DNA of 64,000 bases, taken from Bacteroidales bacterium. Its GTDB lineage: Bacteria > Bacteroidota > Bacteroidia > Bacteroidales > GCA-2748055. The stretch's first letter is position 1. Each line of letters begins with the position of its first letter. Shown piece by piece: positions 1 through 64,000 of the stretch. The stretch spans positions 1-64,000 of the forward strand of contig JARGFP010000002.1 in assembly GCA_029210585.1 (NCBI GenBank), given 5' to 3'. The position numbers were made by a program, and so were the translations under genes. The notes beneath the pieces were generated by a model. That model had not been told where the DNA came from. It was given only the letters and a program-made list of their open reading frames with translations, and ran no database searches.

Positions 1-342
1 GATATTTCTGAAATCGAGCCCGATGGCCTGCGCACCACGTTCCAGTACTTTCCGGATCCTGGCATTGCAGGTTTCGGGATCGGGATCCACCAGCAGGTCC
101 TGCATGATCATCCACATGTTGCCTTGCTTTGTACCCGTCAGCGCGTGGCCTGAATGAACAGACGGGGTATTTGTTTCGTCAAGGTCTTCCTTCCTGTAAT
201 AAGGTTGCACATCAAATCCTTCTCCTGTGCGCCACACCAGTTTCCTGTCAAAGTCGGCACCCTTCAGATCGGTGATGATCTTTTCTTTCCATTCCCCGGA
301 TGATACCGGTGGAAATTCCTCAAAAAGTCGGTTTTTTGTCAT
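1..342 (-). CDS. mutA: Methylmalonyl-CoA mutase small subunit, N-terminal part (cut by window edge)
   Basis: First 114 codons of a minus-strand gene that runs off the left edge. The start of the protein carries the family pattern LFEEFPPVS, then LKGADFDRKLVWRT, then EGFDVQPYYR, which I recognise from Bacteroidota methylmalonyl-CoA mutase small subunits. The enzyme is a cytoplasmic heterodimer that interconverts succinyl-CoA and (R)-methylmalonyl-CoA in propionate metabolism; the B12-binding catalytic large subunit (mutB) normally follows directly and would lie outside the window. The ATG at 342 is the first in-frame start, and a promoter-like element lies 27 bases upstream. Identification is by N-terminal similarity only, because the rest of the protein is not visible. 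Confidence 0.85.
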   Translation of the reverse strand, partial: MTKNRLFEEFPPVSSGEWKEKIITDLKGADFDRKLVWRTGEGFDVQPYYRKEDLDETNTPSVHSGHALTGTKQGNMWMIMQDLLVDPDPETCNARIRKVLERGAQAIGLDFRNI

Positions 343-368
343 TGGGACATGATTCGGTTCAGAAGTTG

Positions 369-399
369 CAAAGTAACTACAATGCGGCCTGACTGCCAA
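369..399 (-). promoter_or_regulatory. Candidate promoter of mutA
   Basis: Read on the minus strand: TTG (399-397), 20 bases, then TTACTTTG (376-369), a 7/8 match to the Bacteroidota -7 element TAnnTTTG. It sits just upstream of the mutA start at 342. Pattern match only. Confidence 0.35.
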
Positions 400-532
400 C
401 ATTTTGTTTCATATTATACATCATGTTTACAGTGTCGCGACCGGCTACGTGATCGGGGAGAGCAGTGCCTTAGCGGAATGATCTGGTAAGTGTAAGTTTA
501 CCAGGTCTGCATCGCACGAATTGGAACAGCAT

Positions 533-573
533 AAAAACCCCGGAATACCGGGAGAATATTTCCCGGTATCCGG
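533..573 (-). terminator. Rho-independent terminator of fumC
   Basis: On the minus strand an inverted repeat (573-561 pairing with 553-540, about 13 bp with one bulged base, stem CCGGATACCGGGA) closes a short AT loop and is followed by a run of five T. It lies 27 bases past the fumC stop codon. Confidence 0.75.
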
Positions 574-599
574 CCAGGGAACCCAGGCAAGTTGTGTGT

Positions 600-1991
600 T
601 TACCTTTTACCGATCATCTTCGAAGGATCCACCCACTCGTCGAATTCAGCCTCCGTGAGGTATTCCAATGCCAGGGCGGCTTCCTTCAGTGTGGAGCCTT
701 CCTCGTGTGCCTTCTTGGCGATTTTGGCAGCTTTCTCATAGCCGATATGGGTATTGAGCGCCGTCACCAGCATCAGGGAGTTGTCCAGGTTCTCTTTGAT
801 CCGCTCGAGGTTCGGTTCAATTCCCACTGCACAGTTTTCATTGAAGGAGAGACAGGCGTCACCAATCAGCCGGGCCGATTGCAGGAAGTTGTGGATCATC
901 ACCGGTTTGAACACATTCAGTTCAAAATGACCGTTGCTGCCCCCGATGTTGATGGTCACATCGTTGCCCATCACCTGGGCGCACACCATGGTGAGCGCCT
1001 CTGCCTGGGTTGGGTTCACCTTGCCGGGCATGATCGACGAGCCGGGTTCGTTGGCCGGGATGATGATCTCACCAATGCCGCAACGGGGCCCGGAGGCCAG
1101 CATGCGGATGTCGTTCCCTATTTTCATGAGGCTGACAGCGAGTGTTTTCAGTGCGCCATGCGATTCCACGATCGCATCGTGTGCCGCCAGTCCTTCGAAT
1201 TTATTCGAACCGGTGACAAAAGACAGCTCCGTGTATTTTGCGATATATGCTGCTACGATGCGGTCATAATCTTCCGGGGTGTTGATGCCTGTTCCTACTG
1301 CCGTTCCTCCCAGGGCGATTTCGGAGAGGTGGTCGAAGGAGAAGACCAGTGCCTTGAGGCCATGCTCGAGCTGTGAAACATACCCCGATAGTTCCTGTCC
1401 CAGGGTGAGGGGTGTGGCATCCATAAAGTGCGTACGGCCGATCTTCACCACGTCCATGAATTGTTTGGATTTATCCTTCAGGGTATCGCGCAGTTCTTTC
1501 ACTCCCGGGATGGTGCGTTCCATGAGCACCTGGTAAGCGGCAATGTGCATGGCGGTGGGGAAGGTGTCGTTGGATGACTGTGATTTGTTCACGTCATCGT
1601 TGGGATGGATCAGCAGTGTTCCTTCTCCCAGCTTATTGCCGAGCAGGACATGGGCACGGTTGGCTATGACCTCGTTTACATTCATGTTCGATTGTGTACC
1701 TGATCCGGTCTGGTATACCACCAGCGGGAACTGGTCGTTCAGTTTGCCTTCGATGATCTCATCGCAGACCTGCATGATGATGTCTGCCTTTTCTTTTGAC
1801 AGTACCCCGAGATCGAGGTTGGTAGCAGCGGCGGCTTTTTTCAGGTACCCGAAAGCGCGGATGATCTCTTCGGGCATTTTCACATTCCCGATCCTGAAAT
1901 TGTTGAGTGAGCGCTGGGTCTGGGCGCCCCAATACTTATCGGCAGGAACCTGCACTTCGCCCATCGTGTCTTTTTCTATACGGTAGTCCAT
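600..1991 (-). CDS. fumC: Fumarate hydratase, class II
   Basis: Cytoplasmic iron-independent fumarase, converting fumarate to malate and back (TCA cycle or its reductive branch). The 463-residue length is normal for the family. Visible signatures are TGSGTQSN (residues 95-102), [11 protein letters not shown] with the active-site His at 188, and the superfamily signature [11 protein letters not shown] (317-327), all in the expected positions. Aspartase and argininosuccinate lyase share the last signature, but the first two and overall match favour fumarase. It stands alone: a terminator follows and the neighbouring lipoprotein gene is over 230 bases upstream. The reading frame is intact. Confidence 0.95.
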
Positions 1992-2224
1992 AGGTATTTA
2001 ATTTTGCACCTAAAGGTAAGTAAAACGGTGGTGAAAAAGAGGGTGGATCCGTATGTTTTTGGAATCAATACTGACGAGAATTATTCATGGATCCGGGTCT
2101 GGGGGAATTTTGCAGTACATGATGCCGCAGGGGTACTTGCGGCTGGAGAACCATCATTGACCGGGTGGTGACAGCTGAGACAAAAATGAATTATGGTATG
2201 ACAGTTATGAAGATCATGATGTAA

Positions 2225-2707
2225 TCACGAATCCACTTTCATCATCATGACCGTCACATACGCCACCTGGTCGTTGTCGTATTCCACGCCCACGCCGCAT
2301 TGGGTATAGTCTCCTAATAAAACGGGGTTTGTTAAAGGATTTTCTGCCCAGGCCTGTACGATACCTGCCGGGTTGACATCGGGAGTACTTTGCACAAGGG
2401 TAACCTGGTTATATCCACCCCACAGTTTGTCATCGATGATGTCCCAGTGCACGGCAATACCGGTAGTGTCCACATCATTGACACCTGCAGCCATTTTTGC
2501 GCTGAACAGCTGGGCCTCCTTTACCATAATAAATTGTTGTACGAATGGACCGGTTTTTCCGGCTGCTTCACGATACGTTTTGATTTCGCCGTAAATCTGG
2601 GATTCAATTAACTTGGTGGTTACAAACGGTTCATCATCTCCGCATCCTGTTATAATGAGCAATAAGAAAGCGAAAATGGTGGTGATCACCCACATGGATC
2701 TGTTCAT
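2225..2707 (-). CDS. Small lipoprotein of unknown function
   Basis: 160-residue exported protein. I place the start at 2707 because that Met opens a lipoprotein signal peptide (MNRSMW, a hydrophobic run, lipobox IITGC with Cys about residue 22); the frame stays open for 28 more codons upstream, but those residues would bury the signal. The mature part is acidic to neutral, has no family I can name, and contains VTVMMMK near its end. It is probably tethered to the outer or inner membrane. It lies downstream of the large Asp-box protein gene on the same strand (80-base gap) and may be cotranscribed with it. Function unknown. Confidence 0.7.
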   Translation of the reverse strand: MNRSMWVITTIFAFLLLIITGCGDDEPFVTTKLIESQIYGEIKTYREAAGKTGPFVQQFIMVKEAQLFSAKMAAGVNDVDTTGIAVHWDIIDDKLWGGYNQVTLVQSTPDVNPAGIVQAWAENPLTNPVLLGDYTQCGVGVEYDNDQVAYVTVMMMKVDS

Positions 2708-2787
2708 GGCTCCTGGTTTTCTGGTTTGTACGCAAGATAGACCAAAAAACTCCAACAATGGTTGTATGTTTTCCACAGGATCTCCGA

Positions 2788-5097
2788 TCAAGGAATTTTG
2801 TTAACGAAATCTGCATTCAGCACGAACATCCCGCGGCCATGCGTGGCAATGATCACCAGGTTTTTACGGGGATGGATTTTGAGGTCATGCACATAGGTGC
2901 AGGGCAGGTCGCCCAGTAACTCCCAGGTGCTGCCGTTGTCTGTTGAAACATAGACCCCGACATCTGTACCCGTATATAAAATGTTCTGGTTGTTTGGATC
3001 TTCCCGGATCACATTCACAGGCCCGATGGGGATGTTTCCTGAAATGTCTTCCCATGTCTCCCCGAAATCTTTGCTTTTCCAGATATACACCTGGGCATCA
3101 TCATCCCTGCGGCCGGTCTGTGTCACATATACCGTTCCAAAGTCATATTTTGAAGCCACGATGCGTGACACCCAGCGCTCCGGCATGGGATCGTCGAGAA
3201 TTTCTTCCCAGTGTTTGCCCACGTCCTTTGTTCGCCATAATTTCCCATCATCGGTCCCGGCATAGATCAGGCCTGCACGGAAGGGAGATTCATCGATGGC
3301 GGTGAGGGTCTGGTAACTGATATCCCCCCGTTTTTCCGGGTCATTGGTTGTGAGGTCCGGGCTGATCCGCTCCCAGGTCGCTCCCAGGTCTTCCGATCTC
3401 AGGACATACTGAACCCCGTGGTAAACGATATCCGGGTTATGTGGAGAGAAAATCGTAGGTGCCATCCATTGCCCACGGAATGCTGCTTCTTCGGCAAAGT
3501 TGGCCGGAAGAATAAAACGCTGGTCCACCGGGTAGCCACTTACCGTTGCTTTGGCCAGTTTCCCATAGAACAGGGATGCCAGGATTGTGTTGTTGTCGCG
3601 TGGATCGACAATGTGGGTGCTTCCTTCGGCACCAAGTGTATATTCCCATTCGGTGGGGCGGATCTGATCGCGGCCGGCAGAAAGGTCCACTTCGCTGTAA
3701 AAGCTGTGGTGGTCCTGTATGGAACCGTACACCCTGAAGGGATGGGCATTGTCGAATTCAACATTATAGAATTGCGCCAGCGGAAGCTCCCTGATCAGGC
3801 TACGCCAGTTTTTTCCGCGGTCGTAGGAGATACTCAATCCCCCGTCGTGCGCCGACAGGATATAGTTGGAGTTGTCGGGATCGATCCACATCCCGTGGTG
3901 ATCCGCATGAATATCGCGGATCTCTGTGAATGTTTCGCCGCTGTCGAAGGATTGGTTGAGCCAGATGCCCAGGGAATAGATGCTGTTCTCGTCGTTGGGA
4001 TCCACCCTGATTTGTCCGAATACCCATCCATAGGTGGAGGAATGGTCCCGCATGTATTGTTGCATCTCTTCCGACTTCCCGCTGGTCTGCACCCACTGTT
4101 CGCCGCCGTCTGAAGATTTGAAAATGGTAGCGCCAACGAGCGCATCTTCCAGGGGACGGCCATAGTTGTCGAGTTCACCTTCTTCGGCTTTGCGGGCAAC
4201 ACCATAATTATCGATTAAAAGGTACAGCACATCGGGATTGGACCTGGAAATGTCGATGCCCATCCTTCCTCGGTGGTTTGGTTCGGGGAGTCCGCTGTTC
4301 ATCTTCTTCCAGGTTTTTCCTCCGTCTGAGGTCTTCCAGACATGGTTGTTTTTGTGGTCCGTGTATGTCCTGGGATCGTTCCATTTCAACCTGGTGCGTT
4401 GCCATGAGGTGGCATAGAGTACTTCAGGATCTTCGGGATGCATCACCAGGTCGATAAATCCTGTTTCATCGTTGATATAGTGGATCTTTTCCCAGCTTTT
4501 TCCGCCATCGGTGGTCTTGTAGATGCCACGTTCCCTGTTGTGGGTCCACTCATGCCCGGCAGAGGCAGCATAGACGATCTCCGGGTTTTCAGGGTGGATG
4601 ATGATCCGTGAAATGGTAAAGGTATTCGCAAGACCCATGTGCGTCCAGGTAGTTCCACCATCTTCTGTTTTCCATACCCCGGCTCCGGCATTGGAGGAAC
4701 GGAAGATGTTGGCTTCCCCGGTACCGGCCCAGACAATCTCCGGGTTGGAAGGGGCAATGGCGATGTCACCGATGGTAGAGGTTCCGTAGTGCTCAAACAC
4801 CGGTTCGAAGGTTACCCCTTCATTCACGCTTTTCCAGATCCCGCTGCTGGCGGTACCTACCCAGATCGTATAACTTTTACCACGGGGCTGCACTGCTTCC
4901 ACGTCGGTACATCTCCCTGAAATATTTGTCGGTCCGATAAACTGCCAGTGCAGACTGTCGAACCGGGAGGCATCGCGCATTTTTTCGTGTTCAGCATACC
5001 CTTGTAACCGGGTTGATCCATCGGTGACAGGAGCTTTTTGTGCATTCAGGACCGCCGTGAAGAGCAGCGCCGGAATAAGAAACATCATTTTCTGCAT
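2788..5097 (-). CDS. Secreted Asp-box (BNR/sortilin-like) beta-propeller protein
   Basis: 769 residues with a short signal peptide (cleavage probably after LNAQ, residue 20). The body is built from repeats carrying the Asp-box pattern S/T-x-D-x-G-x-x-W; I count at least nine variants, among them TEDGGTTW, TTDGGKSW, TSDGGKTW, SSDGGEQW, SEDLGATW, SKDFGETW and STDNGSTW. This is the architecture of the Bacteroidota proteins usually labelled 'glycosyl hydrolase, BNR repeat' or VPS10/sortilin-like propellers. Asp boxes are structural and do not prove an enzymatic activity. No C-terminal type IX sorting domain is visible: the protein ends in a strand with THGRGMFV. Probably periplasmic or extracellular; substrate unknown. 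Confidence 0.8.
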   Translation of the reverse strand: MQKMMFLIPALLFTAVLNAQKAPVTDGSTRLQGYAEHEKMRDASRFDSLHWQFIGPTNISGRCTDVEAVQPRGKSYTIWVGTASSGIWKSVNEGVTFEPVFEHYGTSTIGDIAIAPSNPEIVWAGTGEANIFRSSNAGAGVWKTEDGGTTWTHMGLANTFTISRIIIHPENPEIVYAASAGHEWTHNRERGIYKTTDGGKSWEKIHYINDETGFIDLVMHPEDPEVLYATSWQRTRLKWNDPRTYTDHKNNHVWKTSDGGKTWKKMNSGLPEPNHRGRMGIDISRSNPDVLYLLIDNYGVARKAEEGELDNYGRPLEDALVGATIFKSSDGGEQWVQTSGKSEEMQQYMRDHSSTYGWVFGQIRVDPNDENSIYSLGIWLNQSFDSGETFTEIRDIHADHHGMWIDPDNSNYILSAHDGGLSISYDRGKNWRSLIRELPLAQFYNVEFDNAHPFRVYGSIQDHHSFYSEVDLSAGRDQIRPTEWEYTLGAEGSTHIVDPRDNNTILASLFYGKLAKATVSGYPVDQRFILPANFAEEAAFRGQWMAPTIFSPHNPDIVYHGVQYVLRSEDLGATWERISPDLTTNDPEKRGDISYQTLTAIDESPFRAGLIYAGTDDGKLWRTKDVGKHWEEILDDPMPERWVSRIVASKYDFGTVYVTQTGRRDDDAQVYIWKSKDFGETWEDISGNIPIGPVNVIREDPNNQNILYTGTDVGVYVSTDNGSTWELLGDLPCTYVHDLKIHPRKNLVIIATHGRGMFVLNADFVNKIP

Positions 5098-5155
5098 GTG
5101 TGCGTGATTGATCAGAAAAGAAAAGTAAAGGTAATAATTTATACAGATCTGCTGT

Positions 5156-5887
5156 TTACCTGAGCGCTGCCTTGCTCAGCAGGTGTTCGGGTACCTCCAC
5201 GTTAAATTCGATCTCTTCCACGATAAATTCCGTACCACCCCCTTTTTTCAGCATATCCTTGAACACGATTTTCCTAGGGTACCAGCGGTTCCCGACCTTA
5301 CGAATGTCGAACAGCTCGGTTTTTTTCAGCAGGGTTCCACTTTTGGCATACAGCTCTTCCTTCAGGGGAAGATAACGTACTTTGTCTACCCAGACCTTTC
5401 GCAACTGGTAGGCCACATCAGGAGCATTTGCATGCATTTCCACCACCCAGCAACCGGCGCCATTGATCTCCTCGCTCCCGGTAACTACTGCGTCATACTT
5501 GTCGCGCAGTTCCGGATCGTCCATCATATCCTCATAGGAGAGGTCCGATCCCATCACCGACTGTCGCAGCATATGGCCGGAAATCCGGATCGTGCGGTCC
5601 GTTCCCGGGGAATAGATCCAGAGCTGGTCTTCCAGTTTCAGCATCTTGGTGCCTTTTTCGCGTGCCGGGGCGAGGTATTCGGTATAGGCTTTCTCGTTGC
5701 CCACCGACCAGGTTTCCGATTCGATGGTACGGGTGGCCCTGGTGCCGTGAATGACCATTTTCGAGATCACGTGCCGTGTTTCCGACGACATGTTCTCGTC
5801 GATCCTGTCCAGGATTTCATCTCCTGAAGGTTGTGCAGCAAGCACACCCGGGATCATCAGTGCGATTATTATGTTGATTATTTTCAT
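5156..5887 (-). CDS. LolA-like outer-membrane lipoprotein-sorting family protein
   Basis: 243-residue protein with a signal peptide (MKIINIIIALMIPGVLAAQ). The start is taken as the ATG at 5887; a TTG six bases further upstream is possible but less likely. The mature part has features of the LolA-like family (PF17131 type): an N-terminal helix ILDRIDENM, strands around KGTKMLKL and LWIYSPG, and SVMGSDLSYEDMM, a pattern I know from this family. Such proteins are periplasmic carriers with a half-barrel that shields lipid or acyl chains. It is the last gene of a TetR-barrel-ABC transporter operon, so it probably accepts whatever the ABC complex releases. It is unlikely to be the housekeeping LolA, which is shorter and not linked to permeases. 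Confidence 0.8.
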   Translation of the reverse strand: MKIINIIIALMIPGVLAAQPSGDEILDRIDENMSSETRHVISKMVIHGTRATRTIESETWSVGNEKAYTEYLAPAREKGTKMLKLEDQLWIYSPGTDRTIRISGHMLRQSVMGSDLSYEDMMDDPELRDKYDAVVTGSEEINGAGCWVVEMHANAPDVAYQLRKVWVDKVRYLPLKEELYAKSGTLLKKTELFDIRKVGNRWYPRKIVFKDMLKKGGGTEFIVEEIEFNVEVPEHLLSKAALR

Positions 5888-5917
5888 GATCAATTCTGTT
5901 TGTGGTTATTCATATTT

Positions 5918-7189
5918 TCAGGCCTGGAGCTCTTTGAACAGGTTGGCCGTTTGTCTTTTGTAGATCCCGATGCCTGCCAGGGCGGTTCCAAAAACTGTGG
6001 CCAGCACACCCGGGAAAAAACCGATGTAATAGGATTCCAGAGTGATTTGTGTGCGATAAACACCCGGCATCATCATTGTGGAGCCCTCCATCATGTCGCT
6101 GAAATCAATCCCCTTTGACATCAGCGATGCGAACAGCAGCCCGATCAGCGTTCCGATAACTGAACCGACGATACCAATTACAACTGACTCGCTGAGCAGG
6201 CTTCGATAAATATGTCCCTTATGTTCACCGATGGCCAACCTGAGCCCCATCTCCCCGTATCTTCTCAGGCCGCCGAGCAGCCCGGCGTTCCAAAGTACAA
6301 TGGCCATAGCAATCATAAAGATAGAGATGATGATACCAGACATATAACCGATAATATCGATCATCCCGGTGAGGCTGTTCTGGTCTCTCAGGGGTACCAT
6401 CACCGGTGAGAAGCGATCCTCCTCATCGGCATACTTATTATTGAAATTTTCAGTCAGCGTGATGGCTTTTTCATCCGGGTATTCTCCGCCCGGGAAGTAT
6501 CCCAGAATTTCACCAGTTGCATCTTCCATATCCAAAGCATACCTGATTCCGGAGATATCGGCAATAATCCCTCCGCGGTCAAGTGCTCCCACGCCAAATT
6601 TGATGGTTCCGCAGACGGTGAAATTGGTAATTGACATGGCACCGTACATCGTTGTGGTGATCAGGGTGACCTGGTCGTCCGGCTCCACCTCCAGCCGGGA
6701 GGCGAATTCGTCCGACAGGATCACCTCATCAGGTGATGTTGGCAGGGTGCCTTTGATCAGGATATTCTGCAGGTTAAGCCGTTCGGCCTCCTGGCTCTCC
6801 GGGGAGAGCAGGTCGAGCGCCATTCCGGCAGCGGGTCCCTGGGCCCTTGTTTCGCCCTCTTCATCGGGGGCATCTATGAGTCCGCCGAAGCTGATCCGCT
6901 CCACCCAGGTCATGTCGGGATATTTTTCCTGCAATTCTGCAATGAAAGCCTCTGATTCGAGCAGGGCCAGGTCGTTGGGCATCTGATCGATGTTCTCGAA
7001 ATATTCACTGGTCATGACCTTTACATGTCCGGTTGAGAACCGGGCATTGAAATCGATCACATCGCCCAGGATACCCGTGATCCATGTATGCCCCAACACT
7101 GTTAGCATCACTCCCAGGGTAACAACAATGATGGGGAGCAGGCTTCGTTGGCGGTCGCGGATCAGTCCTTTTATAAAGAAACGTAGCAT
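5918..7189 (-). CDS. ABC transporter permease, FtsX/MacB/LolE type (second copy)
   Basis: 423 residues: one N-terminal membrane segment (LPIIVVTLGVMLTVLG), a large periplasmic domain of about 230 residues, then three C-terminal membrane segments (around GIIISIFMIAMAIVLWNAG, VVIGIVGSVIGTLIGL and the last 35 residues). GLRRYGEMGLRLAIGEHKG is the cytoplasmic coupling region typical of FtsX-domain permeases. Proteins of this type are mechanotransmitting ABC subunits that extract lipids, lipoproteins or drugs from the inner membrane rather than forming a channel. It lies 12 bases after the other permease gene and 30 bases before the LolA-like gene, so the pair probably forms a heterodimer. Confidence 0.88.
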   Translation of the reverse strand: MLRFFIKGLIRDRQRSLLPIIVVTLGVMLTVLGHTWITGILGDVIDFNARFSTGHVKVMTSEYFENIDQMPNDLALLESEAFIAELQEKYPDMTWVERISFGGLIDAPDEEGETRAQGPAAGMALDLLSPESQEAERLNLQNILIKGTLPTSPDEVILSDEFASRLEVEPDDQVTLITTTMYGAMSITNFTVCGTIKFGVGALDRGGIIADISGIRYALDMEDATGEILGYFPGGEYPDEKAITLTENFNNKYADEEDRFSPVMVPLRDQNSLTGMIDIIGYMSGIIISIFMIAMAIVLWNAGLLGGLRRYGEMGLRLAIGEHKGHIYRSLLSESVVIGIVGSVIGTLIGLLFASLMSKGIDFSDMMEGSTMMMPGVYRTQITLESYYIGFFPGVLATVFGTALAGIGIYKRQTANLFKELQA

Positions 7190-7201
7190 AGCTTTAAATT
7201 T

Positions 7202-8374
7202 TTATTGAATTTTTCCCCGGATGGCATCGTTGGGGTTCATTTTTGTGATCTTCCTGGCAGGCAGGTAGCTGACGATCGCTGTGGTGACAGTTACGATCAC
7301 CACAGCGACAAGGACCAGCCCGAGGCTGTATGCCGGGATGATTGAGTCGCCCATTGGCAGTCCGAACTGGTCATACCCTTCAGGCATCGGAAGTCCGGTT
7401 TTCTTTAGTTGCAGCAGCAGCGGTATTCCCCAGATGGCACCTACGATCAGTGACAGTACCGCATGCATGGTGCCTTCCACCGTGAAGACTCCGATTACCT
7501 GACGGCGTGTCATACCCATGGCGATAAATGTGCCGATCTCTTTTTGTCTTCTGAAGATAGATAGCACTTGCGTGTCGAAGATGGCCAGAAGCGCCAGGGC
7601 GAGGAGTATCAGGTACATGATTGCATTTCCTACCGATTTGGATTTGATCATCTGGTTCATATCGTAGAGGAGTTCATCGAGGTCCTGGAATTCCCAACCG
7701 GCTAGATCCATTTCGGCGTGCGATTGGTCCTTGATAACGATCAAAGTGGCTTCGTTGTCAAGGCCCGTCATCTGCTGCAGCTCTTCAAGGGCGATCCAGA
7801 CCTGACCCAGGTCCACTGCCGGGACGTCGGTTCTGAACAATCCTGTTATTTTGAGCTCTTTAGCATCAAACATGCCGTTGGCATCGCGCCATCTGACAAG
7901 CAGGTAGTCACCTACATTTGCCTTGATATTCATGGCCATCCGTGATCCCAGGATAGCAGGAACATCCTCGCCTTCCCTGACCAGTTTGTCTGTTGGGATA
8001 CTGATGGTTTTCTGGCGGGGATCGATCCCTTTCAGTACGATACTCTTGAGTCTGCCTTCCGGGTAGACGGTGGCCTGTGTTACCAGGATCGGGGCAACGG
8101 TGCCCTCCTGCCTGGCTGTGTTCAGTCTCTCAGGGATGGCTGTATGAGCGTCCTGGAATGAGAAGGGATCGTAGGGATCGTAGTTTTCGTGCCAGTACTG
8201 TCCCTCTCCGTACTGCCATTCGACTACGTCGACCTTGGCCTGCTTGTTCCATCCCTGTATAAAGCCGTTCTGCATGATGATCACCACGAATGCCACGGAG
8301 AGGATGAAAACATTCAGGAAGGTTCTGAGCCCTGCACCAAGCAGGTTCTTTATGGCTAATTTTATGGATAACAT
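7202..8374 (-). CDS. ABC transporter permease, FtsX/MacB/LolC type (first copy)
   Basis: 390 residues with the same four-segment FtsX layout as the downstream permease. The start at 8374 (MLSIKLAIKNLLGAG) is chosen over an ATG 11 codons upstream because a strong Shine-Dalgarno sequence, AAAGGAGG, lies just before it; such a match is notable in Bacteroidota, which mostly do without. The coupling region is FRRQKEIGTFIAMGMTRRQV. The gene follows the ATPase gene by 13 bases. The sequences of the two permeases have diverged clearly, as expected for LolC/LolE-like partners. Substrate unknown; the adjacent LolA-like carrier suggests a lipid or lipidated protein. Confidence 0.88.
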   Translation of the reverse strand: MLSIKLAIKNLLGAGLRTFLNVFILSVAFVVIIMQNGFIQGWNKQAKVDVVEWQYGEGQYWHENYDPYDPFSFQDAHTAIPERLNTARQEGTVAPILVTQATVYPEGRLKSIVLKGIDPRQKTISIPTDKLVREGEDVPAILGSRMAMNIKANVGDYLLVRWRDANGMFDAKELKITGLFRTDVPAVDLGQVWIALEELQQMTGLDNEATLIVIKDQSHAEMDLAGWEFQDLDELLYDMNQMIKSKSVGNAIMYLILLALALLAIFDTQVLSIFRRQKEIGTFIAMGMTRRQVIGVFTVEGTMHAVLSLIVGAIWGIPLLLQLKKTGLPMPEGYDQFGLPMGDSIIPAYSLGLVLVAVVIVTVTTAIVSYLPARKITKMNPNDAIRGKIQ

Positions 8375-8387
8375 GTGCGGCCTCCTT

Positions 8388-9086
8388 TCATTTTTTAACT
8401 TGTTCATCTCCTACCACTTTCCCGTCTTCGAGGTAGATGATCCTTTTCAGATACCTGATCACCTTATCGTCATGGGTGGCAAACAGGAACGTTGTATTCA
8501 GCTCCTCGTTCAGTTTCTCCATCGTGCGGAGAATGTTGTGAGAGTTTTCTGCATCCAGGTTTGCCGTGGGTTCGTCGGCGAGTACCAACTCGGGCTTTTT
8601 CACCATCGCCCTTGCGATGGCAACGCGTTGTGACTCACCCCCGGAAAGCTGCTTGGGTTTCGATTTCACCTTGGAGGTCAGCCCCACCCATTCCAGGGCA
8701 TCCATGACTGCTTTTTTTCGTTCTGAATCCGACATTTTCAGCAGCAGCAACGGGAATTCAACATTCTCGAAAACCGTATAAACTGGCATCAGGTTGTAGG
8801 TTTGGAAAATGAACCCGATGTGCTTCTTTCGAAGTGTTGAGGCACGCCTGGCTCCGATGTTTTTGATCGATGTCCCCAACACCTGCGCATCCCCTTCCGA
8901 GGGATCGTCAAGGGATCCGATGATGTTCAGCATAGTGGTTTTCCCGGAACCGCTCGGACCGACCAGTCCGGTGAATTCGCCTTTGCCGATCCGAAGGTCA
9001 ATGTCTTCAAGGGCGGTAAAATGACCTCCTCCTATGGGAAATCTTTTCACCAGGTGGTCTGTTTGAATGATGGTATTGTTGTCCAT
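8388..9086 (-). CDS. ABC transporter ATP-binding protein, LolD/MacB family
   Basis: 232-residue cytoplasmic ATPase. Visible motifs are Walker A GPSGSGKTTML, the Q-loop in IFQTYNL, signature LSGGESQRVAIARAM, Walker B LVLADEPTANLD and the H-loop in FATHDD. These are of the LolD/MacB/FtsE subclass that drives FtsX-type permeases. I start it at 9086 (MDNNTIIQTDHLVKRF) because the family begins there; upstream in-frame codons do not resemble the family. A 241-base gap separates it from the barrel gene and holds a 43-bp tandem repeat. Confidence 0.92.
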   Translation of the reverse strand: MDNNTIIQTDHLVKRFPIGGGHFTALEDIDLRIGKGEFTGLVGPSGSGKTTMLNIIGSLDDPSEGDAQVLGTSIKNIGARRASTLRKKHIGFIFQTYNLMPVYTVFENVEFPLLLLKMSDSERKKAVMDALEWVGLTSKVKSKPKQLSGGESQRVAIARAMVKKPELVLADEPTANLDAENSHNILRTMEKLNEELNTTFLFATHDDKVIRYLKRIIYLEDGKVVGDEQVKK

Positions 9087-9170
9087 TTTAATATGTATTT
9101 CTTGTGATATTTTAACTGAAGTCGCTTTTATCCCCCGGCTTTCATGACCGGGAGAAGTGTACAGGATCCT

Positions 9171-9255
9171 TCGCATCTCTATGGATCAGGATCATCCTCC
9201 TGCACATGGGCCATCGCATCTCTATGGACCAGGATCATCCTCCTGCACATGGGCA
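9171..9255. repeat. 43-bp tandem direct repeat, two copies
   Basis: Copy one starts at 9171 and copy two at 9214, both beginning TCGCATCTCTATGGA; they differ by a single T/C substitution, and the second copy lacks the last base. It lies in the only long gap of the TetR/ABC operon, between the outer-membrane protein and the ATPase gene. Confidence 0.9.
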
Positions 9256-9327
9256 GTCACGCACCAGCTCTTATAGCAAAGCGGGTAACCGGGATGAGGC
9301 AAGGCGTGGGTTGTTGTCTTCATAATT

Positions 9328-10551
9328 TTAATGGTTAAATACTGCCATCAGCTGAAATCCCGCCCCGCTGAAGAGGGTGGCTTCCTGCTGAAAATTGTAC
9401 AATTGGTAGTTGTTCGGATTCCAGAATGCCATGGTATAAAAGGTCCAGCGATCGAACGTCATCGACCAGTTGATGAACCTGTAGAAATCCTTGTTGGTGA
9501 AGTCATAGAATACGATCCCTGACAGGTTGTGTATAATATTCAGCGGGTAAGATACCGTGGCGCCCAGGAACGAAAGTTGCTGATCGGTTGCGAAGGGCTT
9601 TTCTCCGGCAAGGAGGAAAAATCCCTCGCTCATTACGTTCATACCGTTGCCTATGCTGAATGTATAATCGATCCCTGCATTCAGCATGGTGGTGTAATCG
9701 ACAGGTGAAAAATCAAGATTGTGCTGCGTCAACGATCCTTCCAGCCACAGACCGATACCCAGGTCCACTTTTGTATCGAACGCGATCCTGTTTTCCGGGT
9801 AGGTATCGCCCGTATGAAGCGAATCAGGCAATACTGCATCCGGATCTGTCTCACGGTGATGGAAGGAGAGGGCTGCTTCGCCGATATATACCGGTAATTG
9901 GAGGCGGCCACCATATTCAATTCCTTTTTTCCTGGTTGGGAATTGTTCCAGGCCTTTGATTTCATTGTTTCCGTACAGACCCCAGAGCCAGATGTTGGCA
10001 TTGTTGAGGAAATAGTAACGGCCCAGCAGTCCGTATACACCGTCGGTGAGTTGCAGTGGATCACGCGGATCGATCCTGTCGAACCACATCAGCGGGCGCA
10101 GCATTCTTGCCGACCCGAAATTGATCTTTTGCAAACCTGCGCGTAATTCCCACTGGTTGCCTGCGACCTTAACCCAGGCACGGTACAGGCTCAATTCGCT
10201 GTCATATGCAAGGGTATCTCCCCCGGCATAGGTGGATGATCCCCATATGTTCAGGGATCCCTCACCTTCGAGGAAAAGATTGCCCAGGGGCACTTCAAAT
10301 TTAAGTTCGGGGATGTAACGGAGTCCTGATTGTGCCTGGAACGGCTCGGCGGGATTAATCGTGGACCAGCCGATTACCTGTCCGTTGAGGCTCAGGTTCT
10401 GTGCATGCATACTGAACGGCAGGACCAGGATGGCCAGTATTCCCAGGATTCTCAGCAATCTCAGCATTCTCTGTATTCCCGGCATTTCCTGGATCGCCCG
10501 CATCTGGTGCCCGGATATGGCATGAATCATATGTAGATATATCGTTTTCAT
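9328..10551 (-). CDS. Putative outer-membrane beta-barrel protein of the TetR/ABC operon
   Basis: 407 residues. A hydrophobic segment at about residues 29-50 (MLRLLRILGILAILVLPF, then SMHAQ) looks like the signal peptide, so the true start may be at the internal Met 29; the annotated ATG at 10551 overlaps the TetR stop codon as ATGA, which argues for translational coupling from there. The mature protein is a run of alternating amphipathic strands rich in Tyr, Trp and Asn (for example WGLYGNNEIKG, GAALSFHHRE-like segments), ends close to aromatic residues (GFQLMAVFNH), and has no plug or TonB box. I read it as a 14-18 strand porin or export barrel. No family name assigned. Confidence 0.7.
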   Translation of the reverse strand: MKTIYLHMIHAISGHQMRAIQEMPGIQRMLRLLRILGILAILVLPFSMHAQNLSLNGQVIGWSTINPAEPFQAQSGLRYIPELKFEVPLGNLFLEGEGSLNIWGSSTYAGGDTLAYDSELSLYRAWVKVAGNQWELRAGLQKINFGSARMLRPLMWFDRIDPRDPLQLTDGVYGLLGRYYFLNNANIWLWGLYGNNEIKGLEQFPTRKKGIEYGGRLQLPVYIGEAALSFHHRETDPDAVLPDSLHTGDTYPENRIAFDTKVDLGIGLWLEGSLTQHNLDFSPVDYTTMLNAGIDYTFSIGNGMNVMSEGFFLLAGEKPFATDQQLSFLGATVSYPLNIIHNLSGIVFYDFTNKDFYRFINWSMTFDRWTFYTMAFWNPNNYQLYNFQQEATLFSGAGFQLMAVFNH

Positions 10552-11132
10552 TTCCCGTTGGGTCTGTTGGCAATTCCGTAAAAGAAAAACCGGGTCAGTT
10601 CCATGGCCAGTTCGTTGGGATCGCGGTACATCTTCAGGAGGTTTTCGTCTTTTAGCATCTCGTAGATGTGGTTCAGGAAATAGATGATGAATTCGGGTTT
10701 GATGTCCTTGCGTATCTCCCCTTTTTCCTGGGCAGCAATGTAATCGTTGTAAACTATCCCCAGGACCTGTTGCGTCATCTGGCTCATGTATTCCACCATC
10801 TCAGGTTCTCCGTGGATCATCAGGTCATCCAAAAACTCACTGCTGATATCTGCTGTTCCCTCCATTTTCATCTGGAGCTGCATCTCGATTTTTTCCGTAA
10901 AGGGCACGTCACTGTTCATGATGGCTTTGTAACGGTCCATGGATTCCTTCATGGTTTTTTCCATGATGGCTTTCACCAGTTCCATCTTATTGGAGAAATA
11001 CTTGTAGTACGTCATTTTGCTGACGTTTGCCTCGGAGCAGACTTCTTCGATGGTCACCCTTTTGAATCCATGCTTCCAAAAGAGGTCCTTCCCTGTGGCG
11101 ATGATCTGCTTTTTCTTCTTCGGAATAGACAT
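10548..11132 (-). CDS. TetR/AcrR family transcriptional regulator
   Basis: 194 residues. The N-terminal helix-turn-helix reads TIEEVCSEANVSKMTYYKYF (about residues 24-43), the classical TetR recognition helix pattern ending in YYKYF. The C-terminal ligand domain is all-helical without recognisable ligand. It is first in the operon and overlaps the barrel gene by four bases, so it is transcribed with the transport genes. Two similar operator-like palindromes lie directly upstream (11133-11185), which points to autoregulation of the whole operon. Confidence 0.92.
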   Translation of the reverse strand: MSIPKKKKQIIATGKDLFWKHGFKRVTIEEVCSEANVSKMTYYKYFSNKMELVKAIMEKTMKESMDRYKAIMNSDVPFTEKIEMQLQMKMEGTADISSEFLDDLMIHGEPEMVEYMSQMTQQVLGIVYNDYIAAQEKGEIRKDIKPEFIIYFLNHIYEMLKDENLLKMYRDPNELAMELTRFFFYGIANRPNGK

Positions 11133-11185
11133 AATATTGTATAGTATACGAAAAAAGTAAAAAAGAACTAATATCGTACAATATT
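11133..11185 (-). promoter_or_regulatory. Candidate TetR operators (two related palindromic sites)
   Basis: Site A, 11170-11185, is a 16-bp near-palindrome AATATCGTACAATATT with one mismatched pair. Site B, 11133-11149, starts AATATTGTA (identical to a half of site A in reverse) and contains the perfect palindrome GTATAGTATAC (11139-11149). Both sit immediately before the TetR start codon. Assignment to this TetR is inferred from position and symmetry. Confidence 0.5.
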
Positions 11186-11239
11186 ACACTATTGGTAAAT
11201 ACAAGTCAAGGAAAATCGTAAAAAAGTGATTGAAATGCT

Positions 11240-11272
11240 AAAAAAAAGGCGGAAGATGTATTCTCCCGCCTT
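11240..11272 (-). terminator. Rho-independent terminator of the asnB locus
   Basis: On the minus strand an 11-bp stem AAGGCGGGAGA / TCTTCCGCCTT (one G-T pair) closes a five-base loop and runs into eight T. It lies just after the remnant asnB C-terminus and before the TetR gene. Confidence 0.8.
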
Positions 11273-11310
11273 GATCACGCCCCTGGTGAGCTATCTGTCA
11301 ATCCTGATTG

Positions 11311-12683
11311 TTATTCCCCTGATTTTCCGTAATTCGGGAGGACCCTTGCGCTGGGATCATTCACATTGCAGTTCTCCCAGTTTTTGTTTGGCATCCAGAA
11401 ATCGGCCACACAGTGGGACTGTCCAGGGAAGTGGGATTCGAAGATTTCCCGACACCGGTAAAATTCATTTTCAGTTCGGGCCTGATGGCCATCACGTAAT
11501 CGACAAATGCAAGGTCTCCGAAAGGCACACGCGCCTCCAGTCCGCAAGAGGAGATACTCCTGTCGGCACGCAATACATCATACATATAGATTTCCCTTAG
11601 TCTCTTTTCAGCCTCTTCCTGGAAGGCGGAGGGGGAGGGAGCGAAATCGGTGTATTTGTAACCAAAGATCTCGTCGCTTATCTCCCCGGTCATGAGCACC
11701 TTGATATCGGTATTTTCGCTGACGTATTTGGATACCAGGTACATGCCCATGGAGGCCCTGATGGTAGTGATATCGTATGTTTCGATGTTGTAGATCAATG
11801 TGCTGAGGGTATCGAAAATGTCCTGTCTTTTGAACAGTACCTCCGTATGATCGGCACCCAGGTAATCGGCAACGATCCTGGCATACTTGGTATCGATGGC
11901 ATCTTCATCAATTCCCACTGCAAAGGTGCGGATGGGCTGGTCCATCATCCTGGCAGCAATGGCGCAGACCAGGCTGGAATCGAGGCCCCCGCTGCAGAGG
12001 AATCCTACCGGCACGTCTGACTGCAGGCGTTTCTCAACACCTTCCGTGAGCGTAAGGTTGATATTTTCCAGCACCTCTTCCAGCTCATGGTCGGAGAATT
12101 TTTCAACTTTGGCAATGTCGTTGTAGCAGACAAATTTTTCACCATCATATACATGTCCGGGAGGAAAAGGCTTCACATCATTACACAGTAGCGTAAGTGC
12201 TTTCATCTCGCTGGCAAACAGGATGGCGCCATCTTTGTCGTACCCGTAAAACATAGGCCTGATGCCAATCGGATCCCTGGCCGCCAGGTATTTGTCTTTT
12301 TCTTTGTCATAGATCACGCATACAAACTCAGCATCCAGCCTTTTAGCAGTTTCATAGATGCCCAGCTCCTTGTACATCGGGATGATCACCTCGCAGTCGG
12401 AGGAAGACTGGAAATCGTGTTTCCCCTGGTAATCCTCAAGCAGTTGCGGGTAATTGTAGACTTCACCATTTGCCACCAGGCACACCCCGTTATAATCCAT
12501 GGGCTGGTTTCCATCATCCGACACATCCATGATCTTTAACCTGTGAAATCCCATCCAGCCTTTGTCAGCAAATTCAGCATAAAGACTGTTGTCAGGACCC
12601 CGGTACTTGATCTTTTGAAATTCACTTACCGCTTTCAGGCGTGTCATTTTATCGCTCCCGGTATACACTGCAAATCCGCACAT
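11311..12683 (-). pseudogene. asnB: Asparagine synthetase (glutamine-hydrolysing), internal deletion and frame change
   Basis: The N-terminal 400 residues are an intact AsnB: catalytic Cys2 (MCGFAVYTG), the glutaminase domain, the ATP pyrophosphatase loop LCSGGLDSS and the late motif GLEARVPF. At about 11470, just after IRPELKMN, the frame turns to unrelated residues and stops at 11361. The true C-terminus is present in another frame and reads ADFWMPNKNW, then NVNDPSARVLPNYG, ending at 11311. Comparison with normal AsnB (about 555 residues) shows about 110 residues of the synthetase domain are missing between these points. The result should lack asparagine synthesis, though the glutaminase half could be made. 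An assembly error in the read set is the alternative. Confidence 0.82.
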
Positions 12684-12979
12684 AATTGCTCTATTTAATT
12701 TTAAATTATAATCAAATTAGGGTGTAAAAATATGAAATCGTAATATAAAACAAGAAAAACAATAAATATTTTCATAAATATGCAGTTATTTATAAGAAAT
12801 TGATTTTTTTGACAGTCGTTTGGTCCAGGCCTGTTGCACATCAAAATGTGCTTACCCGGGCAGGGGCGGAAGTCCGGGAAAGATGTTATCATTGTCTGTA
12901 AACAGACGGTTTTGGACGATGCGTAGCGGATGATCAAACAATTATTTATCTATATTTACTGCTACTAATCAATCAACCA
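12684..12979. other. AT-rich divergent intergenic region
   Basis: About 300 bases between the asnB remnant (minus) and the Gfo/Idh gene (plus). Strongly AT-rich next to asnB. A weak -7-like TATATTTA lies about 25 bases before the plus-strand gene. No perfect promoter, hairpin or small gene is supported. Confidence 0.5.
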
Positions 12980-14284
12980 ATGACAATGAACAACAAAACG
13001 GACCGTCGTGATTTCATAAAGAAAACATTGTTTACTGCCGGCGCCCTCACCATTGTGCCCCGTCATGTACTGGGAGGACCCGGGTTTACAGCTCCGAGTG
13101 ACAAGATCAGTTTCGGATATATTGGTACAGGCAAGCAGATCAGGACGCTCCTGGACAATTTCATTAAATTGCCTGAAGTCAAGGTTTTGGCAGCTGCTGA
13201 TGTGGATTCAAAAAAACTGGCAAGGTTCAAAGGATGGGTGGAAACTTACTATAGTGAGGATTCCCTTCAGAAAAAGTACAAATGTTGTGATACCTATGGG
13301 GATTACCGGGAGTTGCTGGGGCGGAAGGATATCGATGCGGTGGTTGTAGCGACGCCGGACCACTGGCATGCCATTCAATCCATAGATGCATTGAATGCAG
13401 GCAAGGATGTCTATTGTGAGAAACCGCTGGCGCATACCATTGAAGAGGGCAGGGCCATAGTGAATGCCACCCGCAACAATGGTCGCGTCTTACAGACGGG
13501 CAGTATGCAGCGCTCCTGGCGTGATTTCAGGAAGGCCTGTGAGCTTGTGAGAAACGGGTACATTGGTGAAATATCAAAGGTACTGGTAAATGTAGGGGGT
13601 CCGGGATTATTCTGCGATCTTCCGGAGCAGCCGCAACCCGGATACCTCGACTGGAACGCATGGGTGGGACCGGCGGTCTGGCGACCCTACAACGCGGTGC
13701 TTTCGCCCCCCATCGAGGATGATGGCTGGCCCATGTGGCGGAATTATATGGCGTATGGCGGGGGAATACTTGCTGACTGGGGCGCGCACATGTTCGATAT
13801 TGCGCAGTGGGGACTTGGCATGGATGATTCCGGTCCGGTACGTATTATTCCTCCCGCAGAGCGGCTGGCGAAATGGGGTGTCACGTTTGTTTATGCCAAC
13901 GGCGTGGAGATGGTGCACGAAGATTTTGGCAGGGGATACGCGGTGAGGTTCATCGGCTCCGAAGGGACCCTGGATGTGAGTCGCTCTTTCCTGGACAGCA
14001 ATCCTGAGAATATTGTAACGGCAGCACTTGCTGCAACCGATGTGCGGTTGTATCACAGTGACAACCATTACAAGGACTTTACCGATTCCATCAGGGACAG
14101 GACCCAGCCGGTTGCCGATGTGGAGATTGGTCACCGTTCGGCCACAATATGCAGCCTGGGCAACATTGCCTATCACCTGGCTCGTCCACTTGAATGGGAT
14201 CCGGAAATGGAACAGTTCAAAGACGATGCCGTTGCCAACCGGTTAAGATCCAAGGCATACCGGGAGGGGTACAAGCTGGGCTGA
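12980..14284 (+). CDS. Gfo/Idh/MocA-family oxidoreductase with Tat signal
   Basis: 434 residues. The N-terminus holds a twin-arginine motif TDRRDFIKKT followed by a hydrophobic stretch, so the enzyme is exported folded, presumably with its NAD(P) bound. After it comes the Rossmann start ISFGYIGTGKQ, the family motif EKPLAHTIEEG (Lys of the catalytic EKP) and a C-terminal domain with WGAHMFDIAQWGL. Such exported members act on sugars or glycosides, often making 3-keto sugars, but the substrate cannot be read here. Two in-frame ATGs (12980, 12986) are both plausible. It stands alone, with no SusCD or hydrolase beside it. A second Tat-type member is at 61055. Confidence 0.9.
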   Translation: MTMNNKTDRRDFIKKTLFTAGALTIVPRHVLGGPGFTAPSDKISFGYIGTGKQIRTLLDNFIKLPEVKVLAAADVDSKKLARFKGWVETYYSEDSLQKKYKCCDTYGDYRELLGRKDIDAVVVATPDHWHAIQSIDALNAGKDVYCEKPLAHTIEEGRAIVNATRNNGRVLQTGSMQRSWRDFRKACELVRNGYIGEISKVLVNVGGPGLFCDLPEQPQPGYLDWNAWVGPAVWRPYNAVLSPPIEDDGWPMWRNYMAYGGGILADWGAHMFDIAQWGLGMDDSGPVRIIPPAERLAKWGVTFVYANGVEMVHEDFGRGYAVRFIGSEGTLDVSRSFLDSNPENIVTAALAATDVRLYHSDNHYKDFTDSIRDRTQPVADVEIGHRSATICSLGNIAYHLARPLEWDPEMEQFKDDAVANRLRSKAYREGYKLG

Positions 14285-14474
14285 ACAGGTATTAAAGGAG
14301 TATCAGGCTTCGCTTTCACTTCTTGAGAACTGAATACAGAAAGTGTTCTTTCAGTGGACCGGCATAATATTGCGGCTGTGCTCACATTTTGAATCCTGCG
14401 TACCTATAGCTGCATCATGGATATGGGATCATCATCACGCTGGCCTGGTGGGGCCATTCCACGGATCACCGGTA

Positions 14475-15579
14475 CTACTGTGTCCCGGTTTGCTGGCCTC
14501 CATATTCCATCAGGTAGGCTTTGATGAAATCATCCAGTTCACCATCCAGTACTGCCTGCACATTGCCCGTTTCATAATTGGTCCGCAAATCCTTCACCAG
14601 CTTGTAGGGATGCAGCACATAATTCCTGATCTGTGAGCCCCATTCGATCTTCTTCTTATTGCCTTCCACTTCGGCCTGTTTTTCGCGTCTTTTCTGCAGC
14701 TCGATCTCGTAGAGGTGTGATTTCAGGATGCGCAGGGCATTTTCCCTGTTCTTTAATTGCGACCGGGTTTCGGTGTTGTCAACAGTAATTCCCGTGGGAA
14801 GGTGCTTTACCCGTACACCGGTTTCCACCTTGTTCACATTCTGACCACCGGCCCCGCCCGACCTGAAGGTATCCCATTCGATATCGGCCGGGTTGATGGT
14901 GATTTCGATGCTGTCATCGATCACCGGGGCTACAAAGACCGAGGCAAAAGAGGTATGCCTGCGGTTGGCCGAATCATAGGGAGAGAGTCGCACCAGACGG
15001 TGTACCCCGGATTCCCCTTTCAGGTACCCATAGGCGAAGTCGCCTGTGAATTCAAGTGTGACGGACTTGATCCCTGCCTCGTCACCCGGAAGGTAATGAA
15101 GTTCCCTGATCTTGTAGTCGTTTTTTTCTCCGTACCTGAGGTACATACGCATGAGCATTTCCGCCCAGTCGGTGCTCTCCGTTCCTCCTGCGCCCGGGTT
15201 GATCTTCATGATCGCACCAAGTGCATCTTCCTCGTTGCGGAGCATGTTTTTGGATTCGAGGGCCTCTGTGAGACGGATGGCTTTGGCATACTGTGCATCC
15301 ACTTCTTCTTCGGTTGCTTCTTCTTCTTCAAGAAATTCTGCCAGTACCTTCAGGTCCTCCACTGCAGTTTCAACATCTGCAAATGCATTGGTCCACGACT
15401 TCAGCCTGGAGATTTTCTTCATCTGCTCTTCGGCCGCCTTCGGGTCGTCCCAGAAATCTGCAGCCTGGGTCAGCCGCTCTTCTTCTTCAATCGAACGTAA
15501 TTTTGCATCTACGTCAAAGATGCCTCCTTAACGCAGCCAGGCGATCAATGAGGTCTTTCAATTCTTCGGTGCTGATCAT
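14475..15579 (-). CDS. prfB: Peptide chain release factor 2 with programmed +1 frameshift
   Basis: RF2 recognises UGA and UAA and triggers release of the peptide. The gene starts at ATG 15579 and reads 21 codons ([21 protein letters not shown]) to CTT TGA; after a +1 slip at this stop the remaining 346 codons continue without a break to 14475, giving 367 residues, the normal length. Landmarks include the tripeptide GGQ inside [12 protein letters not shown], the site methylated by PrmC, whose gene is 1.5 kb away. A plain ORF call would start at 15422 and lose about 50 residues. Cytoplasmic, housekeeping. Confidence 0.96.
15514..15528 (-). promoter_or_regulatory. RF2 programmed frameshift signal
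   Basis: On the minus strand: internal Shine-Dalgarno AGGAGG (15528-15523), three bases, then CTT TGA C (15519-15513). This matches the known autoregulatory element of bacterial prfB, where low RF2 lets the ribosome pause at UGA and slip forward by one base. Confidence 0.95.
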
Positions 15580-15795
15580 CGTTTATCTGTTATTGATTAA
15601 TTTATAATTGTCAGAAGGAATCCCAGGTGAATTTTTTCATGCACAGGTGTGGGCTTTATTAAGAAAAATACCTTCGTGAGCTCACAACCTTAATTCATGT
15701 TCGTTCCTATTTTTTGTAAAGATAGCTTTTCGAGCCATAGCCACAAAACGGGAAAAAACGCGTATCTTGTTCTTTTTGCATGTAATATTAAAAGG

Positions 15796-16536
15796 ATGAA
15801 ACAAACCGGAACCCTGCTGATCTCCATTGCCATACTCTTTGCGGGATTGAATGGATGTAATATCAATACTGGTAAGCAACTGAATGTGATGGTCGTGGCC
15901 GGCGGTCACAGTTTTGATACCACTGAATTTGTTGAGATGTTCAGCGCGATTGATGAGATCACGTTTGATACCGTTATGCAGCCACGCGCCAACAGGATGA
16001 TCGCAGCAGGAGAGACAGGAGAGTATGATGTGATCGTTTTCTATGATATGTGGTCAGAAGCAGACAGCGCCGTGAGGGCCGGGTACCAGCGGTTGCTTGA
16101 AAAAGGGATCGGTATGGTATTCCTGCACCACGCATTGGCCGGGTACCAGCAATGGGTTGAATATGTAAATATTATTGGCGGCAAATACCATTCTTCGAAA
16201 TCATATGTCGATTCTTCCATGTATTCCAGTTTTCAGCACGATATCGAGATGGATGTAACTGTTGTGCGCAAAGATCACCCGGTTACGCGGGGGATGCAGG
16301 ATTTTTCAATTTTTGATGAAGGGTACGGGAATATAGAAGTCAAAAGCGATGTGATGGTACTTCTCACTACGGACCACCCGGCTTCCTCTGAAAAGATCGG
16401 TTGGGTAACAACCTACCGGAATTCGAAGCTCGTTTACCTGATGCCGGGGCACGACAAACATGCCTTTGTCAATCCGAATTACAGGAAGCTGGTTACAAAT
16501 TCCATTGATTTCGTATATCGGCAGGGACAATTTTAA
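15796..16536 (+). CDS. ThuA-like domain lipoprotein
   Basis: 246 residues. The start at 15796 opens a lipoprotein signal peptide with lipobox AGLNGC (Cys about 22); an in-frame extension upstream has no signal character. The mature part has the ThuA-like (class I amidotransferase fold) pattern: VMVVAGGHSFD at the start, YDVIVFYDMW, the nucleophile-elbow-like GIGMVFLHHAL, and GHDKHAF near the end. ThuA-domain proteins are found with Gfo/Idh/MocA oxidoreductases and sugar-degrading genes in Bacteroidota and Planctomycetes; their reaction is not settled. It is single here, though Tat-type Gfo/Idh genes lie in the same window. Predicted membrane-anchored in the periplasm. Confidence 0.82.
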   Translation: MKQTGTLLISIAILFAGLNGCNINTGKQLNVMVVAGGHSFDTTEFVEMFSAIDEITFDTVMQPRANRMIAAGETGEYDVIVFYDMWSEADSAVRAGYQRLLEKGIGMVFLHHALAGYQQWVEYVNIIGGKYHSSKSYVDSSMYSSFQHDIEMDVTVVRKDHPVTRGMQDFSIFDEGYGNIEVKSDVMVLLTTDHPASSEKIGWVTTYRNSKLVYLMPGHDKHAFVNPNYRKLVTNSIDFVYRQGQF

Positions 16537-16553
16537 GTACTGAGAGACGCCAG

Positions 16554-17015
16554 TCAGTTTTCCTTCAGCCGGTCGAACGCCCGGTAAATCTCCTCTGCGG
16601 AAAATCCTCGCTGTGCTGCGAACCGCAACACCTTTGCCTTGTTGGCTGGAATTGACGGATCTCCTGCCGAGCTGATTTTTTGTGCGATCAGATGGTCAAG
16701 TATTTCTGTGTAGTCCGCTTCATCGATCTTCCCGAGGGCCTGTTCGATGACCGCATCGGTCAGTCCTTTCTGCCGGAGCGCATAGCCGATCCTGATGCGC
16801 CCCCATTTATTGAACTTCAGCTTGTCTTTTACGAAATAGTGCGCAAACCTGCTGTCATCAATAAACTGATGTTCCACCAGGTAAGCAAGGGCCTTGTCGG
16901 CTTCCAGTTCATCCAGTCCCCAGGCGATCATTTTGGTCCGCATATCCTGACTGCTTTTTTCTGAAGTGCTGCAGAGCTTTGCGGCCCGGTCGAGTGTTTT
17001 ATTGTAGTCAGCCAT
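16554..17015 (-). CDS. recX: RecX-family regulatory protein
   Basis: 153 residues, the usual size for RecX, an all-helical cytoplasmic protein that binds RecA filaments and limits recombination. The three-helix repeats are visible: helix motifs CSTSEKSSQDMRTKM, then YLVEHQFIDDSRFAHYFV (the conserved 'FIDD.RFA' motif), then WGRIRIGYALRQKGL. No recA is nearby in the window. It lies 60 bases downstream of prmC on the same strand, and its 3' end meets the ThuA-like gene tail to tail. Confidence 0.88.
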   Translation of the reverse strand: MADYNKTLDRAAKLCSTSEKSSQDMRTKMIAWGLDELEADKALAYLVEHQFIDDSRFAHYFVKDKLKFNKWGRIRIGYALRQKGLTDAVIEQALGKIDEADYTEILDHLIAQKISSAGDPSIPANKAKVLRFAAQRGFSAEEIYRAFDRLKEN

Positions 17016-17075
17016 CTTGTATTACGTATTCTGAATTTCAGGTATTATTCTCATTTTATCAGCAATAATTTTTGC

Positions 17076-17945
17076 TCAAAGTGGCATTCGCATGGCTTTT
17101 ATGAACCTGTCCTTTCCGTGTATATCCTTCAGCAGCCTGACGCTCCCATATCCTTCCTTCGTGAACAGGGACCTTGTTTCCTTTCCGAAGCGCTCATTGA
17201 TCTCCACCCAGACAGATCCGCCATCAGCGAGTGCACTTTTTCCATATGTTGCGATGGCGCGGTAGAAGATCAGCGGATCCACGTCTGAAACGTACAGGGC
17301 AGCAGCCGGTTCGTGTGTGGTCACCCGCGGGTGCATTGCCAGCTTATCCGATTCGGTCACGTAGGGAGGATTGCTTGCGATAATATCGTACCGGGCATTA
17401 TCCGGCTTCCCGGCCAGTTCCAGGATATTTGCATGTAACATGTTTACGCTGACATTGTTTCTTTGTGCGTTTTTTCCTGCGACTTCGATGGCGCCGGGTT
17501 CAATATCCATTGCGGCCACCCTGCTACCGGAGATGTAGTGGGCGAGGGTGACTGCAATGCAGCCGCTGCCCGTTCCGACATCCAGTATCCGGGGTGTGGG
17601 TGTGTTGTTTTCCCGGAGAATATGGTTCACCAGTTCTTCGGTTTCCTGCCTGGGAATCAGCACGCGCTCATCCACGAAAAATTGCAGGTCAAAGAATTGG
17701 GATTCGCCTAAAATATATTGAATCGGCCTGTTTTTCTGCAATTCTTTGACAATTTTCGTAATTTCGGACCGTGATTGATGGTCCGGCTCGGCCGAAGGGT
17801 CTTTCAGTATGCGGTATTCCGAATACCCGGCATGTTCCAGGATCATTCGTGCAATGGATACAGCTTCATTGCCGGGAAAAAGGTCAGCCAGTGTTGTGAT
17901 CAGTTCCCGCCTTGTAGTTGCGATGTCTTTTATTCCCCGGGTCAT
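17076..17945 (-). CDS. prmC: Release factor glutamine methyltransferase
   Basis: PrmC methylates the glutamine of the GGQ loop of RF1 and RF2 using S-adenosylmethionine. The 289-residue protein (start at ATG 17945, where the family begins; the frame stays open upstream without similarity) has an N-terminal helical domain, the SAM loop DVGTGSG (122-128) and the catalytic NPPYV (192-196), both diagnostic. It is divergent from ribD with only 25 bases between the starts, and shares the neighbourhood with its substrate gene prfB. Cytoplasmic. Confidence 0.94.
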   Translation of the reverse strand: MTRGIKDIATTRRELITTLADLFPGNEAVSIARMILEHAGYSEYRILKDPSAEPDHQSRSEITKIVKELQKNRPIQYILGESQFFDLQFFVDERVLIPRQETEELVNHILRENNTPTPRILDVGTGSGCIAVTLAHYISGSRVAAMDIEPGAIEVAGKNAQRNNVSVNMLHANILELAGKPDNARYDIIASNPPYVTESDKLAMHPRVTTHEPAAALYVSDVDPLIFYRAIATYGKSALADGGSVWVEINERFGKETRSLFTKEGYGSVRLLKDIHGKDRFIKAMRMPL

Positions 17946-17970
17946 GAACCAAAGATAAGAATTAACAATT

Positions 17971-19059
17971 TTGACACACCAGGATGACCATAAATATATG
18001 CGTCGCTGTTTCGAGCTGGCGCTCCACGGGCTGGGAAGCACAAAAACCAATCCGCTGGTCGGCAGCGTGATTGTGCACAACGGCCGGATCATTGGCGAGG
18101 GATACCACCATGAATATGGGGGACCTCACGCAGAAGTGAACGCCATTCGCAGCGTCAGGGACAAATCGCTGCTCCCTGAATCCACCATCTATATCAACCT
18201 CGAGCCCTGTTCACATTTTGGAAAGACACCCCCATGCAGTACGCTCATACAAAACCATAAAATCCCAAGGGTGGTGATTTCCAACACGGATCCTTTTCCG
18301 AGTGTCAGCGGACGTGGCATCGAAGCACTCAGGAGTTCAGGTACTGAGGTGGTGGAGGGCGTGCTGGCTGAAGAGGGTGCATTTTTGAACAGGCGTTTCC
18401 TCACTTTTCATCAGCAGAGACGGCCCTATGTGATCCTGAAGTGGGCCGAGACGGCCGACGGTTTTATCGATCTGCTCCGCCAGGAAGGAGACCCGGTGGG
18501 GACCAACTGGATCACCGATGAGGTGGCAAGGACACTTGTGCATAAATGGAGGTCGGAGGAGGCCGGGTTGATGGTGGGAACCAACACGATTATTGCCGAC
18601 AATCCGCGTCTGAATGTACGGCGCTGGACCGGGAACAGTCCCTTACGCATTGCATTTGACAGGAACGGACGCGTACCGGAGACGGCCAATATCCTTGACA
18701 GCAGTCAGGACACGCTGGTGTTTACCTGCGACCAGGAGCGTTATTCAGGAAAGACCAACAGTGTGCTGGTCGATCATGAATATGAAATGGAGGACATCCT
18801 CCGGGAATTGTACGACCTGAAAATCATTTCCATTTTCGTGGAGGGAGGACGGCAACTCCATGATACATTCATTAAGTCAGGGCTCTGGGATGAAGCCCGG
18901 GTGTTCAGGGGCAAGGTGCTTTTTTCACAGGGTTTAGAGGCCCCCACGATCGGGCAGGCGCCGCATGAAACATTGTTCTTTCAAGGAAGCGAATTGCAGA
19001 TTTATTATAACGGGCAGACTACAGGTCATACCAGACAGGCTGATGGCTCTGGTGAGTGA
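17971..19059 (+). CDS. ribD: Bifunctional riboflavin deaminase/reductase
   Basis: 362 residues carrying out two consecutive steps of riboflavin synthesis: deamination of the pyrimidine from GTP cyclohydrolase II, then reduction of its ribosyl group. The deaminase half shows HAEVNAI and PCSHFGKTPPCS, the zinc-binding His-Ala-Glu and paired Cys; the reductase half follows from about residue 145 (RPYVILKWAETADG). The likely start is TTG at 17971, because an in-frame TAA at 17956 closes the frame upstream and the conserved region (KYMRRCFELA) begins nine codons later; ATG 17998 would cut into that region. No other rib gene is adjacent. Confidence 0.92.
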   Translation: MTHQDDHKYMRRCFELALHGLGSTKTNPLVGSVIVHNGRIIGEGYHHEYGGPHAEVNAIRSVRDKSLLPESTIYINLEPCSHFGKTPPCSTLIQNHKIPRVVISNTDPFPSVSGRGIEALRSSGTEVVEGVLAEEGAFLNRRFLTFHQQRRPYVILKWAETADGFIDLLRQEGDPVGTNWITDEVARTLVHKWRSEEAGLMVGTNTIIADNPRLNVRRWTGNSPLRIAFDRNGRVPETANILDSSQDTLVFTCDQERYSGKTNSVLVDHEYEMEDILRELYDLKIISIFVEGGRQLHDTFIKSGLWDEARVFRGKVLFSQGLEAPTIGQAPHETLFFQGSELQIYYNGQTTGHTRQADGSGE

Positions 19060-19180
19060 GACGCCCCTCAGCATACAAAAAACTGCTTTTCCGGATACAT
19101 GCTACAGGTCCAGGACCCAGCCAGCAGGTGTCTGAATGTTGGTATTGCAGACCAGGCAATGTGTTTAATTTGGGTGGCTG

Positions 19181-19801
19181 TTATGATTTTCCGGAGGTCC
19201 TGACCCTGCCGATATTTGCCTCCACAGCTGCATACTTTATTGCTGTGGAATCCCAGTCAGGTTCGTTTTCGATCATTTCCAGTACTTCTGAAGGATGACC
19301 GGCCACCTGCCAGATTTTGCCGTGCAGTGGCCGCATGAAGTTTTCGCGGATCATGTCATCAAAATGTTTCAGCAGCGGATCGTAGAAATTGTTGGTATTG
19401 AGGATAATGATCGGTTTCAGAAATTTGCCGAGCTGTTTGAGTGTGATTGCTTCGAGCAGTTCCTCAAGCGTCCCCACACCGCCCGGCATGGAGATGATGG
19501 CATCCACATCCAGCATCATCTTTAATTTACGTTCGTGCATGGATTCCACCACCTGCATGGCATCGAGTCCGGGATGTGCCCAGCCCATTTGCTGCATAAA
19601 TCCCGGAATGATTCCGTTTACCCTGGCACCCTTTTCAAGCATCACGTCGGCCATCACACCCATGATTCCGACGGAGCCGGCACCATAGTTCATGGCAATT
19701 CCATGGTCAGCGAGGATTTCCGCCATCTCTTTCCCTGCATCAAGATAACTGCTGTCGATACCAGGACTTGAAGCTGCAAATACACAAACGGTCTGTATCA
19801 T
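19181..19801 (-). CDS. LOG family protein (TIGR00730 type nucleotide phosphoribohydrolase)
   Basis: 206-residue cytoplasmic protein. The family motif PGGVGTLEE is at 106-114 with the preceding arginine-rich segment ERKLKM, which together form the active site of cytokinin riboside 5'-monophosphate phosphoribohydrolases (LOG). Bacterial members hydrolyse nucleoside monophosphates such as AMP or are PpnN-like; the older label 'lysine decarboxylase' is wrong. Its own substrate cannot be told from sequence. It lies downstream of trxA on the same strand but past a terminator, so it may have separate expression. Confidence 0.87.
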   Translation of the reverse strand: MIQTVCVFAASSPGIDSSYLDAGKEMAEILADHGIAMNYGAGSVGIMGVMADVMLEKGARVNGIIPGFMQQMGWAHPGLDAMQVVESMHERKLKMMLDVDAIISMPGGVGTLEELLEAITLKQLGKFLKPIIILNTNNFYDPLLKHFDDMIRENFMRPLHGKIWQVAGHPSEVLEMIENEPDWDSTAIKYAAVEANIGRVRTSGKS

Positions 19802-19814
19802 CAGGTAAAATAAA

Positions 19815-19854
19815 ACCGCAGGAGTACGATCATAGGGATGATGTCACCTGCGGT
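19815..19854 (-). terminator. Terminator of trxA
   Basis: Minus-strand inverted repeat ACCGCAGG (854-847) / CCTGCGGT (822-815) with an inner ATCAT/ATGAT pairing, followed by TTTATTTT. It lies between trxA and the LOG gene. Confidence 0.65.
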
Positions 19855-19875
19855 ATTTGAATATGTTGCGTGTGT

Positions 19876-20193
19876 TTAGAGTAGAGCCTCCAGTTTGTTT
19901 ACGAGTGCACTTTTCGGTACAGCACCTACTTGTTTGTCAGCGATTTCCCCGTCTTTGAAAAAGAGAATGGTCGGGATATTCCTGATACCGTATTTCTGTG
20001 TTACCCCGGGATTGCTGTCCACATCCAGTTTGGTCACCACGGCTTTGCCTTCGTAATCATTTCCTATTTCTTCCACGATTGGTCCCACCATCCTGCAGGG
20101 TCCACACCATTCTGCCCAGAAATCAACGATTACTGGTTTGTCTGATTTCAGTACCAGCTCTTCGAAATTGCTGTCTGTTACTTCTAATGCCAT
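19876..20193 (-). CDS. trxA: Thioredoxin
   Basis: 105 residues, classical single-domain cytoplasmic thioredoxin. The redox site WCGPC lies at 29-33, the buried Asp in FWAEW region and cis-Pro in NIPTILFF are present. It reduces disulfides in ribonucleotide reductase, peroxiredoxins and others with electrons from thioredoxin reductase. No signal peptide. It has its own promoter overlapping the end of dnaE and its own terminator. Confidence 0.96.
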   Translation of the reverse strand: MALEVTDSNFEELVLKSDKPVIVDFWAEWCGPCRMVGPIVEEIGNDYEGKAVVTKLDVDSNPGVTQKYGIRNIPTILFFKDGEIADKQVGAVPKSALVNKLEALL

Positions 20194-20229
20194 AATTCGT
20201 TTTTTAAGATTGCATATTGAAAATTAACA

Positions 20230-20260
20230 CAAAAATATACAAAATGTTTATCACACCAAC
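20230..20260 (-). promoter_or_regulatory. Promoter of trxA, Bacteroidota type
   Basis: On the minus strand GTTG (20260-20257), 19 bases, then TATTTTTG (20237-20230), a full match to TAnnTTTG. The -33 part lies in the last codons of dnaE. Confidence 0.6.
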
Positions 20261-23200
20261 CTGAATTCTATTTCGGGGATACTGTTCAGGTATTCAATAA
20301 ATTCTTCGGTAAGGTCAACCTGCCTGTTCCTGCTGAATAAATTGACCCTGAGATTGGTTTCCGGATCCGTGATATTTATTTTCAGAATTTTTCCCCTGGA
20401 AGGCACTGTGTGTTGTTCGAGCTCATTGATCAGGTTTTCATTCACGGATGCAAGTGGGATGCTGAGGTCGATCGCTTTTACTGTTTTTTCCCGCACCTCA
20501 GACAGGTGATCGATGTGTTTCACCTTCAGGGAGTAAACCACCTTCCCGGGTTCGTCCCGGGGCCGCCATTCATTCACAGAGGCCCTGATCAGCAGTGCAA
20601 TTTCGGGGTTGAAAAAGTGTTTGAACTTCACATAATCGTCTCCGCGCAGCCGCACCGTGTAGGATTCGGTAAAATCTTCAACGACTGCCATCAGGTAGGG
20701 TTTGTTGCGCCACTGGTCTACGGTATCCCGGATGGTTTTCACGATACCGCAGAAGGTAAAGTCGCGCCCCGAAAGCGCCTTGAGGTCGCTCATCTCGTGC
20801 AGGTTCGTTGTACAGAAAGAGTCAATCTCTGTTTTGAACCGGTCGAGCGGGTGCGCCGTGAGGTACATCCCGATCAGTTCTTTTTCCCTGTTGATTTTAT
20901 CCAGCAGGTGCCAGTCTTCAATATCGGGAGGTTCCGGTTTGGCGATGGTCCCCTGGCTCATTTCCCCGAACAGGTTTTGTTGCGGGGTGTCGCGTTCGAA
21001 CTGGTGTTTGTTCCCGTATTTTATCAACCGTTCAACGAAAGTAGCTTCATTGTCCTCCACATCGATATATTGCCTGCGGGTAATCGTCCCCAGGGAGTCG
21101 AAGGCCCCGGCAATCGCAAGGCTTTCCAGCGTTTTCCGGTTAACGGAGGAGAGGTTGTTTCGTTCCACGAAATCGTAGATATCGAGGAATTTACCGTTCT
21201 TTTTGCGCTCTTTGATCAGGTGTTCCACGGCTGATTCACCGACACCCTTGATCGCGTTGAGCCCGAACCGGATGTTGCCGTCTTTGTTGACTGTGAATTT
21301 CAGGTTGCTTTCATTGACGCATGGTCCTAGTACCGAGATCTCCATCCTGCGGCACTCATCCATGAACAGTCCTATCTTCTTGATGTCTGTGATGTTACGG
21401 CTCAGTACCGCCGCCATGAATTCTGCCGGGTAGTGTGCCTTCAGATAGGCGGTCTGGTAGGAGACATATGCATAGCACGTGGAATGCGATTTGTTGAAGG
21501 CATATTGCGCGAAGGCTTCCCAGTCTTTCCAGATCTTTTCGATGGTCTTTTTTTCGTAGCCATTCTTCTGACAGCCTTCGGTGAACTTCACCTTCAGTTC
21601 ATCCATCATCTTGCGGATCTTCTTGCCCATGGCTTTCCGCAGTGAATCTGCCTGTCCGCCTGTGAACCCGGCCAGTTTTCGTGAGAGTAACATCACCTGC
21701 TCCTGGTAGACCGTAATCCCGTATGTGTCTTTAAGGTACTCCTCCATTTCGGGCAGGTCATACTGGATCTTTTCCGAGCCGTGCTTTCTCTTGATGAAGC
21801 TGGGGATATACTCCATGGGTCCCGGCCGGTAGAGGGCATTCATGGCGATCAGGTCCTCGAACCTGTTGGGTTTGAGATCCCGCAGGTGCTTTTTCATCCC
21901 TGCCGATTCAAACTGGAACAGGCCGGTGGTGTCTCCCCTGGCATACAGATCAAAGGTTGCCTGGTCGTCGGGGGGGAGGTGTTCAATATCGATCTCTTTC
22001 CCGGTGGATTCCCTGATATTTTCAACGGTATCCTTGATGATGGATAGTGTTTTCAGCCCCAGGAAGTCCATCTTCAACATCCCCACATCCTCCACGTGTT
22101 TCCCGTCGTACTGGGTAACCAGCAGCTCCGATTCCTTGGAGGTACAGATGGGGATATTATCGGTTAGATCGCTGCGCCCGATGATGATCCCACAGGCATG
22201 CAGTCCTGTTTGCCTGACAGATCCTTCGAGGGTCTCAGCAAATTTCAGGGTATTGACCACCAGTGGGTTCGTGGAATTTTTCTCATTCCGCAGTTCTTCC
22301 ACCTCATCGAACGCTTTTTTCAGCGTGGTACCCGGTCGTTCCGGTACCAGCTTTGCCAGCCGGTCGGCCTCCGGGAGCGGCAGTTTCTGGATCCGTGCCA
22401 CATCCCTGATCGCCATCTTTGCTGCCATGGTGCCGAAAGTGATGATGTGTGCCACTACATCATGACCATATTTTTCCACTACCCATTTCAATACCTGGTC
22501 CCTGCCGTCCTCATCGAAGTCGATGTCGATATCGGGCATGGAGATCCGGTCGGGGTTGAGGAAACGTTCAAACAGCAGGTCATACCTGATGGGATCGATG
22601 TCGGTGATCCGCAGGCAGTAGGCAACGGCCGAGCCGGCAGCGGAGCCCCTTCCGGGGCCAACGGACACACCTATTTCCCGTGCCGCTGCTATAAAATCCT
22701 GTACTATGAGGAAATATCCCGGGAAGCCCATGCGCTTTACCGTATTCAGCTCGAAATCGAGCCGTTCCCTTATATCATCGGTGATGGTTCCCCAACGCAT
22801 TTCAGCGCCCTTGTAGGTGATGTGCCGCAGGTAGTCATCCTCATTTTCAAATTCTTCCGGGATACTGAAGATGGGCATGATGGGGTTGGAGCTGAGAGGA
22901 TACTGTTCCACCTTTTCAGCGATTTCCATGGTATTGGCCAGCACTTCGGGGACATCGCCGAACAGCTCGCGCATTTCGTCCTGGGTCTTGAACCACTCCT
23001 GGTGGGTGTAACGCATCCGGTTCGGATCTTCGAGGTCCTTCCCGGTGCTGAGGCAGATCAGGTGGTCGTGCGCCCCGGCATCCTCCTGGTTGATAAAGTG
23101 CACGTCGTTGGTGGCAATGCATTTGATGCCGTGTTTTTTGCCGAGCTGCACCAGGGTCCTGTTCACATATACCTGGTCCTCGAATACCCTCCGGTTCATC

Positions 23201-24483
23201 TCCGGGTCCTCCGTTGGATGGCGCATCAGTTCAAGGTAAAAATCATCATGAAAGATAGCCTTGTACTGGAGCATGATCTTTTCTGCCTCATCCACCGTAT
23301 TGTGCATGATCGCCTGGGGGATCACACCACCCAGGCAGGCCGTGGTGACGATGATGTCTTCGTGGTATTTTTTCAGAAGGTCAAAATCGATCCGCGGCTT
23401 GTAGTAAAACCCCTCTGTCCACCCTTTCGACGCCAGCTTAAGCAGGTTGTGGTATCCTTTTTTTGATTTCGCCAGCAGCACCAGGTGGTCATTCCCGTCG
23501 AGATTCTTGTCCTCCTTGCTGTGCCGCGAGCGTTTTGCCACATAGGCTTCAATGCCCAGGATCGGTTTGATGCCGCGTTTCACCGCTTCGTTATGGAATT
23601 CCTTCACACCAAACATGTTGCCATGGTCCGTAATGGCGATGGCCTTCATGCCGTCATCCACCGCTTTGCTGATCAGTACGGGAATGTTGGCTGCACCGTC
23701 GAGGATGGAGTACTGGGTGTGTACATGGAGGTGACAGAAGTTGACCTCCTGTGCCGAAAGTTCCGACTCGGAGACGATCTCCGCCGCCCTCTCCTTGGGG
23801 TGTTCATCCGCGGAGACGGACTCAATTTTGATGTCGAAGGGTTGTACCTGTTCCCGGTGTGCTTCGAGAAACAGTTTATGGTCCTCAGGCGCTATTTTCA
23901 TCAGCTCCGGGGCGATGACCCTCCTCCTGTAGAGCTCAAAGAAGGCTCTGGCAGTGGCATTCACATCGGCAGATGCATTGTGGGCCTCGGCAAAGGATTC
24001 AGAGAAGAGGATGCTGTAGAGCTCTTCCAGTTTCGGGGATTTGTAGCGGTTTCCACGCCCCGGCAACTTACAGAAGTCGCGTGTCAGCTCCATGGTACAC
24101 ACCGTTGGTGTGGTGAGCAGCTTGTTTTCGATCCTGGCCCGCAGGAATTCCGCCGCAGTGATCTTCAGGTCGAACTGGACGTTGTGACCGATGATGAAAG
24201 TGGAGCGTGCAATGGCTTCTGCGAATTTCCCGAGTGCTTCAGCTGCAGGAATTCCTGTTTCAAGCGCCAGCGCGGTGGAGATACCGTGCACCTTCTCTGC
24301 AGAATATGGGATCTCGTAACCATCCGGACGGATGACCATGTTCTCCACCTGCAGTAATTTCCCGGTTTTGTCGTGCAGCTGCCAGGCGATCTGGACCACA
24401 CGCGGCCAGTTGTCCAGTTGTTCGATGGGCGCGTTGTCGCTCTTGGGGAGTCCGGTGGTTTCGGTATCAAAAATTAAAAACAT
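20251..24483 (-). CDS. dnaE: DNA polymerase III alpha subunit with fused N-terminal 3'-5' exonuclease
   Basis: 1410 residues, the replicative polymerase. Residues 1-190 form a DnaQ-like proofreading exonuclease with all three motifs: DTE at 6-8, N101-x-x-F-D105, and H168-x-x-x-x-D173. A linker of about 55 residues leads to the PHP domain (HLHVHT, 251-256; TDHGN, 285-289). Then come the polymerase III palm (GPGRGSAAGSAVAY, and the catalytic PDIDIDFDEDGRDQ), fingers, the helix-hairpin-helix region (NAIKGVGESAV) and a C-terminal OB fold. Exonuclease and polymerase are usually separate subunits in Proteobacteria, and in PolC the exonuclease is inserted in the PHP domain, so this N-terminal layout is distinct from both. 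Single gene with its own AAAGGA ribosome site. Confidence 0.95.
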   Translation of the reverse strand: MFLIFDTETTGLPKSDNAPIEQLDNWPRVVQIAWQLHDKTGKLLQVENMVIRPDGYEIPYSAEKVHGISTALALETGIPAAEALGKFAEAIARSTFIIGHNVQFDLKITAAEFLRARIENKLLTTPTVCTMELTRDFCKLPGRGNRYKSPKLEELYSILFSESFAEAHNASADVNATARAFFELYRRRVIAPELMKIAPEDHKLFLEAHREQVQPFDIKIESVSADEHPKERAAEIVSESELSAQEVNFCHLHVHTQYSILDGAANIPVLISKAVDDGMKAIAITDHGNMFGVKEFHNEAVKRGIKPILGIEAYVAKRSRHSKEDKNLDGNDHLVLLAKSKKGYHNLLKLASKGWTEGFYYKPRIDFDLLKKYHEDIIVTTACLGGVIPQAIMHNTVDEAEKIMLQYKAIFHDDFYLELMRHPTEDPEMNRRVFEDQVYVNRTLVQLGKKHGIKCIATNDVHFINQEDAGAHDHLICLSTGKDLEDPNRMRYTHQEWFKTQDEMRELFGDVPEVLANTMEIAEKVEQYPLSSNPIMPIFSIPEEFENEDDYLRHITYKGAEMRWGTITDDIRERLDFELNTVKRMGFPGYFLIVQDFIAAAREIGVSVGPGRGSAAGSAVAYCLRITDIDPIRYDLLFERFLNPDRISMPDIDIDFDEDGRDQVLKWVVEKYGHDVVAHIITFGTMAAKMAIRDVARIQKLPLPEADRLAKLVPERPGTTLKKAFDEVEELRNEKNSTNPLVVNTLKFAETLEGSVRQTGLHACGIIIGRSDLTDNIPICTSKESELLVTQYDGKHVEDVGMLKMDFLGLKTLSIIKDTVENIRESTGKEIDIEHLPPDDQATFDLYARGDTTGLFQFESAGMKKHLRDLKPNRFEDLIAMNALYRPGPMEYIPSFIKRKHGSEKIQYDLPEMEEYLKDTYGITVYQEQVMLLSRKLAGFTGGQADSLRKAMGKKIRKMMDELKVKFTEGCQKNGYEKKTIEKIWKDWEAFAQYAFNKSHSTCYAYVSYQTAYLKAHYPAEFMAAVLSRNITDIKKIGLFMDECRRMEISVLGPCVNESNLKFTVNKDGNIRFGLNAIKGVGESAVEHLIKERKKNGKFLDIYDFVERNNLSSVNRKTLESLAIAGAFDSLGTITRRQYIDVEDNEATFVERLIKYGNKHQFERDTPQQNLFGEMSQGTIAKPEPPDIEDWHLLDKINREKELIGMYLTAHPLDRFKTEIDSFCTTNLHEMSDLKALSGRDFTFCGIVKTIRDTVDQWRNKPYLMAVVEDFTESYTVRLRGDDYVKFKHFFNPEIALLIRASVNEWRPRDEPGKVVYSLKVKHIDHLSEVREKTVKAIDLSIPLASVNENLINELEQHTVPSRGKILKINITDPETNLRVNLFSRNRQVDLTEEFIEYLNSIPEIEFRLV

Positions 24484-24727
24484 ATGTTCCTTTCAGAGGT
24501 ATAACCAATTAATTTTCAGTAGTATAAAAAATTGAGGTGACAGACGATAAAGTTAGGAATTATGGAGCCATTATCCGCCCGATGTTAATAAGTTTTGAGA
24601 ATGAGCTATGCGTTCGGGGGATGAATTGTGAACTGGACGGACGAGTGATCGCTCATGCAGTACTGTCTGCCCGGAGAATTGCACATCTGTGGCCCGGTTT
24701 TTGAAGCATTTCAGAAAAACCACTACT

Positions 24728-25066
24728 ATGGAAAAAAGAATTACACTCCTGATACTGGTATTTTTTATTGTTACCTCTGTACATGCCACCCAATCAGGTT
24801 TCCCGGGAAAGAAGCCGCTCAGCATATATCCCAATCCTGCAACAGATCAGCTGAAGGTTGAATTCACAACTGAAAATGCCATGGTCCCTGAGATCAGAAT
24901 TTATGATCTTACCGGCAAGATGGTCCGGCGTTTTGATGAGGAAATCACCCTGGATAGCAAGGTATTCAAGGCGGACCTTGACATCAGTGATTTGAAAAGC
25001 GGGATTTATTTTGTCAAGGTGATCCAGGGCGAACGGGTCTGGTCGGAAAAGTTGTTGGTACAATAG
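24728..25066 (+). CDS. Minimal secreted protein consisting of a type IX sorting domain
   Basis: 112 residues: signal peptide (MEKRITLLILVFFIVTSVHA), about 12 linker residues, then a complete type A T9SS C-terminal sorting domain. The domain is recognised by LSIYPNPATDQLKV near its start, RIYDLTGKMV in the middle and DLKSGIYFVKV before the end. This domain normally sits behind a large cargo and is removed at the cell surface by the PorU sortase; here there is no cargo. The start at 24728 is the Met that opens the signal peptide. It could be a degenerate gene that lost its cargo, or a functional small surface protein. It lies alone, divergent from dnaE. Confidence 0.8.
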   Translation: MEKRITLLILVFFIVTSVHATQSGFPGKKPLSIYPNPATDQLKVEFTTENAMVPEIRIYDLTGKMVRRFDEEITLDSKVFKADLDISDLKSGIYFVKVIQGERVWSEKLLVQ

Positions 25067-25216
25067 CACTTCTTTATTTGTGTTCTATGATCCGGCTATC
25101 GTCAGGTTCAATGCAATCATTTTGATGCTGCTGGTAATGACGAATGCATACCGATACAGGCTATTTTGAATCAGCGGACTGCAAATCACAATGCAATTTT
25201 ATTTTCTGTATAATTC

Positions 25217-25247
25217 TTTGCAAATATTACCGGAAAGACTACCTTTG
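25217..25247 (+). promoter_or_regulatory. Promoter of rpsP, Bacteroidota consensus
   Basis: TTTG (25217-25220), 19 bases, TACCTTTG (25240-25247): a perfect match to the -33 TTTG and -7 TAnnTTTG elements of the Bacteroidota primary sigma factor. Transcription would start about 40 bases before the rpsP ATG. Confidence 0.75.
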
Positions 25248-25293
25248 CAGCCACGTTTTTTGAAAGGGTTAATAATTTTAAAATTAAACAAGT

Positions 25294-26142
25294 ATGCCTG
25301 TTAAAATCAGATTAGCGCGACGAGGTCGCAAGTTTTCAAAGATCTACTCTATTGTAGTTGCTGATGGCAGGGCGCCACGGGATGGTAAGTACATTGAAAC
25401 ATTGGGTCAGTATGATCCCAATACAAATCCTGCTACCATTGTTCTGGATTTCGACCGTTCACTCGAATGGTTGCAAAAAGGCGCCCAACCTACCGATACC
25501 TGTAGGGCCATTCTCTCCTATAAGGGAGTATTGTACAAGAAACACCTCATGGAAGGTGTAAAAAAGGGTGCTTTTGACGAAGCGGAAGCTGAGAAGCGTT
25601 TTCAAACCTGGATGAATGAGAAAGAAGGAAAGATCCAGGCCAAGGTGGACAGACTGCAGAACGAGTCAGAGGCACAGAAGAAAGAACGGATGGCCGCTGA
25701 ATCCAAAGTCAGAGAGGAACGCGCCCTTGAAATCGAGAAGCAAAGGTCCGAACTGGTAGCAAAAGAAGCTGCTGCTGCAGCCGGTGAAGAAGCTGAAGAA
25801 ACCGAAGAGGCTGTGGCTGAGGCCCCGGAAGAGACTCCTGCAGAAGCAGAAGCACCTGCAGCTGAAGAGGTAAAGGAGGAAGCTGAGGAAGCACCTGCAG
25901 CCGAGGCACCCAAAGAGGAGCCAAAAGCCGAAGATGTGAAGGAGGAGAAGGCCGAAGAGAAGAAGGAAGAACCCAAGGCCGAGGCACCCAAAGAGGAGCC
26001 AAAAGCCGAAGAGGTGAAGGAGGAGAAGGCTGAAGAGAAGAAGGAAGAACCGAAAGCAGAGGAACCCGCGGCTGAAGAGAAAAAAGAGGAAGCCAAAGAG
26101 GAGTCTGCAGACGATGATAAGAAAGAAGAAGAGAAGAAGTAA
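25294..26142 (+). CDS. rpsP: 30S ribosomal protein S16 with long acidic-basic tail
   Basis: 282 residues, against 80-180 in most bacteria. Residues 1-80 are a normal S16 (MPVKIRLARRGRKFSKIYSI, then DGRAPRDGKYIE). Residues 80-150 extend with a charged helix; residues 150-282 are a low-complexity tail of Ala, Glu, Lys and Pro with two 26-residue direct repeats (203-228 and 229-254, unit AEAPKEEPKAE...). S16 is an assembly protein of the small subunit. Extended S16 tails are common in Bacteroidota; a tail of this length and repetition looks extreme. It is followed by rimM after 17 bases, the usual ribosome-assembly pair. Confidence 0.95.
   Translation: MPVKIRLARRGRKFSKIYSIVVADGRAPRDGKYIETLGQYDPNTNPATIVLDFDRSLEWLQKGAQPTDTCRAILSYKGVLYKKHLMEGVKKGAFDEAEAEKRFQTWMNEKEGKIQAKVDRLQNESEAQKKERMAAESKVREERALEIEKQRSELVAKEAAAAAGEEAEETEEAVAEAPEETPAEAEAPAAEEVKEEAEEAPAAEAPKEEPKAEDVKEEKAEEKKEEPKAEAPKEEPKAEEVKEEKAEEKKEEPKAEEPAAEEKKEEAKEESADDDKKEEEKK
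25900..26055 (+). repeat. 78-bp in-frame tandem repeat inside rpsP
   Basis: Two copies, 25900-25977 and 25978-26055, nearly identical in DNA and coding the 26-residue unit of the S16 tail. Four base differences visible, of which one changes the amino acid (Asp/Glu). Confidence 0.9.
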
Positions 26143-26159
26143 CATCTAATTCCCGAAGC

Positions 26160-26672
26160 ATGCCTGAAATGGGGAGCCATATCGGAACCCTGGTCAAGCC
26201 ACACGGTTACAAAGGCGAAATGCTTTTGAAAGGGAAGCCTGAAATACTTCAGAAACTTACAGAAGGGATACCGTTGTTCATCGATATTGATGGACAACGG
26301 GTTCCTTTTTTTATTGAAGAGGTACACAATGATGTCCCTGCGGAAAAGGTGATCATCAAATTTGAGTTCATCGATTCCGGTGAAGCAGCCGGAAGGTATG
26401 TCGCCTGTGATGTGTTTTCCGATCCAGCCGTCTCACACCAGCCCAGGGAGGTAGTTCGCCTTTCAGATTATAGGGGATTTCGGTGTACCGACCGTTCCAG
26501 TGGCGCTGAACTCACCGTGACTGATTATATTGAAAGTCCGGAAAATCCGCTTCTGGTACTTGATTATCAGGGGAAGGAGATACTCCTGCCTGCAAATGCC
26601 GATTATATCCTGGAAGTGAGCAAGGAAGCAAGGACCATCGACGCGGAATTCCCCGAAGGACTGTTGGAATAG
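26160..26672 (+). CDS. rimM: 16S rRNA processing protein RimM
   Basis: 170 residues, RimM size. It has the N-terminal RimM beta-barrel (HIGTLVKPHGYKGEMLLKG) and a C-terminal PRC-barrel (EILLPANADYILEVSKEARTI-type end). RimM binds S19 and helps mature the 30S head. The context just after rpsP supports the call. Cytoplasmic; start at the first ATG after the rpsP stop. Confidence 0.92.
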   Translation: MPEMGSHIGTLVKPHGYKGEMLLKGKPEILQKLTEGIPLFIDIDGQRVPFFIEEVHNDVPAEKVIIKFEFIDSGEAAGRYVACDVFSDPAVSHQPREVVRLSDYRGFRCTDRSSGAELTVTDYIESPENPLLVLDYQGKEILLPANADYILEVSKEARTIDAEFPEGLLE

Positions 26673-26766
26673 GTTCCTGCAGAAGTTCCGAATCCTGAGC
26701 AGCTTTCTTTTTTCACTTGAGCAGGACATAAATTTCCAGTGCAGGATACGCTGTCATCGGATCAGA

Positions 26767-27330
26767 TTATTTTCTCAGAATCTCTATTTCCCCGCCGGGT
26801 CCCAGTTTGATCACCGAAGAGGGTTTGGCTCTTGCCAGGTCGTCCTGCCTCCAGTTCACCACGTAGTCCACTTTGTCGTGCAGCACCGGGTCGACCTCAT
26901 CGAAATTAGCGGGGGAGGGCTTTCCTGAAATGTTCGCCGAGGTGGAGACGATCGGTTTTTTGAACCTTGAGATCAGTTGTGTGCAGAATGCATCCGATGT
27001 AACACGGATCCCGATGGTGCCGTCAGCACCAACCAGGTTGGGCGCCAGGTTTTTCGCACCGGGGTAGATGATGGTCATCGGTTCAGTGGCAGCCTCCAGC
27101 AGTTCCCAGGCCACCTCAGGCATCTCGCCCACATAGGCCGGCAACATTGCCTCGTTATGCACCAGCACCAGCATGCTTTTTGAATCTTCACGTTCCTTGA
27201 TCCCATAAATACGCTTTACCGCTTCCGCATTGGTGGCATCACAGCCGATCCCCCAGATGGTATCCGTGGGATAGAGGATCACCCCGCCGTTACGGAGTAC
27301 CTCCAACGCTTTGTTGATATCATCATTCAT
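26767..27330 (-). CDS. tsaC: L-threonylcarbamoyladenylate synthase
   Basis: 187 residues, the short YrdC/TsaC form without the Sua5 C-terminal domain. It makes threonylcarbamoyl-AMP from threonine, bicarbonate and ATP, the first step of the universal t6A37 tRNA modification. Visible are GGVILYPTDTIWGIGCDA at the start and the STSANISGKPSP motif of the YrdC fold. Its ATG overlaps the glycosyltransferase stop as ATGA, so it is the last gene of the dapD operon. No other t6A gene is in the window, although the mtaB product at the right end acts later on the same modified base. Confidence 0.93.
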   Translation of the reverse strand: MNDDINKALEVLRNGGVILYPTDTIWGIGCDATNAEAVKRIYGIKEREDSKSMLVLVHNEAMLPAYVGEMPEVAWELLEAATEPMTIIYPGAKNLAPNLVGADGTIGIRVTSDAFCTQLISRFKKPIVSTSANISGKPSPANFDEVDPVLHDKVDYVVNWRQDDLARAKPSSVIKLGPGGEIEILRK

Positions 27331-28445
27331 GACAAACAGTCTTTGTATACATTCATTAATCCAGGAATGGTATGTGCTTCCCTGAATTTCAGTGCGTGTG
27401 CTTTGCCCCGGGCAACCAGGTCCCTGCGCAATTCACTGTCGCTCAAAACCTGCTGAATGGCAGCGGCAAGTGCATCCACATCACCCGGTTCAACCAGCAC
27501 TCCCCCTTCACCGGCGGTCTCTTCCAGGCACCCGCCCTTTGATGTAATTACCGGTACACCAGAATTCAATGCTTCCAGCACAGGGATGCCGAATCCTTCG
27601 TAGGAAGATGGGTAGATGAATGCTTCTGATTGCTGGTAGATTCCAGGCAGATCTGCATTCTCAATATGGTGGTGGAAATGAATATTTTTTACTGCATGCT
27701 CCTGCATATATTTGCTGATCCTGTCAAAATAGGGCGTTTTTCCGCCCACGACCACCAGGGGTATGTCGATCCCGTGCTCATGCATGGCCCGGATGATGGT
27801 CAGCAGGTTTTTGCGTTCTTCGATGGTACCCACATAGAGCAGGTATTGTTCAGGCAGATCATATTTCACCCGGATCCTCTCCTTTTCTGATGCATCAACG
27901 GATTCATAAAACCATGGATTGCATCCCTGGTAGACGATCCGTATCTTCTGTTCTTCGGCCTCCAGCAGTTCAATAAGGTCGTCCCGGGTCTGCCTGCTGA
28001 TCGCGATGATCCGGTCCGCCGATTTCACAGCATGCAGTGTTTTGCGGAAGTAGATCCGGCGGTCGATGCGCGGGTACAACTCCGGATGTCGCAAAAAGAT
28101 CAGGTCGTGGATGGTAACAACACTCCTGATGCCCGACCGTTCAAGTGTAAAAGGCAGTTCATTGGAAAGGCCATGGTACAGGTCCACCCGGTCTTCCAGC
28201 AATTGTTTCCTGATCCCGTAACTTCTCCAGAAAGAACTGAGTGTTTTTGCCCAGGCAGTTGCCGGTTTGGCAATCCCGGCGTTCCCGGGTGGCTTGTAGC
28301 CGGGATCCCGGCCGGTGGACGGGGTATACAGGGTAAATACATGTTCAGGATACGACCGGCACAACCCATTGATCGCGGTCCGGCTGTAGTTTCCCAGTCC
28401 CGTCGTATTTGTGAAGGCCCGTTTTGCGTCAAAACCGATGTGCAT
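27327..28445 (-). CDS. Glycosyltransferase family 4-like protein
   Basis: 372 residues, GT-B fold cytoplasmic glycosyltransferase. The C-terminal half has LYVGTIEERKNL and the E-x7-E motif in EGFGIPVLEALNSGVPVI, diagnostic of GT4-type retaining transferases that use nucleotide sugars. The N-terminal half shows GFDAKRAFTNTTGLGNYSR, the acceptor-loop pattern seen in mannosyltransferases. Substrate not known; mannose or another hexose on a lipid or polysaccharide is the likely class. It overlaps dapD by one base (TGATG) and tsaC by four (ATGA), so translation of the three genes is coupled, a curious mix of functions. Confidence 0.88.
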   Translation of the reverse strand: MHIGFDAKRAFTNTTGLGNYSRTAINGLCRSYPEHVFTLYTPSTGRDPGYKPPGNAGIAKPATAWAKTLSSFWRSYGIRKQLLEDRVDLYHGLSNELPFTLERSGIRSVVTIHDLIFLRHPELYPRIDRRIYFRKTLHAVKSADRIIAISRQTRDDLIELLEAEEQKIRIVYQGCNPWFYESVDASEKERIRVKYDLPEQYLLYVGTIEERKNLLTIIRAMHEHGIDIPLVVVGGKTPYFDRISKYMQEHAVKNIHFHHHIENADLPGIYQQSEAFIYPSSYEGFGIPVLEALNSGVPVITSKGGCLEETAGEGGVLVEPGDVDALAAAIQQVLSDSELRRDLVARGKAHALKFREAHTIPGLMNVYKDCLS

Positions 28446-29257
28446 CAGACAGCAACATTATATTCACGCAACGCGTCATTCAGCGAAGTCTTCAGGTCAG
28501 TGGATGGTTTGCGCTTACCAACGATCAGGGCACATGCCACCTGGTAATCCCCTGCCGGGAACGACTTGGTGAATGATCCGGGGATCACTACTGAACGTGC
28601 TGGTACCACCCCCCTGTGTTCGACAGGTTTTTCCCCGGATACGTCGATGATGCGGGTGGATTTGGTGATGACCACATTGGCGCCGAGCACTGCTTCCTTT
28701 TCCACTTTTACGCCTTCCACGACGATGCTCCTGGATCCGATAAAGCAGTTGTCCTCGATAATTACCGGAGCAGCCTGTACCGGTTCCAGCACACCGCCGA
28801 TACCGACGCCCCCGCTAAGGTGTACGTTTTTCCCTATCTGTGCGCAGGATCCAACGGTGGCCCAGGTGTCTACCATGGTGCCGGATTCCACGTAGGCGCC
28901 GATGTTCACGTAAGAGGGCATCATGATCACGCCACTGGCAAGATAGGCACCGTACCTGGCGATGGCATGCGGAACCACGCGGATGCCCTTTTCCTTGAAT
29001 CCGGTTTTCAATGGGATCTTGTCGTGGAACTCGAAGGGAGGTACTTCGATGGTCTCCATCTGCCGGATGGGGAAATAGAGGATTACTGCCTTTTTTACCC
29101 AGTCGTTGACCTTCCAGCTGTCACCGTCAGGCTCAGCAACCCTGATCTTGCCATTGTCGAGCAGACCTATGACTTCTTCGATGGCATTTCTTACATCTTT
29201 CTCCTGCAGCAGTTCCCGGTTCTCCCATGCATTTTCTATGAGCTTCCTGTGTTCCAT
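28445..29257 (-). CDS. dapD: 2,3,4,5-tetrahydropyridine-2,6-dicarboxylate N-succinyltransferase
   Basis: 270 residues, the family size. Left-handed beta-helix enzyme of lysine and diaminopimelate synthesis by the succinylase route. Hexapeptide repeats occupy the second half, with MPSYVNIGAYVESGTMVDTW, GKNVHLSGGVGIGGVLEP and EDNCFIGSRSIVVEGV, all familiar DapD segments. It supplies the cross-linking amino acid of peptidoglycan. First gene of a three-gene operon with overlapping ends. Confidence 0.96.
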   Translation of the reverse strand: MEHRKLIENAWENRELLQEKDVRNAIEEVIGLLDNGKIRVAEPDGDSWKVNDWVKKAVILYFPIRQMETIEVPPFEFHDKIPLKTGFKEKGIRVVPHAIARYGAYLASGVIMMPSYVNIGAYVESGTMVDTWATVGSCAQIGKNVHLSGGVGIGGVLEPVQAAPVIIEDNCFIGSRSIVVEGVKVEKEAVLGANVVITKSTRIIDVSGEKPVEHRGVVPARSVVIPGSFTKSFPAGDYQVACALIVGKRKPSTDLKTSLNDALREYNVAV

Positions 29258-29279
29258 ATGTTCCGTATTAGATTGGGTG

Positions 29280-29311
29280 CGAAAATAGTTAAAATAATCA
29301 ACCGGCTCAAA
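29280..29311 (-). promoter_or_regulatory. Candidate promoter of the dapD operon
   Basis: On the minus strand TTTG (29311-29308), 20 bases, TATTTTCG (29287-29280), 7/8 match to TAnnTTTG, 23 bases before the dapD start. Confidence 0.4.
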
Positions 29312-29317
29312 TTGAAC

Positions 29318-30154
29318 TTATTGAATGGCCGGTTCGGGATTCCTGCTGCGGATAAGTGTTCGCACACCCCTGGCGACCAGGTAGAGGATCACCAGGCTGA
29401 ATATGATCGTGGCCCCTGAGGGGATATTCAGATAATAGGAGGTGAACAGCCCGATCAGTGCGCCGATGAAACCAATGATCACTGACCATACCAGGATCCT
29501 GCCGAAATTGCTGGTGAACAGGTTGGCGGTATTCTGGGGAATGGTCAGCAGACTGAGTACCAGGATAATTCCTGCCACGCGGATGCTGAGTACGATGGTG
29601 AGTGCTACCAGGATGATGAGCATGTAGTTCACGAGCATCACCGGGATACCGCGGGTGCGTGCAAACTGCTCATCGAATGACACGAAAAGGATGATCCGGT
29701 AGAAGATGGTAAATACCAGTGCAACGACCAGTGTCAGGGCAAGCATCAAAGCCAGGTCGGTAAGGGTAACTGTGATGATGCTTCCGAAGAGGAAACTCAT
29801 GAGGTTGGGGGAGTAGCCGGGTGTGAGGTAAATAAAGATGATGCCGATGGCCATGCCAAGCGACCACATGACGGCAATAAGCGAATCGTTGCGGATCAGC
29901 TTTTTGCGGGTCAGGTGTTCCGTTGTGATTGCTGCGATGAGTGCAAACACGGCTGCGCCGCCCATGGGTGCCCATCCGAAGTAATAACTGATTCCCACAC
30001 CGCCGAAAGAGGCATGTGTGATCCCGCCGCTGATAAAGACCATGCGGCGTGCGACAATGTATGTACCCACCAGTCCGCAGGAGACCGACATCAGGAATGC
30101 TGCTGAAAAGGCATTCCTGAAAAACTCATACTCAAATAATCCGATCAGGTCCAT
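29318..30154 (-). CDS. znuB: Zinc/manganese ABC transporter permease
   Basis: 278 residues with about eight membrane segments, ABC-3 family (PF00950). Visible are FLMSVSCGLVGTYIVARRMVFISGGITHASFGGVG, split here as the conserved 'SGGITHA' loop, and the RVAGIILVLSLLTIPQNTA region near the end. It forms the inner-membrane channel for the metal delivered by ZnuA. Third gene of znuA-znuC-znuB; 13 bases separate it from znuC. Zinc rather than manganese is inferred from the His-rich ZnuA and the Fur-family gene upstream. Confidence 0.9.
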   Translation of the reverse strand: MDLIGLFEYEFFRNAFSAAFLMSVSCGLVGTYIVARRMVFISGGITHASFGGVGISYYFGWAPMGGAAVFALIAAITTEHLTRKKLIRNDSLIAVMWSLGMAIGIIFIYLTPGYSPNLMSFLFGSIITVTLTDLALMLALTLVVALVFTIFYRIILFVSFDEQFARTRGIPVMLVNYMLIILVALTIVLSIRVAGIILVLSLLTIPQNTANLFTSNFGRILVWSVIIGFIGALIGLFTSYYLNIPSGATIIFSLVILYLVARGVRTLIRSRNPEPAIQ

Positions 30155-30167
30155 GCTATATGTTGGT

Positions 30168-30941
30168 TTATTGGTTCATGCTGGTTGAGGATTCATTGTC
30201 ATGCTGGTGGTCCTGGATCACCCGGTGAGGCACAGGACCGTGTGTTACCAGTTCGATGGGACAGTTGTATACCTTCAGCTGTTCGTTGCTGATCTGGTTG
30301 GATGGGTGGAAATGCAATGACCTGTTCACACATGCAATGGATTTGATCCAGGGGGAGATGGTTCCCACATCGTGCGAGACCAGCATGATGGCCATTTGTT
30401 TATTGAGTTCTGCCAGGATGCGGTAGAGTTCCTGCTCGAACCGGTTGTCGACATAGGTGTTGGGCTCATCCAGAATCAGCACCTTCGGGGAAGCGATAAT
30501 GGCCCGGGCCAGCATGGTACGCTGCAGTTCGCCTCCCGACAGTTCACCAATGGGCCTGTGCTGCAGGTCAGCAACACCCACCGATACCAGGATATCTTCC
30601 ACCCTGCGGCGGTATTCGGATTTTTTCATCCGTTGCAGTCCCATGCCTTCGGAGAGTCCCGACAATACCACGTTGTAAACCGTGATCGGGAAATGCTCAT
30701 CGAAATGGCTGACCTGCGGCAGGTAACCAATATCGTTTTTGCCGATATACCTGGTGATGGTCCCGCTGTCGGGTTTCAGCAATCCCAGGATCAGTCTCAG
30801 CAAGGTGGTTTTTCCACCCCCGTTGGGACCGATGACTCCCATGAAATCATCAGGCCTGATTTCGAGTGAAACATCGCTCAGGACAGTTTTTCCTGAATAG
30901 GATGCCGATACTTTGTCGAGTTTTACCAATGCTTCACTCAT
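30168..30941 (-). CDS. znuC: Zinc ABC transporter ATP-binding protein
   Basis: 257 residues. Walker A GPNGGGKTTLL, signature LSGGELQRTMLARA, Walker B KVLILDEPNTYVD and H-loop MLVSHDVG are all present. The C-terminal 60 residues carry a His-containing extension (LHFHPSNQ, then HGPVPHRVIQDHQHDN) typical of ZnuC-type ATPases and possibly sensing metal. It powers ZnuB; 40 bases after znuA. Confidence 0.92.
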   Translation of the reverse strand: MSEALVKLDKVSASYSGKTVLSDVSLEIRPDDFMGVIGPNGGGKTTLLRLILGLLKPDSGTITRYIGKNDIGYLPQVSHFDEHFPITVYNVVLSGLSEGMGLQRMKKSEYRRRVEDILVSVGVADLQHRPIGELSGGELQRTMLARAIIASPKVLILDEPNTYVDNRFEQELYRILAELNKQMAIMLVSHDVGTISPWIKSIACVNRSLHFHPSNQISNEQLKVYNCPIELVTHGPVPHRVIQDHQHDNESSTSMNQ

Positions 30942-30981
30942 GGCAGGTTTTCTTTCGGTTGATCCCGGGTTTTCTCCCGGG

Positions 30982-32106
30982 TTAATGCAAGTTTTCTTTC
31001 AGTTTCCCGCTGATATACAGCATCTGGTCGTACCATTCAGGTTCGAGGGGATTGATCTGTACAATTTCAGCTCCGATCTCTTTGGCCAGCACTTCCGCAT
31101 TCTTCTGGTCGAACTGCATTTGCAGGAATACTATGCCAATCCTCTTTTCCCGGCCGGTGTCGATCATTTTTTTCATATGTGCAGCCGACGGACTCTTTCC
31201 GCCCAGTTCCAGCGGGTACTGTGCCAGGTTGTAATCGCGTGCGAAATAGGAGAGCGACGGGTGGTAGGTGAAGAATGCGCGGGAGGACAGGTCCTTCAAT
31301 TCATTTGCGATGCTGCTGTCCAGGCTGTCCAGGTCACCCATGAATTCATCCAGGTTGGCGGCAAAGACCTCCTTGTGTTCGGGATAAGCTGCTGCCAGGG
31401 CATTATGGATGTTGCGGGCGATGATCTTTACATTTTTTGGTGACAACCAGGTGTGCGGATCGATACCACCATGGTGGTGACCATGGTCTGCCATGGCTTC
31501 ATGTGCTTCTGTTGTGCCATGTTCTGCCATGGCTTCATGCGCTTCCATGCCCCCATGGTCTTCCATGTCACCGTGCGCGTCCGTGGTGCTGTGTTCTTCT
31601 GTGCCGCCATGGTAATGCGCATGTTCTTCCCCAGGTGCATGTTCTTCAATGGCACTGTGTACATCTGTATCTCCATGTACATTTGTATCTGCGTGTAGTT
31701 CTGCATCTTCATGATCAGCCGGGTCCCCGTGCATTGTTGCTTCTGTGATCAGGTGCAGACCTTCCGACAGGTTGACAATCGTCATCTGTTGATTGGCCGA
31801 ACGGAGCTTGTCCATCCATGCCATTTCAAACCCTGTGTATCCCATTTTCAGGTAGAGGTCTGTTTTCGACAGGATGGCCAGCTGGGCAGGAGTGGGTTCG
31901 TACGTGGCCGGGCTCGCCCCTGGCGGGATCATCACATTGATACTGAACAGGTCTCCTGCTATCCGTGAAACAAAGTACTCCTGGGGAAGAATACTCACCG
32001 CGATCGTGGGTTGATCGTCGTTGCCTGGTTTGTTCCCGCAGCTTGTTACCAGTAGCATTGCTGCGGCCACCAGGGACGTCAGCACTAGTGCAGTTGTTTT
32101 TCTCAT
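30982..32106 (-). CDS. znuA: Zinc ABC transporter substrate-binding protein with 6-residue His repeat
   Basis: 374 residues. Lipoprotein signal peptide with lipobox LVTSCG (Cys 23), then the cluster A-I metal-binding fold: PQEYFVSRIAG, GASPATYEPTPAQL, the metal His in DPHTWLSP (H218) and FFTYHPSLSYFARDY. Between residues 126 and 218 is a low-complexity loop with 20 His, 15 of them every sixth residue. The loop sits where ZnuA proteins have their flexible His-rich segment but is unusually long and regular. It binds Zn(II) in the periplasm and hands it to ZnuBC. First of three genes. Confidence 0.93.
   Translation of the reverse strand: MRKTTALVLTSLVAAAMLLVTSCGNKPGNDDQPTIAVSILPQEYFVSRIAGDLFSINVMIPPGASPATYEPTPAQLAILSKTDLYLKMGYTGFEMAWMDKLRSANQQMTIVNLSEGLHLITEATMHGDPADHEDAELHADTNVHGDTDVHSAIEEHAPGEEHAHYHGGTEEHSTTDAHGDMEDHGGMEAHEAMAEHGTTEAHEAMADHGHHHGGIDPHTWLSPKNVKIIARNIHNALAAAYPEHKEVFAANLDEFMGDLDSLDSSIANELKDLSSRAFFTYHPSLSYFARDYNLAQYPLELGGKSPSAAHMKKMIDTGREKRIGIVFLQMQFDQKNAEVLAKEIGAEIVQINPLEPEWYDQMLYISGKLKENLH
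31453..31731 (-). repeat. 18-bp (hexapeptide) repeat tract in znuA encoding His every six residues
   Basis: His at residues 126, 132, 138, 144, 150, 156, 162 and, after a shift of four, at 166, 172, 178, 184, 190, 196, 202, 208. Later units have near-identical DNA (HEAMAEHGTTE and HEAMADHG). Confidence 0.9.
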
Positions 32107-32415
32107 TTAGGTTTTTTTTTAGTTTTTACAGGTTATACATCAGCACTTCGTTTACTTGATTTTAATTGAGCATAATATCAGCAGCCCGTTTACACATGAT
32201 ACAACTATCGTTCAAAATATACAGCATGGCCCTATTAGGGGGACGCGCCTTCTAAGAAAGGCAACATAATATCAGTTCACCGACGGTACATTACTTCCAC
32301 ATTGAAATGATCATTCGCCCTTGTGTCAACAATATTGTCAAGTTTCGGTTCATCCTGTCCTGTCTGTATTTTTATATGCACTTATATATGCGTAAATATT
32401 TTTGGAATTGGCATC
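32107..32415. other. 309-base gap between yidD and znuA
   Basis: AT-rich near znuA. The ten bases ATAATATCAG occur twice (about 32171 and 32267). No full TAnnTTTG, no TTGCAA box like the one before the fur gene, no clear terminator and no gene were seen. Confidence 0.5.
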
Positions 32416-32793
32416 CTATGGTTTTGATCCTCTTGCTGGTGCATCATGCTTCTCCGAATGGGTGTCACGGACCTTCGTCTGCCTGTATTTTTTAAACCTG
32501 AACAGCGGTGTGCCAGGGGGAGGAACCGGGTCATAACCGTGTCCGCCCCAGGGATGGCAGCTGAGGATTCGCCGGGTGCCCATCAGCAGTCCCTTGACTG
32601 GTCCGTGTACCCTGAGTGCTTCGATGGCATACTGAGAACAGGTAGGTTCATACCTGCATGTACCCGGCAACATGGGTGAGATGGTCCACTGGTAAATCTT
32701 CACCGGTATGATCAGCAGGAATGAAAGTCCTGCACGGAGCCATTGTACCACGGCCAGGTTATTTATTTTTTCTGTCAGCGACATTTGTTGCAT
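32416..32793 (-). CDS. yidD: Membrane protein insertion efficiency factor YidD
   Basis: 125 residues. The YidD core [15 protein letters not shown] (conserved Cys pair) and the end motif [12 protein letters not shown] are diagnostic. YidD is a small amphipathic protein at the inner membrane that helps YidC insert proteins. Its start overlaps the 3' end of the Fur-family gene by 10-19 bases (two candidate ATGs, 32793 and 32784), so it is coupled to that gene and not to yidC or rnpA as in many bacteria. The last 25 residues after [10 protein letters not shown] are a charged extension. Confidence 0.92.
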
Positions 32794-33182
32794 TTTCCAA
32801 TGACCAGGAACTGGTTCTCTTCCTTTATAAAACCTTCCGGGAGCTGGTAATCGCCCACCTCGGTCTCAGTGAGACAAAACAGTTTCCCACAGGAAGAGCA
32901 CTTGAAATGCAGGTGGTCCCTGTCGTGCCCGTTTCCCGGGCGATCTCCACTGCGAAGTGCATATTTTACCTCATGATCGATGATCACCCGCTGAAGCACC
33001 TCCTTATTATATAGTGTATTGAGCGTTCTGTACACCGTCGATTTGTCACAGCCTTCCCGAAGTCTCTGGCAGATCTCCTTGCCTGAGAGTGGCACTGTTG
33101 CAAGCTTCATGGTATTCAGGATGTTGACCCTGTTCCTGGTTATACTCATGCCATTGGCTGCCAATATTGCTCCCGGATCCAT
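32775..33182 (-). CDS. Fur-family transcriptional regulator, probably Zur-like
   Basis: 135 residues. Winged helix at the N-terminus ([26 protein letters not shown] in the recognition area), then the metal sensing region [10 protein letters not shown] and two structural Cys pairs, C-S-S-C and C-N-K-C at the very end. This is the Fur/Zur/PerR fold; the subclass cannot be fixed from sequence alone. Zur is favoured because znuACB lies downstream on the same strand. A perfect 7-5-7 inverted repeat covers its promoter (33187-33205). Confidence 0.85.
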
Positions 33183-33609
33183 AATATTTGCAAATGAGTT
33201 GCAAAAATACGAAAAAGGAATATAAAATCATAGGATTTGGAAAAAATACGTCGGATAAGAAGTTGCTGGTGATCCCTATAATTATCCTGTTGTTGATCCC
33301 ATTTCCTTTATCCCATTTCTTTATTCGTTGCGCCGGGGGCGATGTTAATAAAGCTTTGGTGTTCGAAAACGGCATTCATATATCAGAATTTCAGGTATTT
33401 AAAAACGCAGTAACAGTGGAAAGCGTTGTTGATTTCGTGTTTATAAAACCCGGGCTAAAATCAAGGCCTTTAAAAAAAAAGTGGATAATTTTATTGGCTA
33501 GAATCCCCAGTTAAAATAAGATCATTATTATTTAACACTGGCTTCATACAGAATGAGTATTTGGCATCTATTTCTGCACGCAAAATAACCTTTAACTAAT
33601 TTTTAATCT
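33183..33609. other. 427-base divergent region between the Fur-family gene and the Oar-like receptor gene
   Basis: Contains the fur promoter/operator at its left end. The rest has a weak -7-like TATTTCTG about 40 bases before the receptor start and a short hydrophobic ORF on the plus strand that I do not accept. No terminator or RNA gene seen. Confidence 0.5.
33187..33209 (-). promoter_or_regulatory. Promoter and inverted-repeat operator of the Fur-family gene
   Basis: Perfect 7-5-7 inverted repeat TTTGCAA-ATGAG-TTGCAAA at 33187-33205. It overlaps a full -7 element TATTTTTG on the minus strand (33209-33202), and ends four bases before the start codon at 33182. Placement fits autorepression. 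Confidence 0.6.
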
Positions 33610-36600
33610 ATGAAAAAAATGCAGAAGCTATTATTTACGCTTGTCATGACTTGCGTAATGACTTTTCCTGTTTACGCACAGGTTACCACTTCAGGGATGA
33701 ATGGTACTGTGAAAACAGCATCGGGAGATAAACTTCTGGGGGCGACGGTCATCGCCGTTCACGAACCATCCGGAACGCAGTACGGAACTGTATCCAATGC
33801 AGAGGGGCAGTTCAACCTGCAAGGGATGCGTCCCGGCGGACCTTACAATATTAAGATTTCATTTGTCGGTTATGCGAGTGCTTCGTATACCGATATTACC
33901 CTGTTTCTGGGAGAGGCTTTTAATCTTGATGTACAACTAACGGAAAGCGCTGTGGATGTGCTTGAAGTTACGGTTGTTGGTGAAAGGCCTTCAAAATTCA
34001 GCACCACCAAGACCGGTGCCACGACCAATATTTCGACCGAGCAGCTGAATTCCATGCCTACGATTAACAGGAGTATAGCTGACATTGCAAGGCTATCACC
34101 TTATGCGAATGGAATGGGTTTTGCAGGGGGGGATGGCCGATCCACCAACTTTACCGTGGACGGGGCCAATTTCAACAACAACTTTGGCCTGGGTTCGAAC
34201 CTGCCGGGTGGTGGGAACCCCATTTCACTGGATGCCATTGAAGAGATCCAGGTAGTCATTGCGCCGTTCGATGTGCGCCAGACCAATTTTATCGGGGGTG
34301 GAATCAATGCTATTACCAAATCGGGTACCAATACATTCAGAGGCTCTGACTACACCTATTTTACCAACCAGGACTTGCGGGGCAATAAAATCGGAGATGT
34401 TGATTTCGGTGAACGTGATAAGGAATCACGCAACATCTACGGTGTGACCCTGGGTGGGCCCATTATTAAAAACAAACTGTTTTTCTTCGTTAACGGGGAA
34501 TACGAATTAGAACCAGGCCAGGTCGTAACCTGGAGGCCTTCGGAAGACGGTGTTGCCAATACCGACCTGATGCTTTCGCGTGCGAGCACATCGGACATGG
34601 AACTGGTCAGACAGCATTTACTTGACAATTACGGATATGATCCGGGCTCATACAGCGATTACCCTGCCAATGAGAGCAACAGGAAGCTGATGGCCCGTAT
34701 CGACTGGAACATCAATGATGCCAATAAAATGAGCCTACGGTATAATTATACCAAGAATATGGAGTGGCGGCCCACAAACGGCAATTCAAACAATGCCGGG
34801 TTCCGTAACAGGTCGATGAACCGGATTTCCCAGTATTCCATGGCCTTCTCAAATTCACTGTATTCCATGGATAACATTGTGAACTCAATTTCTTTGGATC
34901 TGAACAGCAGGGTATCTGACAGGGTCTCCAACCAGTTCCTGGCCACTTATACATCTATCAACGATATCCGCGGATCCAATTCAGACAAGTTCCCGTTTAT
35001 TGACATCATGTACGGGCTCAGAGAAGATGGAGCCCAGATCGTTGAACCCTACATTTCTGCAGGGTATGAACTGTTCACATGGAACAATGGTGTGAATAAC
35101 AACATTATGAATATTACGGACAACCTGACCTATTCCCTCGATAATCATAAGATCACAGCAGGATTCAGGTATGAATACCAGATGGCCAACAACTCCTACA
35201 TGCGGAATGGTACAGGCTATTACCGGTACGCAAGTCTGGAAGATTTCCTGAACCAGGCTGCTCCGAGGGACTTTGCCCTGACGTACGGTTACGATGGGGA
35301 GATCAATCCGGCAGCGGAAGTTGCATTTAACCAGGCCGGAATCTACTTTCAGGATGAATGGAGCGTTAGCCCTGATTTCAAGTTAACATATGGGATACGC
35401 GCCGACTATATGAAATATGTGGACAACATTATCACAAACAATGCCATCTATGAACTGGATTTCGGAGGTAAAAAGATTGATACCGGAGAATGGCCAGCCG
35501 GTAATGTTCAGTATTCACCCAGGGTTGGCTTCACGTGGGATGTAACCGGTGACCAGACATTGAAACTCCGTGGCGGTTCAGGTCTTTTTGCAGGAAGGCT
35601 GCCGCTGGTTTTCTTCACCAACATGCCAACCAATTCCGGAATGGTACAGGGCAGTTACCAGGCAGTTACCAAGTATCATGAAGACTGGACCATAGACGAA
35701 GCTGAATCGGATTTAGCTGTATTGGCAGGTTTGGCCGGGCCAATGATTACAGATGTGGATGAAATGATCAGTACATTGAATCTGCAAAACACAATTACTC
35801 CTGAAGAAGGTGCATTGCCACGTGATATCAATGCCATTGATCCCAATTTTAAAATGCCACAGGTGTGGAAAACATCGCTGGCTGTAGATTATATTGTTCC
35901 GGTTGCATTCCCAATGACAGTTACACTGGAGGGTATTTACAGGAATAATATCAATGATGTAATGCTGGAAAACTACAACCTGGAAGAACCCGATAACACA
36001 TGGAAGCGCTTCAGCGGAAGTGATGACAGGTATATTTATCCCGATGAAAGTGAAATTGAATATACTTCAAAAAATGCATTCGTTCTGGCCAATAACAGTG
36101 ATGGCTGGGGAGCAATCGGAAATATAACAGTTACCGCTGAGCCTGTGAAAAACCTTGGTATCATGGCGGCATATACCTATACTGAGTCGAAAGAGATATC
36201 AGGGATGCCTGGAAGTGCTGCATTCTCTGCCTACAATGGTGCTATCCAGGTGAATGGGCCGCACATTCCATGGGTGCAGCGTTCGCAATATGTTGTTCCA
36301 AACAGGGCCATTGCTTCTGTTTCATACTCCATACCCTACGCCAACGATCATATGTCGACATCTTTCAATCTGTTCTATTCCGGGTATTCAGCTGACGGAT
36401 ACAGCTTCACTTATACCAATGATATGAATGGTGACGGGTATGCAACAGACCTGATCTACATTCCAAGTGAAAGGGGCGACATTGAATTCGTCAGTGCGGC
36501 TGACGAAGATGCATTCTTTGCATTTTTGGAGCAGGACAGCTACCTGAGCAAGCACATAGGTGAATATGCTGAGGCATATGCTGCCAGGGCACCCTGGGTA

Positions 36601-36909
36601 CATAATTTTGATTTGCGTGTTGCACAGAATTTCAGTATCAATGCAGGCGGTACCAAACATACGCTGCAATTCAGCCTTGATTTCCTGAACTTCGGTAACC
36701 TGATCAATAGCGAATGGGGTGTTGAAAAGAATATGTTCGGCGCAAACAACGGACAGATTCTTACCTATGAAGGCGTGGATGCAAACAATGTTCCCAGCTT
36801 TTCAATGGTTACAGATGGTGATGGAAATTACCTGAATGAAACATATTCTACGTATTATAACTACAACCAGTGCTGGCAGCTGCAGCTCGGAGCAAGGTAT
36901 ATCTTCTAG
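33610..36909 (+). CDS. TonB-dependent receptor with carboxypeptidase-regulatory domain (Oar-like)
   Basis: 1099 residues. Signal peptide to about residue 24 (VYAQ), a CarboxypepD_reg domain (about 25-110, TVKTASGDKLLGATV), a plug (ATTNISTEQLNSMPTINRSI, then GGINAITKSGTN) and a 22-strand barrel ending in the aromatic residue of ARYIF, as expected for BAM recognition. No TonB box can be assigned with certainty. There is no SusD partner and the next gene is a glycolytic enzyme, so this is a solitary receptor of the Oar type, whose cargo is unknown. It is divergent from a Fur-family gene, which makes a metal-related cargo possible but unproven. A terminator follows. Confidence 0.92.
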   Translation: MKKMQKLLFTLVMTCVMTFPVYAQVTTSGMNGTVKTASGDKLLGATVIAVHEPSGTQYGTVSNAEGQFNLQGMRPGGPYNIKISFVGYASASYTDITLFLGEAFNLDVQLTESAVDVLEVTVVGERPSKFSTTKTGATTNISTEQLNSMPTINRSIADIARLSPYANGMGFAGGDGRSTNFTVDGANFNNNFGLGSNLPGGGNPISLDAIEEIQVVIAPFDVRQTNFIGGGINAITKSGTNTFRGSDYTYFTNQDLRGNKIGDVDFGERDKESRNIYGVTLGGPIIKNKLFFFVNGEYELEPGQVVTWRPSEDGVANTDLMLSRASTSDMELVRQHLLDNYGYDPGSYSDYPANESNRKLMARIDWNINDANKMSLRYNYTKNMEWRPTNGNSNNAGFRNRSMNRISQYSMAFSNSLYSMDNIVNSISLDLNSRVSDRVSNQFLATYTSINDIRGSNSDKFPFIDIMYGLREDGAQIVEPYISAGYELFTWNNGVNNNIMNITDNLTYSLDNHKITAGFRYEYQMANNSYMRNGTGYYRYASLEDFLNQAAPRDFALTYGYDGEINPAAEVAFNQAGIYFQDEWSVSPDFKLTYGIRADYMKYVDNIITNNAIYELDFGGKKIDTGEWPAGNVQYSPRVGFTWDVTGDQTLKLRGGSGLFAGRLPLVFFTNMPTNSGMVQGSYQAVTKYHEDWTIDEAESDLAVLAGLAGPMITDVDEMISTLNLQNTITPEEGALPRDINAIDPNFKMPQVWKTSLAVDYIVPVAFPMTVTLEGIYRNNINDVMLENYNLEEPDNTWKRFSGSDDRYIYPDESEIEYTSKNAFVLANNSDGWGAIGNITVTAEPVKNLGIMAAYTYTESKEISGMPGSAAFSAYNGAIQVNGPHIPWVQRSQYVVPNRAIASVSYSIPYANDHMSTSFNLFYSGYSADGYSFTYTNDMNGDGYATDLIYIPSERGDIEFVSAADEDAFFAFLEQDSYLSKHIGEYAEAYAARAPWVHNFDLRVAQNFSINAGGTKHTLQFSLDFLNFGNLINSEWGVEKNMFGANNGQILTYEGVDANNVPSFSMVTDGDGNYLNETYSTYYNYNQCWQLQLGARYIF

Positions 36910-36967
36910 TAGCTTGATATATGGTTTCGCCGGGCCAAAGGTTTGGCAGTCACGGTTAAAATGAGCA

Positions 36968-36998
36968 AGCCCTTCGGACAATGTCCGGAGGGCTTTTT
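36968..36998 (+). terminator. Rho-independent terminator of the Oar-like receptor gene
   Basis: Stem AGCCCTTCGGAC / GTCCGGAGGGCT (12 bp, one G-T pair), three-base loop, then TTTTT. Confidence 0.85.
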
Positions 36999-37062
36999 CG
37001 ATCTGCGGCCGGCATTGCACTAATTTAAACCTGTTCTAAAGCAGATTTCCTGCAAAATTGTG

Positions 37063-37070
37063 TAATTTTG
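37063..37070 (+). promoter_or_regulatory. -7 element of the first phosphofructokinase gene
   Basis: TAATTTTG, full match to TAnnTTTG, 47 bases before the ATG at 37118. No clear TTTG partner at 19-21 bases upstream. Confidence 0.45.
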
Positions 37071-37117
37071 CGCACTTAAGAATTGGAACAAAAAGATTTG
37101 ATTTAGTAATACAAAAA

Positions 37118-38347
37118 ATGGATAAAATGAAAGATGCAGTCGCAATACTTTGCGCAGGGGGACCGGCACCGGGGATCAATACGGTAATCAGTTCCGTGAC
37201 AAAAATATTCATTAACAACGGGTTCAACGTGATTGGTCTGAATGGCGGATACAAGAGTTTGTTTGCTGAGGAACCATCCTTTGAGTATCTCGATTTCGAT
37301 TATGCGGACCAGATCTACAGCCGTGGCGGTTCGGCGCTGAAGATGAGTCGCTACAAACCGCGCGACGATGAGTTCAGGGTCGATTTCTTCATGAAATACA
37401 ATGTGAAGCTGCTGGTGACCATCGGTGGTGATGATACGGCATCCACGGCCAACCGGCTCACCAAGTACCTGGCCGGTCAGAAACTGGATGTGAAGAACAT
37501 CCATGTTCCCAAGACCATTGACAATGATCTCCCGCTGCCCGAGGGTACTCCCACTTTCGGTTACCACTCTGCGAAGGAGGAAGGTGTGCGTCTGGCAACC
37601 ACCATCTACGAGGATGCACGTACCAGCGGAAACTGGTTCGTTGTTTCAGCCATGGGCCGCGAGGCAGGTCACCTGGCCATGGGAATCGGTACTGCCACGC
37701 ACTACCCGATGATCATCATTCCCGAGATGTTCAATAAAACCAAGATTACTTTTGACAAGATCACCAAGCTTGTGATCTCTTCCATGGTGAAACGAAGGAT
37801 CCTGGGAATTGATTACGGGGTTGCAATCATCAGCGAAGGGGTGTTCCATTTCATGAGTGAAAAAGAGGTCATCGACACGGGCATCAATTTTACCTACGAT
37901 GACCATGGCCACCCGGAATTGGGGAATGTGAGCAAGTCACACATCTTTAACATGCTTACCCAGCAGGAGCTGAAAAAATTACGGATCAAGGTCAAGAGCC
38001 GTCCGAACGAAATGGGTTACGAACTGCGTTGCTGCCGTCCGGTTGCATACGACCTGGCGTATGCCACCAGGCTCGGACTTGGTGTATATGAGCTTTACAG
38101 GCAAGGAAATACCGGCTGCATGATCATGATCAACAGGAATTCTGAAGTGAAGCCACTTTTCCTGAAGGATGTGGAGGACGAAAACGGGAAGGTCAAACCC
38201 AGGCTTGTGGATGTGGATTCTCAGAACGTACAGATGATCTTCAGAAACAACCTGCACTACCTCACCAAGGAGGATTACCGTGCCGCGAAAAAATACGTGA
38301 AGAATCCGGAAGAATATGATTTCATGCGGATCCTGGAGTGGGAATAA
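37118..38347 (+). CDS. 6-phosphofructokinase, PPi-type signature (paralogue 1)
   Basis: 409 residues, cytoplasmic. It phosphorylates fructose 6-phosphate. The donor-site residues read GGDDT (103-107) and PKTIDND (131-137); Asp in place of Gly after GGD and Lys before TxDND are the marks of pyrophosphate-dependent PFKs. The phosphate loop is GGPAPGIN. Later FVVSAMGREAGHLAMGIG fits the substrate-binding MGR motif. PPi dependence would make the step reversible. The start is the ATG at 37118, behind the -7 element; an earlier in-frame ATG would lie upstream of it. A terminator separates it from a second PFK gene. Confidence 0.88.
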   Translation: MDKMKDAVAILCAGGPAPGINTVISSVTKIFINNGFNVIGLNGGYKSLFAEEPSFEYLDFDYADQIYSRGGSALKMSRYKPRDDEFRVDFFMKYNVKLLVTIGGDDTASTANRLTKYLAGQKLDVKNIHVPKTIDNDLPLPEGTPTFGYHSAKEEGVRLATTIYEDARTSGNWFVVSAMGREAGHLAMGIGTATHYPMIIIPEMFNKTKITFDKITKLVISSMVKRRILGIDYGVAIISEGVFHFMSEKEVIDTGINFTYDDHGHPELGNVSKSHIFNMLTQQELKKLRIKVKSRPNEMGYELRCCRPVAYDLAYATRLGLGVYELYRQGNTGCMIMINRNSEVKPLFLKDVEDENGKVKPRLVDVDSQNVQMIFRNNLHYLTKEDYRAAKKYVKNPEEYDFMRILEWE

Positions 38348-38387
38348 AGGAATCCTGGATGTGGAACCTCCGCACCATAACCTCATT

Positions 38388-38416
38388 AAGCGCCTGTACC
38401 CCGGGCGCTTTTTTTT
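38388..38416 (+). terminator. Terminator between the two phosphofructokinase genes
   Basis: Stem AAGCGCC / GGCGCTT with a nine-base loop and a run of eight T. Confidence 0.8.
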
Positions 38417-38425
38417 GCACAAACA

Positions 38426-38456
38426 TTGACACAGGCCCGATATTATCCTATTTTTA
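38426..38456 (+). promoter_or_regulatory. Candidate promoter of the second phosphofructokinase gene
   Basis: TTG (38426-38428), 20 bases, TATTTTTA (38449-38456), 7/8 match to TAnnTTTG, 17 bases before the ATG. The terminator just upstream makes a separate promoter likely. Confidence 0.45.
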
Positions 38457-38472
38457 AGGAAAATCTACAGCT

Positions 38473-39684
38473 ATGGCAACAATCAAGAAAAAAGGAACGA
38501 TCGGCATATTAACAGGAGGAGGTGATGTACCCGGACTGAATCCGGCAATCCGGGCGGTGACCATCCGGGCAGTCAGGGAAGGTTACGAGGTGATCGGTTT
38601 GCGCAGGGGTTGGGCCGGCATAATGGAAGTCCGGCGTGACAAGGATGCTGATAACAGCGAATGCTACACGGTGCTCACGGAGAATATTGTGAATAAGGCA
38701 GGACGTACCGGCGGGACATTTCTGCATACCTCCCGTACCAACCCGGGGAAGGTAAAAAAAGAAGACCTGCCACCGCATCTTTCAGAAAAATACTCCGAAA
38801 AAGTGAATGACCTGACCGGGGAGGTGATCAAAAACCTGGAATTCCTGGGCATCGAATACCTGATTCCCATTGGAGGTGATGATACACTTAGTTTCGGGGT
38901 GCGCCTCTACAAGGAGGGGTTCAAGGTGATTGCCATCCCAAAGACCATGGACAATGATGTGGCCGGAACGGATTACTGCATCGGGTTCAGCACCTGTGTT
39001 ACCCGTACCATCCAGATGACCAATACACTGCGCACATCTGCAGGCTCCCATGAGCGCATCCTGGTGATGGAGGTGTTCGGACGGTACTCCGGATTCACGG
39101 CAATGCTGCCCACAATGGCAGGATCAGCGAACAGGTGCGTGATCCCGGAACACAAGTTCGATATTGAACACCTGACTGAACTGCTTGTGGAGGACCGGTA
39201 CAAGAATCCCAGCAAATATTCTGTGGTGCTGGTATCCGAAGGAGCCACTTTCAAGGGAATGGACAAGATGGTCATCAAAAGTGAAATAAAAGATGCCTTT
39301 GGCCATGTAAAACTTGGGGGAATAGGCTCCCTGGTTTCAGAGGAAATCAAATTGTTATCGCCTAAATTCAACAACGGCAAGGAGGTAAATGTGATCAGCC
39401 AGTCGCTGGGATACCTGGTCCGCGGCGGTGATCCGGATGCCATCGATTCCATTGTTCCCATGGCCTATGGTAACCTCGCCCTGGACCTCATACTGAAAGG
39501 GATACACGGCAGACTGGTCGTTCTCAGGAACGGGCGGTACGACAATGCAACCATTGATGTGGTCACCACCAGTTCAAAATTTGTGGATGTGAAGAAGCAT
39601 TACAATACCGAACGCCTGCGGCCGCATTTCAAGAGCTTTGAGTTTCAGCCGTTGTTTATCATGACCGGCAGCGGCATCAATTAG
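38473..39684 (+). CDS. 6-phosphofructokinase, PPi-type signature (paralogue 2)
   Basis: 403 residues. Same fold as the preceding gene but only distantly similar. Donor-site residues GGDDT (134-138) and PKTMDND (156-162) again predict pyrophosphate as donor; the phosphate loop is GGGDVPGLN. VMEVFGRYSGFTAML replaces the MGR motif of paralogue 1. This is closer to the group of PFKs with mixed ATP/PPi forms in Actinobacteria and Thermotogae, by my recollection of the motif. Two diverged PPi-type PFKs side by side suggests different regulation or a role in gluconeogenesis or the pentose-phosphate sedoheptulose route. Confidence 0.88.
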   Translation: MATIKKKGTIGILTGGGDVPGLNPAIRAVTIRAVREGYEVIGLRRGWAGIMEVRRDKDADNSECYTVLTENIVNKAGRTGGTFLHTSRTNPGKVKKEDLPPHLSEKYSEKVNDLTGEVIKNLEFLGIEYLIPIGGDDTLSFGVRLYKEGFKVIAIPKTMDNDVAGTDYCIGFSTCVTRTIQMTNTLRTSAGSHERILVMEVFGRYSGFTAMLPTMAGSANRCVIPEHKFDIEHLTELLVEDRYKNPSKYSVVLVSEGATFKGMDKMVIKSEIKDAFGHVKLGGIGSLVSEEIKLLSPKFNNGKEVNVISQSLGYLVRGGDPDAIDSIVPMAYGNLALDLILKGIHGRLVVLRNGRYDNATIDVVTTSSKFVDVKKHYNTERLRPHFKSFEFQPLFIMTGSGIN

Positions 39685-39799
39685 GGCTGTTCCTCATGTC
39701 CGTTTGCTGCGTTATACTCGCCGGGAAAGTACTCATTTACCCCGGTAAATTCCGTATTTCCCGTCTTCGCAGGCCTTGCAACTGAACATGATGGAAAGA

Positions 39800-40261
39800 T
39801 TATTTTTTTGTGTACACCCAGGCATCGTCGATTACTTCCTGGCGTGCCGTGTACATGGCCTGGATGGCTTCGCCCAGTGAACTGTGTGCACTGTACACCA
39901 CCAGGTTGAAATCATAGGGTCCCTGCAGGATTTCCCCGGTGCCTCCTGTCTTGCGCATTTCTGCGGCATATTCATCAGCATAGGTACTGTTCTTGAAGGC
40001 CCCGGTGATCACATTGTATTTCCCGGCTGCGGCGGTGTTCATTTCTTCCTGGCGGGTATACTGGTCCAGCGCGCTGGCACACTCATCTGCCTTAAGTTTC
40101 AGAAGGTCGTATTGCTGTTGCAGGTTGGCCAGATCTTCTTCAACAGCCGCTTTTTGCGCTACAACCGCATCGACCTCTTCCTGTGTCATGGAAGGTTTTT
40201 CAAAAAGTGTGCACGAGGTGGCGGTCAGTATTACCAGTAGCAGGATGGATAGCTTTTTCAT
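39800..40261 (-). CDS. SPOR-domain lipoprotein with coiled coil
   Basis: 153 residues. Lipoprotein signal peptide (lipobox TATSC, Cys 17), a coiled coil at about 25-70 (EEVDAVVAQKAAVEEDLANL as its core) and a C-terminal SPOR domain starting at YNVITGAFKNSTYADEYAAEM. SPOR domains bind denuded glycan strands at the division septum, so the protein probably localises there. The coiled coil could act as a spacer from the outer membrane. It is monocistronic, with a full -7 element (40287-40294) upstream. Confidence 0.85.
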   Translation of the reverse strand: MKKLSILLLVILTATSCTLFEKPSMTQEEVDAVVAQKAAVEEDLANLQQQYDLLKLKADECASALDQYTRQEEMNTAAAGKYNVITGAFKNSTYADEYAAEMRKTGGTGEILQGPYDFNLVVYSAHSSLGEAIQAMYTARQEVIDDAWVYTKK

Positions 40262-40286
40262 GGGTTCAGATTTTAATTTTCTAACT

Positions 40287-40294
40287 CAAAATTA
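40287..40294 (-). promoter_or_regulatory. -7 element of the SPOR lipoprotein gene
   Basis: TAATTTTG on the minus strand, full match to TAnnTTTG, 26 bases before the start codon; no TTTG at the expected distance. Confidence 0.4.
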
Positions 40295-40357
40295 AAACAT
40301 TAATCTATTCAAGACCATTAGTTTATTAACAATCGGACAGCCAGAAACCACGAGGGT

Positions 40358-41482
40358 CTATTCTTCATCAGCGACCGGCAGCTTCCAGCGCAGCGCGGCA
40401 GTAACCGGGAAATGGTCGGAGTACCTCGATTTGATTCTCGAGAAATCCGTTGCTTCCAGGTCTTTGCTGTAGAGGATAAAATCGATCCGGTAAGAGGGCA
40501 GTTCCCCGGCGTAGGTGTTCCCAAAACCGTGGCCGGCTTCCCTGAAGGCATCCTCCAGCCCTTTTTTTATTTTCATGTACGAATAGGAGGTGGGGGTGTC
40601 GTTGAAATCCCCTGCCACAACCACCGGGTGCGGGGCATCAGCGATGTAGTTATGGATGATTTTCGACTGGTCGGCCCTGCGTACGAAGGCATCCTTTAAC
40701 CGCATGCCGATATCCTTCACTTCTTCGAGCTGCCTGTTGGAATACTTCAGGGAGAGTGTATCCAGAAAGTTGTAATTGCGTTGTCCGAAACTGATGGATT
40801 GCAGGTGGATATTAAACACCCTGATGGTATCCTCCCCCATGCTGATGTCGGTGTACACCGCCTGGTTCATGGTGTTGTCAAAGGGAATCCGGCTGGTCCT
40901 GACAATTGGGTATTTGCTGAATGTGGCGATCCCCACACCGCTTGAAGGCCCGCTTTTCACGGTATAGTATACGGAATAATAGGGATATTTTTTCAATGAC
41001 CGCCTGACATCCGCCTCACGCTGACCCATGCGGTTACGGGTATAGAATTCCTGCAGGCAGAGGATGTCCGGGTCATTTTCGTCGATTAATGCGAATATCC
41101 CTGCTGTTGAATTCTCCTCCTTGCTCCATTTATACTGGTCGAACAACCTGACGTTGTAGGACATGATCCTGACAGATGTTTCATCGCCGTTGCCGGCAGG
41201 TTCCGTTTCTCCGGAAAAGTTAAGCGGAAGAAAATTCATCAGGTGACCCCAACCGATTAGGATGGCAACCAGCGAAACAAGCAGTTCCTTCCTGAACCGG
41301 ATGATCCAGTATACAAGGAACACCAGGTTGATCAGCAGGAGATATGGATAGGCGAGGCCAAGGAAGGCCGGGAAAAGCAGGGCAGAAGGATTGATGAATG
41401 GAGCGGTATAGGAAAGCAGGAGCAATACTGCAACAAATAAGTTGGTATAAAGAATCAATCTCCCTGCTATCTTTCTCAACAT
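40358..41482 (-). CDS. Membrane-anchored endonuclease/exonuclease/phosphatase family protein
   Basis: 374 residues. Three to four membrane segments in the first 90 residues, then an EEP (DNase I-like) domain with LCLQEFYTR (the metal-binding Glu), GDFNDTPTS and YSDHFPVTA (catalytic Asp-His). The family includes nucleases, sphingomyelinases and inositol phosphatases; the membrane anchor and the lack of a nuclease-specific motif leave the substrate open. It is last in the mutL-rhomboid-rhomboid-EEP series on the minus strand, 46 bases after the second rhomboid. Confidence 0.88.
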   Translation of the reverse strand: MLRKIAGRLILYTNLFVAVLLLLSYTAPFINPSALLFPAFLGLAYPYLLLINLVFLVYWIIRFRKELLVSLVAILIGWGHLMNFLPLNFSGETEPAGNGDETSVRIMSYNVRLFDQYKWSKEENSTAGIFALIDENDPDILCLQEFYTRNRMGQREADVRRSLKKYPYYSVYYTVKSGPSSGVGIATFSKYPIVRTSRIPFDNTMNQAVYTDISMGEDTIRVFNIHLQSISFGQRNYNFLDTLSLKYSNRQLEEVKDIGMRLKDAFVRRADQSKIIHNYIADAPHPVVVAGDFNDTPTSYSYMKIKKGLEDAFREAGHGFGNTYAGELPSYRIDFILYSKDLEATDFSRIKSRYSDHFPVTAALRWKLPVADEE

Positions 41483-41528
41483 TCTTCTGCTTTAGATTAA
41501 AAGTACAAATACTGGTGATAAAAACCCA

Positions 41529-42416
41529 TCATTTCTTCATGTTGAAGAGTTTTTCCTTTTCTGCCTTGGTGAGGGAATCATATCCGCCCTTTGAAATCTT
41601 GTCGAGGATGTTGTCAAGTTCCTGCTGCTCACTTGCCTTCTGTTTGTTGTATTCATAATCGTCGGCAGGTCGCTTGTACGTCACCTTCATGTTTTTCTTT
41701 TTCCTGAACATGTCAGCGAAGCTGTCCAAGAACCGGTCGAATCCCCTGGTGATATCCTTTCCCTTCCTGTAATAATTGGCGAAGAGAAACCCCACGAGGG
41801 CACCCCCGAGGTGGGCAATTTTGCCACCGGTGTTATCGGTAAAATCGAGGATGGTTGAAGTGACGAACAGGATCAGGGCAATGTAGAGAATCTTTACCGG
41901 CCCGATAAAGACAATGTTCATCTGTCGGTTGGGGACTGCCGTAGCCACGGCAATGACGATGGCCATCACGGATGCGGAGGCCCCGGTGGCGATGGACTGG
42001 GCCTTCACCTCTTCGAAGAAAGGGAAAATATTGTAGAAAAATACGAACAGCACGGCACCTCCCAATCCGCCAAGCAGGTAGATGCCCAGTATCTTCTTCA
42101 CCCCGAACTCTTCAATGAAATACCTGCCAAACCAGTAGAGGATCATCAGGTTGAACAGGATGTGCCACAGGAACCCGTGTGTAAACATGTAGGTAACAAT
42201 GGTCCATGGTTTCCTGGCCAGGGCAGACAGGTCAGAGGGAACAGCAAGATAGTAGAGGATCTCGTTGATGCTCTGGTCCCTGCCGATCTGGTTGGCGAGC
42301 ACCAGGATGATCACCCCGATATGGAGGGACAGGAATACTCCTACATTGATATAAATCAGTTTATGGAGTATGGAACCCGATTTATAGGATTGCTTTATTT
42401 CGTCGATGATGGTCAT
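41529..42416 (-). CDS. Rhomboid family intramembrane serine protease (second of pair)
   Basis: 295 residues, six or seven membrane segments. The catalytic dyad is readable: Ser147 in GASAS and His202 in HLGG; the oxyanion His/Asn lie in WHILFNL (H85, N89). The C-terminal 75 residues are a soluble charged tail (KGKDITRGFDRFL and after), rich in Lys and Glu and carrying a coiled stretch DDYEYNKQKASEQQELDNIL. It cleaves membrane-spanning substrates; none is known here. It is 84 bases after a diverged rhomboid paralogue. Confidence 0.92.
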   Translation of the reverse strand: MTIIDEIKQSYKSGSILHKLIYINVGVFLSLHIGVIILVLANQIGRDQSINEILYYLAVPSDLSALARKPWTIVTYMFTHGFLWHILFNLMILYWFGRYFIEEFGVKKILGIYLLGGLGGAVLFVFFYNIFPFFEEVKAQSIATGASASVMAIVIAVATAVPNRQMNIVFIGPVKILYIALILFVTSTILDFTDNTGGKIAHLGGALVGFLFANYYRKGKDITRGFDRFLDSFADMFRKKKNMKVTYKRPADDYEYNKQKASEQQELDNILDKISKGGYDSLTKAEKEKLFNMKK

Positions 42417-42500
42417 TCGGTGACTGTATTTTCGGTTGCGCTGTTTTCGATCGGTTGATATTTGGAGCGCTCTTCAGAGCGCAAATTCAGTACAGGTGTG

Positions 42501-43229
42501 TTAATAGAACTTGTTGCTGGTCTTGTTCCAGTACTTGATCAGGATAAAACCGAAGAGCATGCCGCCCAGGTGTGCAAAGTGTGCGATGCTGCTGCCCGGT
42601 CTTGTGACACCCAGGTAGAGTTCAAGTGCACCGTACCCGATGACCAGCCATTTTGCCTTGATCGGAAACGGAAACGGGATGATGAACAGGGGGGTGTTGG
42701 GAAACAACATTCCGAAGGCCAGCAGGATGCCGAACACAGCTCCTGAAGCTCCAACAGTAGGAATCCGGAGGGCATTGTAGAGCCCCGGGTGCGTATTGGC
42801 CAGCTCGATCAGGCGCTGGTAGGTGATGGTATCGAAATTATACTGGGCTTTCACTGCATTGATGGTGCCGGACAATTCAATATACATCACCAGCTGATGC
42901 AGGAATGCGGCACCCAGTCCGGTCACGAAAAAATAGATCAGGAACCGCTTTCCACCCCATACACTTTCCAGTGTTTTACCAAAGATCCAGAGGGCCCACA
43001 TGTTAAAAAAGATATGCATGAAACCCCCGTGCATGAACATGTGGGTGACCACCTGCCATGGCTTGAACAGCGGGGAACCCACGTAGAACATCCCCAGGTG
43101 GAAATTCAGGTTGGCAACACCGCTGTTTGCCAGGAACCAGTAAATGACAAATGCTACTACGTTTATGATTATCAGGTTCTTAACCACAGGGGGTGTACTG
43201 CTTGTTCGGCCGAAATTAAATCTACTCAT
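42501..43229 (-). CDS. Rhomboid family intramembrane serine protease (first of pair)
   Basis: 242 residues. Dyad Ser162 in GASGAVFG and His220 in HLGG; HIFFNMW holds the oxyanion His and Asn. No long soluble tail, unlike its neighbour. Start at ATG 43229 (MSRFNFG); a TTG five codons earlier is less likely. It lies 38 bases after mutL. The order mutL, rhomboid, rhomboid is one I recall from other Bacteroidota, so the pair is probably old, but the reason for the association is unknown. Confidence 0.93.
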   Translation of the reverse strand: MSRFNFGRTSSTPPVVKNLIIINVVAFVIYWFLANSGVANLNFHLGMFYVGSPLFKPWQVVTHMFMHGGFMHIFFNMWALWIFGKTLESVWGGKRFLIYFFVTGLGAAFLHQLVMYIELSGTINAVKAQYNFDTITYQRLIELANTHPGLYNALRIPTVGASGAVFGILLAFGMLFPNTPLFIIPFPFPIKAKWLVIGYGALELYLGVTRPGSSIAHFAHLGGMLFGFILIKYWNKTSNKFY

Positions 43230-43267
43230 CGGAATTTTTTTCAAATTGATTACCTATAGAACAAAAA

Positions 43268-45115
43268 TCATGCAAGATGTTTCTCAAAATCTTCAAGTTT
43301 AACAATATTCAGTATGGCCTTGCCCCCAGGGGTGGTGTTCGGATTGGAGCAGGCGAAGAGCTGATCGACCAGCTCCTGCATCTCTTTTATGCTGAGTTGT
43401 TTGCCGTAGCGGATGGCGGCTGCGATTGCAGTGGAACGTGCCAGTTTTTCGTGCTGGTCAAGCTTTAGTTCGGACGCATAATTCTTGTATTGTTCCAGCA
43501 AAGTTTCTATGACTGACTTGATGTCATGAATGGCAGTATTGGCAGGAATACTGTGGACAATCACGCAATTATGTCCAAAATCCCGGATTTCGAATCCCAG
43601 CTTGCCGATTTCGTCCACCAGTTCGAGGCACAGTTTGTAATCGGAAGTATTCAGTTCAATGGTTTCAGGGAATAGGGTATTCTGTGCATTGACAGAATCT
43701 TTCTGCAGGATGGCCAGGTTTTGCTCATAGAGGATCCGAATATGTGCCCTGCGCTGGTCGATCACCATCAGTCCTGATTTTACGGGTGTCAGTACGTATT
43801 TGCCCTTCATCTGCAGGTACCTTGCTTCCTGGCGGATTCCGTCCTCCTGGCGGATCCCGTTCTCCTGTTCCTGGCCCGTTTCGTCCGGGCCCTGGAAGCC
43901 AAAGCCGGGCGTCAGGTCGTCGTTGCTCTTCTTTTCATAGAGTTTTTCCCAATCCCTGTGGGCCTCCCGGCGCTGCATGGCTCCTGAATATTGCGAGCTG
44001 CCTTCGTTCTCGAACGGGTTAAATGAGCGATTGATGTTTTCCCTGGGCATGGCAATGTCCTGGTCTTTTTTCAGTACCGGGATATCGATGATTCCCTCCT
44101 TGCTGAAATCGAGGCTGGGAGAGAGGTTGTGTTTGCCGATGGCTTCCCGGGTGGCAGCCAGGAGGATCTGCCAGATCGATCGCTCGTCTTCGAACTTGAT
44201 CTCGGTCTTGGTGGGATGGATATTGATATCGATGGTGGATGGATCTGTTTCGAAGAAAAGGAAATAACTGGGGAAATGGTCGGCCGGCAGGATCTGTTCA
44301 TAAGCCTTCATCACTGCCTTGTGGAAATAGGGGTGTCTCATGAAACGGTGGTTCACGAAAAGGAACTGTTCTCCGTAGGTCTTCTTGGCATATTCCGGTT
44401 TCCCGATGTACCCGGTGATTTTTACGATGCTGGTTTCCGTTTCCAGGTTGATCAGGTTTTGCTGGATCTGTTTTCCGAAGATGCCTGAAATCCTGGCCTT
44501 CAGGTTGCCTGCAGGGAGATTGAACACCTGTGTGCTGTTATGTATCAGCTGGAATTCAATGTCGGGATAGGCCAGCGCGGTATGGTTGAATTCAGTAATA
44601 ATATGCCGCAACTCCGTTTGGTCTGTTTTCAGGAATTTCCTCCTTGCCGGGACGTTGTAGAAAAGGTTTCTTACCGTAATGTTGGTGCCTGCAGGAATGC
44701 TGTCCTTTTCCTGGGCCTCGATCCTCGATCCACTGATGCGGATCATGGTCCCCAGTTCGTTGTCGGTGCTGCGGCTTTTCAGGGTTACCTCGGCAATCGC
44801 GGCAATAGATGCCAGTGCCTCGCCACGGAACCCCATGGTACGGATGGCAAACAGGTCGTTCGCTTCGGAAATCTTGGACGTGGCGTGACGTTCAAAGCAG
44901 AGGCGGGCATCGTTTTCCGACATCCCCCTGCCATTGTCAACCACCTGGATGTATGTTTTCCCGGCATCCTTGACACGGACGGTGATGGAGCTTGACCCTG
45001 CATCAATGGCATTTTCCACGAGTTCTTTTACAACACTTGCAGGACGTTGAATGACTTCACCTGCAGCGATCTGGTTCGCTACGGCATCGGGCAGTAATTG
45101 GATAATGTCTGACAT
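43268..45115 (-). CDS. mutL: DNA mismatch repair protein MutL
   Basis: 615 residues. The GHKL ATPase N-terminus is complete: NAIDAGSSS, VVDNGRGMS, ATSKI, TMGFRGEALASIAA and GTNITVRNLFYNVPARRKFLK. The C-terminal dimerisation domain carries DQRRAHIRILYE where MutL endonucleases have DQHA-x2-E-x4-E; the His and first Glu are replaced, so nicking activity is doubtful. MutL links MutS mismatch recognition to strand removal. The start follows the upstream stop codon with no gap. Confidence 0.95.
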   Translation of the reverse strand: MSDIIQLLPDAVANQIAAGEVIQRPASVVKELVENAIDAGSSSITVRVKDAGKTYIQVVDNGRGMSENDARLCFERHATSKISEANDLFAIRTMGFRGEALASIAAIAEVTLKSRSTDNELGTMIRISGSRIEAQEKDSIPAGTNITVRNLFYNVPARRKFLKTDQTELRHIITEFNHTALAYPDIEFQLIHNSTQVFNLPAGNLKARISGIFGKQIQQNLINLETETSIVKITGYIGKPEYAKKTYGEQFLFVNHRFMRHPYFHKAVMKAYEQILPADHFPSYFLFFETDPSTIDINIHPTKTEIKFEDERSIWQILLAATREAIGKHNLSPSLDFSKEGIIDIPVLKKDQDIAMPRENINRSFNPFENEGSSQYSGAMQRREAHRDWEKLYEKKSNDDLTPGFGFQGPDETGQEQENGIRQEDGIRQEARYLQMKGKYVLTPVKSGLMVIDQRRAHIRILYEQNLAILQKDSVNAQNTLFPETIELNTSDYKLCLELVDEIGKLGFEIRDFGHNCVIVHSIPANTAIHDIKSVIETLLEQYKNYASELKLDQHEKLARSTAIAAAIRYGKQLSIKEMQELVDQLFACSNPNTTPGGKAILNIVKLEDFEKHLA

Positions 45116-45400
45116 TTACCTGTAAAACAAGAGATAGGCGAGTAAAAACAATGCAGCTGCGATCACAATCAGCCGGATATTGGAATCACGTCCGGCTTTC
45201 CGGTTGGTTTTGGAACTGTATTGCCGAAAGGATCCGCGTGTGATCGTGGAGGAGGATTTACTGAATGTGACCTCCTGTCCCAGTTCGGCCCTGATCCTCC
45301 TGTTCCTGTCTTCCCGTTCCTCCTTTGCCGGATCCCAGTACAACGGTTTGTAATCGAAACGTTTGGGTTCGTTTACCTTGAAAAATCTTGGTATTCCCAT
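45116..45400 (-). CDS. Small single-pass membrane protein upstream of mutL
   Basis: 94 residues. Starts MGIPRFFKVNEPKRFDYKP and has a basic, proline-containing N-terminal half (FDYKPLYWDPAKEEREDR), a serine-rich middle and one C-terminal membrane segment (RLIVIAAALFLLAYLLFY). I recall this type in many Bacteroidota just before mutL, sometimes mislabelled as a riboflavin synthase subunit; nothing in it supports that. Function unknown; topology would put the charged part in the cytoplasm. Start at 45400, because an in-frame extension upstream has no similarity. A -7 element lies 19 bases upstream. Confidence 0.8.
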   Translation of the reverse strand: MGIPRFFKVNEPKRFDYKPLYWDPAKEEREDRNRRIRAELGQEVTFSKSSSTITRGSFRQYSSKTNRKAGRDSNIRLIVIAAALFLLAYLLFYR

Positions 45401-45418
45401 TTTTACTTTTTTACGGTA

Positions 45419-45426
45419 CAAAGTTA
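45419..45426 (-). promoter_or_regulatory. -7 element of the mutL operon
   Basis: TAACTTTG on the minus strand, full match to TAnnTTTG, 18 bases before the small membrane protein start. No TTG at 19-20 bases. Confidence 0.4.
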
Positions 45427-45616
45427 CCATTTTTTGATGGAAAATGAAGCTGATACAGCGCAATAGTTCATGAATCCCTTATGTGGGTTTTTAAGTAAGC
45501 AGGGAAAGATTAAATTTGAACTCTGATCCTGTGGCCTGCTGCATGAGATACTGGCAGGATTTTTTTTCAGGAACATAATGGGTTTTTTGATAAACACGCA
45601 AATTAAACAGAAACAG

Positions 45617-46192
45617 ATGAAGGATATCATCCATCAGCACCTGTCGGAGGCCGGTGCAACACTGGAACGGTTCATGGGCAACCCGGATAACATTGCATCG
45701 ATCGAAAACGCTGCCGGAATCCTTGCGGGGGCGATCAAGAATGGCGGGAAGATCATCTCCTGTGGCAATGGCGGATCTATGTGTGATTCCATGCATTTTG
45801 CCGAAGAGCTCACCGGCAGGTTCAAGCATGACCGTCCGGCCCTTCCTGCGGTGAGTATTTCTGACCCGTCGCACATCACCTGTGTGGGCAATGATTTTGG
45901 ATTCGATGAGGTCTTTTCCCGGTTTGTAGAGGGAATGGGTTCTGCAGGGGATGCATTGCTGGCCATCAGCACCAGTGGGAATTCCCGGAATGTGATCAGG
46001 GCTGCAGAAGTAGCGCTGGAAAAGGGAATGAAAGTGGTGGCGCTTACCGGCAAGACCGGCGGACTCCTGGCCAAACTGGCCGATGCAGAGGTCCGCGTGG
46101 ATGGCGGGAAATACAGCGACCGGGTTCAGGAGGTGCATGTGAAAGTAGTGCATATCCTGGTGGAATTGATTGAGCAGGAGGTGCTTGGGTAA
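45617..46192 (+). CDS. gmhA: Sedoheptulose 7-phosphate isomerase
   Basis: 191 residues, SIS fold, cytoplasmic. It converts sedoheptulose 7-phosphate to glycero-manno-heptose 7-phosphate, the first step towards LPS core or surface-glycan heptose. Very close to the E. coli enzyme: SCGNGGSMCDSMHFAEELTG, SISDPSHITCVGNDFGFD, STSGNSRNVI and DRVQEVHVKVVHIL are all recognisable. I start at 45617 (MKDIIHQHL), the position matching E. coli; an upstream ATG at 45578 adds 13 residues. No other heptose gene is adjacent. Confidence 0.92.
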   Translation: MKDIIHQHLSEAGATLERFMGNPDNIASIENAAGILAGAIKNGGKIISCGNGGSMCDSMHFAEELTGRFKHDRPALPAVSISDPSHITCVGNDFGFDEVFSRFVEGMGSAGDALLAISTSGNSRNVIRAAEVALEKGMKVVALTGKTGGLLAKLADAEVRVDGGKYSDRVQEVHVKVVHILVELIEQEVLG

Positions 46193-46328
46193 CAGTAACA
46201 TCTTTTCCATTGATTTTGGCCTGAATATTGCTTTCGCTTCAATAACGGTTCATCTTTTGGACAGAAGCGGTATCAGAATGAGGTGAATCCACACTATTTT
46301 TGAATCCGAATTTTAAAACCTTACAATC

Positions 46329-46901
46329 ATGAAAGCATTCAAAAAATATATGTTCATTTCGCTGGCCATCCTGCTGCTTGTATCCTGCGGCCGTTCCGGT
46401 GATCCGGGACATTGTTTTATTTCAGTTGACTGGGAATACTGGAATGAGGACTACGGGGTTTATTATTACAAAGATAACAATCCCGATGTTCCGGAATCAC
46501 AATACATTGATCCCGGGTTTTACTACGACAGCTATCCCGGGTACTATGAATATCACTACGAAGCGGAAGATCCCGACGAATGGTTTTCCTACGAAGGTTT
46601 TTACGAGCTGTTCCAGAACCCCGGCACCGAGGGAGGACTTTTTCGCGACGGTTGGGACGGGGCAGATACCTATTTCGACCTATACCTGTATGTGTATGCC
46701 AGGAAAGGGCTGGGCCTGAAGAACCTCCAGGTCACCAAATCAGCCACACAGCCTGAAACACCCGCCCTTGAAACCACTTCCAGGTCGGGACGCGCCATCA
46801 CGGAAGTACCCGTACGGACAGAGACCAGGAGCTGGGAAAAGACCGACGGTGCATGGACCATCAGGGTGCAGGAAGAGGTGAAGGTGTACCCCAGGAAGTA
46901 A
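46329..46901 (+). CDS. Tyrosine- and aspartate-rich lipoprotein of unknown function
   Basis: 190 residues. Lipoprotein signal peptide (LLLVSCG, Cys 20). The mature part is notable for a block at 33-100 with many Tyr, Asp, Glu and Pro (for example YGVYYYKDNNPDVP and YYDSYPGYYEYHYEAEDPDE), then a more ordinary C-terminal part. No known family. A full -7 element TATTTTTG lies at 46295-46302. The DNA of its last codons (GAGGTGAAGGTGTACCC) recurs in decayed form after the stop. Confidence 0.65.
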   Translation: MKAFKKYMFISLAILLLVSCGRSGDPGHCFISVDWEYWNEDYGVYYYKDNNPDVPESQYIDPGFYYDSYPGYYEYHYEAEDPDEWFSYEGFYELFQNPGTEGGLFRDGWDGADTYFDLYLYVYARKGLGLKNLQVTKSATQPETPALETTSRSGRAITEVPVRTETRSWEKTDGAWTIRVQEEVKVYPRK

Positions 46902-46971
46902 AGTCGAACGGCATTAAGTGAAGGTGTACCCGGAGAATTCAATGTATTCCGCAAGAGGTGAAGGGTTACCC
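46875..46971. repeat. Decayed copies of the 3' end of the tyrosine-rich lipoprotein gene
   Basis: The motif GAGGTGAAGGTGTACCC at 46875-46891 (last codons) recurs as AAGTGAAGGTGTACCC at 46916-46931 and as AAGAGGTGAAGGGTTACCC at 46953-46971, followed by similar GAAGTAAAG stretches. Spacing is about 40 bases. Confidence 0.6.
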
Positions 46972-47312
46972 TATGAAGTAAAGACGTATCTCAGGATGTA
47001 ACGATGTGCCACTCACCCAGGCATATGTTTCAAAACATTTATACCGGTTACAGATGTCTCTTTTGACGCACATGGCAGTGAATTAATTCACTTTCACTGA
47101 ACTTATCTTGTTTTGGAACAAATTCTTCCGGCGAAGTTGTATTTTTATAAGATTGCATCCAGGTGATATCATTTGGGACTGATTGCATGAATGTGACCGA
47201 TCTCACCTGGATTTTTATTCGGTTTAACATAAAAAAAAATTACATTTGATCTGAATTACTCTGATGCAAGACAACCGCTTTGCCTTCTTCCGGATTTTTA
47301 TCATATACATCA
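46902..47312. other. 411-base intergenic region
   Basis: Left third holds the decayed repeats. Middle is unstructured apart from a short inverted repeat TTGTT-TTGG-AACAA near 47110. Right end has the -7 element of the next operon (47241-47248). No gene seen. Confidence 0.55.
47241..47248 (+). promoter_or_regulatory. -7 element of the TonB receptor/DUF4249 operon
   Basis: TACATTTG, full match to TAnnTTTG, 64 bases before the first gene. The -33 side is A/T-rich without a TTTG. Confidence 0.4.
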
Positions 47313-48059
47313 ATGTACCAGAAACCTGAAATAATTTGTATTGCAGTAGCCTTCCTGTTTGTGTTTTCGATATCCTTTTCTCAGGACAGTTCACAGGACA
47401 ACAGTGGATCTTTCAGTGAAATTTTAACCGTCGCAACTGATAAGTACGGCACCAACCAGCAACTGGCCAATGGTGTTTATTTTGAGGACACGTATCGTGG
47501 TGCCAGGGGACATCCTTACCTCCTGGAGGATCAGTTCACCAGGGGTGCTGTGACCTTTTACGGGAAGGAATACCGGGACGTTTCCCTGAAGTATGACCTG
47601 TACGGACAGCAGTTGCTGATCTCCCACCAGGAAGATGCCATGGTCTTTACCACCGTGCTTGCTAAGGAACTGACAGAGACTTTCATTATCCATGGGATCT
47701 GTTTCAGAAAACTGGTGCTGATGCAAGAGGAACCGTCTTACTACCAGGTTGTTGCGGAGGAGGAAGTACTAAAGTGTTACTACGCATGGTTCCGGACCAG
47801 GTATGAGTCGATCGGGGAAAACGAAAACAAACTGTATTCATTCACGGAAGATCAGCAACGACGCTACCTGTTGATGGACCAGGAGGTCTACCGGTACTTC
47901 AATAACTGGACCTTTGTCAGGATTTTTGACCGATCACTGCGCGGAGCGATTCGGTCCCACCTCAGGCAAAACGACCTGAAAATTCAAAAGGCCACAGATG
48001 AGCAGGTCGGAGAGGTGATCCGGTTCATTACTCAACTTATTCACCCATCTGACTTATAG
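47313..48059 (+). CDS. Exported protein of unknown function, first gene of the TonB receptor/DUF4249 operon
   Basis: 248 residues. N-terminal signal peptide (MYQKPEIICIAVAFLFVFSISFSQ shortened: hydrophobic core IICIAVAFLFVF, cleavage after FSQ). The mature protein has a repeated beta pattern in the first half (NGVYFEDTYRGARGHPYL, VTFYGKEYRDVSLKYDLYGQQL) resembling an outer-surface hypothetical type often seen near TonB receptors, and a helical, basic C-terminal half. No family named. Six bases separate its stop from the receptor start, so it belongs to that operon and may be a periplasmic accessory. Start at 47313 (first Met before the signal core). Confidence 0.72.
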   Translation: MYQKPEIICIAVAFLFVFSISFSQDSSQDNSGSFSEILTVATDKYGTNQQLANGVYFEDTYRGARGHPYLLEDQFTRGAVTFYGKEYRDVSLKYDLYGQQLLISHQEDAMVFTTVLAKELTETFIIHGICFRKLVLMQEEPSYYQVVAEEEVLKCYYAWFRTRYESIGENENKLYSFTEDQQRRYLLMDQEVYRYFNNWTFVRIFDRSLRGAIRSHLRQNDLKIQKATDEQVGEVIRFITQLIHPSDL

Positions 48060-48065
48060 GCACCT

Positions 48066-50846
48066 GTGAATCAACTTGCATCCCGAATCGTCCTTTTCAT
48101 CCTCTTCACAGGTGTTCCAGGAATCCTGCTCAGTCAAGAGCCCCTGCAGGTTAACAGGTCTGTAGATGAGATGGCACTCGAAGAATTTATCGGTACACTC
48201 CAACGCGATACCAACCTGGAATTTTATTACAAGTCAGCATGGATCGATTCTGTCGTCGTCAGGAATGTACGTAAGGGCGATCTGCTGGAACAGGTGCTTG
48301 CTCAGGCGTTCCGGGGAACCGGATTGAACTTTTTCACTGAAGACAACCAGGTATTTATTTTCCAGGGTGATCCGGTTGTTGCATCACTGCCCGAATATGA
48401 CGACCACCGGAAAAAAGCCTTCACCGGAGTGGACGCAACCAGCGAGGGAAACGGTGACCAGTATATGACCACCATCAATATCTCCCGCGAAAATATGATC
48501 ACTGTTGGTGAGGAGCATGCAAACAATAACGGCAGGAAAAAACGTGTACAGGGCAGGATCCTGAATGGCAGCACGGGGGAGCCGCTTATCGGGGCAACCA
48601 TTTATGTGAAGCAACTTTCACTGGGTACCATTTCCGACGTGGACGGCAATTTCTTCCTGGAACTGGCACCAGGCCAGTATACAATTTCCATGGATCATAT
48701 GGCGATGAAAGCACTTGAATATGGTCTGAAGGTACTATCTGATGGGTCGTTCACGATCGAACTTGAGAACGAACTGATCGAGCTGGAGGAAATAACCGTG
48801 ATTGATAAGCGCAGGGGCAATGTCGACGGCATGCTGATGGGGTACGAACGGATTACCACCCGGTCCATGAAGGAGATTCCGGTGGTAATGGGAGAAAAGG
48901 ATATTCTGAAGGTCGCACAGATGCTCCCGGGTGTTCAGAATGTGGGGGAGGGGTCCTCGGGATTCAATGTACGTGGAGGATCTCCCGACCAGAATATGTT
49001 CTATATCAACAATATTTCTGTATACAATACATCCCATCTCTTCGGGTTTTTTACTGCATTCAGTCCTGACATTATCAGCGATTTCTCCCTCTACAAGAAC
49101 AATGTACCCGCGAAATATGGCGGTCGTATTGCGTCTATCTTTGAGATCAATACCCGTGAGGGGAACAAGAATAATTTCTTCGCCCAGGGAGGAATCAGTC
49201 CCATTACCGGGCATGTTTCAGCGGAAGGTCCGGTTATAAAAGAGAAAGTGACTTTTGTGGCAAGCTACCGGAGCACCTATTCCGACTGGATACTGAACAG
49301 GATCAACGACCAGGACCTGAAGAACAGCAATGCCACTTTCAGCGATGCAACGCTGGGGCTGAATGCTGAGATCAACACCGACAACCGGCTGAGATTCTTC
49401 TATTACCAGAGTGCGGATAAATTCTCACTGTCGACACGCAATGACTACAGTTATGCGAACAGGGGCGCTTCTCTGTTATGGGACCACAGGTTCAACAACA
49501 ATTTAACCCTTGATGTTTCAGCGGCAACAAGCAATTACGGGTTCGGAAATATTGACAAAAACAATGTCAGTGAAGCATATGAGCAGGATTATTCCATCCG
49601 TCATTCTGAAGCCCGTGCCGACTTCACCTGGCTGGCGCCCGGCAATCACCTGATCGAATTCGGGGCAAACAGCGTCCTGTACCAACTGAACCGGGGAAAT
49701 ATCATTCCCTACGGACCTGAATCCAGGCGAATCCCCATCAGTCTTGGCGAGGAACAGGGAGTGGAAAATTCCCTCTATCTTTCGGATGAGTTTTCCCTGC
49801 TTCCCAGGCTGAATTTACTGCTGGGACTTCGTTACAGTCATTATATGTACCTCGGACCGGCAGATGTGATCCGGTACGACGAGGGATTGCCGAAAAACCA
49901 GTTCACTGTAATCGGGTCAGAAAGTTATGCCCCATGGGAGAAGGTGCAGTCCTATTCTGGTTTCGAACCCAGGGTTGTACTGAATTATTCGCTGGGCAAC
50001 AATACATCGGTCAAGGCTTCCTACAACCGGCTGCAGCAGTATATCTTCCTGCTGAGCAATACCATTGCGCTGGCACCAACCGACCAGTGGAAGCTGACAG
50101 ATTCCCACATTACACCGCCGTTATCGGACCAGGTTTCGGCAGGGTTTTACCATGATTTCCAGGACCAGGGAATCAATATCTCCGTGGAGGCCTACAAGAA
50201 ATGGATCTCGAATGTTGTGGAGTATAAGGATGGCGTCGACTTTATCTCGGGTGCACCTGTTGAAACCCAGGTACTGCAGGGAACTCAGGATTCCAGGGGA
50301 ATCGAGGTGATGGTAAAGAAGAATACCAACCGGCTGACCGGCTGGGTCTCCTATACCTGGTCCCGTTCCATGGTAACGGTGGACGGATCCTTCGATGAAA
50401 TGCAGATCAATGATGGATCGCCTTTTCCATCAAATTACGACAGGCCGCACAGCTTCAACCTGGTATCCAACTACCGGATCAGCCGCAGACTCAGTTTTTC
50501 ATCCAATATTGTCTATACTTCCGGCAGGCCTGTAACCCTTCCGATTGCGGTATACTATTCCGAGAACCAGCAATACCTGTATTATTCTTCCAGGAACAAA
50601 TACCGGATCCCCGATTATTTCAGGATCGACCTTTCGGTGAACCTGGAGGGAAACCTCAAATTCAAGAAGCTGGCACACAGTTTCTGGATGCTGAATATTT
50701 ATAATCTTACGGGCAGGGAAAACGCTTATTCGGTTTTTTACGAAGCCAGGGCAGGGCAGATCAAAGGATATAGATTATCCATTTTTGCACAGCCCATCGT
50801 TACACTTTCATGGAACTTTAAATTCGGTAATTATAACAGTGAGTAA
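48066..50846 (+). CDS. TonB-dependent receptor with N-terminal STN domain
   Basis: 926 residues, GTG start at 48066, needed to include the signal peptide (IVLFILFTGVPGILLSQ). After it: an STN domain at about 26-105 (LEEFIGTLQRDTNLEFYY), a CarboxypepD_reg domain at 158-250 (VQGRILNGSTGEPLIGATI), a plug with FNVRGGSPDQN and the barrel. STN domains in receptors usually bind an anti-sigma factor for cargo-dependent signalling, but no sigma/anti-sigma pair is in the window. The final residues (WNFKFGNYNSE) overlap the next gene. Partner genes are two DUF4249 lipoproteins, not SusD. Confidence 0.93.
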   Translation: MNQLASRIVLFILFTGVPGILLSQEPLQVNRSVDEMALEEFIGTLQRDTNLEFYYKSAWIDSVVVRNVRKGDLLEQVLAQAFRGTGLNFFTEDNQVFIFQGDPVVASLPEYDDHRKKAFTGVDATSEGNGDQYMTTINISRENMITVGEEHANNNGRKKRVQGRILNGSTGEPLIGATIYVKQLSLGTISDVDGNFFLELAPGQYTISMDHMAMKALEYGLKVLSDGSFTIELENELIELEEITVIDKRRGNVDGMLMGYERITTRSMKEIPVVMGEKDILKVAQMLPGVQNVGEGSSGFNVRGGSPDQNMFYINNISVYNTSHLFGFFTAFSPDIISDFSLYKNNVPAKYGGRIASIFEINTREGNKNNFFAQGGISPITGHVSAEGPVIKEKVTFVASYRSTYSDWILNRINDQDLKNSNATFSDATLGLNAEINTDNRLRFFYYQSADKFSLSTRNDYSYANRGASLLWDHRFNNNLTLDVSAATSNYGFGNIDKNNVSEAYEQDYSIRHSEARADFTWLAPGNHLIEFGANSVLYQLNRGNIIPYGPESRRIPISLGEEQGVENSLYLSDEFSLLPRLNLLLGLRYSHYMYLGPADVIRYDEGLPKNQFTVIGSESYAPWEKVQSYSGFEPRVVLNYSLGNNTSVKASYNRLQQYIFLLSNTIALAPTDQWKLTDSHITPPLSDQVSAGFYHDFQDQGINISVEAYKKWISNVVEYKDGVDFISGAPVETQVLQGTQDSRGIEVMVKKNTNRLTGWVSYTWSRSMVTVDGSFDEMQINDGSPFPSNYDRPHSFNLVSNYRISRRLSFSSNIVYTSGRPVTLPIAVYYSENQQYLYYSSRNKYRIPDYFRIDLSVNLEGNLKFKKLAHSFWMLNIYNLTGRENAYSVFYEARAGQIKGYRLSIFAQPIVTLSWNFKFGNYNSE

Positions 50847-52020
50847 CATCAGAAATATAGTATCAAAGGGGATAAACCAGTTGCTGGCTCCGGCGGTCTT
50901 CTTTGCATTGCTGATGAATTTCAGCAGTTGCATTGAACCATACACGGCAGATGTGGAGGAAGCAACCGACCTGATCTCGGTGGAAGGGAGCATCATCAGG
51001 GGTGAACTGGTTCAGACGGTGGTGGTAACGCGTACGTCTGCCATGGTAAATCCACAGTTCCTGCCGGTAAGGGATTGCATGGTGGAAGTGGTGGATGACC
51101 AGGGAGCAGGGTTTCTCTTCAACGAAAATCCAGATGGAACCTATACCAGGACCATCCCGGATGAAATGCTGAAGATCGGCCGAAAGTACCAGCTCAGGGT
51201 TACCACCCCGCGGGGAGAACGGTATGAATCATCCTATGAGCGACTGAACAGCGGTACAGAGGTGGATTCTGTCTATTACCGGGTTGAGGACAGAATTGAT
51301 AAGGTGGCCGGAGAGGAACTTACCGGCCTGCAGTTCTATGTGGACCTTGAGGCAGCGGATTCCATCTCAAGGTATTACAGGTGGAGCCTGGAGGAGACTT
51401 ATGAGTATACTTCAGTGGCCCCCATCTCCTATTATTACCTGGATGAAAGCCTGGAGCAGTATTATCCGGAGTATGATACGGAATTTTTCAGGTGCTGGAA
51501 GACAGCCGGGATCAAGGACCTCTTCCTGTCGAGCACCAAGAACCTGGTGATGAATGAAAAAAAGATGATCCCGCTGAATTATGTTTCTACAGAGAGTGAC
51601 CGGCTGAAAATTAAGTACAGTTTGCTCATACGGCAGTATACAATGTCGGAAAACGCCTACCGGTACTGGCTGAATCACAAGATCGCCACCCAGGAAGCAG
51701 GCGGATTGTATACACAGCAGCCCGGTCAGCCCGTCAGCAATATCGTTAATGTAGATGACAGTACAGAGCAGGTGCTCGGTTTTTTCTGGGCCTCCCACAA
51801 GACAGAACAGCGATTGACGATTCCACGGATCAATGACCTGCCGGTTTTCGGGGATCCGTGCGACCTGGTGGAGTTCAGTTTTGCCGACCATGGAAAGGGG
51901 CCCTTCCCGATGTATATCTGGGTGGACCCCATGAGTGGAATAAGATATACCAGCAACCGGTTCTGTTTTGTCTGTACGCTGAAAGGTGGCGAAACGCAGC
52001 CGCCGGATTGGTGGGAATAA
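50839..52020 (+). CDS. DUF4249 lipoprotein (first of tandem pair)
   Basis: 393 residues. GTG start at 50839 overlaps the receptor stop by eight bases. Lipoprotein signal peptide with lipobox NFSSC (Cys 32). The mature part has the DUF4249 pattern: ISVEGSIIRG, then VVTRTSAM, an Ig-like N-terminal region, and a C-terminus with C-x-x-C in FCFVCTLKGGETQPPDWWE. DUF4249 proteins are known only as partners of TonB receptors in Bacteroidota, where they are presumed to be surface lipoproteins serving like SusD. The next gene is its paralogue. Confidence 0.87.
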   Translation: MSNIRNIVSKGINQLLAPAVFFALLMNFSSCIEPYTADVEEATDLISVEGSIIRGELVQTVVVTRTSAMVNPQFLPVRDCMVEVVDDQGAGFLFNENPDGTYTRTIPDEMLKIGRKYQLRVTTPRGERYESSYERLNSGTEVDSVYYRVEDRIDKVAGEELTGLQFYVDLEAADSISRYYRWSLEETYEYTSVAPISYYYLDESLEQYYPEYDTEFFRCWKTAGIKDLFLSSTKNLVMNEKKMIPLNYVSTESDRLKIKYSLLIRQYTMSENAYRYWLNHKIATQEAGGLYTQQPGQPVSNIVNVDDSTEQVLGFFWASHKTEQRLTIPRINDLPVFGDPCDLVEFSFADHGKGPFPMYIWVDPMSGIRYTSNRFCFVCTLKGGETQPPDWWE

Positions 52021-52032
52021 ATATTTTATGTC

Positions 52033-53214
52033 ATGAAAGTGAAACAGGACCTACCTATGACAAATAGAGGAGACCGGCGGAGAGGGACCACCCTCCCGGT
52101 ACTATTCCTGTGCCTTGTTTGCATTTCATTTTCCTGCATTGTGCCTTTCGAGGCTGAGACCGATGAGCGTGTTCATATGCTTTCCATTGAAGGCAGCCTG
52201 ATCAAGGGCCTGGATACCCAAACAGTCTTTATTTCCAGAACTACTGCATTACTGGACCTGCGACTGGATCCTGTGACGGAATGTATCGTTTCGGTGGTAG
52301 ACAACCTGGGCAATGAGTTTTATTATGCCGGGGCGGATGATGGAAAATATGAGGTATCCATACCAGACGAGCAGTTGGTTGTGGACAGGCAGTATAAGCT
52401 CCAGGTGGTTACCCCCGGGGGTGATTTTTATGAATCGGCTTTCGAAACATTGAACCGGGCAGCAGATGTGGATACGGTATATTATGAAGTTACGGATGTT
52501 ATTGACAAAGTCTCGGGAGATGACCTGCAGGGATTGCAGTTTTATATCGACCTGAGGGCATCGGATTCCACTTCCAGGTATTTCAGGTGGAAGCTGAACG
52601 AAACTTTTGAATATACCTCCATCGAACCGGTTACCTATATTATTATGCCCGATACAGTCATTTTCCTGGATAATATATTTGAATTTTACCGTTGCTGGAA
52701 AACCCAGAAAATCACCAGGCTGTTTTTATCAACCACCGAAAACCTGGTACTGAATGAGAAAAAGAAGATCCCGCTTAATTTCGTGTCGACCAAGTCGGAC
52801 AGACTCAAGTATAAATACAGTCTGCAGGTGGAGCAGTACACACTGAGCAAGGGCGCTTACCAATACTGGCAGAAAAAAAAGATTGAAACCCAGGAATCAG
52901 GCGGATTGTATACCCAGCAACCAGGGAAACCGGTCAGTAATATACAACGGATTGGAGATGCAGGTGAAACCGTACTGGGCTATTTCTGGGCTTCGCATAA
53001 AACCGAACAAAGGATTTTTGTACCACGGATTCCCTCGCTGCCCGTACCCGGGGATAATTGTGAAGCGGTGGATTACGACCCGAAAATCCATAAAAGCATT
53101 CCGCGTTACATCTACGTAGATGAATTTCGAAACAGGGTGCTGACAGGTATTTCGTTCTGTTTTGACTGTACACTGAAGCATGGTTCCACAACACCCCCGG
53201 ATTTCTGGGAATAG
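52033..53214 (+). CDS. DUF4249 lipoprotein (second of tandem pair)
   Basis: 393 residues, clear paralogue of the preceding product: same order of motifs (LSIEGSLIKG, YKLQVVTPGG, DKVSGDDLQGLQFYIDL, SGGLYTQQPGKPVSNI) and the same C-terminal CxxC motif in FCFDCTLKHGSTTPPDFWE. Lipobox ISFSC near residue 35 from the ATG at 52033; a Met eight codons later is another candidate. A duplication with retained length and both copies in one operon suggests either a heterodimer or two cargo variants. Gap to the first copy 12 bases. Confidence 0.87.
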   Translation: MKVKQDLPMTNRGDRRRGTTLPVLFLCLVCISFSCIVPFEAETDERVHMLSIEGSLIKGLDTQTVFISRTTALLDLRLDPVTECIVSVVDNLGNEFYYAGADDGKYEVSIPDEQLVVDRQYKLQVVTPGGDFYESAFETLNRAADVDTVYYEVTDVIDKVSGDDLQGLQFYIDLRASDSTSRYFRWKLNETFEYTSIEPVTYIIMPDTVIFLDNIFEFYRCWKTQKITRLFLSTTENLVLNEKKKIPLNFVSTKSDRLKYKYSLQVEQYTLSKGAYQYWQKKKIETQESGGLYTQQPGKPVSNIQRIGDAGETVLGYFWASHKTEQRIFVPRIPSLPVPGDNCEAVDYDPKIHKSIPRYIYVDEFRNRVLTGISFCFDCTLKHGSTTPPDFWE

Positions 53215-53226
53215 AAATTATTATAT

Positions 53227-54945
53227 ATGCAACTTACACGTTTAATACAATCTTTGCTGGTGTCGCTTGTGCTGACATGCTATTGTTCAGGTTCCTTTGC
53301 TCAGCCCACCAATGTTCCCCTGCCTGCTGAACCGGGAGAGGAGGTGCTGTTTTTTACTGACAGGGACATGTATGTGACTACGGAAGAGATCATGTTCTCC
53401 GCTTTTTGCACCGGGCCCGGCGAGGTGCCGGGAAAAGACTGGAGCCAGGTACTGTATGTTGAATTGGTCCGTTGGAACGGAAAAAAGATTGCAGGTACAA
53501 AAGTGCTGATCGCGGAGGGGATGGCACACGGTACCATTGATGTACCAGCCGAAGTTGAATCCGGAAATTATTATCTCCGGGCCTATACAAAATGGATGCG
53601 CAACTATTCACCCTACAACTACAGTTACCTGCTGCTGAAAATCGTCAATCCGAATACCACGGCAACAGAAACGGGTCCGGATGAAAACGCCGTTAAAGGA
53701 GCTCAGCCGGCTGCAGTTACGAACGATGTCACGGACCAGGTCTTTTTTTCAGGAATGAAGGATATATATGGCATGCGGGAACCCGTAACGATTGATATCG
53801 ATGTGAACAGTATGCTTGCCGGCAACAATATTGTGTTGGGTGTTGTCAGGGAACACTCGAAAACCCATCCGGGCGCTTCGTACACCTTTGAAACCCTGGC
53901 AGGAAATGACGGTCCGGCAGCAACGGTTCAGTACTATCCCGAAATCAGGGGCCTGTCCCTTTCAGGAAAAGTAGTGGATGCAGTCCAGGGGCAGCCAGCT
54001 GTACAGGCACGGGTCAACCTTTCGACGGTGGCCGAGCCCTTGTATTTTTCCACAATGGAAACAGATTCAGCGGGAGATTTTTTATTTACATTTCCGGATA
54101 TCCGGGGCGATCATGAGTTCCATATTGCCGTGGAAGGGGCAGAAAGCGGGCAGCTGGATTTGCTGATCGATAACGATTTCTGTACCCGTCCGGTTACCCT
54201 TCCTTACCAGCCTTTTTTCCTTACAGGAGATGAAAAAGACCTCGTCCGTGACCTGGCCCTGAATGCGCAGATCAGGTCCCGTTTTGGAATCAATTCAGCC
54301 TATTCAGCGAGGCCTGCTGAGCAGGCGTATCCTTTTTACGGTGCACCCGACAGGACGATCTATGAAAAGGAGTATATCGAGCTGAAGAACATGGGAGAGT
54401 TTTTTTACGAACTGGTGTATGAGGTCAATGTCAGGCAGACCAACGGCAAGGCATCTCTCTATATGACCGGCATTGGTACACTGGTATCCTATTCTCCCCT
54501 GTTACTGATGGACAATATCAGGATTGATAACATTGATGCACTGCTGGATGTCTCCTGCCGGCGGGTGGAACGGATCGAGGTGGTGAACAGGGGATATGTG
54601 ATCGGTAACAGGTTTTACGGCGGCATCATCAGCCTGTATTCCGAAGCACATGATATGGCTGGCATGAAGCTCGGCGAGGACAATAATTTTTTCGTACTGT
54701 CCCTTCCCGAAGAGAAGGAGATGCGGTTTCCCGATTATTCCGGAGACACCGGTGCCGCGAATGTTCCTGACCGGCGAAATACGCTGGCCTGGTATCCCGC
54801 GGTGAAATTATCTGCAGACAAATCTTCCAGGATCTCATTTTATACGCCCGATGTACCGGGAACATATACCATATACCTTACAGGCGTGAATGAACAGGAT
54901 GGCGCTTTGATGTATGCAACGCAAGAGATCATTGTAGCAGAATAG
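53227..54945 (+). CDS. Secreted macroglobulin (MG2)-like protein of the TonB receptor/DUF4249 operon
   Basis: 572 residues. Signal peptide (cleavage after SFAQ, about 26). The N-terminal 130 residues read as an MG2-like beta-sandwich (LFFTDRDMYVTTEEIMFSA, then SGNYYLRAYTKWMRNYSPYNY): the RDxY/T...W pattern is that of MG2 domains seen in many Bacteroidota exported proteins. The middle has a CarboxypepD_reg-like segment (SLSGKVVDAVQGQPAVQARV) and the end another Ig-like domain. It lacks a thioester motif, so it is not a protease trap. It probably acts as an extracellular or periplasmic structural partner of the receptor. 12 bases after the second DUF4249 gene. Confidence 0.75.
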   Translation: MQLTRLIQSLLVSLVLTCYCSGSFAQPTNVPLPAEPGEEVLFFTDRDMYVTTEEIMFSAFCTGPGEVPGKDWSQVLYVELVRWNGKKIAGTKVLIAEGMAHGTIDVPAEVESGNYYLRAYTKWMRNYSPYNYSYLLLKIVNPNTTATETGPDENAVKGAQPAAVTNDVTDQVFFSGMKDIYGMREPVTIDIDVNSMLAGNNIVLGVVREHSKTHPGASYTFETLAGNDGPAATVQYYPEIRGLSLSGKVVDAVQGQPAVQARVNLSTVAEPLYFSTMETDSAGDFLFTFPDIRGDHEFHIAVEGAESGQLDLLIDNDFCTRPVTLPYQPFFLTGDEKDLVRDLALNAQIRSRFGINSAYSARPAEQAYPFYGAPDRTIYEKEYIELKNMGEFFYELVYEVNVRQTNGKASLYMTGIGTLVSYSPLLLMDNIRIDNIDALLDVSCRRVERIEVVNRGYVIGNRFYGGIISLYSEAHDMAGMKLGEDNNFFVLSLPEEKEMRFPDYSGDTGAANVPDRRNTLAWYPAVKLSADKSSRISFYTPDVPGTYTIYLTGVNEQDGALMYATQEIIVAE

Positions 54946-55006
54946 TCAATTTAATGATGAACATTTACTGCTGAATAACGGGGTTTTTGCATTTCCTGCA
55001 CCAGGA

Positions 55007-55035
55007 ACCGGTCTGTGATGTTCTCCGAGACCGGT
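55007..55035 (+). terminator. Terminator-like hairpin after the macroglobulin gene
   Basis: Perfect 8-bp stem ACCGGTCT / AGACCGGT with a 13-base loop, about 60 bases past the stop. The T-run comes 20 bases later, so efficiency is doubtful. Confidence 0.4.
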
Positions 55036-55150
55036 GATCCGGTTGATAATTCTACATTTTTTTACTTCTCAAGAGCCTCTTTTCCAGGGGATAAGATAGT
55101 CATTGCCGTATTTTCTGTCGATATGATATTTATTTTTATGTATAATAGTG

Positions 55151-55178
55151 CGATATATCGGAAACTTTTATATATTTG
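55151..55178 (+). promoter_or_regulatory. Promoter of the PadR gene with embedded palindrome
   Basis: TATATTTG (55171-55178), full match to TAnnTTTG, lies only four bases before the ATG at 55183. A perfect palindrome CGATATATCG (55151-55160) lies in the spacer region and may be the PadR operator. Transcription would begin at or next to the start codon. Confidence 0.45.
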
Positions 55179-55182
55179 AACC

Positions 55183-55527
55183 ATGATATCAAATGAATTA
55201 TTAAAGGGAACCCTGAAAACGATCGTGCTGAACCTGCTGGTGGAAAACAACAGGATGTATGGCTACGAGATCACCAGGGAGGTGGAGAAGATCTCAGAAG
55301 GAAAGATCCAGCTCACCTGGGGTGCGCTCTATCCGACGTTACACAAGCTGGAAGCAGACGGGCTCATTGTCTCTGAAGAATACAACATCGGGAAGCGGGT
55401 ACGCAAATACTATCGCCTGACCCCGACCGGGGAAGCGATCTCCCGGGACAAGGTAAAGGAATTTGCGGAGTTTGTGCAGATCATGGGACGACTCATCAAG
55501 CCATCTCCTGGTCTGAATTTCAGTTAG
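55183..55527 (+). CDS. PadR-family transcriptional regulator
   Basis: 114 residues, the short class of PadR. The winged helix is complete: ENNRMYGYEITREVEKISEGKI, then LTWGALYPTLHKLEADGLI (the characteristic GALYPTLHRLE motif) and YYRLTPTG in the wing. PadR proteins are small-molecule or stress-sensing repressors that often control an adjacent membrane protein carrying a PadR-associated helical domain. The next gene fits that pattern. No Shine-Dalgarno before the ATG. Confidence 0.94.
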   Translation: MISNELLKGTLKTIVLNLLVENNRMYGYEITREVEKISEGKIQLTWGALYPTLHKLEADGLIVSEEYNIGKRVRKYYRLTPTGEAISRDKVKEFAEFVQIMGRLIKPSPGLNFS

Positions 55528-55670
55528 TAGTTGCAGGTCAGCTCATGCAGCCGGGTGAACAGGTATGGGTTATTTATGGTTTTTATGTACCCGGATCCCG
55601 GACAGGTGCACGCTGAGACCGCAAGCCCGGTTCCGGTCATGGCGCTACACGTTTTTGACAAACTATACGT

Positions 55671-57170
55671 ATGATTGAACTGCAGGAAAAGCAGATTGAA
55701 AAAATCTCTCTGGACATCGAACAGCAGGGGCTGACCTTTACCCCGCTGAAGAATGAGCTCCTGGACCATATCTGTTGCCAGATCGAAATCGAAATGGAAC
55801 AGGGAATGACTTTCAACGATGCTTACAGGAAAGTCAGGACCGCAATGGGAAGAAAACGCATCAGGCAGATCCAGGACGAGACATTAGTATTAATCAGTAA
55901 AAAATACAGAAGGATGAAACGAATTATGTATGGGTTGGGTGTGGCAGCACCCATTCTTGTTATTATTGCTGCATTGTTCAAAGCCTATCACTGGCCAGGC
56001 GGAGGGGTGATGATCACCCTGGCGCTTTTTATTACCGGCATGGTGTTCCTGCCCCTTTTTGTGATGGTAAGGATCCGGGATACCAGGCGGATGGATGAAC
56101 CGGTGCCACTCGGGCTCTATTTAACCGGTATGATCACTGGAATGATTGCAATCCTGGGAACCCTGTTCAAAATACAGCACTGGCCGGGGGCTTCAATTCT
56201 GCTTACGCTGGGACTGGCGGGACTTGCACTGGGGTTTCTCCCTGCTTTTGCCCGGTACAGGATCAGGGAGGCAAAAAAGAAGAACGAACCCATCAACAGG
56301 AGTTTGTGGATTATTGGAATCATTGCCGGTATGCTGGTGATCGCTGGTACCCTGTTTAAGATCATGCACTGGCCCGGGGCAGGTATTGCGCTTATTATTT
56401 CCTGGTCCATGTTGGCAGTAGTCGTATTACCATTGCTGGTATTGAATCAGCTCAAGCAATCGGAGCAGCGGATCAACAGCTTTTTTGGAATACTCCTCAT
56501 TTCTGTGTCGGCAGCTGTATTCATCATGGCACTCATGCGCAGCACCCCGGAATATTATTCATTCGGGTATGTGGTGATGGAAAACAGTGCGGTGGGACAG
56601 GCCAATTATTATGAGTCGCAAATCATAAATGCGCCGCCGGTAAAAGGTTCTGCAGCGTCCGGTTCCGGTTTTTCAGGGGAAGAGACTTCCATGACCGAAG
56701 TTGCCGTTGGTGAATCTGAAGAGGTCCAGGTGAACGCGGACAAGGCCGCCTTCAGGGATGAAGCTGATGCACTGTGCAGTTATATCCAGTCATTGCGTGA
56801 GGAACTGGCAAAAAATTATTCAGGTGAAGAGGACCAACCCATCACTGACCGCGGAGCAATTGATGCGAGGGAGATGTTCATGGTTGGGAAATCATCGCTA
56901 CCATACCAGTTCATCTCCGAGCGTGACGAAAACAAGATGTACGGGATGCTTGAAGCTTTTCAGGATCATGCATTGGAACTGACAGAGGATGAGACGTTGA
57001 TTACATTCATTGATACCCAGTTCAGTTTCAATCCACCGGAAGAGCTTGACCGGGAAAAATGGAGCAAATTCTGTTTTACGGGACCCCTGATGCATTCCAT
57101 CGCGATTCTTGGCACATTCCAGTCCACGGTGAGGATGGTCGAGCGTGAGATCATTGGTGCTTCAATTTAG
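55671..57170 (+). CDS. Membrane protein with three GldL-like 63-residue repeats and a helical N-terminal domain
   Basis: 499 residues. Residues 1-85 are a soluble helical domain (LKNELLDHICCQIEIEME, then GMTFNDAYRKVRTAMG) resembling the N-terminal HAAS-type/permease-prefix domains encoded beside padR genes. Then three tandem membrane modules, each marked by LFKxxHWPG at 102-110, 165-173 and 228-236: an exact 63-residue period, each followed by (F/V)LP and a basic RIRxxxxxxEP or similar stretch. LFKIxHWPGA is the motif of GldL, the T9SS motor protein. The final 220 residues are extracellular or periplasmic, with a helix ADALCSYIQSLREELAKNY that recalls the N-terminal helices of GldM. GldL has a key Glu in its membrane helix; the modules here lack an evident one. 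It lies 143 bases after padR. Confidence 0.8.
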   Translation: MIELQEKQIEKISLDIEQQGLTFTPLKNELLDHICCQIEIEMEQGMTFNDAYRKVRTAMGRKRIRQIQDETLVLISKKYRRMKRIMYGLGVAAPILVIIAALFKAYHWPGGGVMITLALFITGMVFLPLFVMVRIRDTRRMDEPVPLGLYLTGMITGMIAILGTLFKIQHWPGASILLTLGLAGLALGFLPAFARYRIREAKKKNEPINRSLWIIGIIAGMLVIAGTLFKIMHWPGAGIALIISWSMLAVVVLPLLVLNQLKQSEQRINSFFGILLISVSAAVFIMALMRSTPEYYSFGYVVMENSAVGQANYYESQIINAPPVKGSAASGSGFSGEETSMTEVAVGESEEVQVNADKAAFRDEADALCSYIQSLREELAKNYSGEEDQPITDRGAIDAREMFMVGKSSLPYQFISERDENKMYGMLEAFQDHALELTEDETLITFIDTQFSFNPPEELDREKWSKFCFTGPLMHSIAILGTFQSTVRMVEREIIGASI

Positions 57171-57880
57171 TGCCGCAAAAAACACATGCTCTGGTAATGT
57201 AAACCCCTGAAAGATCATTTTATTTGTTGAGGGCTTCGCGGTCAGTACCGCGTTCGCTCCCTCAAAGAGGCTGTCTCTGTTTGATGAGGCGGCCTTTTAC
57301 TTTTGTACCAGATCATAAACAGGGTTATCTTGATTAGTTACACTTGTTTTTTTGGACCTGGGGAGCGATAGCTTCAGGTTACTTTGACTGAGTATACGCA
57401 TACATTTTAAGGAGTCGGTATACTTTATTACAGGGTATCGATCGGACCTTTTTTTAGTGCTTCTTCTTAAGTCAGCATTCCCTCCATTGGCAAGAAATCC
57501 TGCTTTCAAAACGGATTTTCACATCACTTATCACATTAACCTGCAGAGATGCACCGGAATACTTCTACCGGTTGCTTAACCGCATGCTAACATTTAATTG
57601 AAAAATCGGGAAGAGGCTGATATGCAGATTTCAATTGCCTGAACGGTAATTCCAGTATGGTTGGCCCTTCAAAATTTATGAAAAAGGAAACAGAAGTATG
57701 ATACCCATGCTTAAAAACATGCAAGGCATTTTTTTAAGGGGGAGTTAATGAATCTCTCCAAAAGGAAAATTCAAAAAAATCTCCCGATTTTGGAAGGATT
57801 GAGGGAGAGGGAATATTTAAAATTCAGGTGTACATAATTTTTTTTTAACCGAGGCAAGTGCCTCCCAAAAACCTAAGAAG
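57171..57880. other. 710-base AT-rich intergenic region
   Basis: The first 130 bases hold two hairpins (57227-57265, a stem TTGAGGG/CCCTCAA enclosing CGCGGT/ACCGCG; 57268-57298, the terminator). The rest is AT-rich and unstructured, with a 14-base hairpin GAGGC-AAGT-GCCTC at 57851-57864 just before the next gene. No gene accepted. Confidence 0.6.
57227..57298 (+). terminator. Double hairpin terminator after the GldL-like gene
   Basis: Second hairpin: AGGCTGTCTC (57268-57277) pairs with GAGGCGGCCT (57286-57295) in RNA through 10 bp including two G-U pairs, followed by TTT; a larger nested hairpin precedes it. Confidence 0.6.
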
Positions 57881-58648
57881 ATGAAAAAAAATGGTATCAA
57901 GAACAAACTATTGATAATGTTTTGTATTTTTAGTCTGACTGCAATTACAATCGGATGTAATAAGGAACCTGTAAATGAGCAACCTTATTCTGATGAGGAG
58001 ATCGCGCTTATTGGAAAAAGACATAATGAAGGGCTGGACATTATTTTAGGCGCATTTGAAACAAGTGATATTGCAAAAAAGTATCACCATAAGAAAAGTG
58101 CAAATGTCGCTTTGACAACACAGGATAAATTAGAGATTGCCAGGTTTTTAGATGTTCAGGCCAAGGAATTTATTTCAAATAATCCTTTAACGTATAAGGG
58201 GGAAGAGGTAGCTATTGATCCGATTGAATTTTCCGATGAACAGTTGTTGGACTTTTATAATACTGAGATTGACGCAGATTTGACCACAGAATTACAGCTA
58301 AAGTATTTTACTCTGCTTGAAGATGCACATTATAACAAACAAGGTTCGGATCTGACATTTGTTGCGGAAATAGATCGTATCATTTCGGATGCAAATGTTG
58401 AAATAGCTGATGAAAGTGAATTGATCCCTGTTTTAACAATGGGAAGCGTCCTGAAGTACTCAAACAATTACTGGCATTCGGACCTGAAGGCGAAGGGATG
58501 GTTGTCAATAGCATTGGCAGATGCTACAAACGGAGGAAGTGCAGCGCTGTGGGGAGCAGCTGTTGCAGGTCCTCTGGGAGCTGTTGTTGTGGGTTTAAAT
58601 GGTGCAATTATCGGATCTTGTACAGCATATTTAATAAGCGAAATTTAA
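57881..58648 (+). CDS. AT-rich lipoprotein with glycine-rich hydrophobic C-terminus
   Basis: 255 residues. Lipoprotein-type signal peptide (LTAITIGC, Cys 26). The middle is helical, acidic, with no family recognised. The last 47 residues switch to a glycine- and alanine-rich hydrophobic stretch (ADATNGGSAALWGAAVAGPL, then GAVVVGLNGAIIGSC), an arrangement seen in the membrane-active part of class II bacteriocins and glycine-zipper toxins. Base composition is clearly lower in G+C than its surroundings. The small membrane protein gene follows after 6 bases. A toxin/immunity pair is possible but not shown. Confidence 0.6.
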   Translation: MKKNGIKNKLLIMFCIFSLTAITIGCNKEPVNEQPYSDEEIALIGKRHNEGLDIILGAFETSDIAKKYHHKKSANVALTTQDKLEIARFLDVQAKEFISNNPLTYKGEEVAIDPIEFSDEQLLDFYNTEIDADLTTELQLKYFTLLEDAHYNKQGSDLTFVAEIDRIISDANVEIADESELIPVLTMGSVLKYSNNYWHSDLKAKGWLSIALADATNGGSAALWGAAVAGPLGAVVVGLNGAIIGSCTAYLISEI

Positions 58649-58654
58649 ACGATT

Positions 58655-59029
58655 ATGGAACGCATTCTATTACTTATTATCATCATCCTACCTGTTATTC
58701 TTACAATACTATTTTTTATAAGAAGCAGAAAGGCAGAAGGGTATATTGAGGAGTCTTTAATTAAAAGGGTTGAGAATAAAGACAGGTTTATTGAAGAATT
58801 AAAAAAGCTCTGCGCAAAGAAGAAATGGGATGTGCAGTTCCTTGAGGACAATATTCTCATCAAAACAAATACTTCTATATATTCTTTTGGTGAAATAATT
58901 TCCATCATATTTATGGACAAAGATGATGGATTGTATATGAAAGTGTCGAGTAAACCAAAAGTAAAAGCAACACGGATAGATTACAATAAGAACAAGAAAA
59001 ATGTCGAATTAATATCCGGGTTATCCTGA
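58655..59029 (+). CDS. Small membrane protein paired with the AT-rich lipoprotein
   Basis: 124 residues. One N-terminal membrane helix (MERILLLIIIILPVILTILFF) shortened: core LLLIIIILPVIL, then a soluble basic-acidic mix of about 95 residues (FIEELKKLCAKKKWDVQFLED, strand SIYSFGEIISII). No family recognised. Same AT-rich codon use as the lipoprotein and only 6 bases apart, and a strong terminator follows, so the two form a bicistron. Its location would suit an immunity or anchoring role. Confidence 0.6.
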   Translation: MERILLLIIIILPVILTILFFIRSRKAEGYIEESLIKRVENKDRFIEELKKLCAKKKWDVQFLEDNILIKTNTSIYSFGEIISIIFMDKDDGLYMKVSSKPKVKATRIDYNKNKKNVELISGLS

Positions 59030-59068
59030 AGAGAAGATCTGTAGCCGGTCAATGAATTATTCGTCGGA

Positions 59069-59108
59069 ATTTCCGGGAAGAGCAATACTCTCCCGGAAAT
59101 TTTTTTTT
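59069..59108 (+). terminator. Strong rho-independent terminator of the AT-rich bicistron
   Basis: Stem ATTTCCGGG-AAGAG / CTCT-CCCGGAAAT with a five-base loop and eight T. Confidence 0.85.
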
Positions 59109-59310
59109 GAACAAGCTCTTAGGATGATGCATCAGATTGAGCCTGCTACTGTTATTGAAGATTTGCTGTATTGACACGTTTAAATTGTAATTCAATACAA
59201 AGATGCAGCATAGATATTTGTATCACAGTACAAAAAAATTAAAATAACCGATAATTCCAATTCTTAACACATTAACCGGAAAATGCAATATGTAAAATAT
59301 TCATAACATC

Positions 59311-60849
59311 ATGCTCATTAAAGCTTACGGCAGTGCAGTGCACGGGATCAATGCGACGATCATCACCATCGAGGTGAACATCACCTACGGGATCCGGTTT
59401 TTTATCGTTGGACTGGCAGACAACGCGGTGAAGGAGAGCCAGAAAAGGATCGAGTCGGCGATGGTCACCAACGACTATGATTGGCCGCGTACCCGGGTGG
59501 TGGTGAACATGGCCCCTGCTGATATCCGCAAGGAGGGGGCGTCGTATGATCTTCCGCTGGCACTGGGGATCCTGGCTGCTTCGAAGCAACTGCGGGCCGA
59601 CCTGCTTTCCGAATACCTGGTGGTGGGTGAACTGTCGCTCGATGGAACGGTCCAGAATGTGCGCGGGGTGCTGCCCATGGCCCTTCGTGCACAGGAGGAG
59701 GGATTCAGGGGAATCATCCTGCCCCGTGGAAACGCCCGGGAGGCTGCGGTGGTAGAAGGACTCGAGGTGATCGGGGTGGATAACCTGAAAGATGCGGTAG
59801 GATTCCTGGAGGGAACGGCCCGGATCGACCCCACGAAGATCAATATCAGGGAGGAGTTCCTGAACAACCTGGAGCGGTACGAGCTGGATTTTTCGGATGT
59901 AAAAGGACAGGAGGCGGTGAAACGCGCCCTGATGATCGCGGCCTGCGGACAACACAATGTGATCATGGTGGGCCCCCCCGGCTCGGGCAAGACGATGCTC
60001 GCGAAGCGGATGCCGTCCATTATTCCGCCCATGACCCTCGAAGAAGCGCTCGAAACTACAAAGATCCACAGCGTTGCCGGAAAGATGGGAAGGGAGACCG
60101 GGTTGGTGACACTGAGGCCGTTCCGTAGTCCCCATCACACGATTTCGGACGTGGCCCTGGTGGGTGGTGGAAATTCGCCACAGCCCGGGGAAATTTCCCT
60201 GGCACACAACGGCGTGCTGTTTATGGATGAATTGCCGGAGTTCAAACGCAATGTGCTGGAGGTACTTCGTCAGCCCCTGGAGGATCGCTTTATCACGGTG
60301 AGCCGTGCCAGGTTCACCGTCGACTATCCGGCCAATTTTGTCCTGGTGGCCTCTATGAATCCGTGTCCCTGTGGTTTTTTTAACCACCCCGAAAAAAACT
60401 GCACCTGCAGTCCGGGGATGGTGGGGAATTACCTGAACCGGGTGTCCGGCCCGCTATTGGACCGCATCGACATCCATATCGAAGTGGTGCCGGTACCTTT
60501 TAAGCAGCTGGCAGAACTTCGTTCAGCTGAATCAAGTGAGGCAATCAGAAAACAGGTGATCGCCGGTGCACGGATCCAGGAGAAACGTTTTGCCGGGATC
60601 AAAGGGGTGTATTCCAATTCCCAGATGAACACATCCATGCTAAGGAAGTATTGTCCGCTGGGGCCCGACAGTCAGGCCATTCTTAAAAATGCCATGGAGA
60701 AACTGGGCCTCTCTGCGCGTGCCTACGACCGGATCCTGAAAGTATCCCGCACCATCGCCGACCTCGAAGCAGAAACACACATCGGACCAGCCCACATTGC
60801 CGAGGCAGTGAACTATCGGAACCTCGACCGGGAAGGATGGGCCGGGTGA
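59311..60849 (+). CDS. comM: YifB/ComM-family Mg chelatase-like AAA ATPase
   Basis: 512 residues. N-terminal ChlI-like Lon-protease-fold domain (GADIR-like segment NMAPADIRKEGASYDLPLAL), Walker A GPPGSGKTMLAKRM, the Mg-chelatase motif FMDELPEFKRNVLEVL and a zinc-like cluster CPCG... in MNPCPCGFF with Cys-x-Cys-x10-Cys. ComM is a hexameric helicase that drives branch migration during natural transformation. No competence gene is close. Cytoplasmic, single gene; start at 59311 as the family begins with ATG-L/I-K. Confidence 0.95.
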   Translation: MLIKAYGSAVHGINATIITIEVNITYGIRFFIVGLADNAVKESQKRIESAMVTNDYDWPRTRVVVNMAPADIRKEGASYDLPLALGILAASKQLRADLLSEYLVVGELSLDGTVQNVRGVLPMALRAQEEGFRGIILPRGNAREAAVVEGLEVIGVDNLKDAVGFLEGTARIDPTKINIREEFLNNLERYELDFSDVKGQEAVKRALMIAACGQHNVIMVGPPGSGKTMLAKRMPSIIPPMTLEEALETTKIHSVAGKMGRETGLVTLRPFRSPHHTISDVALVGGGNSPQPGEISLAHNGVLFMDELPEFKRNVLEVLRQPLEDRFITVSRARFTVDYPANFVLVASMNPCPCGFFNHPEKNCTCSPGMVGNYLNRVSGPLLDRIDIHIEVVPVPFKQLAELRSAESSEAIRKQVIAGARIQEKRFAGIKGVYSNSQMNTSMLRKYCPLGPDSQAILKNAMEKLGLSARAYDRILKVSRTIADLEAETHIGPAHIAEAVNYRNLDREGWAG

Positions 60850-60880
60850 AGACCATCGGCTTTATTTTTTCATTATATTC

Positions 60881-61047
60881 GTAACCAATATCAACATATT
60901 TGTAACCAACATCAACATAACAGTAACCAACGTCAACATATTTGTAACCAACATTTTCATATTCGAACCAACGTCAGCATAACCGTAAACAACATCAACA
61001 GAACCTTAACCAACATTATCATATTCGAACTAACTATCAACTAAAAC
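60881..61047. repeat. Array of eight degenerate 21-bp tandem repeats upstream of a Gfo/Idh gene
   Basis: Unit GTAACCAACATCAACATATTT (consensus of positions 60881-60901 and later copies). Starts at 60881, 60902, 60923, 60944, 60965 (20 bp), 60985, 61006, 61027. The core AACCAAC-ATC or ATT recurs in each, while the last three bases alternate among TTT, ACA, TTC, ACC. The array ends eight bases before the ATG of the Gfo/Idh gene. Confidence 0.92.
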
Positions 61048-61054
61048 TACCCAT

Positions 61055-62365
61055 ATGACTGATCGTCGTCAATTCATCAAGAAAACAGCTGCGGCTTCAG
61101 CAGCCCTTGGATTTGCTACTTTTCCAACACTCCATGCCGGCATCCTCGGCGCCAATGATAAACTGGTGTGCGGGGTGATCGGGGTAAAAGGGATGGGATT
61201 TGCCAATCTCCGTACGTTCCTGAACCTTCCGAATACCGAATGTGCAGCCATCTGTGATGTGGATGCGAATGTGCTACAGCAACGGATCGCTGAAGTGAAG
61301 GAGATGCAGGGGAAGGCGCCGAAAGGGTATGGGGATTACAGGGAGATGCTGGAGCACAAAGGATTGGATATCATCATTATCGGAACGCCGGACCATTGGC
61401 ACACGCTTCCGTTTGTGCATGCTGCAGAGATGGGATATGCGATCTACTGTGAGAAACCCCTTGCCAATACCATCGGGGAGTGCAATATCATGGAACGTGC
61501 CGTGAACCGTTATGGCAACGTTGTACAGGTGGGTCAATGGCAGCGCAGCGATAAACACTGGCAGGATGCGATCCGTTATGTCCATTCAGGAAAACTGGGA
61601 ATGATCCGTACCGTGCGTGCCTGGTCTTACCAGGGCTGGATGAAGTCGGTGCCTGTGGTTCCGGATGGCCCCGTACCGGAAGGGGTGGATTATGACTTCT
61701 GGCTGGGGCCCGCACCCAAACGCCCGTTTAACAAGAACAGGTTCCACTTTAATTTCAGGTGGTTCTGGGATTATGCGGGAGGAATGATGACCGACTGGGG
61801 GGTACATATCGTGGACTATGCGCTGTTTGGTATGCAGCAGTACGCGCCAAAATCTGTAATGTCCATGGGTGGTAAATTTGCTTATCCTGAAGACGCTACG
61901 GAAACCCCCGATACCCAGCAGGCGATCTTTGAATTTGACGGATTCACCATGCTCTGGGACCATGGGATCGGGATCGATGGCGGCTACTATGGACGCTCCC
62001 ATGGTGTTGGTTTCGTGGGCAACGAAGGAACCCTGGTGGTCGACCGCGGGGGATGGGAAGTGATCCCGGAACCCAAAGGGGGAAATCCAACCCTGGAACG
62101 GGTGGAGCTTGTCAAAGGTGACGGCAAGGGATTGCACAATCACTGGGTGAATTTTACAAATGCCATCAAGCATGGAGAGGAACTCAACTGCCCGGTTGAG
62201 ATCGCTGCAGGAGTGGCCCGGACCTGTCACCTGGGCAACATCGCCTATAAGACCGGTCGCAGGCTTTACTGGGATGCTGAAAACAGCAGCTTTATCAACG
62301 ACAAGGAGGCAGATAACTACCTTGGTCCTGTGTACCGCAGCCCCTGGATCGTCCCGGCCGTCTAG
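61055..62365 (+). CDS. Gfo/Idh/MocA-family oxidoreductase with Tat signal (second copy)
   Basis: 436 residues. Tat motif TDRRQFIKKTAAAS at the start, then the Rossmann domain (CGVIGVKGMG), catalytic EKPLANTIGE and the C-terminal substrate domain (MTDWGVHIVDYALFG). Only moderately similar to the copy at 12980, so they are old paralogues with different substrates. It probably oxidises a sugar or inositol-type alcohol in the periplasm with a bound NAD(P). The 21-bp repeat array covers its upstream region. No hydrolase or transporter is linked. Confidence 0.9.
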   Translation: MTDRRQFIKKTAAASAALGFATFPTLHAGILGANDKLVCGVIGVKGMGFANLRTFLNLPNTECAAICDVDANVLQQRIAEVKEMQGKAPKGYGDYREMLEHKGLDIIIIGTPDHWHTLPFVHAAEMGYAIYCEKPLANTIGECNIMERAVNRYGNVVQVGQWQRSDKHWQDAIRYVHSGKLGMIRTVRAWSYQGWMKSVPVVPDGPVPEGVDYDFWLGPAPKRPFNKNRFHFNFRWFWDYAGGMMTDWGVHIVDYALFGMQQYAPKSVMSMGGKFAYPEDATETPDTQQAIFEFDGFTMLWDHGIGIDGGYYGRSHGVGFVGNEGTLVVDRGGWEVIPEPKGGNPTLERVELVKGDGKGLHNHWVNFTNAIKHGEELNCPVEIAAGVARTCHLGNIAYKTGRRLYWDAENSSFINDKEADNYLGPVYRSPWIVPAV

Positions 62366-62400
62366 CTGCCCTGCCGCTCATACGCATAAATTTCGCGTCC

Positions 62401-62509
62401 TTTGCGGTTACCACCCCTATTCCATCGCGTACTTTGCGATAATTAATGCAATAGATCACGCACATTGCGGTTGCTACCACTGTTGCATCGCACATTGCGG
62501 TTAAAAACC
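62401..62509. repeat. Short degenerate direct repeats in the gap before the flavin reductase
   Basis: Motif (A/T)TTGCGGTT(n)(n)ACCAC...TGCATCGC occurs at 62401-62429, 62464-62491 and, shortened, at 62493-62509 (CATTGCGGTTAAAAACC). The first copy follows ACGCATAAATTTCGCGTCC, a string I have met in Bacteroidota intergenic repeats. Confidence 0.6.
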
Positions 62510-62520
62510 TCTTTTTCGTG

Positions 62521-62542
62521 AACAATTTTCGCCCAAATTGTT
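62521..62542. promoter_or_regulatory. 8-6-8 perfect inverted repeat upstream of the flavin reductase gene
   Basis: AACAATTT-TCGCCC-AAATTGTT, 25 bases before the ATG at 62567. Could be an operator or a leader hairpin; no T-run follows. Confidence 0.45.
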
Positions 62543-62566
62543 ATACATTCTGAAACGATTAAAAGA

Positions 62567-63229
62567 ATGCATACGATTACAGATGTGGATAAATATACAG
62601 TGGAAGATGTGCGGCATGTGAATGATTCAACCTATGTGTTGCAGTTTTCCAGGGGAGGGATGGAATTCAAACCCGGTCAGCACCTGAACCTCGGGACCAA
62701 GGGATCGGGACAGCACAGGGAATACTCTATATACAGCAGTCCTGACAACTCCTCTATTGAGGTGCTGATAAAATTAGTGGATGACGGAGTGGTGAGCCAG
62801 CAGCTCAGGAATGTGCAACCGGGCGATGAACTGAGTGTGAAGGGACCTTATGGTTTTTTTCTTACCGATGCAAAGCCAAAAAAGGGAGAAAAGCTACTCT
62901 TTATTGCCTCTGGCACAGGAATTGCCCCTTTTCACAGCTTTATCATGTCCTATCCGGAAGCAGATTACCGGTTGATCCATGGAATACGAAATATCAACGA
63001 GGCTTATGACCGGGAACATTATAAGGCGGATCGTTATTTTGCCTGTACATCCAGGGGCAACAAAGGAGATTTCAACGGACGGATCACCGATTACCTGCTA
63101 AGCGGGCAGGAAAAAAAGGCAGATAAAGTGTATCTTTGCGGCAATAGCAGCATGATCTATGACGCCATGGATATCCTTCGTGCGCAGGGCTACAGGCACG
63201 ATCAGCTGTTTACCGAGGTATACTTTTAA
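62567..63229 (+). CDS. Ferredoxin-NADP reductase-type flavoprotein
   Basis: 220 residues, short FNR-fold oxidoreductase. FAD-binding REYSIYS (51-57) and the NAD(P)-binding IASGTGIAPF (113-122) are clear; VYLCGNSSMIYDAM and the aromatic C-terminal end (VYF) complete the fold. No iron-sulfur domain is present, so its electron partner must be another protein (ferredoxin, flavodoxin or a terminal reductase). Cytoplasmic. It is preceded by the palindrome and followed by mtaB after about 105 bases. Confidence 0.9.
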   Translation: MHTITDVDKYTVEDVRHVNDSTYVLQFSRGGMEFKPGQHLNLGTKGSGQHREYSIYSSPDNSSIEVLIKLVDDGVVSQQLRNVQPGDELSVKGPYGFFLTDAKPKKGEKLLFIASGTGIAPFHSFIMSYPEADYRLIHGIRNINEAYDREHYKADRYFACTSRGNKGDFNGRITDYLLSGQEKKADKVYLCGNSSMIYDAMDILRAQGYRHDQLFTEVYF

Positions 63230-63334
63230 AATATGTGGAGCTACAGGTTCCCGGAAAAATAAACAAAACAGATTTCATTTTTTGGTTTCCGTTTGTTGAC
63301 CTGGAACTTGTTCGGATGAAGATTGAGAAGATGT

Positions 63335-64000
63335 ATGAAAGTCCTGAAAACAGTTGCGTTTAAGACATTGGGGTGCCGGCTCAACCAGTTTGAGACCGAC
63401 GCACTTGTGACCGGTTTCCATAATGCCGGTTACCACGTGGTGGAAGGAGATGAAAAGGCAGATGTCACTGTGATCAATACCTGTACCGTTACCAACCAGA
63501 GCGACCAGAAATCGAGGCACACCATCAACCATGCCGCGGCAAAGAACCGGGACGGGCTGGTGGTGGTGACCGGCTGCATGGCCGATAACTACAAGGAGAA
63601 ACTGGAGGGACAGGAGCAGATCACTTACGTGGTCGACAACGACCGCAAGAGCCAGATCGTGGAACTGGTCAACGGTCACTTTACCGGGGAGATCATTCAC
63701 CCTGACAAGATGATGGGGGACCGGTTCGGGTTCGACACGGTTCAGAAGAGTCTGCATACCCGTACCTCGGTGAAGATCCAGGATGGGTGTGACAATTTCT
63801 GTACGTTCTGCATCATCCCGTCGGTCCGCGGAAGGGCCGTCAGCCGCCCGGTGAAGGACGTACTGGATAATGTCAGAAGGGTTGTCGATAACGGCTTTAA
63901 GGAGGTGGTCATCACCGGGGTCAATATTGGCCGGTACGACGATGAGGGCCTCACCTTTGAAAACGTGGTGGAGCAGGTGCTGGAACTGCCGGGAGATTTC
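63335..64000 (+). CDS. mtaB: tRNA t6A37 methylthiotransferase MtaB, N-terminal part (cut by window edge)
   Basis: 222 codons, open to the right edge. Radical-SAM methylthiotransferase: N-terminal UPF0004 domain with Cys 14 (KTLGCRLNQFETDA), Cys 50 (NTCTVTNQS) and Cys 81 (TGCMAD) for the auxiliary iron-sulfur cluster, then the SAM cluster C152-x3-C156-x2-C159 (CDNFCTFC). KTLGCRLNQFE separates MtaB from MiaB and RimO. It turns t6A37 into ms2t6A37 in tRNA-Lys. The ATG at 63335 is chosen over one four bases earlier, which is out of frame. Confidence 0.92.
   Translation, partial: MKVLKTVAFKTLGCRLNQFETDALVTGFHNAGYHVVEGDEKADVTVINTCTVTNQSDQKSRHTINHAAAKNRDGLVVVTGCMADNYKEKLEGQEQITYVVDNDRKSQIVELVNGHFTGEIIHPDKMMGDRFGFDTVQKSLHTRTSVKIQDGCDNFCTFCIIPSVRGRAVSRPVKDVLDNVRRVVDNGFKEVVITGVNIGRYDDEGLTFENVVEQVLELPGDF

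Follow-up and report, generated by a model that had tools for sequence, protein, structure and literature searches.

A conserved four-part gene set comprising a TonB-dependent receptor, DUF4249 lipoproteins and two predicted exported proteins in Bacteroidota

The window analyzed here, a stretch of 64,000 nucleotides from a Bacteroidales bacterium, contains five open reading frames on the forward (+) strand that we refer to as genes A to E. Gene A (47313-48059) encodes a 248-residue exported protein without a Pfam family, and gene B (48066-50846, GTG start) a 926-residue TonB-dependent receptor. Genes C (50839-52020, GTG start) and D (52033-53214) encode DUF4249 lipoproteins of 393 residues each, arranged as tandem copies, and gene E (53227-54945) encodes a 572-residue exported protein with an MG2-like N-terminus, a CarboxypepD_reg-like middle, a plug-like domain and no barrel. 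The genes are separated by gaps of 6, 12 and 12 bases, with an overlap of 8 bases between B and C, which confirms the tight operon proposed in the initial annotation. In a Pfam scan of the window proteins, neither a hydrolase nor a sigma factor nor a metal gene was found to adjoin the operon, which agrees with the initial annotation that no such gene points to the cargo. Just upstream (46329-46901, +) lies a gene for a 190-residue putative lipoprotein that is rich in tyrosine and acidic residues and has no family match.

In receptor B, the CarboxypepD_reg, Plug and barrel domains all scored above their Pfam cut-offs. The STN-like region at residues ~27-99 (48144-48362, +) gave a weak match of 17.0 bits against a cut-off of 28.4; the original assignment of B to the STN-type receptors is below threshold for the window protein itself but gains some support from its family, in which 6 of 16 members have an STN match (best E-value 4.1e-7). 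B resembles the receptors of SusCD and RagAB systems in its plug-barrel architecture with CarboxypepD_reg and in its lipoprotein partner, predicted to lie on the surface. It differs from them in scoring only 47.8 bits against the SusC/RagA subfamily model TIGR04056, far under the cut-off of 368.25, which places it outside that subfamily, and no protein of the operon matched SusD. With FecA-type transducers, which operate with FecR and a sigma factor, B would share an STN-like N-terminal domain; in contrast to those systems, neither FecR-like nor sigma-factor genes were seen when the window operon was scanned with Pfam, and the gene for a new protein, A, predicted to be periplasmic, accompanies the receptor gene instead.

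Both C and D matched DUF4249 above the cut-off, with E-values of 2.3e-37 and 2.6e-36, respectively, and their predicted lipidation sites are Cys31 in C (50929-50931, +) and Cys35 in D. The two proteins share 53% sequence identity and are each other's nearest rows in the tree. There they fall, with strong support, into a group of eight proteins in which the fork between the two is not resolved. The confidently predicted DUF4249 structure (pLDDT 92) consists of two beta-sandwich domains of an Ig/FnIII-like type, a further difference from SusCD and RagAB, as SusD is helical. In a fold search the model resembled tandem FnIII receptors with low TM-scores, and we therefore read the likeness as one of fold class, not as a sign of kinship; a sequence search of solved structures with C returned weak matches to a biofilm surface protein and nothing else. 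The C-terminal CxxC motif previously noted in both proteins (C376/C379; CFVC at 51964-51975, +, in C and CFDC at 53158-53169, +, in D) is real and is invariant in an alignment of 21 members. Among 86 wider relatives it is present in 74; in the presence/absence counts for single cysteines the windows around C376 and C379 overlapped, so that these counts do not show the pairing of the two. As a marker of the gene set described below the motif was rejected, because it also occurs in DUF4249 proteins beside STN-less receptors and is missing in 12 of the 86 relatives. The surface-export signal that had been envisaged behind the lipid cysteine was found in part: the consensus there is C-I/V-E-P-Y, with an acidic residue at position +3 in 74% of 104 proteins, but compared with the published SDDDD-type signals (PMC5080379) it is incomplete, and it is absent in D.

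Protein E has an ordinary signal peptide and three recognizable types of domain, namely the MG2-like, CarboxypepD_reg-like and plug-like parts. Its similarity to MG2 is weak (22.4 bits versus a cut-off of 32.8) but family-wide, since MG2 was matched in 14 of 16 relatives, with a best E-value of 5.6e-8 and scores above the cut-off in the L119 and L176 homologues. When profiles were compared, residues 243-482 of E aligned with the CarboxypepD_reg-plug portion of B (E-values of 9.7e-6 and 1.8e-5, probability 78-83%), and a comparison of the E profile with solved structures yielded the SusC homologue RagA (5t3r_D) over the plug, with an E-value of 6.4e-4, and complement C3 over MG2, with an E-value of 0.02. 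The plug-like segment comprises residues ~411-484 (54457-54678, +), and one longer homologue, from L104, passes the Pfam Plug cut-off (26.8 versus 23.9 bits). E differs from alpha-2-macroglobulin and complement C3 in being much shorter, in lacking a visible thioester motif of the CGEQ type and the full set of MG domains, and in having a plug-like domain at its end. These features do not fit the earlier suggestion that E takes the place of SusD; rather, E can be described as a predicted barrel-less plug protein with macroglobulin-type domains. In the literature searched, we found no paper in which a macroglobulin and a plug domain are combined in this context.

A receptor profile was run against a set of genomes in which each species was represented once, and 80 loci were kept. 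Since the query was the receptor alone, its partners were not selected for. Of the STN-sized receptors, 28 were flanked by 6 kb or more on each side; a long DUF4249 gene and an E gene were each found within 9 kb in 28 of these 28 cases and an A gene in 25, while three STN-less receptors with the same flanks had DUF4249 only, with neither A nor E. The STN receptor is thus accompanied by A and by E about as regularly as by DUF4249, in line with the initial expectation that the genes stay together across genomes. The outcome that had been named as speaking against it, conservation of the receptor and one DUF4249 gene only, did not occur. Carriers of the set, hereafter the cassette, include Prolixibacteraceae, Salinivirgaceae, Carboxylicivirga, Ancylomarina, Plebeiobacterium, Saprospiraceae and Salibacteraceae; in Carboxylicivirga, Ancylomarina and Plebeiobacterium the full set is present. 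In Adhaeribacter and Roseivirga the arrangement is B-C-E without a recognized A. At the level of loci, A was not seen at L119, L121, L122 and L127; three of the full-flank STN loci lack a recognizable A.

The gene order is A-B-C-E in most loci. At L104, L108, L111, L114, L125 and L129, E-C is divergent from A-B; L124 has the order C-E-A-B, and L116-L118, L120, L126, L128, L130 and L134 have B-C-E-A. We regard a set that is kept through such rearrangement as better evidence for joint function than a single conserved order. No cargo or regulator gene recurs beside the cassette, the commonest neighbour cluster being present at 7 of 80 loci and joining unrelated signalling proteins. Genes A, B, DUF4249 and E can accordingly be described, at the level of sequence, as a conserved four-part set across distant Bacteroidota. 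At one locus (L055/L143; L055 at G020:C628), intact A and E genes are adjacent to each other, with no receptor or DUF4249 gene within the approximately 10 kb searched on either side.

A receptor gene paired with a DUF4249 gene has been described before: BT2172/BT2173 is a conserved operon of this kind in Bacteroides, and disruption of either gene gives similar phenotypes (PMC11003636). As in that operon, the receptor gene of the window adjoins a DUF4249 lipoprotein gene, an arrangement conserved across genera (PMC11003636). The loci described here have an STN-like N-terminus on the receptor, sometimes multiple DUF4249 genes, and always or nearly always A and E, features that may set them apart from BT2172/BT2173. 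Could the window operon nevertheless be an ordinary pair of the BT2172/BT2173 type, with A and E as mere neighbours? Such pairs have been described and occur widely (PMC11003636), and the window's own genome has eight other DUF4249 places, none with A or E, which adjoin or stand near shorter receptors of 768-809 residues except for one that stands alone. Against this, A and E occur near-strictly with STN receptors over distant Bacteroidota and through rearrangement, and a gene fusion (see below) joins A to the receptor, so that this explanation is already disfavoured and we consider it very improbable. While the receptor-DUF4249 pair is already known, the wider set including A and E appears to be undescribed; we found no description of it in the published papers searched, one of which contains the term DUF4249, with bioRxiv preprints outside the scope of that search, which does not amount to proof of novelty.

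The number of DUF4249 genes per locus is mostly one and ranges from one to five. In a tree of 101 DUF4249 proteins, strong support was obtained for grouping by locus among the copies of L089, L106, L109, L111, L114 and L121, and the L122 copies likewise cluster with one another. Because copies from within a locus cluster as sisters in several lineages, tandem duplication has been repeated and independent. That the duplicated DUF4249 gene defines the system is not supported by the tree or by the usual single copy; for the same reason the C and D pair was rejected as a defining feature and is a local detail of the window. Some cassettes have as many as four or five DUF4249 genes in tandem, and in one genome (G233) two cassettes lie close to each other (L177, L106 and L186). 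Such multi-copy and twin cassettes suggest diversification of the lipoprotein part. The data thus point to the DUF4249 partner as the multiplying component of the system, and a function in ligand recognition would be consistent with this.

Protein A has a signal peptide of the SPase I type with Q at position +1. Neither A nor, consistently, its relatives matched a Pfam family. Its confidently predicted structure (pLDDT 91) has a beta-rich body followed by C-terminal helices; a fold search with this model found no counterpart in the PDB (best E-value 0.17), so that no function can be transferred from the fold, and solved structures searched with the A sequence gave no match. Its likely location is indicated by another genome from this genus (L046), in which A and the receptor form a single reading frame, 1088 codons long and free of stops and ambiguous bases. 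Homology to A extends over residues 11-238, homology to the receptor begins at residue 108 of window B, and the STN region is absent. With A in the place of the missing STN region, this fusion, seen in a single case, assigns A to the periplasm and to the N-terminal end of the receptor. In another fusion (L138:1-2169; genome G020, contig 247), an A-like domain follows a domain of the sialate O-acetylesterase (SASA) type, and the gene immediately downstream encodes a related STN receptor. This single case is the only hint at a substrate, possibly a carbohydrate cargo.

A profile search with A in 148 genomes across the phylum gave a match in 33 of them, and 38 of the matching places were retrieved. 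An STN-sized receptor, DUF4249 and E were all present within 8 kb at 14 of these 38 places, which are the strong A matches except for one in which A itself is broken. None of the three partners was found at the remaining 24, which are diverged A-like places, all at or below 89 bits. This division shows that A belongs to a wider family of stand-alone exported proteins, one branch of which is tied to the cassette. Such stand-alone A-like proteins, some in tandem pairs, occur free of the cassette in other families of Bacteroidota (L187-L208, for example L191, L206 and L207) and represent a widespread unnamed family whose relatives here have no Pfam entry. For this nameless protein family without a known fold, the cassette data offer a first location, predicted to be periplasmic and at the receptor N-terminus.

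Taken together, these observations make it fairly probable that the locus encodes a TonB-dependent uptake system built on the logic of SusCD, with a DUF4249 lid and two accessory proteins. The barrel of B would import the ligand, and C, with its second copy D, would sit on the cell surface as a binding lid. A would act as a periplasmic partner at the receptor N-terminus, either on the STN domain or beside it, and E would be a periplasmic accessory whose free plug-like domain, behind the macroglobulin-type domains, probably contacts the same assembly. We infer that A binds directly to B and that the direction of transport is import. That DUF4249 would lie on the surface and act as a lid follows a published proposal for the family; the title of a preprint cited in PMC11003636 speaks of "lids". 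A precedent for a lipoprotein partner other than SusD is the vitamin B12 system of Bacteroides, in which the surface lipoprotein BtuG forms a stable complex with the TonB-dependent transporter BtuB (PMC10404256). BtuG belongs to another lipoprotein family than DUF4249. To our knowledge, the BtuB-BtuG system has no A- or E-like parts.

That the locus is a coherent unit on SusCD-like logic with other partners, as initially proposed, is supported by the linkage of A, E and DUF4249 to the STN receptor. The reading as a joint machine further draws on the 14 A-anchored loci, the several gene orders, the A-B fusion, the phenotypes of the Bacteroides pair and the lack of any other recurrent neighbour. 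We counted against it the partial export signal, the three STN loci without A, the locus with A and E but without B or C, and the restriction of the fusion to a single case.

The main rival reading is STN-mediated signalling; STN receptors usually signal. B would then be a transducer-type receptor whose STN domain forms a signalling pair with A in place of FecR, so that the ligand alters gene expression or a periplasmic activity and uptake is secondary. The STN-like N-terminus of B, the exact replacement of STN by A in the fusion and the lack of A and E beside STN-less receptors all agree with such a pair. A FecR or sigma-factor gene is absent from the window operon, though, no regulator family recurs in the 80 loci, and apart from its signal peptide A carries nothing that would anchor it in a membrane, which leaves the route to the cytoplasm missing. 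We thus judge signalling to be improbable as the primary function.

The barrel might also serve as the scaffold of a surface display or export machine that presents or releases DUF4249 and E. Up to five DUF4249 copies and macroglobulin-type domains would suit display, and a cargo enzyme is absent. B, on the other hand, retains the complete plug-barrel architecture of a receptor, A and E have ordinary cleavable signal peptides and no recognized surface-anchoring signal, and the closest pair that has been studied is regarded as a TonB-dependent transporter (PMC11003636); we consider this explanation very improbable. The initial annotation had allowed for a distinct class of uptake or display machine; nothing was found that points to display or secretion rather than uptake.

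A further and rather doubtful idea is that A and E constitute an accessory module of TonB-dependent receptors that has not been described before. In this view A would be a periplasmic protein of a new fold that docks at the STN domain or replaces it, and E would be a free-standing plug acting on the same receptor, for example in gating or cargo hand-over. If true, this would be a third use of the periplasmic face of the receptor, beside FecR signalling and plain transport. Bacteroidota rely on TonB-dependent receptors with lipoprotein lids for nutrients, and most systems other than SusCD are uncharacterized; the present result defines a conserved four-part system of testable composition.

Three other features of the window were observed. 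Downstream of the operon, a gene for a PadR-family regulator (55183-55527) adjoins a gene for a 499-residue protein (55671-57170, +) with three GldL_N-type stretches and a match to the GldM N-terminal domain in one chain. By its domain matches, the latter is a fused protein related to components of the type IX secretion motor, located outside a known motor operon. At 25899-26103, a 78-base tandem repeat of 2.2-2.6 copies lies within an open reading frame region and encodes a charged repeat rich in E, K and P. About eight repeats of 21 bases are found at 60875-61041, in the intergenic region between the genes for a Mg-chelatase-type ATPase and a Gfo/Idh/MocA oxidoreductase.
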